A DNA stretch of 36,854 nt from a virus. The stretch is taken from positions 1-36,854 of the IMG/VR virus record IMGVR_UViG_3300017991_000038. One strand, given 5' to 3'. Position 1 is the stretch's first letter. Each line of letters opens with the position of its first letter. The notes beneath the pieces were generated by a model. That model saw only the letters and a list, made by a program, of their open reading frames with translations, searched no databases and had not been told where the DNA came from. Below, in pieces: positions 1-36,854 of the stretch. A program made the translations under genes and the position numbers.

Positions 1-123
1 AGGGCCGTCTTCCTCTGGGTCCTCTATATTATATACCTCTATAGGCTTCCACTCCTCAGCGCCGTCTAGGAGCGCCTGAATATCGGATGGACCATGCCCT
101 AGGGCAACAACATAGTCTGTAAT
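1..123. repeat. Terminal direct repeat (left copy)
   Basis: These 123 bases are identical to 36732-36854. They lie inside the coding sequence of the primase-helicase gene, and the reading frame is preserved when the two ends are joined. This fits a circular assembly overlap of a circular or circularly permuted genome of about 36,731 bp. A true short terminal repeat is possible, but a repeat inside a gene that stays in frame across the join favours the assembly-overlap reading. Confidence 0.95.
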
Positions 124-912
124 ATCACCTTTCGGAAATTCTTTCACGTTCATAGGTAGAGTGATTATGTAAAGTTCTTTCGCAATTCCGTTCAACTGTG
201 TCGCAACACGTTGAGATCCAGATCTTCCTGGTTTATCAATGTCATAAAGAACGTAGACTATTTTACCTTTGAATAACTTATTCCATTCTTGTGTCCACGT
301 GCCCGCCCCACCTGTAGGGGATACTGCATTGAATCCTAACTGGCGAAGCAAAAGAGCCTTGAGCTCACCCTCAGCCAAGATTACTTTATCTTGCTCAAGA
401 GCTTCGATAGGATAAAGTCTACGCCCACCATATCCTTTCGCGTTAATCACCTTGAACTTCTTTGCCTTAGGTGACCACCGACGAACATTCACCACATTCT
501 TTTTCTCATCAAAGATAGGAATTGATACGCGATCTTTGTCCCATCCAAGAATATAGTTTACTATTGTCTCTTCATTAAGACCCTTGTTTTCTGCGATCAC
601 GTCAATGATCTTTTTATTTTTAATGAGGGCCTCGTGTTGTTTGTAGATCCGATCCTGCGGAAGTGTTGTGCTTTTACCAGAGCACAGGGCAATTACGGAT
701 TCACGTGACCTCCCTACTTTCGCAGCGAGTAACGCGTACACATCTCCCTTTGCTCCACAGGATTTACAATGAAATACACCTGAAGTTTTATTTATGAAAC
801 CCGATGGATGGTTGTCTTCGTGGAATGGACATAGCACCATGTACCAGTCATCTCCAGATTCTTCGTAATCGAATCCAAATTCATCGAGCCATTTTTCTAA
901 ATCTGATAACAT
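1..912 (-). CDS. Primase half of a primase-MCM-like helicase fusion (N-terminal part; continues at 36731)
   Basis: This is the N-terminal 304 residues of a 927-residue protein. The frame has no stop from the ATG at 912 to base 1 and stays open into 36731 when the ends are joined. Near residues 28-56 it has a DnaG-type CHC2 zinc finger (CPFHEDNHPS, then FHCKSCGAKGD). A TOPRIM domain follows, with the acidic motif AEGELKALL and the metal-binding DxD in YDIDKPGR. Such primases lay RNA primers on single-stranded DNA for lagging-strand synthesis. The start codon overlaps the end of the preceding small gene by 16 bases, so the genes are probably translationally coupled. The second half, at 34860-36854, carries a helicase of the MCM type where T7 gp4 has a DnaB-type one. 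The primase call is secure, and the fusion depends on the circular join. Confidence 0.9.
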   Translation of the reverse strand, partial: MLSDLEKWLDEFGFDYEESGDDWYMVLCPFHEDNHPSGFINKTSGVFHCKSCGAKGDVYALLAAKVGRSRESVIALCSGKSTTLPQDRIYKQHEALIKNKKIIDVIAENKGLNEETIVNYILGWDKDRVSIPIFDEKKNVVNVRRWSPKAKKFKVINAKGYGGRRLYPIEALEQDKVILAEGELKALLLRQLGFNAVSPTGGAGTWTQEWNKLFKGKIVYVLYDIDKPGRSGSQRVATQLNGIAKELYIITLPMNVKEFPKGDITDYVVALGHGPSDIQALLDGAEEWKPIEVYNIEDPEEDGP

Positions 913-1076
913 TCTAATCCTTTTTCTTCTACGATCCAGTCTTCGATTTCTACTACTTTATCAGTTGAAGAGTGATCTAAAATTTGTGATTTTGGAAGCC
1001 ACACCTCTTCATCATCAAATTGAAATAGAATAGCTTTTTCAGTTGAAGCAGAAACTTTATCATATTTAAGAATCAT
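897..1076 (-). CDS. Small hypothetical protein, 59 aa
   Basis: I do not recognise this protein. It begins MILKYDKVSAS and is acidic in its second half (VVEIEDWIVEEKGL). A good ribosome site, AGGAG, lies 8 bases before the ATG, within the end of the upstream Cys-rich gene. Its last 16 bases overlap the primase start codon, and its first 11 overlap the preceding gene. This tight packing matches the rest of the operon and supports a real gene. No domain or catalytic motif is visible. It could be a small accessory factor of the primase, which is inferred only from position. Confidence 0.7.
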   Translation of the reverse strand: MILKYDKVSASTEKAILFQFDDEEVWLPKSQILDHSSTDKVVEIEDWIVEEKGLECYQI

Positions 1077-1350
1077 TTCTTTTTCTCCTCATGTACTCTC
1101 GTTGATATTCATTTCGATCTTTTGGATCATTCCAATCTATTCCTAGGATATTTGGTCTACCCTCTCCTACAGATTCTTCATGATGTGGGCAAGACTCACA
1201 GGATCCTTTTGGAAGATCACACGTAATCCTCGCTGCATAATACCGAGCACAGTAGTAGTACCGCGAGCGCCTCGAGGGCGTCCAGTGGGTACATTGTGGA
1301 CACGCTGAGTGACCACGGTTAGAGCACCCGCCAATGGCGCAATTTTTCAT
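1066..1350 (-). CDS. Small Cys-rich protein, probable zinc-binding, 94 aa
   Basis: The chosen start is the ATG at 1350. It overlaps the stop of the upstream gene as ATGA and has GGGAG before it. An upstream in-frame start at 1401 would reach far into the previous gene. The protein has eight or nine cysteines in pairs (CAIGGC, CPQC, CDLPKGSCESC) and ends in a basic stretch (EYMRRKRNDS). The spacing suggests one or two zinc-binding knuckles. The function is unknown. It sits between the putative ssDNA-binding protein and the primase, so a role in replication or transcription is plausible but not shown. Confidence 0.7.
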   Translation of the reverse strand: MKNCAIGGCSNRGHSACPQCTHWTPSRRSRYYYCARYYAARITCDLPKGSCESCPHHEESVGEGRPNILGIDWNDPKDRNEYQREYMRRKRNDS

Positions 1351-2063
1351 ATCTCCCCGTCGTCCTCGGGAGCATCTTCGACAGGACCAGCATCCTGCCA
1401 TTTCATGGAAGAGATTACCTGGTACATCTTTTCAGCTTCAGCCAGCTCATCTTCTCCAACCCAACCAGCATTCTCAATTGACCAGGCATAGTAGGACTGA
1501 CTCTGCTTATTTGTCTCTTTCACGGGAGACAACGTGTAGAGTCCAGCGTACAGTGGGTATGTCCCTCTGTACTTCGCAAGCCCAAGCAATTTCCTACCAT
1601 GTTTGTGATTCGATCTGCAACAAGGCAGAATGACGGGCTTCGAGAAACCCTGTGACCTGAAAACGCAGATAAAATTGTGATACTCGGTGACGATGAATTT
1701 ACCTTCATCATTTTTCTCACCGCGAGCAGACATCATCGCGAGCTCACTGTTCGGATCTGATGATCGATCAAGAATCCCCTGTCCGCTGTCCCGTGAGGCC
1801 CACTGAATCCATTCTTTCATATGATAAATCGGAATGAACTCAGCCTCCTCGTCAGGTTCCAACCAAACTTCCTGCGTTAATGAGTTGAGTACTTGCCCCT
1901 TCTCATTATTTCCCTCTTCAACTGAGGGGGTTAAGGCTTGCATGATAACAAGTCGTGGTATGACCAGATCTTTTCCAGTCACGTTCTCTAAGCCCTCTTC
2001 ACCTTCTTTGATGTATTTAGGTGCGAGTTCTTCTTTGTTTTGTTTCTTTTTCATTTTTGTCAT
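1347..2063 (-). CDS. Putative ssDNA-binding/replication accessory protein, 238 aa
   Basis: The protein starts MTKMKKKQNKEE and has a conserved-looking block, GKDLVIPRLVIMQ, followed by a beta-rich middle. It ends in a strongly acidic tail (VEDAPEDDGEI). Phage proteins with this N-terminal block often lie in replication operons and are of uncertain function. An acidic C-terminal tail is typical of ssDNA-binding proteins such as T7 gp2.5 and bacterial SSB, where it recruits partners. No cysteine cluster or ATPase motif is present. The start has an AAGGAA ribosome site. Its position just before the small genes leading to primase-helicase fits a DNA-binding role. The ssDNA-binding assignment is an inference from tail and context. 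Confidence 0.5.
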   Translation of the reverse strand: MTKMKKKQNKEELAPKYIKEGEEGLENVTGKDLVIPRLVIMQALTPSVEEGNNEKGQVLNSLTQEVWLEPDEEAEFIPIYHMKEWIQWASRDSGQGILDRSSDPNSELAMMSARGEKNDEGKFIVTEYHNFICVFRSQGFSKPVILPCCRSNHKHGRKLLGLAKYRGTYPLYAGLYTLSPVKETNKQSQSYYAWSIENAGWVGEDELAEAEKMYQVISSMKWQDAGPVEDAPEDDGEI

Positions 2064-2091
2064 ATGGTATTCCTTTAGAGCGCCATTGGCG

Positions 2092-2553
2092 TTAGCTCTT
2101 TATCTTACGAACAGTGATAACTGGCTCAAGGTATTCACGAGCGTATCGTGGTAGCGGATGTCCACTCTTTAAAGCCGCTTCACACAGGTATGAGACCATC
2201 TTTTTATCTACCACCACCATCGTTGGAGCTTCTTCTTCGAAGCCCTTCTTCGGAGCAAAGTATCCTTTCATCTTTGCCCTGAGCCGCTGTCCATCAATGT
2301 CCATCACTTCAAGTCCGTGATTGACCATTAATCGCATTAGCTTTCTATCATAAGTTTTCTGACGATTGCCCAGGTGACCCTTTTGTTTCTTAAAGAAGTC
2401 ACGCGATTGTTTTAAAAGTACTTTCCATCTACCCAGCTCCTGAGGATCCAGGGTCTCGGATATCTGCTCGATTTCTTCAAAGTAGGAATCCAACTCATTG
2501 AATTCTTTTTGGATTTTGTGGAAGTGGTCCCACGCCTTGTCTAGGTTTTTCAT
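2092..2553 (-). CDS. Hypothetical coiled-coil protein, 153 aa
   Basis: The first ~90 residues are highly charged and helical, with heptad-like spacing (FHKIQKEFNELDSYFEEIE). A more globular half follows, with DIDGQRLRAKMKGYF and VVVDKKMVSYL. I do not recognise the family. The ATG at 2553 has a ribosome site (AGGAGG) 7 bases upstream. The gene ends 28 bases before the next one, and that gap contains a small hairpin (CGCC AAT GGCG). The gene lies in the replication operon, so a scaffolding or DNA-end-binding role is possible. No motif supports a specific function. Confidence 0.75.
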   Translation of the reverse strand: MKNLDKAWDHFHKIQKEFNELDSYFEEIEQISETLDPQELGRWKVLLKQSRDFFKKQKGHLGNRQKTYDRKLMRLMVNHGLEVMDIDGQRLRAKMKGYFAPKKGFEEEAPTMVVVDKKMVSYLCEAALKSGHPLPRYAREYLEPVITVRKIKS

Positions 2554-2650
2554 TTAATAGCCTCCTATGTTTGTGGCAATATGGTGAAGGTGTAAGCTCA
2601 AGATCCTGGCAGTACTTACACGCCTTATCCTTACATAGTGAAATGATCAT
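2495..2650 (-). CDS. Tiny zinc-finger-like protein, 51 aa
   Basis: The ATG at 2650 overlaps the stop of the upstream gene as ATGA, the coupling used throughout this operon. The protein has a compact metal-binding pattern, CKDKACKYC followed by CHKHR, in its first 30 residues. Its end overlaps the next gene by 59 bases, which is more than usual here and leaves some doubt. Without this gene the stretch 2554-2646 would be the only unexplained spacer in this part of the operon. The function is unknown. Confidence 0.5.
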   Translation of the reverse strand: MIISLCKDKACKYCQDLELTPSPYCHKHRRLLNEKPRQGVGPLPQNPKRIQ

Positions 2651-2931
2651 AGTACACACTCCACGTATTTACTGGTCTTAGCATTGAACATTAGTATTTT
2701 TACTCGCCCGAACTTTTCCTTCCACCAGTTAAAAGCAATGAGGTTCAACATCAAGGAGCCAGAAGGAAGGAAATAATCATCCCTACATACGGGGCGTCTA
2801 TTTAGATCTTCCTCTAACTCTTTCGCTTTTCCGAACGGGTAGACACGCTGCTCAAAGAGCATGTCAATCTCTCCGAAATTAGAAGCATCTCCATAATCAT
2901 GTCCACCATCTTTAATTATCCAGACTTTCAT
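2647..2931 (-). CDS. Hypothetical protein, 94 aa
   Basis: I do not recognise it. It begins MKVWIIKDGGHDYGD and ends VKILMFNAKTSKYVECVL, so beta strands probably form both edges of a small globular fold. The start overlaps the preceding stop as ATGA (2931-2928), and its own stop overlaps the next start in the same way. No transmembrane segment or catalytic motif is evident. Confidence 0.7.
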   Translation of the reverse strand: MKVWIIKDGGHDYGDASNFGEIDMLFEQRVYPFGKAKELEEDLNRRPVCRDDYFLPSGSLMLNLIAFNWWKEKFGRVKILMFNAKTSKYVECVL

Positions 2932-3107
2932 TTAAGGTCCCTCACTACACATTGTCTTCCGTATCTTTGAGCATGCGCCAACGTGTTGTTGTTTACCCAG
3001 TGAACTGCGGTGTTTGCCTTCATCCAACATGAAAAAGTGTAGATGAGGAAACCGCCCTCTTCAGTGGGTTCCAGTTCGAAGTGTTTTGTTATCTTTTCTT
3101 TTTCCAT
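2928..3107 (-). CDS. Hypothetical protein, 59 aa
   Basis: The ATG at 3107 is preferred over a TTG four codons upstream because a GAGAAG ribosome-like site lies just before it. The first 47 bases overlap the end of the preceding gene in another frame. The protein begins MEKEKITKHFELEP and contains a short beta-like stretch (GGFLIYTFSCWMKAN). There is no recognisable domain. Confidence 0.6.
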   Translation of the reverse strand: MEKEKITKHFELEPTEEGGFLIYTFSCWMKANTAVHWVNNNTLAHAQRYGRQCVVRDLK

Positions 3108-3471
3108 TATACTTCTCAATTAGCTCAGCAACGTCCAAACCTTCAGCTACCATGGCCACTATTTCATCGGCCAGGTCAATGAGCTCGTTACCCTTGAACC
3201 TGATCTCGGTCGGAGCAGAATTAAGCTGCTCTAATATGCAACCGGTGATCAAAGTAGCGAGATCCTCGTCGAAGAGTTCCAGGAACTGATCAGTGAACTG
3301 CGTTGTAAAGATCTTCCTATTCTTTACTTTGAAGTCCTCGTGATAGATCTCTAGACCAAGTTGTTTACTGATCTGATTGATGAGCCCCTTGTTCTCCGCC
3401 ATCATTCTTTCAAGCATTTGATTCTGGCGTTTCAACATTTCTAAATATAATACTTCTTTAAACCAAGTCAT
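3061..3471 (-). CDS. Hypothetical helical protein, 136 aa
   Basis: The ATG at 3471 overlaps the previous stop (ATGA) and follows AGGAG. The first ~45 residues look like a coiled coil (EMLKRQNQMLERMMAEN). A helical C-terminal part contains acidic and hydrophobic repeats (FLELFDEDLATLI). I cannot assign a family. Operon position places it with early DNA-metabolism genes. Confidence 0.7.
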   Translation of the reverse strand: MTWFKEVLYLEMLKRQNQMLERMMAENKGLINQISKQLGLEIYHEDFKVKNRKIFTTQFTDQFLELFDEDLATLITGCILEQLNSAPTEIRFKGNELIDLADEIVAMVAEGLDVAELIEKYNGKRKDNKTLRTGTH

Positions 3472-3743
3472 TCTGTGTCTCCTCTTTTATCTGTGACCAT
3501 TATACCTAAATTTTCTTCAACCTCAGGAACAAGATCATCGAGCACGTTATCAATGTCATGGACCTTATCCTTGAGGATCTTAAGCTCTGTCTCATAGCTC
3601 CCTATATACTTATCGAAAAGCGCATGAGCCTCTTCTGGAGACAATTGATCTGCTTGTTGAATATAGTTCCACGATTTGAATCTTGAGATGAAGGAACTAA
3701 TCTTTTTAACTTCCTCTTCTAATTTCTTTATTCTATTTTCCAA
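3468..3743 (-). CDS. Small coiled-coil protein, 91 aa (TTG start)
   Basis: The likely start is TTG at 3743, with AAGGAG about 8 bases before it. No ATG lies in a comparable position. It overlaps the end of the SNF2-type helicase gene by 11 bases. The protein is almost entirely helical and charged, with heptads at both ends (RIKKLEEEVKKISSF and ILKDKVHDIDNVLDDL). It may form an oligomer or adaptor. The function is unknown. Confidence 0.65.
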   Translation of the reverse strand: MENRIKKLEEEVKKISSFISRFKSWNYIQQADQLSPEEAHALFDKYIGSYETELKILKDKVHDIDNVLDDLVPEVEENLGIMVTDKRGDTE

Positions 3744-5463
3744 TTAATAACTCCTTGATCGAGGTCATGTCCTTTATGTATTCGGACAGGTCTCGTTTAT
3801 TCTGCAGTGCCCTTGCGATCACCAGATCAATTGAATTCTCACATACAATATCAATGTACGTTACCGGTACGGTCTGTCCGATCCTGTGGCACCGATCCTC
3901 ACTCTGTATTCGAGGTTCAAGAGCGAAGTCATTAGAATAATAGATCACGGTGTGGCACCTATCATCCTCTGGTCCAAGTAGAGTTACCCCGATTCCTCCA
4001 GCTCCAGGCTGTCCGATAAGAATCTTTATTCGACCCTCATTAAACGCCTTTATATTCTTATACCGGTCTACATCTTTAGTTCCACCATACAGTGTTCCGT
4101 AGGGTATCTTCTTTTTCTTGCACCACTGTTCTAACTTTTTAATGTCGTGTCTAAATCTTGCCCATATTAGAATCGGACCATTAGATTCCCCTACGACTTC
4201 TTCCACCTCCAACAGTTTCGCATCACTGAAGTCACCTACGTCGGGCAAGTACCCTGAGCAGATCTGAGCCAGCCTTAATATCTGGGTGATCGCGACCTTG
4301 GCCACAGACTCTTTACCGGCGAGCGAAGCAACGAAGAATTCTATCATCTGTTCATAGAGATCTCTCTGCTTTGGTGTCATCTCAACGGCCCGTGTCTGGT
4401 AAGATTTTGGTGGAAGATCTAGGCACTGGTCCTTCGTCACAACGAATGAGTGCATCGCCATTGTGTGTTTCAATTCTTCAAGGCGTTTCGGACCAGTGAT
4501 CTTCTTATGACCGCCCTGCAATTTTCTATAAGATGCGTAACGCTCTCTGTATTGAGAGAAGGATGAGTAGCCTAATGAGCCGGGTTGTAGAAATTCGAAC
4601 TGTGACCAAAGATCTAGGATGTTGTTGACTAACGGCGCTCCAGTAAGGATTGCCCTACGCTCAACGTGATCCGCAAGAGCCAGGCACGCCTTCGTCCTTT
4701 TCGCCCTACGATTCTTTATCCTCGTACTTTCATCAAGTACCATGAAGTTTAAATTCAGGCGGGCGTACACATCTTTCATTGAAGTAATTCTATCAAACGC
4801 TGTTACGAATATTTTCAAGGGTACACGTGACTTAATGCCCTGAGTAATCTGCTTGATACCCCTACCCTGTGTTCCGATCTTTTCTATCCAGTAAGGGATG
4901 TTGGGGTTGGCGTGTTTCTCAAATTCATGGATCCAGATGTCCATGACAGTCTTTGGGCAGACCACCAGAACTTTGAAAGGAGGATCTCCCATTCGCTGCT
5001 TAGCCTGCCAAAAACATTCGTCCACGATCACCTTCGTTTTGCCGGTGCCCATCTCCATAAGTAAACCGAAGTACTCAGTATCGTGGATTGCATCAAGTGC
5101 AACGATCTGGTGTTTGAACGGCTCTGTTATCGACTCAGCGTATGGCACGTCAGGCACCTGGTCATTAAATAAATACTCCCACCGATTAGCACGTTTTCTA
5201 CTTGCCCTGCGTTTTGTCAGCTCCTCGTAACGAAGAAGTGTCTTAGCCTCAGGGTCAACGACGTATTCAGCGGGGTCGAAAGTGGCAAGGTAGTTTAGGT
5301 TAGGTTGTGTTACAGGTATTCGCCAGATCTTGTAGTCCTTTAAATACCGACGCTCAGGAAATTCACGGATCAACTCCACGACTTCCTGAAACCTTTGTGC
5401 GTTAAGTGATGCGATCTCGAGCGATAAATGTTTATCGTCCCACATCCCTAATTTGAAAATCAT
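3733..5463 (-). CDS. SNF2-family SF2 DNA helicase/translocase, 576 aa
   Basis: This is an ATP-driven DNA translocase with both RecA-like halves. Motifs seen are Walker A (MEMGTGKT, 136-143), the acidic box LDEST (243-247, a DExx variant with Thr in the last place), LTGAP (273-277) and the SNF2 motif VI block SEDRCHRIGQ (521-530). The first ~110 residues form an extra N-terminal domain ahead of the helicase core, somewhat like the small accessory domains of SMARCAL1-type annealing helicases. Such proteins are common in phage replication or recombination modules, where they may remodel forks or displace proteins. It is the first gene of the early minus-strand operon, with AGGAGGAA before the ATG at 5463 and a promoter close upstream. 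Confidence 0.93.
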   Translation of the reverse strand: MIFKLGMWDDKHLSLEIASLNAQRFQEVVELIREFPERRYLKDYKIWRIPVTQPNLNYLATFDPAEYVVDPEAKTLLRYEELTKRRASRKRANRWEYLFNDQVPDVPYAESITEPFKHQIVALDAIHDTEYFGLLMEMGTGKTKVIVDECFWQAKQRMGDPPFKVLVVCPKTVMDIWIHEFEKHANPNIPYWIEKIGTQGRGIKQITQGIKSRVPLKIFVTAFDRITSMKDVYARLNLNFMVLDESTRIKNRRAKRTKACLALADHVERRAILTGAPLVNNILDLWSQFEFLQPGSLGYSSFSQYRERYASYRKLQGGHKKITGPKRLEELKHTMAMHSFVVTKDQCLDLPPKSYQTRAVEMTPKQRDLYEQMIEFFVASLAGKESVAKVAITQILRLAQICSGYLPDVGDFSDAKLLEVEEVVGESNGPILIWARFRHDIKKLEQWCKKKKIPYGTLYGGTKDVDRYKNIKAFNEGRIKILIGQPGAGGIGVTLLGPEDDRCHTVIYYSNDFALEPRIQSEDRCHRIGQTVPVTYIDIVCENSIDLVIARALQNKRDLSEYIKDMTSIKELLIGK

Positions 5464-5499
5464 CTACTATTCCTCCTACTATTGCTATCGTCAATGTAT

Positions 5500-5528
5500 A
5501 TTATAATACATTAGATTCAGTAAGTAAA
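5500..5528 (-). promoter_or_regulatory. Leftward sigma-70-like promoter for the early operon
   Basis: On the minus strand a TTTACT box (5528-5523) is followed after 17 bases by a perfect TATAAT (5505-5500). The predicted start near 5493 gives a leader of about 30 bases before the helicase ATG, with AGGAGGAA in the right place. The nearest 22-bp repeat lies 28 bases upstream of the -35 box, a good position for an activator or repressor. Confidence 0.75.
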
Positions 5529-5555
5529 CAACTAAATATCCGCTATTAGCCGTTT

Positions 5556-5807
5556 TGTTAAAATAAGTGTACATTTTATATTTATACCACACTGAATAAT
5601 TTTATCTAAATGGTGATACGGCTACCCCTGTGTTAAAATAAGTGTACATTTTCCGAATATATAAAAATATTTGGGGCAGTGGAACGCTTTCCTTGTACGG
5701 GAGGTATGAATATAAAAATGTACACTTATTTTAACATCCTCTATTATTGCCTTACGTTTCTGAGCCAAGTGGTAGGGGCATATATAAAATGTACACTTAT
5801 TTTAACA
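5556..5807. repeat. Four exact 22-bp sites in forward-forward-reverse-reverse order
   Basis: The site reads TGTTAAAATAAG then TGTACATTTT. Forward copies are at 5556-5577 and 5631-5652. Reverse-complement copies are at 5715-5736 and 5786-5807. All four are identical over 22 bases, while flanking bases differ, which marks a protein-binding site rather than a recent duplication. The core TGTACA is itself a palindrome. Spacings between copy starts are 75, 84 and 71 bases. The array is centred between the two divergent promoters. The binding protein is unknown, and the TerS-like HTH protein encoded next door is one candidate. Confidence 0.9.
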
Positions 5808-5863
5808 AATTCAAAAATGGGACAAATAAGTTAGTAGATATCCGATCTGTAACAAATGATACC

Positions 5864-5892
5864 TTTACAAATTAGCCAAAGTATGTTATAAT
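5864..5892 (+). promoter_or_regulatory. Rightward sigma-70 promoter for the late operon, possibly giving a leaderless mRNA
   Basis: TTTACA (5864-5869) and a perfect TATAAT (5887-5892) are separated by 17 bases. The expected transcription start is at 5899 or 5900, both A. The first usable start codon of the downstream gene is the ATG at 5900, so the message would begin at, or one base before, the start codon. Confidence 0.75.
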
Positions 5893-5899
5893 GTATTTA

Positions 5900-6367
5900 A
5901 TGGAACGTGCAACAAGGCGTAAAGATAGTAGTAATCGGGTAGCTGTAGAAGATCGCGTAGGGGCATTCAAAATGTATGCTCAAGGTTTCACGTTGAAAGC
6001 CATTGCGAAAGAAACAGGCTGCCACGTCAACACTATCAAGCGGTACAGAAAAGAAGATGATTGGGACGAAAGACTCAATAAGATCTATGACAAGGTGTTA
6101 GATAACTGCGAGTTGGACCTGGTCAAGTCAATTGAACAAACCTTGAACATGACCCAGACCTTTAAGCATAAGTTTGCTATAAGGCTTCGGACCATCTCAC
6201 CATCAATGATTCCCGTTACGATGATGACACACCTTAAGGAACTTTTTGAGATGGAGCAAGAACTAATAGGCTCCTTACAAGCTGCTTCAGACACTGGAGA
6301 ACTAACGTTGTACAATGAAGATCAATTAGAGGGGATGCTCAGAGATGATGAGCCGGATGCAGCGTGA
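5900..6367 (+). CDS. Putative small terminase subunit (TerS-like HTH protein), 155 aa
   Basis: The N-terminal third holds a helix-turn-helix (VEDRVGAFKMYAQGFTLKAI, then a recognition helix with CHVNTIKRYRK). The rest is helical. That layout, at this size and directly before the large terminase, is typical of small terminase subunits, which recognise packaging sites and start DNA packaging. The ATG at 5900 is chosen over the one at 5891 because the latter lies inside the -10 box. No Shine-Dalgarno sequence precedes either. The gene overlaps the large terminase gene by 23 bases. A transcription regulator is an alternative reading of the HTH. Confidence 0.75.
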   Translation: MERATRRKDSSNRVAVEDRVGAFKMYAQGFTLKAIAKETGCHVNTIKRYRKEDDWDERLNKIYDKVLDNCELDLVKSIEQTLNMTQTFKHKFAIRLRTISPSMIPVTMMTHLKELFEMEQELIGSLQAASDTGELTLYNEDQLEGMLRDDEPDAA

Positions 6368-7727
6368 GAGGGTAGCGGAAGAGTTGAGCCGCAGACATCT
6401 CGTGCGGTACACAGCCCTCACATATCCTTCCTACAAGGCCAACTGGCATCACTGGAAAGTCGGTGATCTTCTTGAGCGTGTAATCCGTGGAGAGATAACA
6501 AGATTGATCCTCAACGAGCCACCACGTCACGGTAAATCAGAACAAACATCAGTGAGGTTCCCTGCCTACGCCATGGGCAAGATGCCTAACTTACATATGA
6601 TCATAGGTTCCTACGCTTCATCATTGGCCACAGGTTTTGGAAGGAAAGCCCGCAACCAGGTTCGGAGCCCAGTGTTCAAGAGACTATTTCCAGGCGTGAC
6701 CCTTGCCAAGGATATTGGGACTGCTGGTTCCCACTGGGCCCTTAACACCGGCTCCGAATTTGTGGCTGCAGGCGTGGGCGGAGGGATCACAGGTAAAGGC
6801 GCAAACATCTTTGTCATTGATGATCCAATAAAGGATAGGAAACAGGCGAACAGCGTAGTGTACCGCGAGGCTCTTAAGGACTGGTACAGAGACGTGGCTC
6901 GTACACGGCTTATGCCTGGTGGGGCAATTATAATCCCTATGACTCGGTGGCACCACGATGATCTTTGTGGATGGTTGCTCAGAGAATGGCCAGAAGAAAA
7001 ATGGGTTGTTGCGAGACTCCCTGCCATCCAGGATCAGGATCCTTCAGAGTTTGATCCACGTCAACCAGGACAGGCGTTGTGGGAAAGCCAGTTCTCGCTT
7101 GACATTCTTAAACGAACCAGAGAAGAGATTGGACCTAACTCCTTTAACTGCCTTTTTCAGCAGAAGCCTAACAAGGGAGCCACGTCCATTCTACAAATAG
7201 CCTGGATACAACAGGACTTTGATATTACAATGCTTCCTCGTTTCTCAAGGGTCGTGGCTTCATGGGACACGGCTTTTGAAAAAGGAGAAAGAAATGCCTA
7301 TAACGTAGGCACTGTGTGGGGTGACACAGGTGGTGAATATTACCTCATTGACGTCGTGAGATTCCGGGGGGTGTTTCCCGAAGTCAAGAAGAGGATGATA
7401 GCGCTCCACGAAAAGCATCACACAGATGCAGTGCTCGTTGAAAAGGCAGCCAGCGGTAGAGATCTACTGCATGAACTTAGAGTTGAGTCAGAGATACCCT
7501 TGATCGGTATCCCTGTGAACCGAGATAAAATTCAAAGAGCCGACGCAGTGAGTGGAAGGTTTGAGGCTGGAAGGATCCACGTTCCCAAACACGCTCCCTG
7601 GCTCTCTGATTATTTCACTGAGTTGGATGAGTTCCCTGAAACAGCCTACAAGGATCAGGTGGATTCAACAACACAGGCGATAGCGTGGATGTCCAGACAT
7701 GGAGCGCAGGAGGCTTTCGCAGCATGA
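6345..7727 (+). CDS. terL: Large terminase subunit (TerL), 460 aa
   Basis: This is the motor that pumps phage DNA into the capsid and cuts it. The ATPase half has a Walker A-like PPRHGKS (59-65) and Walker B with acidic pair VIDD (157-160). The nuclease half has RNase H-like acidic residues in ASWDTAF (D308), VEKAASG (E366) and DQVDSTTQAI (D440). The length is usual for the family. The start overlaps the TerS-like gene, and the stop overlaps the portal start as ATGA. All catalytic positions look intact. Confidence 0.95.
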   Translation: MMSRMQRERVAEELSRRHLVRYTALTYPSYKANWHHWKVGDLLERVIRGEITRLILNEPPRHGKSEQTSVRFPAYAMGKMPNLHMIIGSYASSLATGFGRKARNQVRSPVFKRLFPGVTLAKDIGTAGSHWALNTGSEFVAAGVGGGITGKGANIFVIDDPIKDRKQANSVVYREALKDWYRDVARTRLMPGGAIIIPMTRWHHDDLCGWLLREWPEEKWVVARLPAIQDQDPSEFDPRQPGQALWESQFSLDILKRTREEIGPNSFNCLFQQKPNKGATSILQIAWIQQDFDITMLPRFSRVVASWDTAFEKGERNAYNVGTVWGDTGGEYYLIDVVRFRGVFPEVKKRMIALHEKHHTDAVLVEKAASGRDLLHELRVESEIPLIGIPVNRDKIQRADAVSGRFEAGRIHVPKHAPWLSDYFTELDEFPETAYKDQVDSTTQAIAWMSRHGAQEAFAA

Positions 7728-9232
7728 GCAATGAACCAATATTCATAGCAACGAAAAGTAATAACGTGGTTTCGTTCAACGCGCTTTCATATTACGCGGT
7801 GAAGGGTGCACATTCACAGGTCCTTCCTACTGACCGATTCGCTGCAACAAATTACACAGACCGCGGACTCATTGAGCCCATTCATAATCCGGAGACCCTG
7901 ATAGGGATCTCTGAGATCAACACGTGGCATAACAAGTGCTGCGATGTAAAGGCAAATGATGTAGCGGGCCTCGGATATCACTTAGAGGGCGATGAGGACA
8001 AGGAGGTTGGATCCTTCTTCTCTGATGACGCTCGACATGGAAAACCAATAAGCTCCATCCTCGTTGAAGCCCAGCGTGATTTTGAACAACTGGGATATCT
8101 TGCGATGGAGGTTGTGAGAGAACTCTATGATCCTAATGGAAAACCATCAACGTTGGCCCACATACCAGGGCAAACAATTCGCGTTCACAAGGACGGGAAC
8201 AAGTACATGCAGAAGCGTGGAACAAAGGAGAGATGGTTTAAGGCTTTCGGATATGAGAAGGACGTGGACAAGGATAATGGGAATGAGTCTCCATTGAAAA
8301 GTTTGGATCCACAACAGAGAGCCACTGAGGTAATCTGGGAAATGGGTCCATCATCTCGCTCTGACTATTACGGACTGGCCCCAATCATCCCTGCGGTAGG
8401 AGCCGTGGAAGGAATGAGAGCCCTTCGTGATTACAACATAGACTTCTTTAGGAACCACGGTGTTCCAGCTTACGCGATCTATATCACAGGTGATTACAAC
8501 CTCGGGAAAAAGAAAAGAGTAAAGCTCGAGGATGATGGGACCGGAACACTGGGTGAGGACTACACTGGTGAGGAAGGGCAAACCGCATCCTACTTTGAGT
8601 ACGCCATCATAGCACAGATAAAACAGCATCTTGCTACACTTGCGCAGAACCCTCACAGCCCTTTGTTGATCGCTGTCCCAGGACAAACTCCAGAGTCACA
8701 GGTTAACATTGAGTTTAAACCTTTGGCTGTTGAAATTAAAGAAGCGTCCTTCAGGTTATACCGCAAGGACAACAGGGATGAAATAATTGTGGCTCACGGT
8801 GTTCCGGCCTACAGGATTGGACTTGTTGAAACCGGGTCACTTGGCGGATCAACCGCTGTTGAGTCTAACCGGATCTACAGGGACTCAGTTATCGCACCTA
8901 GGAAACAACGTCTTGCATCCTTAATGAACGTGTACATTATTAGACAGGGGTTTCAAAATAAGGGAACAACATTCTACTTCAATGACCTTGATCTTGCTGA
9001 AGAGACTCATGAAAAAGAAGTGGCTGAGTTCCTCTTTGATCGGGGTGCCATGCGTCCAGTTGATCTCATGAAAAGTTTTGGTGAAGAGTTTGGCCTAGAG
9101 ATTCCTACAGAGAAGGAACAACCCCACCTTTACCTTTACTACATGGATGGCAAACCCGTTGATTCTCTATTCAGCGACGACGCTCTAGAGGCTATCAAGA
9201 GTTTATCTGATGAACTATTAAGGAGTAATTAA
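7724..9232 (+). CDS. Portal protein (PBSX-like family), 502 aa
   Basis: The portal forms the dodecameric ring at the capsid vertex through which DNA passes. The chosen start is the ATG at 7724, overlapping the terminase stop as ATGA, with AGGAGG about 12 bases upstream. A longer start at 7685 lies deep in the terminase gene. Recognisable stretches include YYGLAPIIPAVGAVEGMRAL and HGVPAYRIGL followed by a clip/crown-type helix region (SNRIYRDSVIAPRKQR), as in PBSX-type portals. Size and position after TerL agree. Confidence 0.9.
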   Translation: MSNEPIFIATKSNNVVSFNALSYYAVKGAHSQVLPTDRFAATNYTDRGLIEPIHNPETLIGISEINTWHNKCCDVKANDVAGLGYHLEGDEDKEVGSFFSDDARHGKPISSILVEAQRDFEQLGYLAMEVVRELYDPNGKPSTLAHIPGQTIRVHKDGNKYMQKRGTKERWFKAFGYEKDVDKDNGNESPLKSLDPQQRATEVIWEMGPSSRSDYYGLAPIIPAVGAVEGMRALRDYNIDFFRNHGVPAYAIYITGDYNLGKKKRVKLEDDGTGTLGEDYTGEEGQTASYFEYAIIAQIKQHLATLAQNPHSPLLIAVPGQTPESQVNIEFKPLAVEIKEASFRLYRKDNRDEIIVAHGVPAYRIGLVETGSLGGSTAVESNRIYRDSVIAPRKQRLASLMNVYIIRQGFQNKGTTFYFNDLDLAEETHEKEVAEFLFDRGAMRPVDLMKSFGEEFGLEIPTEKEQPHLYLYYMDGKPVDSLFSDDALEAIKSLSDELLRSN

Positions 9233-9673
9233 ATGGCAAACATTTTTGCACCTACACGTGAAGAGTATGGAGACGGTACTGTTGAAGCTAAGGATCGAGT
9301 ATCCTTTGTTCAAACATCGTTTGCGAATAGTATTAGTGAGGCGGCATTAGAAGCAATAGCACCTGCTATGGATCTCACAAACATCACACGCCTGTTAATG
9401 CAGGTCATTACAGGTTCTCGGGATGTGACAGCTATTCAATTGAGATTCGGGACACCGAATGCTGATGGTAACATCGTCAGTGGCTATTTGGATTTATTTG
9501 ACAGTGATTTCCTAACGGACAGTGAACCACTTGATCTAAATACTTTAGCCGCAACTGATGTAGGGGTAGCGGAAGTTAAAACACCTGCAACTGGTTACGC
9601 ACAAGTGTGGATGAGATCTACAGTGGCTCCCGGTGAAATGACTGTTCAGGTAAATGGATTTTATGCGAGGTAA
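9233..9673 (+). CDS. Hypothetical virion-associated protein, 146 aa
   Basis: I do not recognise the family. The protein looks beta-rich, with a hydrophobic strand pattern (TRLLMQVITGSRDVTAIQL and YAQVWMRSTVAPG). AAGGAG precedes the ATG at 9233, immediately after the portal stop. Placement between portal and head morphogenesis genes, in the late operon, suggests a small capsid decoration or neck protein. This is inference from context. Confidence 0.7.
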   Translation: MANIFAPTREEYGDGTVEAKDRVSFVQTSFANSISEAALEAIAPAMDLTNITRLLMQVITGSRDVTAIQLRFGTPNADGNIVSGYLDLFDSDFLTDSEPLDLNTLAATDVGVAEVKTPATGYAQVWMRSTVAPGEMTVQVNGFYAR

Positions 9674-9675
9674 TC

Positions 9676-10095
9676 ATGGCTTTAGAGCAAATAAAAACAT
9701 CAGATAAGAACCCTGCTGGCGCGTATGGCCAGAAGAATAAACTTATCAACGAATTCGTTTCCGACAAAGTAGGTGACAAGTTGCTCCCAGTTACCCATCC
9801 TATCAATTGCAAGGGGATTGGAAAGCTGGCTTTTATAGTCACAAATGAAAGCTCCAAGGATGCCGTGGCGGACATTGTTGTAATGATGTCTGACGATCCA
9901 GCAGCTCAAGGGATTAAACTGGAAATAGAGCCCGATGCAGTTCCTTCTGGTTATAAAACCTTGGCTGCTCAGAGCATGGCCTTTTTAAAGATCGAAGACG
10001 CTGGACTCATGTGCTGGCTTCAACTCTTTGCTCAGGCTCCGGAAGGAAAGACCGTTGATTTAACTGTAATGGTGGTAGGTGAAAGACTTAAATAA
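9676..10095 (+). CDS. Hypothetical virion-associated protein, 139 aa
   Basis: This is a second beta-rich small protein, directly after the previous one. It contains strand-like blocks (GKLAFIVTNESS, VADIVVMMSDDP, TVDLTVMVVGERL) consistent with a beta sandwich. There is no cysteine cluster, transmembrane segment or catalytic motif. The two neighbours may be a pair of head-surface proteins. The next gene starts within its last 17 bases. Confidence 0.7.
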   Translation: MALEQIKTSDKNPAGAYGQKNKLINEFVSDKVGDKLLPVTHPINCKGIGKLAFIVTNESSKDAVADIVVMMSDDPAAQGIKLEIEPDAVPSGYKTLAAQSMAFLKIEDAGLMCWLQLFAQAPEGKTVDLTVMVVGERLK

Positions 10096-10837
10096 ATATA
10101 TTGCTGTGGAACGCCTTTATGGAAGGCTCGCAGTTAAGGCTAGATCAAAGAACGAGGCTGCCCTTGCTCGTAGATTGCAGGGAGTTTTTGACAAGGCTAA
10201 AAAGAGGATCCTTAAGAAGATGGTGACCAATGGACAACTACAAAGGACCGTTGCGCTGGCTTCTCTTGATCCGCTCTACAACGAGGTAGGGGATTTGATC
10301 TATCAATCTGTCTTAGTAGAAGCAGCTGGTGCTCCAGCTTCAATAGTCCTCTTACAAGAGTTGGCTTTCCAGGCTTCAACCCTCACAATGAATAGACTTA
10401 AGGGGGATCTTAATACAACCTTGACCCAGGCGTATCAACAGGGACTTGGTACTAAAGAGACTGCGGAACTCATTAAAGGAGAATTCAAAGGGCTCACCTC
10501 CTACGAGGCTGAGAGGATCGCGAGGACTGAGGTCAATAGTGCTCAGTCAAATGCTCGAATCGCGAAGATGTATGCTGCGGGTGTCCAGTACGTTCAATGG
10601 TGGTCAGCAAATGATAAGCGAACACGGAGCTCACACGAAGAAATACACGGACTAATTGTAAGGAAAGGTGATACTTTTCCTAATGGTTTAAAACATCCAC
10701 ATGATAGGAGCGGGCCTATTGGTGAGTGGATTAGTTGTAGGTGTAGACCTATACCATTCTTAATGCCCGCGAATATGGCTCCGCCACCTGGTAAGCAATC
10801 TTTCTACGAGTATGAGCTTATTAGACTGGCTGCATAG
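10079..10837 (+). CDS. Head morphogenesis protein (SPP1 gp7 / Mu F-like), 252 aa
   Basis: The C-terminal half carries the family hallmark: a helix with YEAERIARTEVNSAQ, then WWSANDKRTRSSHEE and a final CRCRPIPFLMP. Members are minor head proteins that bind the portal and help DNA ejection or capsid assembly. The start is GTG at 10079, inside the end of the previous gene, with a weak purine-rich site before it. The size and the place between portal and protease are usual for this family. Confidence 0.88.
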   Translation: MKDLNKYIAVERLYGRLAVKARSKNEAALARRLQGVFDKAKKRILKKMVTNGQLQRTVALASLDPLYNEVGDLIYQSVLVEAAGAPASIVLLQELAFQASTLTMNRLKGDLNTTLTQAYQQGLGTKETAELIKGEFKGLTSYEAERIARTEVNSAQSNARIAKMYAAGVQYVQWWSANDKRTRSSHEEIHGLIVRKGDTFPNGLKHPHDRSGPIGEWISCRCRPIPFLMPANMAPPPGKQSFYEYELIRLAA

Positions 10838-10848
10838 GAGGGACTACG

Positions 10849-11928
10849 ATGTCAGCATTCGATGAATTTAATTACTTCCTTTCCCAAGCAGAGCAAATGG
10901 GAATCGATGTGAGTAATCTTCGATCAAAGGTACAGAAGATTACACGGGAAATGACCGAGGCTTTTATCAAGGAACTTGATGAGGGTCCTTCATTAAGCGG
11001 GACGATTGTTACAAAGAACGCCGCAAAGCAGATTGTGGTTGGACCAGTTCTCGTTCCTGGTGAAAAGGACAGTGATGGTGAATCTCTCACTTCACAAAAG
11101 ATTGAGCAGGTGGCTTACGATTTCATGGAACATTTCAGGTACGTGGACCTAAGCCATACCCTAAAACAATCCGGAGTACCAGTATCCTCAGATCTTTTGC
11201 GCTTCGAGGAACGGTATGAGATTGATGGGGAGGAAATGGTTCTTCCTGCGGGCACCTGGATGTTGGGCGTGAAGGTGCATGAAGATGCTTGGCCTGATGT
11301 AGAAAGCGGCTCATTAAAAGGGTTCTCCGTTATGGGTGCTAAAAAGAATGACGTGGAATCTTTCATGGCTGCAAAGAGTGCAGGGCCCATTGGGATGCAC
11401 TTTGATGGTACGAAATATAGAAAGACTTTGCTCAAGGATCTGGGACCGGATTGGGTTGGAGTGGCGGTCTCCATCCTTCCTAATCCTTCAGTTTTCAAGA
11501 GCAGGTTTATAGCGGTGAAGGAGGAGGGCGACAGCTGGTACAGGCGACTCCTTCATGGATTAAAAGGCAAGAAAAAGGAGGAACCAACTATGCCTTTGAC
11601 GGAAGAAGAAAAACAGGAGTTCACAGATCTTATTAAGACTGAGACCTCCGCAGCGGTAAAAGCAGCTGTCCCTGAGATTGTGGAAGCAGTCACAGAGAAA
11701 GCTAAAGCGGACCCTCCTCCCGCGGAAGAACCAAAGGAGAATGAGGAAATAACAGCTCTTAAGGGCAAGATCGAGGAAATGGAAGCTACTCATAAGAAAG
11801 ATCTCGAGAAGATCGATGAGTTCATCAAGACTGTTTCAACGCCCAACGCGCTCAAGGGCTCCAGCCCGTCGGAACCTGCCGTCCCCAATTTCAAGAGGGA
11901 TATAGCGGGCCGTCGGATTTATGATTAG
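10849..11928 (+). CDS. Capsid maturation protease with C-terminal scaffold (XkdF-like), 359 aa
   Basis: Residues ~50-230 resemble the XkdF/S78-type prohead serine proteases, with a candidate histidine in VDLSHTL (H103) and serine in KGFSVMG (S160). Such enzymes trim scaffold and capsid during head maturation. Residues ~245-340 are a charged helical coiled coil (TEEEKQEFTDLIK, ITALKGKIEEMEA), which is the scaffold part. An internal start at 11590 would express the scaffold alone. A GGAGGG site lies before the ATG. It precedes the capsid gene, as in most HK97-fold phages. Confidence 0.85.
   Translation: MSAFDEFNYFLSQAEQMGIDVSNLRSKVQKITREMTEAFIKELDEGPSLSGTIVTKNAAKQIVVGPVLVPGEKDSDGESLTSQKIEQVAYDFMEHFRYVDLSHTLKQSGVPVSSDLLRFEERYEIDGEEMVLPAGTWMLGVKVHEDAWPDVESGSLKGFSVMGAKKNDVESFMAAKSAGPIGMHFDGTKYRKTLLKDLGPDWVGVAVSILPNPSVFKSRFIAVKEEGDSWYRRLLHGLKGKKKEEPTMPLTEEEKQEFTDLIKTETSAAVKAAVPEIVEAVTEKAKADPPPAEEPKENEEITALKGKIEEMEATHKKDLEKIDEFIKTVSTPNALKGSSPSEPAVPNFKRDIAGRRIYD
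11590..11928 (+). CDS. Nested in-frame scaffold protein, 112 aa
   Basis: The ATG at 11590 is codon 248 of the protease gene. AAGGAGGA lies 8 bases before it, a far better ribosome site than chance would place inside a gene. The product, MPLTEEEKQEF onward, is the predicted coiled-coil scaffold region. In lambda the scaffold Nu3 is made in the same way from within the protease gene C. Translation from this site is inferred. Confidence 0.7.
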   Translation: MPLTEEEKQEFTDLIKTETSAAVKAAVPEIVEAVTEKAKADPPPAEEPKENEEITALKGKIEEMEATHKKDLEKIDEFIKTVSTPNALKGSSPSEPAVPNFKRDIAGRRIYD

Positions 11929-11939
11929 GGAGGTGCATC

Positions 11940-13169
11940 TTGCCTACACTATCTGAAATGCTGGCAAATTTGGATGCTGCCTTTAAGGGCATCACCACGC
12001 AGGCTACTCTGGGTGATACGATCCTGGAACCGGAACAGTTTAACCGCTATGTCCGGACCCTGCAACACAAAACTGTCGTACTCCAGAGGTACCGCTTGCA
12101 GATCATGAACGCTCCCAAGGTGGACATCGATCGCATTGCTTTCGGTGAAAGGGTCATGGGACCTCCTCCGGTAGAAGGACAGCCCAAAGCTGAAAGCGAT
12201 TGGGTATCTCCTCAGTTCGCTCAACATCAGCTGATCTCTGCGCGCATGCAGGGAGTGGTTTCGATCACAGATCAGATGTTGAGGAATAACCCTGAGCGGG
12301 CGGGACTCCAGGGAACCATAGTCGACATGATGTCGGAACGTGGCGGACTGGACATCGAAGAGCAGGCGATCAAGGGTGACACCGGATCAGGTGACGCGTT
12401 TCTTGCACTCAATGATGGTTGGTTAAAACTTACCAGACGTGAATGCGTTGAAGACGCTGATGCTGCATACGATGATGCCTCATCTGCTTCCTTTTCGACA
12501 GGGGTTGGTGAAACAACCGCTACAGTGTGGTATGACAAGCTTCCTATAACAGAAGGAACCTTCGAGATTTATACTACATCAACTTCAGGAACCCTGGTTG
12601 CTGACGAAGATGGCGATGGTGTTATCGACCAGGTAGCTGCTTCAGGGATCGCTGGAACAATCGACTATGAAAATGGTAAGATCGTTCTCACTGGTCTCAC
12701 AGCGTCCACGGATTACTTTGTTAAGTACACCGCGGAATCCTTTGACCGCAACGCATCCTCCGGAGTACTCTTCCCTGAGAACATGTTTGATCGCTTGATC
12801 AAAGTCGTTCCTAAAGAATACTTCATGCGTCCTTCGGAATGGGATCTCAATGTTCCTTGGTGGGTTCTCAAAGCCTATCGCGATATCCTGAAAGCCCGTG
12901 GTACAGATCTTGGTGACAAGTTCCAGACCACCGGCAGTGGAGCCGTTCGCGTGCAGTACGAGGACGTCTGGGTTCAGTATGTTCCGAACATGCCGAAGAA
13001 CAAGGCGTGGCTCACACATCCTGACAACACCATCTACGGAATTTTCCACGAGGTGGAGATGGAACAGGAACGCGAAGCGAAAGCAAAGCGCACGAATATC
13101 ATAATCGATACCGAGACGGACTACCAGTTCGAAGAACCGGAAGCCACCGTCGTAGCAACAATCTATTGA
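11940..13169 (+). CDS. Major capsid protein (HK97 fold) with inserted accessory domain, 409 aa
   Basis: This is the shell protein of the head. The N-terminal arm and E-loop regions (VVLQRYRLQIMNAPKVDIDR, then SARMQGVVSITDQML) and the C-terminal core ending FEEPEATVVATIY fit XkdG-type HK97-fold capsid proteins. Residues ~176-270 interrupt the fold with an independent beta domain (STGVGETTATVWY, then ASGIAGTIDYENG, then GLTASTDY). A matching copy sits in the tail tube protein. The best start is TTG at 11940, with GGGAGGT 5 bases upstream. The next ATG, 18 bases in, lacks such a site. A strong UUCG hairpin follows the stop. Confidence 0.88.
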   Translation: MPTLSEMLANLDAAFKGITTQATLGDTILEPEQFNRYVRTLQHKTVVLQRYRLQIMNAPKVDIDRIAFGERVMGPPPVEGQPKAESDWVSPQFAQHQLISARMQGVVSITDQMLRNNPERAGLQGTIVDMMSERGGLDIEEQAIKGDTGSGDAFLALNDGWLKLTRRECVEDADAAYDDASSASFSTGVGETTATVWYDKLPITEGTFEIYTTSTSGTLVADEDGDGVIDQVAASGIAGTIDYENGKIVLTGLTASTDYFVKYTAESFDRNASSGVLFPENMFDRLIKVVPKEYFMRPSEWDLNVPWWVLKAYRDILKARGTDLGDKFQTTGSGAVRVQYEDVWVQYVPNMPKNKAWLTHPDNTIYGIFHEVEMEQEREAKAKRTNIIIDTETDYQFEEPEATVVATIY

Positions 13170-13176
13170 CCCTAGG

Positions 13177-13196
13177 GTGGGGGCTTCGGCCCCCAC
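13177..13196 (+). terminator. Stable C(UUCG)G hairpin after the capsid gene
   Basis: A perfect 8-bp stem, GTGGGGGC with GCCCCCAC, closes a TTCG tetraloop just after the capsid stop. It is followed by CAAAAGG rather than a T run, so it is not a classic intrinsic terminator. It more likely protects the 3' end of the abundant capsid message or causes partial termination. Confidence 0.7.
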
Positions 13197-13211
13197 AAAA
13201 GGTTTAAAACT

Positions 13212-13430
13212 ATGACTGAATTTACAAAACAAGAACTTTTAGATCTTAAGCCATGTATGGAATGGAAAATTGAGATCTTACGTTGGCCGAGACTTATCAT
13301 AACTGCCAAGGAAATCAAAGAGACTCTTGATGAATCCGGCAAAAAGAACTATGAGTTCGTGCAAATCATGAGCCGCTCAGATAAAATGTCCACTGCGATG
13401 ATCAAGGAAGGTGTCGCTAAAGATGTGTAA
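13212..13430 (+). CDS. Hypothetical protein ending in a broken ankyrin-like repeat, 72 aa
   Basis: The protein starts MTEFTKQELLDLKP. Its last residues (MIKEGVAKDV) look like the beginning of an ankyrin repeat. A TAA at 13428-13430 ends it, but the same frame continues with the rest of the repeat up to 13514. It lies between the capsid and connector genes, where a small head protein is common. It may be a natural short product, a nonsense mutant or a readthrough gene. A weak purine stretch (AAAAGG) precedes the ATG. Confidence 0.65.
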   Translation: MTEFTKQELLDLKPCMEWKIEILRWPRLIITAKEIKETLDESGKKNYEFVQIMSRSDKMSTAMIKEGVAKDV

Positions 13431-13514
13431 GATAGATTCGGACGGACTCCTCTACAAGTGGCTAAGGAAAGAGGTTTTGTAGATGCAGCCAAAGTTTTAA
13501 AAGAGGAGGTGTGA
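13431..13514 (+). pseudogene. In-frame ankyrin-repeat remnant after the stop codon
   Basis: In the same frame as 13212-13430, the 27 codons after the TAA encode DRFGRTPLQVAKERG, then FVDAAKVLKEEV, then stop. This is a clear ankyrin-repeat half (GRTPL...A...G...VLL pattern). It has no start codon with a ribosome site of its own. The sequence therefore looks like the C-terminal part of the upstream gene cut off by one stop codon. Its last bases double as the ribosome site (AGAGGAGGTG) of the next gene. Confidence 0.65.
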
Positions 13515-13515
13515 A

Positions 13516-15018
13516 ATGGCAGTATATGAATTTGGTCCGGATAAGACCTACGCCAGTCCACAGGCTGCTCTTGAAGCCTTAGCTGCTGCTGTTGGTAGTG
13601 CTGAATTTACGGAGACTCATATTTTACGTGGGTACACCGGAACCTATACACCTCCTACAGGTGATACAGTACTAAACATTCACACCGTAGAACCTTCATT
13701 ATTTTTATCAGGACCTCACTGGTTGAAAATTGAAGGGGCTGAAGGTGAGAGTGTAAAGTTTGAAGGGAAATATTGCGCAGACGCAGATCAAAGATTCATG
13801 AACAATGTATGGTTCTCTAATATCGAAATGGAAGTCACTGAGAATGATGGGCGTGCTTTAAACTTTGCCTACTTTAATGGGTTAATTTGGATTTTTCCAG
13901 ACGGCTTCCTGTATGAAGACTGCAACATTCACTGCGATGAGGGTTTAACTGGTACTTATGGAATCTACAATGCTTCTTACCGGACTTTTATAGAACAATC
14001 AAAGATCCAGGGATTTAGAACCTGCGTAGGTATAAGGGATGAGACTTTTGGGCATGGACTTATTACTACCTTTATGAATGGATCTATACTTGAAAGTCCT
14101 GAATACGGGTTCTATATTTTCGATGATCAAGTTGAAGAAGCGATATATCTGGTAAGTGCTTTAGGTTGCACTATAAAATCTAAGATTGGTGTTCATGCTT
14201 CTGGATCAGCGTGGAATCTTGGAGCTGCAATTAGCTTCAACTCCATTTGGGATCACAGTGTAGAGGACGGACTGGTTGTTGAAATTCCGGACATAGGATC
14301 TGGATCATTTTACTTCTATGGTGATGGATCTTTATTCTCAGTTTACGAATACTTCTTAGATGACAAATGGGGATCTTACACAGTAGAAGATGCAATGACA
14401 TTTTATAGAGCCATGCTAAGAGCTCATTTACATTCCAATGCTGTGGCAGGTGAACCTGATTACTTAAAACTCGATGAGGATCTATATCCGGAATCCGGTA
14501 GTCCGGCTTTGCAGTTCGGCGTAGGAGCGCCCTATCTCAGCCTTAATGGTGTTAGTGGATCCAGGGGAATGACCGACTGTGGAGCGTACCAGCCTTCACC
14601 TATTGGCTACTGTACCCCTGACCAAGTCATTCGAATGACCGGAATACAAGACCAGGAATTTGAAGAGATCGAAGGAAGACTAAATGAGCAGCTGATTATA
14701 TGGATTAGCCAAGCTTCCCAGATCATTGACCAATACACACTGAAAACTTGGGACTACCCATGGCCGGAAGGAATTTGCAGAGCTTGCACCATGATGGCGT
14801 CCAACATTGTAGGACTTGCAAGACAGCGTAGGAAATTGGATGCGATATCTCCGCAGGACATCACCCTTAAAATAGTTCGTGAACGTGAAAGTGAGATCCT
14901 TACTAGCGAAGTGAAGGAGATCTTGGATCTTTTCACCGAAGCGAAAATAGGTGATGGGACTGAGGACTACAGTAATTTTGGAATGTCAACTTACACGCAC
15001 GAGGATGATGATGCATGA
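13516..15018 (+). CDS. Beta-helix protein fused to a head-tail connector, 500 aa
   Basis: The protein has two parts. Residues 1 to ~360 look like a right-handed parallel beta-helix of the pectate-lyase type: an N-terminal KTYASPQAALEAL cap, repeated short turns with buried hydrophobics (NVWFSNIEM, LIWIFPDGFLYEDCNIH, CTIKSKIGVH) and a terminal GMTDCGAYQP as in many surface-binding helices. From residue ~365 it becomes a helical connector of the gp6/gp15 (YqbG) type (YCTPDQVIRM, then WISQASQIIDQYT, then MMASNIVGLARQRR). That domain forms the ring under the portal. There is no internal start between the two parts. The fusion implies beta-helices displayed around the phage neck. AGGAGGTG precedes the ATG. 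Confidence 0.82.
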   Translation: MAVYEFGPDKTYASPQAALEALAAAVGSAEFTETHILRGYTGTYTPPTGDTVLNIHTVEPSLFLSGPHWLKIEGAEGESVKFEGKYCADADQRFMNNVWFSNIEMEVTENDGRALNFAYFNGLIWIFPDGFLYEDCNIHCDEGLTGTYGIYNASYRTFIEQSKIQGFRTCVGIRDETFGHGLITTFMNGSILESPEYGFYIFDDQVEEAIYLVSALGCTIKSKIGVHASGSAWNLGAAISFNSIWDHSVEDGLVVEIPDIGSGSFYFYGDGSLFSVYEYFLDDKWGSYTVEDAMTFYRAMLRAHLHSNAVAGEPDYLKLDEDLYPESGSPALQFGVGAPYLSLNGVSGSRGMTDCGAYQPSPIGYCTPDQVIRMTGIQDQEFEEIEGRLNEQLIIWISQASQIIDQYTLKTWDYPWPEGICRACTMMASNIVGLARQRRKLDAISPQDITLKIVRERESEILTSEVKEILDLFTEAKIGDGTEDYSNFGMSTYTHEDDDA

Positions 15019-15472
15019 TCCTTTAAAAGTAGAGTTTGATTTTTCAGATTTAGATAAGTTCGCTAGGGAATTTATTGTTGAAATAATCCCTGAGATCTTA
15101 GAGCAAGTCGCGATCTCACTCTTTGGAGAGATCTCAAAGGAGGCTCCGGTAGACACCGGGCGTCTGGCTGGATCAGTTAAGTTTCCGGAATCATCTGGAA
15201 AGAATGAATTCACTATTTCAATCAACGCTTACTATTGGAAGTATGTTCAGTTTGGAACAGGGATTCATGGACCCAGCAAAAAAGCCTTTGATATTTTTCC
15301 TAAGAGTAAAAAAGCCTTGAGCTTTAAAGCCGGTGGGCAGAACGTTGTGGTTAGAGCAGTTAGAAATCATCCAGGTCAAAAGCCTAATCCTTTTATTGAT
15401 AGGGCCATTGATACAGTGGAAGGAAAGATTGATGAAATAGCGGATAGCATTATAGCGAGGTACGCTACATGA
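15011..15472 (+). CDS. Head-tail joining/tail completion protein (HK97 gp10-like), 153 aa
   Basis: It contains the family pattern APVDTGRLAGSVKF in the first half and, near the end, HPGQKPNPFIDRAID. Both are hallmarks of HK97 gp10-like proteins, which sit at the head-tail junction. Four in-frame starts are possible. The ATG at 15011 is chosen because GAGG lies 6 bases before it, whereas the ATGs at 15005 and 15008 are too close to that site. The gene overlaps the end of the connector gene by 8 bases. Confidence 0.85.
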   Translation: MHDPLKVEFDFSDLDKFAREFIVEIIPEILEQVAISLFGEISKEAPVDTGRLAGSVKFPESSGKNEFTISINAYYWKYVQFGTGIHGPSKKAFDIFPKSKKALSFKAGGQNVVVRAVRNHPGQKPNPFIDRAIDTVEGKIDEIADSIIARYAT

Positions 15473-15933
15473 GTTTAATTTCAAAATTAGAAAATATTAG
15501 ATCTGAGATAGGGAACCGGATAAAGAATAGTCTCGGGGAAGATATAAATGATTGCATCGTTGGAAGGAAGGACCAGGCCTACAAATTTAAGCCGCCCCTC
15601 ATTTGGGTTCTCCCTGAACCAAGTACAATTAATCCGGAAGGGATGATGGCACTGCACGAAGATTGGTTCCCAGTGTATCACATCATTGGGATCTCGATGA
15701 AAAAAGATCCTGAAGATGCAAGGAAAGAAGCTGAGTCGCTAGCCATCCGAGCCAGCGCTTCCCTATTTAAGAACCCGACGACAGGAAACGTAGATAAAAC
15801 ACTAGGCGATTTAGTGCATTATATAAAGAGAATAGGGTGGTCACCCGGAGATACTCGTATCATAGATAATGAGACTCTTCATGGAGCCGCTGTCCAGATC
15901 AAAATGAGATTCGAAACAGAGGAGGTCGAATAA
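15469..15933 (+). CDS. Tail terminator-like protein, 154 aa
   Basis: The start overlaps the previous stop as ATGA, and the stop overlaps the tail tube start by one base. Size, order and a strand-rich core (PPLIWVLPEPS, YHIIGISMKKD) fit tail terminator proteins, which cap the tail tube before joining to the head. No strong sequence motif defines the family, so this call rests mostly on gene order. Confidence 0.6.
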   Translation: MSLISKLENIRSEIGNRIKNSLGEDINDCIVGRKDQAYKFKPPLIWVLPEPSTINPEGMMALHEDWFPVYHIIGISMKKDPEDARKEAESLAIRASASLFKNPTTGNVDKTLGDLVHYIKRIGWSPGDTRIIDNETLHGAAVQIKMRFETEEVE

Positions 15934-17195
15934 TGGCTACATTACGCTACTTAGGATTAGCACTGGAAAATACTTACGGGGAAGATGTGTCAGATGCAGA
16001 TCTGCACATTGATATCACGGGAGCGAGTCTCGATTCACCCAGTGAGCCCTTTATCCAGTACGAAGGCGGGATCGGAAGGATGCCCGCGAACGCGATACCC
16101 GGACCTTATGCTCCTTCGGGAGGGGCCGAGTTCGCAGCCAGCATTTCATCGTTGGCTTACCTGCTGCACTTGGCGTTAGGTGTTTCAGCGATTGATTCCA
16201 CTAACGTATCATCTGTATCAGACGAAGACCATTCAACAGGTGTAGGAGAAACTGAGCTCGACTTTACGTTAGCCAGTTTCCCAGTTATCCAGGGCTCTTT
16301 CGAGCTCAATGACGGTGTCGCTACTCAGTACGCGCATGATGATGGGTGGGGAAAGATTGTTGAAGATGCCTCATCCGGAATCTCAGGCTGGATCAACTAC
16401 GCGACTGGTGAAGTTCATCTGGAAGGATTAACTGAATCAACAACGTATGAAGCAGACTATGACACTGGGTACTACATCCACACCATCACCCCAGCTCTGG
16501 GAAATGATATCCCCTCTTTCAACGCATTTGTAGGAAAGGATATCTTCGAACACAAATTCCTGGGATGCATCATCAACTCTCTCGATTTCAGCGTTGAGCA
16601 AGAGTTGGCCAACATGGCTATCGATGTTGTTTCCAAGATAGATCAGAAGGAAACTATCAAAGCTTTGGAAGACCTTCTTCTTACTTCAAATTGCCACGGT
16701 GAAAGACAGAAATCCTTCGCTGACGTGCAATTAAAAGTTGGAGACTTTGGTGGAGCACTCAGCGACATCTCCGCAAAGGTCCGGGCGTTAGCGATGACCA
16801 TAAGCAACAATGGTTCCACTGAAGATAACATTGGACTTAATTCAAGATTCCCTCAGGATGGGACTGTTGAAGGACTGGTGATATCTGGAACTATGACCCT
16901 TCAATTTGAGTCAACTCAGTATCTTGAAGATTTCTGGGGAGACGCAGGTGGAGCCGTTGAGGGAGATCCACAGTTGAAAGCTCTGGAACTTACTATCAAC
17001 GGTGGTGGAACTTCTGGTGGTTGGGGATCTGGGGTCTTAACTATGGGAAGGGTTCTTCTCCAGAGTGTAAACATCCAGCCCAGTGGAAAAGAAAAGATGA
17101 TGCAAGAAATTGCATATATGGCAGAGTACGATTGTGACTCTGAGGAAATAATTCAGGCGGTGATCGAGAACTTCAATCGTCTGCACAATCCGTAA
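15933..17195 (+). CDS. Major tail (tube) protein with inserted accessory domain, 420 aa
   Basis: This protein should polymerise into the tail tube. It begins ATLRYLGLALENTYG and has typical tube-protein strands (FEHKFLGCIINSLDFSV, VEGLVISGTMTLQF). Residues ~100-180 are an extra beta domain (STGVGETELDF, then ASSGISGWINYATG, then GLTESTTY) homologous to that inserted in the capsid protein. It is long for a tube protein because of this insert. Gene order after the terminator-like gene and before the tail chaperones supports the call. The ribosome site is AGGAGGT. Confidence 0.82.
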   Translation: MATLRYLGLALENTYGEDVSDADLHIDITGASLDSPSEPFIQYEGGIGRMPANAIPGPYAPSGGAEFAASISSLAYLLHLALGVSAIDSTNVSSVSDEDHSTGVGETELDFTLASFPVIQGSFELNDGVATQYAHDDGWGKIVEDASSGISGWINYATGEVHLEGLTESTTYEADYDTGYYIHTITPALGNDIPSFNAFVGKDIFEHKFLGCIINSLDFSVEQELANMAIDVVSKIDQKETIKALEDLLLTSNCHGERQKSFADVQLKVGDFGGALSDISAKVRALAMTISNNGSTEDNIGLNSRFPQDGTVEGLVISGTMTLQFESTQYLEDFWGDAGGAVEGDPQLKALELTINGGGTSGGWGSGVLTMGRVLLQSVNIQPSGKEKMMQEIAYMAEYDCDSEEIIQAVIENFNRLHNP

Positions 17196-17205
17196 GGAGG
17201 ACAAG

Positions 17206-17697
17206 ATGGGACAGGATTTTGTTACTAAGGAACGACTTCTCAATGGAAAATCTCAGCGCGAGACTATTGAGACTTCACTCGGACCAGTTGAGGTACGCCC
17301 CTTAACTAACGCTGAAAAAGGAAAAGTAGAAGCCTTGAGCGTTAAGGGAATTTCAGTTAAAAGTAAGGGCGGGAATCTTGATGGGATGGAGATCGATTTG
17401 GAAAAGACCTTTATCAGTGATTACGAAGCGAACATGGTAATCTTAGCGTGCGGTCTTAGCGTAAGCAAAGAAGTACGTTACACTGTTAAAGACCTCAAAG
17501 AATCCACAATGGAACAAGACGTGCAAGACGCGCTCATCGGAGGCATTAAAGAGCTTTCCGGAATGACGGGGGTCGCGGCGGGCATAGTGAGTTCGTTTCG
17601 CAGAAACTCAGGCGGGGAACGAGCTGGCGATGTTGATCCTGATGGGGAACATGCAGCTAGCGAAGACCCCGGGAGACCTAACGCCCCTACAGAGTGA
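17206..17697 (+). CDS. Tail assembly chaperone (G-like), 163 aa
   Basis: Placed between tail tube and tape measure, this is the standard site of the tail assembly chaperone, which binds the tape measure while the tube forms. The first ~125 residues look globular (GPVEVRPLTNAEKGKVEAL and AALIGGIKELSG-like helices). The last ~30 are low-complexity and charged (NSGGERAGDVDPDGEHA), a common form of the unshifted end. A second frame begins at 17591 and carries the probable shifted end. AAGGAGGAC precedes the ATG. Confidence 0.78.
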   Translation: MGQDFVTKERLLNGKSQRETIETSLGPVEVRPLTNAEKGKVEALSVKGISVKSKGGNLDGMEIDLEKTFISDYEANMVILACGLSVSKEVRYTVKDLKESTMEQDVQDALIGGIKELSGMTGVAAGIVSSFRRNSGGERAGDVDPDGEHAASEDPGRPNAPTE

Positions 17698-17818
17698 GTT
17701 CCTTCTCCATCTGTACAGGGAGGTAAATCGTGGCAGAAGTAGTAGTAACAATAATTGGGGAGGACGAAGCTTCCCAAATACTAAAGCAGGTCCAAAAGTC
17801 CGCAGAACGCGCCGCTAG
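17591..17818 (+). CDS. Shifted-frame C-terminal part of the tail chaperone (GT-like)
   Basis: This frame is +1 relative to the G-like gene and opens after a TGA at 17588-17590. It encodes FAETQAGNELAMLIL, then MGNMQLAKTPGDLTPLQSEF, then LLHLYREV, a helical segment typical of the T part of tail chaperones. No ribosome site or suitable early start serves it. It is best read as made by a ribosomal frameshift. A candidate is TTT followed by C at 17596-17599, giving a fusion of about 203 residues. The last 89 bases overlap the tape-measure gene. Confidence 0.65.
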   Translation, partial: VRFAETQAGNELAMLILMGNMQLAKTPGDLTPLQSEFLLHLYREVNRGRSSSNNNWGGRSFPNTKAGPKVRRTRR

Positions 17819-20579
17819 GATTATAGAGTCTAAGTGGAAGCGTGCTGGGGATGTCATGGACCGCTTCGGTTCTAAAGTTGAGGGAGCGGGTAGGGCAATG
17901 ACAGCCCTATCTGCTCCCATTACTGCTTTGGGATTAGGTGCTGCAAAATTCGCTGCTGATTTTGAAACTTCCCTTACTAACGTGTCTACTCTTATCAAGG
18001 GAGATGCTTCTCCTGCTATTGCAGAATTAGAAGAAGGTGTAAAGGATCTACTGAAGATAGTTCCCAAGAATGTAGATGATCTAGGTGGGTCCCTTTATGC
18101 AATCTTTTCTGCAGGAATAAATGAATCTGATAAAGCAATAAAGACTTTAACAGCGTCTTCTAAACTGGCCGTTGCTGGTTTAGGTGAAACATCAGAAGCT
18201 ACAAATATTCTAACAGTTGCTATAAACGCCTTTGACTTAAACGCGGAAGAGGCGGAAGCGCACGCTGATGTTTTATTTAAAACAGTAAAGAATGGTATCA
18301 CTACAGTTTCACAATTGTCTACAAACTTTGGACAAGCTGCTGGACAAGCTGCATCCATAGGTGTAAAGTTTGAAGACCTTCAAGCTTCCACTGCGGCTCT
18401 TACTTCGGTGACTGGTAAAACCGCCCAGGCTCAAACTCAACTTGCTGCTCTATTCAGAGAACTTGGAGATGATGGTGGTGTCCTGGATAAGAACATGCAG
18501 AAATTGGGCTTCTCTACTAAGAAGTTCCGGAAAGAAATGGATGAGCGTGGACTTGGCGGTGCTTTAGAATTTGCCCGGAAAAAGATGAAACTTTCCAATG
18601 AAGAGTTGAAATTACTCTTTGGAAGTTCCGAAGCATCCTTCGCTGCATTCTCTCTAATGACCTCTGCGAATGAATCCTATAACGAGACCCTTGATGATAT
18701 GATCAATGGGACTAACTCAATGAATGAGGCGTTTGAGAAGCAGACTAAAACCGCAAACGCAGCTTACCAAATCATGAAGAACAAGCTCACCGTTGCAATG
18801 ATAAACCTCGGTGATAAAGTAATTCCAAAATTAATTCCTGTTGCAAACAAGGTTGTTGCTATTGTTGAAATGCTCGCAGATAAGTTCGACAAACTTTCCC
18901 CAGGAATGCAAGATGCAGTACTCGCCATCGGGGCAATCACAGCGGTTCTTGGTCCAGCCCTACTGGCTTTGGGAATGATGATTAGTGTGGTTGGTGGTAT
19001 AGTAAGCGCCATCGGGGCAGTAGCGGCAGCAGTCGGTGTCTCAGTCGCTGCTATATTAGGTCCTATTGCATTGATAACCGCGGCGATAGGGGTATTCGCT
19101 GTTGCTTGGGCTAAGAACTGGGGAGATATTCGAGCTAAGACCGCGGCTGTGATTTCCGGAATCCTTGAGTTCATAGATCCAATGATTCAGGACATAAGAG
19201 CTGCTTTCCAAACCGTTAAGACTGATGTCCTTGCTGCATGGAATGAAATAGCATCTTCACCTGAAGTACAGAAAGTTCTTGAAGTTATCAAAATAGTTTT
19301 CCCAGCTGTCGTAGAAGTAGTTAAAACTAATATCACCATAGCATGGGAAGTTTTCAAAGCAGTTGTTACTGCCATGTATAGCGTTGCTAAGGTTCAACTA
19401 AAATTGATCTGGGAAGTTTTCAAGTTTACAGTGAACGCAATTTCCTACTTGTGGGAAACTGCCAAGGAATGGGTGGAGATTGTAAAGGCTGTTCTCACTG
19501 CGATAAAGACTTATCTATCAGCAACTGGATTATGGCAAGAAGGAAAAGCCTTAATTGAATCCTTCACAAAAGGAATAAAATCAGCTGCTAACATTCCAGT
19601 ACAGGCAGTTAAAGATATCGTGGCAAAGGTAAGGAAATATTTACCTGGATCCGATGCGGAAGAAGGACCTCTCTCAGATATCACGGCAAGTGGTAAAGGG
19701 ATGATGGAGGCTCTTGCTTCAGGAATGGATTCTGGAACTCCCACAGTAATAGAACAAACTGTGGCTTCTATGGCACGGATATCTGAAGCCACAGATAAAG
19801 CCTTGGAAAGATCAGGTGTTGCGCTATCAAAGAAAGAATTGGAAAGGGTTAAAAAGCAGATAGCAGCCACTGAGGATCAAAGAAGATTCGCGAATCTTGA
19901 TCGCTTGTCACAGCTTGAAGAACAAGCCTCTAAAGAAATTGCTCTAGCGGAAAGACATGGAATTCAAACTGCAGAAATAAGAAAGTTCTGGGAAAATCAG
20001 ATAACATCTGAGATTGAGACTCAGGAACAAGCTAGGACAGACTCTGTTCGTAGAAATATTGAAGAGCGCCTTCGAATGCAAGAGAGCATTCTACAAGCTG
20101 AAGCTGATCTAGTTGGACAACGTGTACAAATTCTTAATAACATGGGCTCAGCATTTGCCGGATTCAATGAGGCTGCCGGAGGAGAAGTAAAAGCACTTTT
20201 CCAATTAGAAAAAGCTGCTGCCCTGGCTTCTACAATTATTCAAACGCATCATGCTGCGACCGTGGCTCTTGCTTCTGCTCCTCCACCAATTAACTATGCT
20301 CTTGCTGCAGCTGTTACTGCAAAAGGTGTAGCGGAGGCCGCTGCGATTGCAAGCACTGCGATTGCCATGGCCAAAGGTGGAGTGGTCACCTCCCCTACCC
20401 TAGCCCTAATTGGAGAAGCTGGTCCGGAAGCTGTTATACCTTTAAATCGAATGAATGATTCTCGTCCTATAGCAGTCACAGTAAATGTAAACGCGACAAT
20501 GGATTTTAATTCCCCGGCACAAATGAGATTCGTGGCTCAGAAATTAGGACGCTATATCGAAGAGGAGTTGGCTAAATGA
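17730..20579 (+). CDS. Tape measure protein, 949 aa
   Basis: It sets the tail length and is probably ejected with the DNA. The N-terminal part has a typical start (AEVVVTIIGEDEASQILKQV) and a TP901-1-like core with GLGETSEATNILTVAINAF and LTSVTGKTAQAQTQLAALF. Residues ~395-455 are strongly hydrophobic, with probable membrane segments (AVLAIGAITAVLGPALLALG). A helical region with coiled coils follows, and the end is Ala-rich with AKGGVVTSPTLALIGEAGPE, a common motif at this end. At about 1.5 angstrom per residue the tail would be near 140 nm. The start is GTG at 17730, with GGGAGGT 5 bases upstream. Confidence 0.93.
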   Translation: MAEVVVTIIGEDEASQILKQVQKSAERAARIIESKWKRAGDVMDRFGSKVEGAGRAMTALSAPITALGLGAAKFAADFETSLTNVSTLIKGDASPAIAELEEGVKDLLKIVPKNVDDLGGSLYAIFSAGINESDKAIKTLTASSKLAVAGLGETSEATNILTVAINAFDLNAEEAEAHADVLFKTVKNGITTVSQLSTNFGQAAGQAASIGVKFEDLQASTAALTSVTGKTAQAQTQLAALFRELGDDGGVLDKNMQKLGFSTKKFRKEMDERGLGGALEFARKKMKLSNEELKLLFGSSEASFAAFSLMTSANESYNETLDDMINGTNSMNEAFEKQTKTANAAYQIMKNKLTVAMINLGDKVIPKLIPVANKVVAIVEMLADKFDKLSPGMQDAVLAIGAITAVLGPALLALGMMISVVGGIVSAIGAVAAAVGVSVAAILGPIALITAAIGVFAVAWAKNWGDIRAKTAAVISGILEFIDPMIQDIRAAFQTVKTDVLAAWNEIASSPEVQKVLEVIKIVFPAVVEVVKTNITIAWEVFKAVVTAMYSVAKVQLKLIWEVFKFTVNAISYLWETAKEWVEIVKAVLTAIKTYLSATGLWQEGKALIESFTKGIKSAANIPVQAVKDIVAKVRKYLPGSDAEEGPLSDITASGKGMMEALASGMDSGTPTVIEQTVASMARISEATDKALERSGVALSKKELERVKKQIAATEDQRRFANLDRLSQLEEQASKEIALAERHGIQTAEIRKFWENQITSEIETQEQARTDSVRRNIEERLRMQESILQAEADLVGQRVQILNNMGSAFAGFNEAAGGEVKALFQLEKAAALASTIIQTHHAATVALASAPPPINYALAAAVTAKGVAEAAAIASTAIAMAKGGVVTSPTLALIGEAGPEAVIPLNRMNDSRPIAVTVNVNATMDFNSPAQMRFVAQKLGRYIEEELAK

Positions 20580-22663
20580 CAAGCCCGGATTATAAAGTTC
20601 TTATATACCCTCCTGGAAATACATTTAGATCTAAAGATGTTCTTTTTGATTACACAGATATCGCACAAACTATAGGTGCTCCAATTTATAGAAATAATAT
20701 TAGCGGGGGTACCGTTAGGAACGAATGGAGACAGGGGCAAGTGTTCGAACCTTTGCCAGATAAAGATCCTTTGCACCTATCTAAATTTGAAATTGAAATA
20801 GGGAAGACTGGCACACCAGCTGGGGATCTTTTTTGTTTCGCTTATGTAGGTCTCGATTCTCAAACCCCTGCTTACGAAAGTTCAGATTCTTATGCGCCCG
20901 GAGATATATTTGGAGAGCAGTGGGTAGGATTTGAATTAGATGTCGACGTACCTCCTAATACTTATTTTGCTGTCTATCTAGGAGTTAAGTACACAACTCC
21001 CGACGCTTCAAACTTTTGGTATTGCACAGGCGTTTCCACCGACTTCCAAGATCATGCTCAGAGGTATGAGTTGAATGAGGTGATTGCCACGGGAGCCGTT
21101 ACGTGGGTGCCCTTATCTGGTGACTTAGTATTTAGGTTACACGGAGCACATGACATTGTTAGATTTGTTCGTAGGGTTAGAACCTTAGTAGGGATCAATG
21201 AACCTAACGGAAAAGTAGTTAAGGGATCTGGTGATCTCGAAGTGAGAAACACAGATAAAAGATTCTTTTTAAATTCAGATGACTCTCCCTACAAAGCCCA
21301 GTTCTGGGAAGAGAGTAACGCAGGGTACGATTGGGTGCTTCCTAACAGCAGGGTAGAAATATTCGCTGAGTATTCTTCAGTTAAGTACTCCTTGTTCAGT
21401 GGCAAGATAGATAGGATGGTCCCTACGTATGGGCTACCATATCAATTAGATATTTCTTTGGCAGACAAATGGGATGAATTCGATAATAAGAAAGATCTTA
21501 ATTTTGGAACCTTCACTGGAAAAACTGCGGATGAAATAATTGAGTCTTGCTTGACCACTGCTGGATTGGAAAGTGATGAATACGACCTTGAAACTGATCC
21601 AGAAGTCTTGGCCAATGTTACCTGGAGCTCTAAAGATCTAGTAGCTGCTTTGGAAACTGTAATTGAATGCGGTCAACACTATCATTGGATTGGTGGTGAT
21701 GGAGTTTATTACTTTAGAAATAACCAATTCCTCAGGGGCAATTCTCCAGATTATTATTTTGAAGTATGCAATACTGCAGATTTCGAAACTAATATAGATC
21801 TTAAAAATTTATTGAACCAAGCCACGGTTCATTGGGGCGCATCCAGTAAGTTGATAGGGAATAGTTTAGCTAATATCTATGGAACTCGATATATAGATTT
21901 TGATAATGAACTATCACCTAATGATGAGGATTATGTTACTGGTGTAGGCAATTTCTTTCTAGCCAATAATGCAGATCCAGAGGCTCATGCAGACATCACT
22001 ATTCGTGAGCAATATCCTGATATATTAAACTTAGATTTCAATGCCAAGATCCAGGTATTATTCGAAGACGTAGATATAGATATGCTATACGTGGTAAAGA
22101 AAATAGAGCACAATATCAAGATAGGAGGAGAACACACTCTTGATCTTGGTTTGGTTAAATGGATTGATCCGTATCCTATAAACTTTTCGTACGACATTAT
22201 TACTACTGGGAATGCTGATGATCGTGTTACTGGATATAGTACAAAAGATAAAGCAGAAAGTTTCACTACTATAAACGCTGGGGATCTACTTGAGGTGTTT
22301 GCATATATAGCTTACACTAACATCGCTACTAACTGGTCACTGCGTGCTAAATTATTTGCAGTAGATGGCGGAGGAAAGCCTACGGGATTGGTCCTTGCTA
22401 CCTCTAATGCTTTTAGTTTCCCTGCGGGTAGCGCCCCCATTGGAAGGGGAGCATGGTTTGTTTTTGAAGGAGCTGAAATATATGCGGTGGCAGCTGCTAC
22501 AAAATATGCCATTGTATGGGAATATAATACGCATGCTTTTGATCTCATGGGCGATGATAGTAGTAGCGTGTATGCGGGCGGAGCGCCTTTTTCTAAGAAC
22601 GGAAGTTGGGTAGAAATAACTAATAAAGAATTTTATATGTCTGTTAAAATACAAACTGCTTAG
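20576..22663 (+). CDS. Tail tip/hub protein with two carbohydrate-binding-like domains, 695 aa
   Basis: It follows the tape measure with an ATGA overlap, the usual place for distal tail or hub proteins. The middle (about 190-540) has hub-like features (VRNTDKRFFLNSDDSPY, YSLFSGKIDRMVPTYGLPYQ, KTADEIIESCLTTAGL). The N-terminal flank (~70-190) and the C-terminal flank (~560-695) both look like jelly-roll domains sharing a layout: an alanine-aromatic strand, a PAG or PTG turn, a W.GFE or W.VFEG strand and a KY strand (YFAVYLGVKYTT; TKYAIVWEYNTH). Such domains often bind sugars, so the protein may combine tail tip and receptor binding. Confidence 0.72.
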   Translation: MTSPDYKVLIYPPGNTFRSKDVLFDYTDIAQTIGAPIYRNNISGGTVRNEWRQGQVFEPLPDKDPLHLSKFEIEIGKTGTPAGDLFCFAYVGLDSQTPAYESSDSYAPGDIFGEQWVGFELDVDVPPNTYFAVYLGVKYTTPDASNFWYCTGVSTDFQDHAQRYELNEVIATGAVTWVPLSGDLVFRLHGAHDIVRFVRRVRTLVGINEPNGKVVKGSGDLEVRNTDKRFFLNSDDSPYKAQFWEESNAGYDWVLPNSRVEIFAEYSSVKYSLFSGKIDRMVPTYGLPYQLDISLADKWDEFDNKKDLNFGTFTGKTADEIIESCLTTAGLESDEYDLETDPEVLANVTWSSKDLVAALETVIECGQHYHWIGGDGVYYFRNNQFLRGNSPDYYFEVCNTADFETNIDLKNLLNQATVHWGASSKLIGNSLANIYGTRYIDFDNELSPNDEDYVTGVGNFFLANNADPEAHADITIREQYPDILNLDFNAKIQVLFEDVDIDMLYVVKKIEHNIKIGGEHTLDLGLVKWIDPYPINFSYDIITTGNADDRVTGYSTKDKAESFTTINAGDLLEVFAYIAYTNIATNWSLRAKLFAVDGGGKPTGLVLATSNAFSFPAGSAPIGRGAWFVFEGAEIYAVAAATKYAIVWEYNTHAFDLMGDDSSSVYAGGAPFSKNGSWVEITNKEFYMSVKIQTA

Positions 22664-22671
22664 GAGGGCAC

Positions 22672-22944
22672 ATGGAAAATACATTGGCAGAGTTAGGATG
22701 GATCGGAGTTTTCATATTCATGGTGTTCCAATATATCATCAAACCAATGGTCACGCATTTCGTTGAAAGAGGAAAGCCAGATCCTCTAGAGGATCTTCAA
22801 TGTAAGGTCAATGAGATGTACAAAGTTTACGCACTTACTGATGACAAACAACGTCCCATCGTTTGGGGCTTTCACATAACTGAGGCTGTTGATAAACTAG
22901 TTGAAAAGCTAGATGAGTTGTTACGAGAAATAAAGGAGGGATAG
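22672..22944 (+). CDS. Small single-span membrane protein, holin-like candidate, 90 aa
   Basis: One hydrophobic segment near the N-terminus (LGWIGVFIFMVFQYIIKPMV) is followed by a charged helical tail (VDKLVEKLDELLREIKEG). It lies directly before the endolysin with only one base between them, the usual site for a holin or a holin partner such as XhlA. A single span is unusual for a classic holin, so it may be an accessory lysis protein. GGAGGG precedes the ATG. Confidence 0.65.
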   Translation: MENTLAELGWIGVFIFMVFQYIIKPMVTHFVERGKPDPLEDLQCKVNEMYKVYALTDDKQRPIVWGFHITEAVDKLVEKLDELLREIKEG

Positions 22945-22945
22945 G

Positions 22946-23998
22946 ATGCTTATTTGTATTGACCCAGGACACGGTGGCCCTGATCCAGGGGCTGTGGCAG
23001 GAGGGATCGAAGAAGAGGATCTTACATTGGACGTAAGCCTGAAAGCGGCTAAGCTGCTTGTGGACAGCGGGCATGAGGTTTTCCTTACTCGAACCCTGGA
23101 TGAGAAGGTAGATAACCAGAGGCGATGCGATATCGCGAATGATCGAGGAGCAGATATTTTCGTGGCTGTGCATTTCAATGCTGCGAAAAGAAGCTCTGCT
23201 AAAGGTCACGAAGTTATCTATTGTCCTTACTCAACAGAAGGAAAGAAGCTCGCTAAAAGCATTCATGATGTAATGAGCGAAGCTCTTGAACTTAAACCCC
23301 GTGGCGTTAAAACCGACACTGCCACGGGACGTGGACCTTTCAAAGTATTGAGGGGAACAAAGATGCCTGCAGTGATTGTGGAATGCTTGTTCATTTCCAA
23401 TCCGGAAAACTTGGCAAAGGCTGACGAAGAGAAGGAAAGGCTTGAAATAGCAATGGCTCTCGTCGAAGGAATAATCAACTACGGAGGTGCGAAAATGTCA
23501 GATGAAAAAGAAGTTCTTTCCTCATGGGAAGAGCTACAAGAAATTTTTGAAGATGGGAAACTGGAACCTAGCGAGGCTCCTATTCTCGTTGAAGCATTGA
23601 TCACAGTGGTGGACCTGATCGCAGGGGTACTAACGGCGGCCAAGGTTGATCCCAAAATAGGATTGATCCTTACAATGATTGTAGGGGTCCTTAAGATGTT
23701 CGGGGAAGCTCTGGAAAATGAGCTTGAGAACATCAACAAAGCATGGGCAGAAATAATGAGTACGCTCAACGATGACGACAAGATATCGTTGAATGAGATT
23801 CCTACTCTGCTATCCGGTCTGGGATCTCTAACTGAGATTACCATTCGAATTATGCTGCCATTCTTAACTGAAGACTTCTTGAAAAAGTTTGGGGTTATAG
23901 GTGAGAAACTCGGCAGGGTAAATAAGTGGTTAGGGTGGCTCGCGATGCTCTCAGGGAAAGTTAAAAGGCGTGTTCCCATCGGCGGTGGACTGGTATAA
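22946..23998 (+). CDS. Endolysin: N-acetylmuramoyl-L-alanine amidase (Amidase_3), 350 aa
   Basis: Residues 1-180 form a zinc-dependent amidase that cuts the bond between MurNAc and the peptide stem. Zinc ligands and active site are visible: IDPGHGG (H9), EEED (E23 or E24), VAVHFNAA (H76) and VECLFISN (E146). No signal peptide is seen, so a holin is needed for release. Residues ~184-350 are helical with hydrophobic stretches (ALITVVDLIAGVLTAAK, GLILTMIVGVLKMFG), unlike usual cell-wall-binding domains. An internal start at 23495 could produce this half alone. Confidence 0.9.
   Translation: MLICIDPGHGGPDPGAVAGGIEEEDLTLDVSLKAAKLLVDSGHEVFLTRTLDEKVDNQRRCDIANDRGADIFVAVHFNAAKRSSAKGHEVIYCPYSTEGKKLAKSIHDVMSEALELKPRGVKTDTATGRGPFKVLRGTKMPAVIVECLFISNPENLAKADEEKERLEIAMALVEGIINYGGAKMSDEKEVLSSWEELQEIFEDGKLEPSEAPILVEALITVVDLIAGVLTAAKVDPKIGLILTMIVGVLKMFGEALENELENINKAWAEIMSTLNDDDKISLNEIPTLLSGLGSLTEITIRIMLPFLTEDFLKKFGVIGEKLGRVNKWLGWLAMLSGKVKRRVPIGGGLV
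23495..23998 (+). CDS. Nested in-frame product of the endolysin gene, holin-like hydrophobic protein, 167 aa
   Basis: The ATG at 23495 is codon 184 of the endolysin. GGAGGT lies 6 bases before it. The product begins MSDEKEVLSSWEELQ and carries two close hydrophobic helices separated by a short DPK turn, the pattern of a hairpin holin. Internal starts giving the C-terminal half are known for several endolysins, where they supply binding subunits. Here the half looks membrane-active instead. The product and its role are inferred. Confidence 0.55.
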   Translation: MSDEKEVLSSWEELQEIFEDGKLEPSEAPILVEALITVVDLIAGVLTAAKVDPKIGLILTMIVGVLKMFGEALENELENINKAWAEIMSTLNDDDKISLNEIPTLLSGLGSLTEITIRIMLPFLTEDFLKKFGVIGEKLGRVNKWLGWLAMLSGKVKRRVPIGGGLV

Positions 23999-24001
23999 AA
24001 G

Positions 24002-24059
24002 ATTGGCACCGCGGACCGTAGGATTACCTGTCCCGATCCCATAGGTCTGTGGTGCCAAT
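24002..24059 (+). ncRNA. Long hairpin RNA at the end of the late operon
   Basis: Arms 24002-24017 (ATTGGCACCGCGGACC) and 24044-24059 (GGTCTGTGGTGCCAAT) pair over all 16 positions, with two G-U wobbles, around a 26-base loop. The wobbles become A-C mismatches on the other strand, so selection acted on the plus-strand RNA. It lies three bases after the endolysin stop and just before the terminator. It could stabilise the 3' end or be a small RNA. No T run follows it. Confidence 0.65.
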
Positions 24060-24070
24060 AACCCTTTACC

Positions 24071-24094
24071 AGACGGCGATAGAGCCGTTTTCTT
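24071..24094 (+). terminator. Intrinsic terminator of the late operon
   Basis: A short stem (AGACGGC with GCCGTTT, one G-U pair) and a GATAGA loop are followed by TTTTCTT. It sits between the plus-strand structural operon and the convergent minus-strand nuclease gene. The T run works only for plus-strand transcription. Confidence 0.7.
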
Positions 24095-24096
24095 CG

Positions 24097-24486
24097 CTAA
24101 TCCGAATATACCCCCATTAAATTTTCAAAGGTTTCCTGAACGTCATCCCATTTAATCTGATCGTCAAAATAATCTGACGTCATATGTTCCGCTAAGAAAA
24201 GCCCGCAACCACGAGGTGATCCTACGCAAATGTAAGTAGGGGATTCCCTCCAACGAATGAAGAATCCACGCTGGGCAGGGCGTAGCATTTTGAAAAGCTC
24301 ACCCTTGGTAAGATTATAGCTTCGTGTCCATTTGAACTCGATTAGAATTATGTACCCATCTGGTCTTAAGATCATAGTGTCAGGCAGTCCTACTTGGTAC
24401 ATGTTCCCATGCAACTTTTCAGTCTTAGCCCCATGCTTTTCTATGATCTTCCTCACCATGTTTTGGAATTTAGTCTCTGATCCCAT
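24097..24486 (-). CDS. PD-(D/E)XK-like nuclease (VRR-NUC/resolvase-like), 129 aa
   Basis: The core GLPDTMILRPDGYIILIEFK gives the PD...ExK active-site pattern of small PD-(D/E)XK nucleases such as VRR-NUC and Holliday-junction-type enzymes. A basic helix and PAQRGFFIRW follow. Such enzymes in phages cut branched or flapped DNA before packaging or in recombination. The ATG at 24486 is preferred because AGGAG lies 6 bases upstream. Earlier starts run further into the ligase gene. The gene overlaps the ligase end by 17 bases and is the last of its operon. Confidence 0.8.
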   Translation of the reverse strand: MGSETKFQNMVRKIIEKHGAKTEKLHGNMYQVGLPDTMILRPDGYIILIEFKWTRSYNLTKGELFKMLRPAQRGFFIRWRESPTYICVGSPRGCGLFLAEHMTSDYFDDQIKWDDVQETFENLMGVYSD

Positions 24487-25270
24487 CTGGTTCTCCTTTG
24501 TCATCTCTCCATCGGATGAATCTTGGGAATTGCAGTTTCCCACCACTAGTCTTACTGTTGAACTTCACCTCACAAATTCTTCCAAGATCCTTACCACTGA
24601 GAGCGAAGCGTACTGCATCCGACATTCCACTACACTGGATCTCAATACCCTCTTTGTCACGAAGCCTAATGGCTCCTACTTTTCCGCGATACTTTCCGCG
24701 TCCATCCGCTAACCCGATTACCTCGAGATCAATTGTATGGATCACCTTTACCTTCCACCATTTTGAAAAGCCGCGTTCCTTTAAAACGTACCCTTCAAGA
24801 CCCTTTTGTTTTGCCTCGGTTCTCATTGACTCGATCTCTGGTGGTTCCATATGCTTGATGTACTTTGCGCATCTTCCCGTTGCAGATTCTAGCAATTCGT
24901 GCATCGCTAGATAACTACAGTCCCGATAATCGTACCCTTCGTAGTAGGGAACTGCAAATGGAATGTAGACGAGTCTCTCTGGAAAAGACTTGATCGCGCG
25001 CGGAACATCAGTGGCCGGCTTGCCTGGATAAACTAACTCACAAATTACGGCCGAGTCTTTTGGTAAATCCTCAGCCCAGTCTGGAGCGTTAACTTCCCTA
25101 CTAATGTTCAACGGGTTGCCAGTTCTGTGAGGCGTATAAATGTTTACGCTACTCAGCTGTACGATGGCGACACAGTGCCCATCATGCTTCTCCTCCTGAT
25201 AGATAGGCAGCCCTACTTTATTCGGCCTATAAACTTTAGGCTTGTAGAATAGATCTGACCATTCAATCAT
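24470..25270 (-). CDS. ATP-dependent DNA ligase, 266 aa
   Basis: It seals nicks by an enzyme-AMP intermediate. Motif I is EKHDG with the nucleophile lysine K28. Motif III-like CELVYPG, IIIa FAVPYY, IV LEGYVLK (E159) and V WWKVKV (K173/K175) follow in order. The usual arginine at the end of motif I (KxDGxR) is replaced by cysteine. An OB-fold-like C-terminal part ends near FPRFIRWRDD. The length is short but usual for minimal phage ligases. A hairpin-bearing spacer and AGGAGGTG precede the ATG. Confidence 0.92.
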   Translation of the reverse strand: MIEWSDLFYKPKVYRPNKVGLPIYQEEKHDGHCVAIVQLSSVNIYTPHRTGNPLNISREVNAPDWAEDLPKDSAVICELVYPGKPATDVPRAIKSFPERLVYIPFAVPYYEGYDYRDCSYLAMHELLESATGRCAKYIKHMEPPEIESMRTEAKQKGLEGYVLKERGFSKWWKVKVIHTIDLEVIGLADGRGKYRGKVGAIRLRDKEGIEIQCSGMSDAVRFALSGKDLGRICEVKFNSKTSGGKLQFPRFIRWRDDKGEPDGIRD

Positions 25271-25301
25271 GCTGCACCTCCTTTAGAGAATAATCTCTGT
25301 A

Positions 25302-25322
25302 GAGAGCCCCGATGGGGCCCTC
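25302..25322 (-). repeat. Hairpin in the spacer before the ligase gene
   Basis: On the minus-strand RNA GAGGGCCCC pairs with GGGGCTCTC (one G-U) around a three-base ATC loop. It lies 8 bases after the upstream stop and is followed, after a second AT-rich stretch, by the AAAGGAGGTG ribosome box of the ligase. The imperfect outer arms GAGTAAT and ATTATTCTC resemble those in neighbouring spacers. No T run follows, so it is not a classic terminator. Confidence 0.65.
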
Positions 25323-25330
25323 CGCACAAA

Positions 25331-25636
25331 TTACTCGCTTGCTTCCTCCTCGATCTCTTTTTCGAGATCCGAGAGCTGCTTTTTGAGCTTCTCGAGTTTT
25401 GCCAATTTCTTGGCTGCGGGGTCGTCGCGCTTTTCTACGGCAAGCTTTTTCTCCTGCCACCGCGCTATCTGGTAATCACACCAGGCGATCCGACCTTCTT
25501 TGGTTTTGGGAAAGTCTTTTCCTTTGAGTTTGAAAAGATTGCCAGCTTCATCCCTGAGTTCAGGTACCACTGTTACCTCTTCAGCTTTTTCCTTCTTTGT
25601 GTCCTTTCCCTTCGCCGCATTTTTACTTTTTGCCAT
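25331..25636 (-). CDS. Small basic/coiled-coil protein, 101 aa
   Basis: A lysine-rich start (MAKSKNAAKGKDTKKEKAEE) is followed by a short globular part and a coiled-coil end (KLEKLKKQLSDLEKEI). The ending resembles those of the 93- and 116-residue neighbours, so the three may be diverged relatives. AGGAGGTG precedes the ATG. The function is unknown. A lysine-rich tail plus coiled coil would suit binding nucleic acid. Confidence 0.75.
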   Translation of the reverse strand: MAKSKNAAKGKDTKKEKAEEVTVVPELRDEAGNLFKLKGKDFPKTKEGRIAWCDYQIARWQEKKLAVEKRDDPAAKKLAKLEKLKKQLSDLEKEIEEEASE

Positions 25637-25695
25637 TTTGGCACCTCCTAAATTTTGGGCTAAATCATCAGCGGGGAGAGCCCATCCTGTCCCGT

Positions 25696-25711
25696 ACTGG
25701 CCGAAGCCAGT
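25696..25711 (-). repeat. C(UUCG)G hairpin in the spacer after the 57-aa gene
   Basis: ACTGGC and GCCAGT form a perfect 6-bp stem around TTCG on the minus-strand RNA, a few bases after the upstream stop. The same spacer has a second possible stem (GGGCT with AGCCC) and ends in TTTAGGAGGTG before the next start. Confidence 0.65.
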
Positions 25712-25717
25712 TTCATC

Positions 25718-25891
25718 TTAACCCCATACACTTACGTTGACTATTTCTTCCTGTGGTTCAAACTCGTAAGTTCTAGTGTTCTCATCTTCATCGATTGTTT
25801 TAACACGCCCATTGCAAGCTATGTCCGGTAAAGATCCAAGAATGTCTACTTGTGTATCTTTATCACATTCCACCGTTACGCGTAAATACAT
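25718..25891 (-). CDS. Small beta-rich protein, 57 aa
   Basis: The ATG at 25891 is chosen because AGGAGGTG lies 5 bases upstream. A longer frame to 25921 would cover the ribosome site. The product begins MYLRVTVECDKDTQVDI and ends EEIVNVSVWG, with alternating hydrophobic residues suggesting three or four strands. I do not recognise a family. Confidence 0.7.
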   Translation of the reverse strand: MYLRVTVECDKDTQVDILGSLPDIACNGRVKTIDEDENTRTYEFEPQEEIVNVSVWG

Positions 25892-25907
25892 TTGACACCT
25901 CCTATAA

Positions 25908-25955
25908 TTTAATTGTTCCATGAGGCGCTCAGTAAGCGCCCTAGCAGCAATTAAA
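25908..25955 (-). promoter_or_regulatory. Two-level stem structure before the 57-aa gene
   Basis: Outer arms TTTAATTG and CAATTAAA (8 bp) enclose an inner hairpin GGCGCT/AGCGCC with a five-base loop (UACUG in the RNA). The stop codon of the upstream gene lies in the outer arm, and the ribosome box TATAGGAGGTG follows directly. The arrangement matches 26249-26296, including the loop sequence, so a shared function is likely. Confidence 0.65.
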
Positions 25956-26232
25956 CCTCACGTTCTAATTTCTTAATTTGATCTTTCAATTTCTCAAGTT
26001 TCGCTTTTTTAGAATTGACCGAGTCATCGCTGTATTTATTTTCCCATTCGGCATCAAATCGATCCCTACGCTGTCTCAGGCGATCACATTGCTCCTGAAG
26101 TTTGGGAAGCCTGTCCTGTAGCTTTTTAATGTCCTCTTTCACAGCCAAAATTTCACTGGCAGTCAAAGTTAGTCTTCTATGAGCATCCCTTCGGTCAGCT
26201 TCTAGTTTTTCTTTACTTTCAATCCAACCCAT
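25951..26232 (-). CDS. Small coiled-coil protein, 93 aa
   Basis: It is helical over nearly its full length, with heptads in the middle (VKEDIKKLQDRLPKLQEQ) and a final KLEKLKDQIKKLEREV nearly matching that of the 101-aa neighbour. The ATG at 26232 has AGGAGGTG upstream. It probably forms oligomers. The function is unknown. Confidence 0.72.
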   Translation of the reverse strand: MGWIESKEKLEADRRDAHRRLTLTASEILAVKEDIKKLQDRLPKLQEQCDRLRQRRDRFDAEWENKYSDDSVNSKKAKLEKLKDQIKKLEREV

Positions 26233-26248
26233 TTAACACCTCCTATTA

Positions 26249-26296
26249 GTTAAATCCACATCACTGCCCCCAGTAGGGGCAGGGGATAAATTTAAC
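26249..26296 (-). promoter_or_regulatory. Two-level stem structure before the 93-aa gene
   Basis: Outer arms GTTAAAT and ATTTAAC (7 bp) enclose an inner hairpin CTGCCCC/GGGGCAG with a UACUG loop in the minus-strand RNA, and AGGAGGTG follows. Architecture and loop are the same as in 25908-25955, though the stem sequences differ. This compensatory variation suggests that the RNA fold matters. Confidence 0.65.
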
Positions 26297-26642
26297 CTTC
26301 GTTCTCGAGAGCGGCTTCTAGTTCCGCTATCTGCTTTTTCTTCCGTTCTATCTGGCGCTTCTTTTTCTTAACATCGCGATCCGCTTTTACATCAGGCGAT
26401 CTGTTATACCAGAATTTATATAAGGAATTGAATTTTCTGGTAATTTGCATGCTAAGTTTGGAAAGGGAAGCGTGATGCGAAGGGACCTCTTCTAAAATTT
26501 CGAGGGCTTTTCTCATATGCCTTAGACTAATTTTAATCTCATCCACTGCTGCATCGTAAGCAGCCTGTTGTTCCTGTGTCATCGCAGGTTTCTTTTTAAC
26601 GTCCGCAACACTTGTTTCCTTTTCAATTTTCTTTTTTGCCAT
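26292..26642 (-). CDS. Small basic coiled-coil protein, 116 aa
   Basis: The ATG at 26642 has AGGAGGTG 6 bases upstream. An earlier start at 26672 would cover that site. It begins MAKKKIEKETSV, has a helical middle (AVDEIKISLRHMRKALEIL) and ends with a lysine-rich coiled coil (RQIERKKKQIAELEAAL) like those of the 93- and 101-aa neighbours. No domain is recognised. Confidence 0.72.
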   Translation of the reverse strand: MAKKKIEKETSVADVKKKPAMTQEQQAAYDAAVDEIKISLRHMRKALEILEEVPSHHASLSKLSMQITRKFNSLYKFWYNRSPDVKADRDVKKKKRQIERKKKQIAELEAALENEG

Positions 26643-26686
26643 AATAGCACCTCCTATAATCTGTGGGAGCATAATTACTCCTGAAG

Positions 26687-26702
26687 GAGCCCCGAAGGGC
26701 CC
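26687..26702 (-). repeat. UUCG hairpin before the 116-aa gene
   Basis: On the minus-strand RNA GGGCCC pairs with GGGCTC (one G-U) around TTCG. Just downstream, CTCC, GGAG and CTCC segments allow two alternative small stems, and TTATAGGAGGTG follows. Confidence 0.6.
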
Positions 26703-26714
26703 TATCAGCAGGAA

Positions 26715-26903
26715 TTATAATGTTGCATCAGCGTGTTCGAGAGCGTTCAACATTGGGTTGGGTATCTTTTTCGCGTAGATTTTTGTGCGAGGGCTGAGTT
26801 TCAATTCCGCTTTAATTTCGTTGTACTCTTCTCTGCTGTTTGCGAAAGTTTCGTAGCCCTTATTGATTCCATTGGTCACGCGAATTCTGTAGATATTTTT
26901 CAT
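26715..26903 (-). CDS. Small hypothetical protein, 62 aa
   Basis: The ATG at 26903 has AGGAG 9 bases upstream. The frame stays open much further (to 27617), but that part crosses repeats and palindromes and has no coding look. The product begins MKNIYRIRVTNGINKGYETF and is probably a compact alpha/beta fold. It is the first gene of the second minus-strand block. Confidence 0.65.
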   Translation of the reverse strand: MKNIYRIRVTNGINKGYETFANSREEYNEIKAELKLSPRTKIYAKKIPNPMLNALEHADATL

Positions 26904-26925
26904 TTGCTCATCTCCTATAATTATT

Positions 26926-26982
26926 GGGAGTAGAATTACTCCCGAATACCTTCTAAATTCTAAAAAGTATTCGGGAGTAATT
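26926..26982 (-). promoter_or_regulatory. Alternative-pairing leader hairpins before the small-gene block
   Basis: A perfect 16-bp inverted repeat (26934-26949 with 26967-26982, AATTACTCCCGAATAC arms) has a 17-base loop. A second inverted repeat, GGGAGTA (26926-26932) with TACTCCC (26937-26943), uses part of the same arm. In the minus-strand RNA the middle GGGAGTA can pair with either side, so the two folds exclude each other, as in attenuators. The AGGAG of the 62-aa gene lies directly downstream. Confidence 0.65.
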
Positions 26983-27060
26983 TTAATTAAAAAATTACCA
27001 CCCGTGGAGGTGAGGTGCAAAAATTTAGTTGTCAAAGAACTCGTGTCACTACCGTAAAAA

Positions 27061-27183
27061 TCATACTGCTTTTTCGCCTTTCGGGCTAAGCCAGAATTTC
27101 GGTCCATCTGACCACTCCCTACATTGGGCGGGCGGCGTGTTTCCTGAGCGTTTATCGCCTGCCCCGTGGCTCCATGGTTCCAT
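27061..27183 (-). CDS. Possible 40-aa small ORF in the leader (weak)
   Basis: An ATG at 27183 opens a 40-codon frame beginning MEPWSHGAGDKRSG and containing REWSDGPKFWLSPKG, with three tryptophans and one cysteine. It has no ribosome site. It may be a leader peptide or chance. The composition looks more protein-like than the other frames here. Confidence 0.25.
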   Translation of the reverse strand: MEPWSHGAGDKRSGNTPPAQCREWSDGPKFWLSPKGEKAV

Positions 27184-27226
27184 AGTATCACGACTATCTG
27201 AGATGTAAACAACTGATTAGAAAAGT

Positions 27227-27254
27227 ATAATAAAAATAACCACTTAGAGATCAA
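27227..27254 (-). promoter_or_regulatory. Candidate leftward promoter for the small-gene/ligase operon
   Basis: On the minus strand TTGATC (27254-27249) and TATTAT (27232-27227) are 16 bases apart. The start would be near 27220, giving a leader of about 315 bases to the first gene. A second candidate (TTGTTT, 17 bases, GATACT) lies just downstream. The block needs a promoter in this region because the polymerase operon ends before it. Confidence 0.45.
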
Positions 27255-27262
27255 ATTAATTT

Positions 27263-27469
27263 TAGCCGCTATTTTGAAAAAGTAAAAAAGGTACGTTTTG
27301 TGTAGATTATGTAATGAAATTAAACACTTAGGGTCCTGTACTAGAACGCCGTTAGATCCGTTTTGCCGATATAATAGATCAAATAGATCGTTCCGCTTTA
27401 GACGGCGTTCTAGTACTAAAATAATACGTTTATGTAATAGAATTAAACACTTAGGTACTATAGCGGCTA
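27263..27469. repeat. Nested inverted and direct repeats (origin-like)
   Basis: An outer inverted pair, TAGCCGCTA (27263-27271) and TAGCGGCTA (27461-27469), encloses two 26-base direct repeats (27307-27332 and 27430-27455, two mismatches). These in turn enclose a perfect 15-bp inverted repeat (27338-27352 with 27402-27416, GTACTAGAACGCCGT arms). The symmetric nesting suggests a protein-binding or initiation site. The loop region 27353-27401 is AT-rich. Confidence 0.8.
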
Positions 27470-27541
27470 AGTACCGCTCACGTGTAACCAGTCGGCGAAT
27501 GGCTAGATCACAGCGGAAAGTGGTATATTTATATAGCCCTT

Positions 27542-27588
27542 GCCAAGAACTTGGCGTATACGCCGAATCAGAAGCCGAAATTTTTCGG
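27542..27588. repeat. Cluster of three palindromes after the DNA polymerase gene
   Basis: GCCAAGAACTTGGC (27542-27555), the perfect GGCGTATACGCC (27553-27564) and CCGAAATTTTTCGG (27575-27588) lie within 47 bases. The first two share bases and cannot fold together. They follow the polymerase stop by 17 bases on the minus strand and may act as terminators or protein sites. No T run follows on either strand. Confidence 0.75.
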
Positions 27589-27604
27589 TAATATAGATTA
27601 CAAT

Positions 27605-29551
27605 TCATGAACCCCATTCCTTCATTTTTACAGATTTACTTTCCTGCATACACTTAATTATACTTTTCCTATATTCTTTTTCCCCGACCTGTTCTAAGCG
27701 AACTGGGACTTCTTTTCCTTGGGACAAATACCTGTGAGCCACTTTTGCATCGACCAACATTGGGACACGAAAATCAGTATCTTCAAGAACCTTCGTAGCA
27801 TCGACTATAAAATCCACATATTGATCCTCAGGAAGTTCAAAGATAACTGAGTCATGGACAGTAGTCATGAATAAACATTCCGGATATTTTGTTATGAGCT
27901 CTTCATGCAAGGCTGCTATCCTATCCTTACAGAGATCCGCAGCTGATCCTTGGATGATATAATTTGTAGACTTATGTCTGGGAGCATTTTCCCCGAACAC
28001 ATATCTCCTCCCATAATAGTTCTTTATCCATCCCCTACGCTTGACAGCTCCTTCTACCTTCTTCTGGAATTTTTTAATGTCCGGAAACTTATTATGATAG
28101 TCTGCATAGATCTTTAGGGCGAGCTGCTCTGTTTCCCCTGTGTTTAATTGCTTAGCCCTATCCTTTGTTTGCTGACCACCACCTGTAAGGTACGCTCTCA
28201 TTTGTTCCCGCATGTTTTCATCTTCCGCTCCCTTAAGGGCTAAAAGACCAGCTATGTTCTTTATAAGAGCTTTCTTTCCCATTCCGTAGATAAACGAGAA
28301 ATTCATTTGCTTCGCGAATTGTCTATCCACTCCTAGCATTCCTGCAAGATGCCCGTGGAAGTCCATGTAGGGATTCTCTTTATATGCTCCGAGGATTGCT
28401 TCCGAGTTTGTATAATGGCCGAAGATTCTATATTCAACCTGGGAATAATCGAAGGCCACAATTACATTTCCTTCCCGTGCGAGCAGGTGAACTTCCGCTT
28501 CAGGTGGAACATTTTGTAAGTTCGGATCCTTGCATGACCACCGGCCAGTCTTCGTCCCACTTTGTTTGAAATCTGCGTGCATCATTCCATCTTCTGCTCT
28601 TCGTCTAATCCATCCTTTACAGTAGGTATTGGAATAATGTTTCACTGAATTATACTTAGCAATTAAGGGACCAATTGGATGATCGAGAGTCGTAAGAGCC
28701 ATCTGGTTCCACTGAGGTTTTCCGGTTTTCTTTTGATAGGCTTTTGGAATTATTCCAAACTTGCCCATTAGGATCCTAGTAATTTCTGATTCCTGGTTAG
28801 GATCCATCTCTTCACCAGCTGCTTCATTTATTTGTTCGTGAAGGTCTATCATTTCTTGAAGACATCGAGCATAAGTCTTTTTCAACTTTAGCCAATCCAC
28901 ATTTACGCCAGTGATCTCACTTCGAAGGATCCACTTTGTAAGACGCTTTTCAATATCCCAAACACGATCCGAGTAGGAGGGAAGTTGTCTTTCTAATTCG
29001 TGAAATAATTCAGCTGTAAGTTTCACATCTTGTTCCGCGTAAGGTCCCATCAAGTGTGTAGGAACCCTTCCCCAATCCTTGGTCTTTATTGATTTTGCAT
29101 AGGCAGAGACAGCCGGATCCTTAGCCGCTCCCAAGAATAGTTTGCCAAGATTATCTAATGAGTAAGATGGAAGCGCGTTGTGAACAAGTCTTGCCAAAAC
29201 CATCGTGTCTATTATGAGACCATTCCACATTATTCCATCTTGCCAAAAGAATCTACCGTCGAATTTTATGTTGTGATTTACAATGTCCCTACCGGATCCC
29301 ATCACATCTTTGAGCCATTTAATTCCTTGTGTAAAATTAAAGTTCTCATTATCGTTTCCACTGTGATGGCGAAGAGGCATGTACCATTGATGTTTTGCAT
29401 CAAGTGTCCCAATCGCTGCGCCTGCTATACGGTGCCCATTAAAAGGTTCAAAGGCGCTTACCTTGTCATCGAAAGATGTTGTTTCCAGATCCACGATCAA
29501 CGTTTCATCATTTGAAAAGTTTGGCAGATCCTCCGAGTTCTTTAATAACAT
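27605..29551 (-). CDS. DNA polymerase, family A with 3'-5' exonuclease, 648 aa
   Basis: This is the replicative polymerase. The exonuclease motifs are DLETTS (D21, E23), NHNIKFD (D98) and YAEQDVKL (Y171, D175). Polymerase motif A is AFDYSQVEYR (D368), motif B RQFAKQMNFSFIYG (R410, K414, F418, Y422) and motif C TVHDSVIFE (D567). All catalytic acids are present, but motif C has HDS where most family members have HDE, and motif B has NFS where NFG is usual. F418 (the E. coli F762 position) predicts discrimination against dideoxynucleotides. No 5' nuclease domain is present. It overlaps the kinase-UDG gene by 44 bases and has GGGAG before the ATG. Confidence 0.95.
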   Translation of the reverse strand: MLLKNSEDLPNFSNDETLIVDLETTSFDDKVSAFEPFNGHRIAGAAIGTLDAKHQWYMPLRHHSGNDNENFNFTQGIKWLKDVMGSGRDIVNHNIKFDGRFFWQDGIMWNGLIIDTMVLARLVHNALPSYSLDNLGKLFLGAAKDPAVSAYAKSIKTKDWGRVPTHLMGPYAEQDVKLTAELFHELERQLPSYSDRVWDIEKRLTKWILRSEITGVNVDWLKLKKTYARCLQEMIDLHEQINEAAGEEMDPNQESEITRILMGKFGIIPKAYQKKTGKPQWNQMALTTLDHPIGPLIAKYNSVKHYSNTYCKGWIRRRAEDGMMHADFKQSGTKTGRWSCKDPNLQNVPPEAEVHLLAREGNVIVAFDYSQVEYRIFGHYTNSEAILGAYKENPYMDFHGHLAGMLGVDRQFAKQMNFSFIYGMGKKALIKNIAGLLALKGAEDENMREQMRAYLTGGGQQTKDRAKQLNTGETEQLALKIYADYHNKFPDIKKFQKKVEGAVKRRGWIKNYYGRRYVFGENAPRHKSTNYIIQGSAADLCKDRIAALHEELITKYPECLFMTTVHDSVIFELPEDQYVDFIVDATKVLEDTDFRVPMLVDAKVAHRYLSQGKEVPVRLEQVGEKEYRKSIIKCMQESKSVKMKEWGS

Positions 29552-30434
29552 TTTCTAACTCCCTTCCATAGTATTTTTCTGTGTTTGCCTCGAACCTATT
29601 CAACTTTGCCGGGTGTGGTATCTTCCCTACTTTTGCTTTACATTTAAAATGGACCCTGGCTGCCTCGTGAGCTACATCACCCATCGCAATAATGATTTTA
29701 GGTTTGAGTATTCCTACTAGATGTTTCGAGTAGTATTTTCCAGACGGTGTCATAGAATTGTGAACGTGTATTTTCCCAATATCAATTCCGGAATGATGGA
29801 TCATATTTAGAAAGAAGGATCCAGTACTCGTTCTATCTACCGGAACCAGTGGGGGTACGCTCATTTTCTTTGAGACTCTGGGATTAACTTTATCAGCCAA
29901 GAAAAGAACTTCGGGTTCCAAAGTACCTACCCCATATAATCTTTTAGAAGTGTACAATTTCTTTTTGTCTACTAAGATTCCTCTTCCCAAATACTTATGA
30001 AGATACACAGTGTAATTGTCAGAGGTAGTAACGCGGAGCCGCTTGTTGAGCAATGCCTTATATCTTTTGTAGATCATATGAGCTGGAAAGGATGCTCCCT
30101 CAGGTTTTTCATTTGGGTCCAGTCCCCTGCGTTTCAACTCTTCCATTGGGGGCAAAAGAATTAACACGTCTCTGGCGTTTCCAAAAGTAAGGAGAGATAG
30201 ATACATTAGTTGATCCAAGCGAAGTCTTGGCTTCTTATGGTAGATCATCTCAGTGATCCAACACCTATCTATGATAGTGTCTATCCCAGCGGTAACTTGG
30301 GCCATGCTGGTCATCCATACTCTGGACTTTGTTTTATATGACCGGATATAAACCGGACGCAGTCCCTGCTCTTTTCTAATTTCTTGAGCTAGGGTTGACT
30401 TGCCACACTTATTTGGTCCTTCTACAATAATCAT
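29508..30434 (-). CDS. dTMP kinase-like domain fused to a UDG-superfamily-like domain, 308 aa
   Basis: The N-terminal half has a P-loop (EGPNKCGKST, about 5-14) and DRCWITEMIYHKK, which matches the DR...Y pattern of thymidylate kinases. The C-terminal half (about 180-308) resembles family-4-type uracil-DNA glycosylases in order: VLFLADKVNPR, SMTPSGKYY, PKIIIAMGDVAHEA and HPAKLNRF. The usual first motif GEAPG is not conserved (LADKVNP), so glycosylase activity is doubtful. The ATG at 30434 follows AGGAGG. It stands between a small membrane protein and the polymerase. A joint role in keeping dTTP high and uracil low is plausible. Confidence 0.72.
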   Translation of the reverse strand: MIIVEGPNKCGKSTLAQEIRKEQGLRPVYIRSYKTKSRVWMTSMAQVTAGIDTIIDRCWITEMIYHKKPRLRLDQLMYLSLLTFGNARDVLILLPPMEELKRRGLDPNEKPEGASFPAHMIYKRYKALLNKRLRVTTSDNYTVYLHKYLGRGILVDKKKLYTSKRLYGVGTLEPEVLFLADKVNPRVSKKMSVPPLVPVDRTSTGSFFLNMIHHSGIDIGKIHVHNSMTPSGKYYSKHLVGILKPKIIIAMGDVAHEAARVHFKCKAKVGKIPHPAKLNRFEANTEKYYGRELENVIKELGGSAKLFK

Positions 30435-30642
30435 TTTCCCTCGCCTCCTCAAAAGCTCCTACGCTAATTCCATAGGCATCTAACGCGAGCCTTGTATGAT
30501 ACCTATCTAACTCAGTATAACAGGCTTTCTCTTCAAGAAACTCTACTCGCTCTTCAAGATTCTTGCGATCCATTCCTTGCATTATGTTGATCACTACGCA
30601 AGCAGCTATTGCTATCCATATAAATACTTCAACAAGTTTCAT
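30409..30642 (-). CDS. Small membrane protein with coiled coil, 77 aa
   Basis: An N-terminal membrane span (VEVFIWIAIAACVVINIMQG) is followed by a charged helix (RKNLEERVEFLEEK) and a polar end. The layout resembles small inner-membrane proteins such as i-spanins, but it lies in the early operon, far from the lysis genes. It overlaps both neighbours. The function is unknown. Confidence 0.7.
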   Translation of the reverse strand: MKLVEVFIWIAIAACVVINIMQGMDRKNLEERVEFLEEKACYTELDRYHTRLALDAYGISVGAFEEARENDYCRRTK

Positions 30643-31166
30643 CGGTCTATTACCTCCGCGTGATAGTCTGCAATTTTCATATTAAGGACCGGATCATAGT
30701 CCTCCCAGTAGAATTCTTCGAGCGGCTCTAACAACCACGCAATGACATCTCTAAGGAGTTCAAGATCCTCGTCCAGTTTTTCAACATGAATTGATCTGGC
30801 GTACACGTTCAGTTGAAATTGCATCTTAGATTTTAAACGATCACAGGGTTGCATTAGAACATGTAGTAAGGAAATACAGGACAGCGGAATTGTTGCATCA
30901 ACGGTGTCATTGCAGTGAGATACCAGATCCCTACGCCAAGGTTCTTCCAACAGAATGTGTCTTGTCCGGGTAAGTTCCATAAGAGTGTTTTCTCCCCACT
31001 CTTTGACTATCGCATCCTCGATTTCGATAGGATCAATTTCCCGAGCTTGGATATTTAGTAGGATACTGATTCCAGTCTTCCTCACGGATATGAAACGCTT
31101 ACCCCTTACTTCAACGCCTGTTCCAAACTTGGCGTGCCTTTTCCAAATGTCTGCTGCTAATCCCAT
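30639..31166 (-). CDS. Possible thymidylate synthase/dNMP hydroxymethylase relative, 175 aa
   Basis: The match is faint. IPLSCISLLHVLM could hold the catalytic cysteine. MQFQLNVYARSIHVEKLD, with an RS pair in the right place, resembles the nucleotide-binding strand and RSxD motif of thymidylate synthase-type enzymes. It is shorter than the usual 260 residues. It sits next to the ThyX-like gene, overlapping it by 10 bases. If right, the phage would have two routes to modify the 5 position of dUMP or dCMP. An unrelated hypothetical protein remains quite possible. Confidence 0.4.
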   Translation of the reverse strand: MGLAADIWKRHAKFGTGVEVRGKRFISVRKTGISILLNIQAREIDPIEIEDAIVKEWGENTLMELTRTRHILLEEPWRRDLVSHCNDTVDATIPLSCISLLHVLMQPCDRLKSKMQFQLNVYARSIHVEKLDEDLELLRDVIAWLLEPLEEFYWEDYDPVLNMKIADYHAEVIDR

Positions 31167-32014
31167 GACTCCACCTTTGTAGATCCTTCATAGTAAAAAT
31201 GTCCGTCCTCATTTCCTTTGATCATTTCATAATGTCCCTTTGGATACACGCTGGGAACATCACTGTAGCTGCGATCAAAATGCGTACCATCTTCCTTGTA
31301 AAGATTAGTATGGGCATCAGGATCTCCCGCCTTGATAGAGCGTGCCCAGAAGCATTTGCCTTCTGCGCAATCATCAGAAAGCATAGGGGCAAATAATTCA
31401 TAGCTTTCTAAAATTTGTCTGCGGATCTCTCTTGCAACAGCTATCATTTCCCAACACTGTGTTTGGTGGCAAAGGCGCTTCTTTATGAACGGAGCCAACG
31501 CAGCCAGATTGATGTTCATAATAATGAACGTTGAGTAATTTTGCTGAATTAAGTAACGCGCTTCTTGAACACTTCCACCATCATCAATGAATTCAGCATA
31601 GTCCATTTTATTCTGAAGAGCACGACGAACATATTTTTCAGCAATCGTCGGGGTTATTGATGGTGGATACAGAATATCATGGTGTCTCCAGTCAGCATCA
31701 CCAGAACATTGTTGTGAATACGTTGCTCCAATTCTCGTTCGAACTAATTGGTGCGTGAAAATTCTTGACACGTCCTGAATTGTAATGAAGAACTGAAGAT
31801 ACTCGAGCCCTTGCCATAGAGCCGTTCCCTTAAATAGTTTATCTTCATCACCTATGGACATCGCCTCGTTGATATCCTCGGCCCAAGTTGCCCCGATCAC
31901 TTTTCTCAAACGAGGGATCATCTCAGCCATGTTCGGGCACTCCACTACTATCCTTGGTCTATAGAGTGGAATGAATTTTGTCTTTGGGATTTCTCCCTTG
32001 AATGATTTAAACAT
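31157..32014 (-). CDS. Flavin-dependent thymidylate synthase-like protein (ThyX-like), 285 aa
   Basis: ThyX makes dTMP from dUMP with FAD and methylene-tetrahydrofolate. The family block around RTRIGATYSQQCSGDADWR corresponds to the RHRxxSxxxxSxR signature but is degenerate (RTR for RHR, Ser positions shifted). Supporting stretches are VSRIFTHQLVRTR, EARYLIQQNYSTF and the C-terminal helix with IAVAREIRRQILE. Length is typical. AAAGGAG precedes the ATG, which overlaps the methyltransferase end by 8 bases. Altered signature residues may mean a changed substrate. Confidence 0.78.
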   Translation of the reverse strand: MFKSFKGEIPKTKFIPLYRPRIVVECPNMAEMIPRLRKVIGATWAEDINEAMSIGDEDKLFKGTALWQGLEYLQFFITIQDVSRIFTHQLVRTRIGATYSQQCSGDADWRHHDILYPPSITPTIAEKYVRRALQNKMDYAEFIDDGGSVQEARYLIQQNYSTFIIMNINLAALAPFIKKRLCHQTQCWEMIAVAREIRRQILESYELFAPMLSDDCAEGKCFWARSIKAGDPDAHTNLYKEDGTHFDRSYSDVPSVYPKGHYEMIKGNEDGHFYYEGSTKVESWD

Positions 32015-32501
32015 GTTTATCTCCTTTAAATACAGCTACGATCCTTTCACGGATCCTCTCTTTAACTATTGTCACGTCTATAGGTTCGCGACCAGCCCAA
32101 CCCATAAACATATCCATATCAATCGGGTCCCAAATATGACCACCACAAATTCCTTCCGGCCACTTGTAGGGAACCGATATAATCGCGATTTTAGATATCG
32201 AGAATATCTTTTTCATAAAAGCTGAGGGATCCCCTACGTGTTCGAGGACTTGAAGACAAGTTACAAGATCTATATTCAGACCTTCACCCCATTCCATAAA
32301 GTCTGCAGTGTAGGTGTCTACTCCCTCAAGTTTAACAGGCTTTACATCAACCAAGAATTTTTCTGGATTCTCGATGTCCAGAATATACTCAGTTTGTCCT
32401 CCACCAATGTCAAGGACTGTTCGCCCTTTGCCATAGGTTTCTGCAAATTCCAGTACTTTCTTATAGTACTTCAAGTTCTTTCTCTTTTCCCAGTAACTCA
32501 T
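32007..32501 (-). CDS. Class I SAM-dependent methyltransferase, 164 aa
   Basis: The SAM-binding motif I is VLDIGGGQTEYI (29-40). An acidic strand (FLVDVKP) and LQVLEHVGDP (83-92) follow, as in small Methyltransf_11/23-type enzymes. No DNA-methylase DPPY or cysteine motif is present, so the substrate is likely a small molecule, sugar or protein rather than plain DNA bases. The ATG at 32501 has GGAGGAGA before it. It overlaps the oxidoreductase-dUTPase gene by 41 bases. Confidence 0.85.
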   Translation of the reverse strand: MSYWEKRKNLKYYKKVLEFAETYGKGRTVLDIGGGQTEYILDIENPEKFLVDVKPVKLEGVDTYTADFMEWGEGLNIDLVTCLQVLEHVGDPSAFMKKIFSISKIAIISVPYKWPEGICGGHIWDPIDMDMFMGWAGREPIDVTIVKERIRERIVAVFKGDKHV

Positions 32502-33663
32502 AGGTCTCCTCCACTTCTTTTGATTTTTGTTGAAACGTTCTATAAATTTCGTCGGCGTCAAAATTCCATATCGCACCAATAGTCATTAGAAATTTTAAAG
32601 CGTCCACGTACTCGACAAGAACCTTTTGCCTATCAGGCTTCTCACCGGGTTTCCACTTTTTCCAATTTAATTCCTTGAGCATTTCATGAAGCTCATCAAC
32701 TACACAGGTATTGTAGTATATTGTATCTTCTGTAAGCTCACCAACATCTCTGTTGAGATCGGAAAAATTTGTTTGGAAGAATGCTTGCCTGTTCCACATA
32801 TGTTCCCAAGTGAAACGAGAGCGGGACAGGCGAACAGTATCCTGGATCTTCCACCAGTGTTTCCAAGTGGCATGTCGACCACAAAACAAGATCCGATCAG
32901 GCGGGATGTTATGTTTATCTGTCTTGATGTACGACACAGGGAGATAGGTGGCATCTTCGATATCATGCTTTCCCGCAAACTCATAGACATACTTATCTCG
33001 CAGGCCAAACACCCTATGGTAGGGACGGGCATCGGCGAAGTAGGCGAATGCAAAGCTATCATCGTCCTGCTCTGGTGCATCATTGCACACCTTGAATGTA
33101 GCTCCACCATATTTAAGATCCAGGGCTTCAGGCTTCCTTCCTTGCCAGTAATTCCAGAAAAAGTTTGCTGGAATAGTTGAAATAATTTGATCATACTCTA
33201 ACTCCCCTGCGTTGTGTAATTTAATAACTTTGCTATCTATCCTTTGCAATAGATCATGCTGTGGAAGGATATTCAAGCATAAACCTTCATAAATATCAGT
33301 GATCTTATTTGCAAGAAACTTAAAGGTATCTCCAGGTACGCTGAGCGTTCTATCAGTATCCATAAGATCATCCCTACAGCCCATCTTTTTATGAACGTAA
33401 TCATCAATTACTGGAGAAGGCATGTAAGGATAATATTTACCATTGAAGAAATATTTGATAGGCAATTCACGGGGCTCTGGTTCTATTCCCAAGTCAAGCA
33501 ACAGTCGCCTATTCTCTTCGTTGTCATGCAATGTCACTACGTGATCCATTATTAAGGGCATTGGTCTTAGGGCATCTCCCAGCGGATCAATCACTTGAAA
33601 GTCTTGATTATAGTGTGCAAAGATTAACGCGTTTATTCCAGTCCCTAAAATATATCTACTCAT
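32461..33663 (-). CDS. FAD/NAD-binding oxidoreductase (UDP-galactopyranose mutase-like) fused to all-alpha dUTPase-like domain, 400 aa
   Basis: The N-terminal part starts with a dinucleotide-binding turn (YILGTGINALIFA, 4-16). It has YDQIISTIPANFFW and a late ILFCGRHATWKHWWKIQD, like the flavin-binding end of amine oxidases and UDP-galactopyranose mutases. From residue ~284 an all-alpha dUTPase/MazG-like domain follows, with DELHEMLKELNWKKW and LVEYVDALKFLM. That family hydrolyses dUTP to keep uracil out of DNA. The ATG at 33663 follows GGAGAAAG and overlaps the glycosyltransferase stop. No internal start separates the domains. The oxidoreductase substrate is unknown. Confidence 0.75.
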   Translation of the reverse strand: MSRYILGTGINALIFAHYNQDFQVIDPLGDALRPMPLIMDHVVTLHDNEENRRLLLDLGIEPEPRELPIKYFFNGKYYPYMPSPVIDDYVHKKMGCRDDLMDTDRTLSVPGDTFKFLANKITDIYEGLCLNILPQHDLLQRIDSKVIKLHNAGELEYDQIISTIPANFFWNYWQGRKPEALDLKYGGATFKVCNDAPEQDDDSFAFAYFADARPYHRVFGLRDKYVYEFAGKHDIEDATYLPVSYIKTDKHNIPPDRILFCGRHATWKHWWKIQDTVRLSRSRFTWEHMWNRQAFFQTNFSDLNRDVGELTEDTIYYNTCVVDELHEMLKELNWKKWKPGEKPDRQKVLVEYVDALKFLMTIGAIWNFDADEIYRTFQQKSKEVEETYELLGKEKELEVL

Positions 33664-34591
33664 TTTCTTTCTCCAATATATCATGTGCAATTCTAACCGC
33701 GCTCACTTCAAAGTAGGGTAGGAGCGTTTCGCACTGATGTTTCCACAGTGAGACCGTATCGAAACCATACGCAGAGTCAAGATCTTTATTGTCCTTAAAG
33801 AACCATTCATCAGGTATCTTAATCCCCTTAGGTGTTGAGTTGAATACGCTCTTATGGAATAACAGAGGGCGGCCACAGCAAAGGGACTGGGCCACACGAG
33901 GTGTCAGCGTACCGAACGGCTTCCAGCGTGCGTCAGAGAAATGTAATGAAATTTCCGAGACTTGAAAAGCCAGTTGAAGATCAACGAAAGCACAATGTGG
34001 GTTGGCGTTAAAACCATTCTTTATCCACCCATACCCAGTCAGCGTAAGATCCTCCCTTCCAACAAATTCACGCAACACAGTTTTCCTACTTGCCTTGCAA
34101 TTTCCTACGTACCCAAATTTAATAGAAGGAATTTCATTAGGTTTTCTATCAATCCGATAAAGATTCGGGTAGGTACATTTCATAGTGTATCTCAACTTAC
34201 CACCTTTTTCTCTGAGCCAGTATTCAGGATCATCATGATTAGAGATCACTGCCAATTTTTCTAATCCAACTTCCTTGAAGGCTTTTCTAAAATCCTGAAG
34301 AACATCATCCTCGTTCAAAGCAATGAGCTTGATAGGCATTCTTAAAAGATTCATGAGGATTTCCTGCTGGGCAACAGAGAACCACCCTCCTTGTATCAGG
34401 ACTATAGAACCTTCCTCGATCTTATCTATCTCTGAATATTTCAGCACTTTGCCTTCATGTCCAAATTGTGTCATGGCGTGCCATATATCATAGGCTTTCC
34501 ATCCCTGTGATATTATTTTCCTACGGGCTGCATAATCCCCGTTGTGAAAGGCATGTAGGGAATGATTCGTTAGACTTATTAGATAAATCAT
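33656..34591 (-). CDS. Glycosyltransferase-like protein (GT-B, CgeB-like), 311 aa
   Basis: A GT-B-like C-terminal half is suggested by KFGYVGNCKASRKTVLREF, a turn DLTLTGYGW and SDARWKPFGTLTPRVAQSLCCGRPLLF, where the P.G..R..E-type donor site is expected (here FGTLTPRVAQSL). Such proteins transfer a sugar from a nucleotide donor. The ATG at 34591 overlaps the preceding stop as ATGA. With the oxidoreductase and methyltransferase next to it, it may make or attach a sugar, perhaps on phage DNA. Confidence 0.7.
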   Translation of the reverse strand: MIYLISLTNHSLHAFHNGDYAARRKIISQGWKAYDIWHAMTQFGHEGKVLKYSEIDKIEEGSIVLIQGGWFSVAQQEILMNLLRMPIKLIALNEDDVLQDFRKAFKEVGLEKLAVISNHDDPEYWLREKGGKLRYTMKCTYPNLYRIDRKPNEIPSIKFGYVGNCKASRKTVLREFVGREDLTLTGYGWIKNGFNANPHCAFVDLQLAFQVSEISLHFSDARWKPFGTLTPRVAQSLCCGRPLLFHKSVFNSTPKGIKIPDEWFFKDNKDLDSAYGFDTVSLWKHQCETLLPYFEVSAVRIAHDILEKENE

Positions 34592-34863
34592 AGCGGGCAC
34601 ACCCAGTGAATTAGCGCCTCAGAGATCTTTTCTCCATGATATATTTCTACCCATTCGTTTGTAGATTTTTCATGAATACATGAGGCAATAAAGAAGCCTG
34701 TTCCCGGCTCTCTTCTAAAGAATTTGCATAGCTCACAACCACAATCTATTCCTGGGCATTCACTGGGATGGTACTCAAGGTCACATGGAAAATCTACATC
34801 CCCTTCCCTACAAAGTAAGTGTATGCAGTTTCCACACTTCTCTCTCCATAGTTCACAATTCAT
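34588..34863 (-). CDS. Small Cys-rich protein, probable zinc-binding, 91 aa
   Basis: It has about eleven cysteines in pairs (CELWREKCGNC, CPGIDCGCELC, and single ones towards the end). The spacing suggests two zinc sites. It begins MNCELWREK and ends ALIHWVCPL. ATGA overlaps link it to the helicase upstream and the glycosyltransferase downstream. The function is unknown. The pattern differs from the Cys-rich protein at 1066-1350. Confidence 0.72.
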   Translation of the reverse strand: MNCELWREKCGNCIHLLCREGDVDFPCDLEYHPSECPGIDCGCELCKFFRREPGTGFFIASCIHEKSTNEWVEIYHGEKISEALIHWVCPL

Positions 34864-36854
34864 ATTTCACTGTCCTCCAAGTCGTCCTCATTCTTGAGGT
34901 CTTCTCTCTCCAATTGTTTCAACAGCGCGATAAAGGCCACAGTTTTCATGTAACCCCTACGCGCCCTCTTAAGAGCATTCTTTCTAACGAGGAATCCTAC
35001 GAGTCCTCTTGATTCTTCTAAAGAATACTCAGTCCAATCTGTGACATCGAACGCGGTAAAGTTTGTTGTATCAAGCATTGATCTTACTACGTCCTTCGCA
35101 TAGGATGTTCCCCGCATTCTTTCAGCGACCTCTTCCTCATCACGCAATTCATTCTCGGTCTTTATCATCCTTGAATAATCATAGTATCCAAATGTATCTG
35201 CTGAATATAATTTGTCAAGGAAATTTGCAGCGTACTCGACGTGACAGGGTCTGACTCTAACACAATCACCATCATGTGAATATGTCCGAACAGCTAATGC
35301 CGCTGAGATCCGAGCCAACTTTAACCTTTGGTCTGCTGCCTCCACCAATGGAATATTGCTGACATAAGTCTTTCCAAGATCAGAGGCAAGATCCAGAGTC
35401 ATCTGAGTAGCCTTGGGGTCAAACTTTATTTGATCCACATTTCTAGACCATCCCCACAAGATTAAGTTTTGGCAAAGTTCTTTGGTGAACACGTGCTTTG
35501 CCTTGGGTTTATCTGCATCGGATAGATTCACGATCCTTCTATCAACCTCACCACTTGTGACAATGATCGCCAGATCAAATCTCCTTACATCTTCCAACGC
35601 CCCGATCAATTCTTTTATCGCCTCGACTCCAAAATTGTAGGAAAGTAGTTTCCTATCTGATCTTGGGTTTGAGATCCAGATCAATCTTGTTCTGGCGTTA
35701 GTCATTGCTTTTTCAATCTTCGAAACCTCAGCCACCCCGGATGATCTAACCTCAGTTAGTTTCGCGATAACTTCTGTTGCGAGCCCTTTCACCTCTTCGA
35801 GAATCACCAACCTTCTATCTTGAAGAGTGATCACACACCAAGATACGAACCAGCGTCTGGCAGTTTCCTGAAGTCCCCCAATTAATCCAGCAACGGAGGC
35901 TCCTTTCGCATCTACCTTTTCACCAAGGCCATAATGACTCATCATCTTAGAAGAGCATTCAGATTTTCCTTGACCAGAATCCCCCAGTATCAGTGCCTCA
36001 ACCCATCCCTTGATTCTTTGCCCTTGAAAGTTTAAGTACAAGGGAGAATGATATGCTAGGTCTACCACCATGTGTAAATTCTGTCTTTCGTAGATCCTAG
36101 TCACATTTGCAGAAAGATCACCATAGATCTCAGTGAATTTTTTATCTAATCCCTCAATGGTCCAACGATCAGGCTCAAATGCAGAAAGATCCATGTTAAG
36201 TTTGAAAATCGACAATGAATCTACACTGGGCTTCGCTTCATAAATGAGTAGCGTGGCGTACTGAGTCTTTGGCTCTGGAACAACCTTAGCCAGAATCTGA
36301 TACGTGGTATTAGTTTCTAGATTTGAACCTACGTAAAAGGCTCTCCTTACTACATGTGTATCATCTCCGATGTTTAACTGAGGAATAAGTCGGACCTCTT
36401 CAACGTTAATGGTCCGAGCGATATCAATCATAAATTCATCACATGCTCTAGGTATCTGCGAAACTCTCTTAAGAACGCGTCTCATGTTCTCAGCCTGAAT
36501 ATCAATTAATTCCAGTAACACAGGATGCTTCTCTGAAATTTTTACTCGGGCTTTCAACTCACTCGCATTCACTGGGCAAAGTCCACAGTACTCTTTATCC
36601 TTAAGACATGTGATATCAAATTCACAAGGAACAATGTAGGGAGCGATATCTTTTGCCGAGACCACAACCTGTGATTCTACTGATTTTAGAAAGTACTTTG
36701 CATTACTTGACTGGGCTAAGCTGACCCTTTCAGGGCCGTCTTCCTCTGGGTCCTCTATATTATATACCTCTATAGGCTTCCACTCCTCAGCGCCGTCTAG
36801 GAGCGCCTGAATATCGGATGGACCATGCCCTAGGGCAACAACATAGTCTGTAAT
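34860..36854 (-). CDS. MCM-like AAA+ helicase half of the primase-helicase fusion (continues into 912-1)
   Basis: The frame is open from 36854 to the stop at 34860 and joins the primase at 1-912 (the last 123 bases repeat the first). In full-length numbering it has a four-cysteine cluster (C340, C346, C353, C356), Walker A GDSGQGKS (554-561), Walker B LVILEE (612-617), then VAEVSKIEKAMTNARTRLIW (which fits the MCM presensor hairpin), sensor-1-like ISNP (657-660) and an arginine finger RRFDL (687-691). The end looks like a winged helix. The order matches MCM helicases. The Walker B acidic residue is Glu-Glu, where MCM proteins usually have Asp-Glu. The protein should unwind the fork and prime it. 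Confidence 0.8.
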   Translation of the reverse strand: MTDYVVALGHGPSDIQALLDGAEEWKPIEVYNIEDPEEDGPERVSLAQSSNAKYFLKSVESQVVVSAKDIAPYIVPCEFDITCLKDKEYCGLCPVNASELKARVKISEKHPVLLELIDIQAENMRRVLKRVSQIPRACDEFMIDIARTINVEEVRLIPQLNIGDDTHVVRRAFYVGSNLETNTTYQILAKVVPEPKTQYATLLIYEAKPSVDSLSIFKLNMDLSAFEPDRWTIEGLDKKFTEIYGDLSANVTRIYERQNLHMVVDLAYHSPLYLNFQGQRIKGWVEALILGDSGQGKSECSSKMMSHYGLGEKVDAKGASVAGLIGGLQETARRWFVSWCVITLQDRRLVILEEVKGLATEVIAKLTEVRSSGVAEVSKIEKAMTNARTRLIWISNPRSDRKLLSYNFGVEAIKELIGALEDVRRFDLAIIVTSGEVDRRIVNLSDADKPKAKHVFTKELCQNLILWGWSRNVDQIKFDPKATQMTLDLASDLGKTYVSNIPLVEAADQRLKLARISAALAVRTYSHDGDCVRVRPCHVEYAANFLDKLYSADTFGYYDYSRMIKTENELRDEEEVAERMRGTSYAKDVVRSMLDTTNFTAFDVTDWTEYSLEESRGLVGFLVRKNALKRARRGYMKTVAFIALLKQLEREDLKNEDDLEDSEI
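36732..36854. repeat. Terminal direct repeat (right copy)
   Basis: This is an exact copy of 1-123. It should be counted once in the genome. Everything in it belongs to the primase-helicase gene. Confidence 0.95.

Follow-up and report, generated by a model that had tools for sequence, protein, structure and literature searches.

The locus described here raises the question of whether a phage can carry a DnaG-type primase and an MCM helicase in a single protein, and of what such a protein would do during replication of the phage genome. Primases of the DnaG type are known to work with 5'-to-3' helicases that travel on the lagging strand, and MCM helicases, which unwind DNA in archaea and eukaryotes, are known to work with the unrelated AEP primases. 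The locus comes from the IMG/VR record IMGVR_UViG_3300017991_000038, which was analysed over its whole length of 36,854 bp (hereafter called the window). Both ends of the window carry the same exact 123-bp direct repeat, which shows this phage contig to be circular. When the ends are joined, positions 912..1 and 36731..34860 on the minus strand form one frame of 927 codons plus a stop codon (Table 1). A sequence-only reading that preceded this work had assembled the gene from the same two parts and had proposed a DnaG-type TOPRIM primase and an MCM-like helicase in one 927-residue chain. This proposal is borne out by Pfam, by profile searches of the PDB, by fold comparisons and by a closely related contig (L124), and the frame runs uninterrupted across the join.

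Table 1. Features of the primase-helicase gene and its surroundings in the window (residue numbers refer to the joined protein).
Feature	Position	Strand	Evidence
End repeat, copy 1	1..123		exact end comparison
End repeat, copy 2	36732..36854		exact end comparison
Gene 5' part, residues 1-304, DnaG-type primase	1..912	-	joined frame, Pfam
Start codon ATG	912..910	-	matches L124 start codon
CHC2 zinc finger, residues 18-76, ligands C28, H31, C49, C52	685..861	-	PF01807
RNA-polymerase basic region, approximately residues 90-175	388..645	-	aligned with Aquifex DnaG 2au3
TOPRIM domain, residues 178-254; E183, D224, D226	151..381	-	Toprim_2
Gene 3' part, residues 305-927 plus stop, MCM helicase	34860..36731	-	joined frame, Pfam, fold matches
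MCM N-tier, OB fold and four-cysteine site C346, C353, C356, C401	36210..36737	-	predicted structure compared with MCM
MCM AAA+ motor	35160..36209	-	PF00493, Foldseek, VIA
Walker A GDSGQGKS, residues 554-561	35961..35984	-	G554 and K560 in 143/143 relatives
Arginine finger R688 in EDVRRFD (MCM SRFD motif)	35580..35582	-	143/143 relatives
C-terminal winged-helix-like domain	34905..35147	-	model secondary structure H-H-H-E-E
SNF2-type helicase	3733..5463	-	PF00176
Family A DNA polymerase (PolA)	27605..29551	-	PF00476, E 2.4e-57

We consider it likely that the product of this gene is the replicative primase-helicase of the phage itself, in which a DnaG-type primase is coupled to a 3'-to-5' hexameric MCM and primes the excluded strand. 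The MCM part, comprising an N-tier, an AAA+ motor and a winged helix, would most likely assemble on single-stranded DNA as a hexameric ring and most likely unwind with 3'-to-5' polarity, and the primase would make RNA primers for the family A polymerase of the phage. Cellular MCM moves along the leading-strand template with its N-tier first. The primase, being joined to the N-tier, would therefore sit at the fork junction, where it could prime the lagging-strand template while that strand is excluded. A gene with this role may be essential to the phage. The window also encodes ThyX and a ligase-like gene, and there is no match to a DnaB-type helicase (DnaB_C, PF03796) anywhere in the window. 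A match to SNF2 is found near the primase-helicase gene in 83 of 199 loci.

It is possible, though unlikely, that the protein serves instead in initiation and origin melting as a Rep-like initiator whose primase provides no more than the first primers, and that the fork then relies on host DnaB. Consistent with such a role are the winged helix present in the model and the example of Cch2 from SCCmec, a mobile-element helicase of 3'-5' polarity that needs iterons (PMC7581432). However, the phage brings a polymerase and a thymidylate synthase of its own, and the primase-helicase chain shares the plan of T7 gp4, which favours a protein that works at the fork.

The N-terminal third of the protein is, by its sequence, a complete DnaG-type primase, with a zinc finger, a basic region and a TOPRIM domain whose E and DxD residues are intact. 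In Pfam, the zinc finger matches CHC2 / Zn_ribbon_DnaG (PF01807) with 41.7 bits against a cut-off of 24.9 (E 1.1e-10), and its four ligands are kept in 129-142 of 143 full-length relatives. The match to Toprim_2 lies close to its cut-off of 22.1 bits, with 22.6 bits on the N-terminal piece and 19.6 on the joined protein. Among the same relatives, G182, E183 and D224 of the TOPRIM domain are invariant and D226 is present in 139. The closest solved structure to this half is Aquifex DnaG 2au3 (E 2.8e-11 with the single sequence and 9.1e-30 with the family profile), and the family profile also finds the primase half of T7 gp4 (6n7i_A, E 9e-10). The DnaG-type identity is drawn from sequence, the full-chain fold search of the PDB having been filled by MCM; a viral fold library searched with a full-length model returned mostly TOPRIM proteins with poor TM-scores.

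This half looks active. There is only a slim chance that it primes no longer and is retained merely as a ring-loading or structural module, as might be imagined from Twinkle, a gp4 homologue which on the account given in PMC3610141 lost primase activity in animals. The TOPRIM E and DxD residues and the zinc ligands of this half are retained by almost all 143 relatives, and its exchange for an unrelated AEP primase in other phages (see below) suggests that there is selection for priming.

The remainder of the protein is, on both sequence and predicted structure, a genuine MCM. With PF00493 (MCM), whose cut-off is 23.3 bits, the window reaches 30.7 bits (E 3e-7, or 2.1e-7 for the window half), although this model also matches in bacterial control genomes and clearing the cut-off is therefore not specific in itself. 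A single-sequence search of the PDB with the helicase half places Sulfolobus MCM first (E 2e-5), and the best 60 matches of the family profile comprise only MCMs, from 9e-14, and DnaG/T7-type primases. The helicase half of the window itself was modelled with AlphaFold2 from a 52-sequence alignment, giving a mean pLDDT of 92.6 and a pTM of 0.86. All of the best 50 rows returned for this model are MCM chains, both in Foldseek (best 1.1e-23) and in VIA-align 2. The best VIA match is SsoMCM 6mii_E (Z 29.4, rmsd 6.7, 458 aligned residues), and the aligned range, model residues 40-563, spans the MCM N-tier and the AAA+ motor. One MCM alignment (8ouw_6) extends further, to model residue 638, and so into the winged-helix-like C terminus. 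A full-length relative (L015) was also modelled with AlphaFold2 (pLDDT 91.8, pTM 0.73) and matches the MCM fold of 6mii_E with Z 30.1. The window MCM is nevertheless divergent, with approximately 15% identity to solved MCMs and a large rmsd of approximately 6 A over the 458 residues.

The conserved positions tell the same story. Among the 143 full-length relatives, the Walker B glutamate E617 is found in 142, the sensor-1 asparagine N659 in all and the presensor hairpin lysine K642 in 123. Each of the cysteines C346, C353, C356 and C401 is present in at least 90% of relatives, and together they make up the N-tier site of an MCM, a putative zinc site, which is the second cysteine cluster of the sequence-only reading. 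The sequence-only reading had listed a CHC2 finger, a TOPRIM domain, a second cysteine cluster and an AAA+ domain with MCM-like presensor and arginine-finger motifs, and had asked for profile and structure comparisons. The first three agree with the Pfam matches and with residues conserved in relatives, the motifs with K642, the invariant R688 and a PF00493 score over its cut-off, and the PDB profile, Foldseek and VIA all return MCM for the helicase half. That reading was right about the AAA+ part but underrated the extent of the likeness, in that an MCM N-tier is also present.

The idea that the AAA+ half comes from another clade (AAA_5, Mg-chelatase/ComM, SF3 or SCCmec Cch / DUF927) and is merely MCM-like has very little left to commend it. 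The window half has a weak match to the dynein-related AAA_5 family, but its E value of 0.046 compares poorly with 2.1e-7 for MCM, so that a better fit to another AAA+ family, which had been named beforehand as evidence against MCM, is not seen. One relative matches Mg_chelatase (6.6e-5), but 48 of the 52 relatives searched with Pfam match MCM with E 0.01 or better, and two match AAA_5. No other AAA+ family appears in the best 60 PDB profile matches, the fold match covers the N-tier as well as the motor, and both the NAR...NP hairpin/sensor-1 stretch and the RFD finger agree with MCM. Dynein-like, Mg-chelatase, SF3 and Cch/DUF927 identities for the motor were dropped on these scores, with no weight given to their absence from lists of fold matches.

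In L124 (IMGVR 3300018080_000067), a contig of 37.8 kb, the homologous gene lies in one frame away from the contig ends. Its protein of 932 residues is identical to that of the window at 639 of 933 positions (68%), end to end and with the start codon included. The order of genes is also shared: SNF2, g2092, g1347 and g1066 are found on the upstream side as in the window, and g34588, g32461, ThyX, tmk (thymidylate kinase-like) and PolA on the downstream side. In a search of a phage collection, 47 cultured-phage records have a single match that spans 80% or more of the joined query. Although the gene spans the contig ends, an assembly artefact that fused a primase gene with an MCM gene is as good as ruled out by the exact 123-bp overlap, the open frame and these relatives, with L124 foremost, that carry the whole protein uninterrupted and near end-to-end.

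Relatives of this protein are numerous. A scan of viral contigs with the window protein alone found none, the peptide patterns of this query being too specific; of two alignment-based scans, one found at least 120 relatives and the other 261, and 80 from each were retained. A corresponding scan of genome contigs found seven loci, mostly from Paenibacillus, Brevibacillus and Lachnospiraceae. The helicase half is matched by 203 ORFs of the fetched loci; 153 of these also match the primase half of the window, both counts including duplicate contigs. Cultured members infect Microbacterium (the Krampus group), Arthrobacter (Wollypog), Bacillus (BSP7), Weizmannia (Youna2) and Paenibacillus (API480). 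They carry TOPRIM and MCM, as well as CHC2 where it is kept, and are 27-37% identical to the window protein over 87-98% of its length. Their product names are 'DNA primase', 'DNA primase/helicase', 'DNA primase small subunit' and 'DNA directed DNA polymerase', and MCM is never named. Judged by these matches, the TOPRIM-MCM architecture is widespread in phages.

Several members depart from the usual arrangement. In Krampus (L003) and Wollypog (L005), the zinc finger does not follow the standard CHC2 pattern, and no Zn_ribbon_DnaG is reported there by Pfam. Three loci have two overlapping ORFs (L077:5947-7503 and 7497-8777; L037:5992-7581 and 7577-8920; L084:5941-7548 and 7509-8780). The breaks fall near window residue 490, between the MCM N-tier and the AAA+ motor, and could mean that the genes are truly split or that frameshifts occurred at similar positions. 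Another locus has a TOPRIM primase gene (L087:6001-6714) just upstream of a separate MCM gene (6967-9006). Two family members are on records filed as plasmids, NZ_CP079100.1 (L010, Bacillus velezensis p3) and NZ_CP019718.1 (L011, Paenibacillus larvae unnamed1), which look like phage-plasmids or phage genomes.

Some relatives carry a different primase. The AEP domain PF01896 is found at the N terminus in vB_BboS-125 (L009), B. velezensis plasmid p3 (L010), a Paenibacillus locus (L118) and a Lachnospiraceae locus (L120). These four proteins have no CHC2 or TOPRIM match in Pfam, and the window protein has no PF01896 match there; their MCM half is homologous to that of the window, with 29-33% identity in vB_BboS-125 and L118, for example. 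A reciprocal search with the vB_BboS-125 protein recovers TOPRIM-MCM phages with E values down to 9e-58. The record note for this AEP-type protein mentions homology to an MCM family protein.

A bootstrapped maximum likelihood tree of the helicase halves was made from 36 rows and 625 columns; it is unrooted and therefore silent on the direction of change. The fused AEP rows need two changes on this tree, which are forced by well-supported branches, and they form one group in only 1% of bootstrap trees. L169, which has a TOPRIM domain with E and D-x-D in its chain, falls between AEP rows with support of 98/94. A separate AEP-like stretch upstream in L089 (8e-9) represents a third, weaker change. 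The pattern of well-supported branches thus indicates that TOPRIM and AEP primases have been exchanged at least twice on homologous MCM halves.

These observations lead us to favour, by a modest degree, a model in which the phage MCM, a predicted ring, is a docking base on whose N-tier TOPRIM and AEP primases have repeatedly replaced each other, and in which the TOPRIM form primes the excluded strand at the front of a ring that moves as a 3'-to-5' helicase. If true, priming and unwinding would be coupled in a third manner, in addition to those of DnaB-DnaG/T7 gp4 and CMG-Pol alpha. In one AEP-MCM gene, the AEP part is split by approximately 1.36 kb of other sequence (L086:3632-3895 and 5252-5943; also in L179), which is possibly an intron, an intein or a homing element.

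Four known systems invite comparison. BcMCM of a Bacillus cereus prophage (McGeoch & Bell 2005; Samuels 2009; Sanchez-Berrondo 2012; on the review given in PMC4538821) is likewise a single chain, with primase then MCM, from a phage of bacteria, but its primase is archaeo-eukaryotic and unrelated to the CHC2/TOPRIM primase of the window, a comparison made via proteins of the AEP-MCM type, which carry PF01896. This AEP-MCM relative is a 3'-5' helicase; no primase activity was found in the first study, and primase and polymerase activity was found in a later one (PMC4538821). T7 gp4 and Twinkle have the same order and the same class of primase. The sequence-only reading had drawn the likeness to T7 gp4 and had expected the helicases to differ, and both points hold: the primase matches 6n7i_A, and the window has MCM and no PF03796 in place of the RecA-type (DnaB-like) 5'-to-3' helicase that gp4 uses on the lagging strand. 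Archaeal MCM (Sulfolobus solfataricus 6mii, 3f9v) shares the N-tier and AAA+ fold and the same motifs, but it has no primase in its chain and only approximately 15% identity to the window MCM. Aquifex DnaG (2au3) shares the zinc finger, basic region and TOPRIM domain but is a stand-alone protein, whereas the window primase is fused to MCM. Bacterial DnaG works with DnaB.

Both halves of the fusion were correctly seen at the outset, although it had not been recognized that this design is common among phages or that AEP-MCM fusions had already been described from phages and plasmids (McGeoch & Bell 2005 and Samuels 2009, as cited in PMC5862659). No paper describing the TOPRIM-MCM fusion or the exchange of primases was found in a search whose coverage stopped short of most subscription papers and all preprints. 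The combination itself sits in public records.

A DnaG-type primase and an MCM in one chain break the usual pairing of helicase and primase, and the rules of their coupling become testable with one purifiable protein. Unrelated primases swapped on one helicase are also direct evidence on the non-homologous replacement of replication modules, which bears on why the bacterial and the archaeal/eukaryotic replication machineries differ. There is also a gain for annotation, since many 'DNA primase' entries can be named, as can PHROG 18685. This family of 1028 positions and unknown function matches the MCM half of the window from position 375 (E 4.7e-88), and by this match it can be named an MCM fusion.

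Other genes of the window deserve brief mention. On either side of the primase-helicase gene, the minus strand encodes a small cysteine-rich protein (34588-34863 and 1066-1350), and both proteins have relatives at the same places in L124. The minus-strand gene at 32461-33690 encodes a protein of 409 residues that matches dUTPase_2 only at residues 327-395, and there is no Pfam match in its N-terminal 300 residues. Finally, there are three small lysine/glutamate-rich ORFs with similar endings on the minus strand at 25331-26672; they probably form coiled coils and are possibly repeats of one gene.
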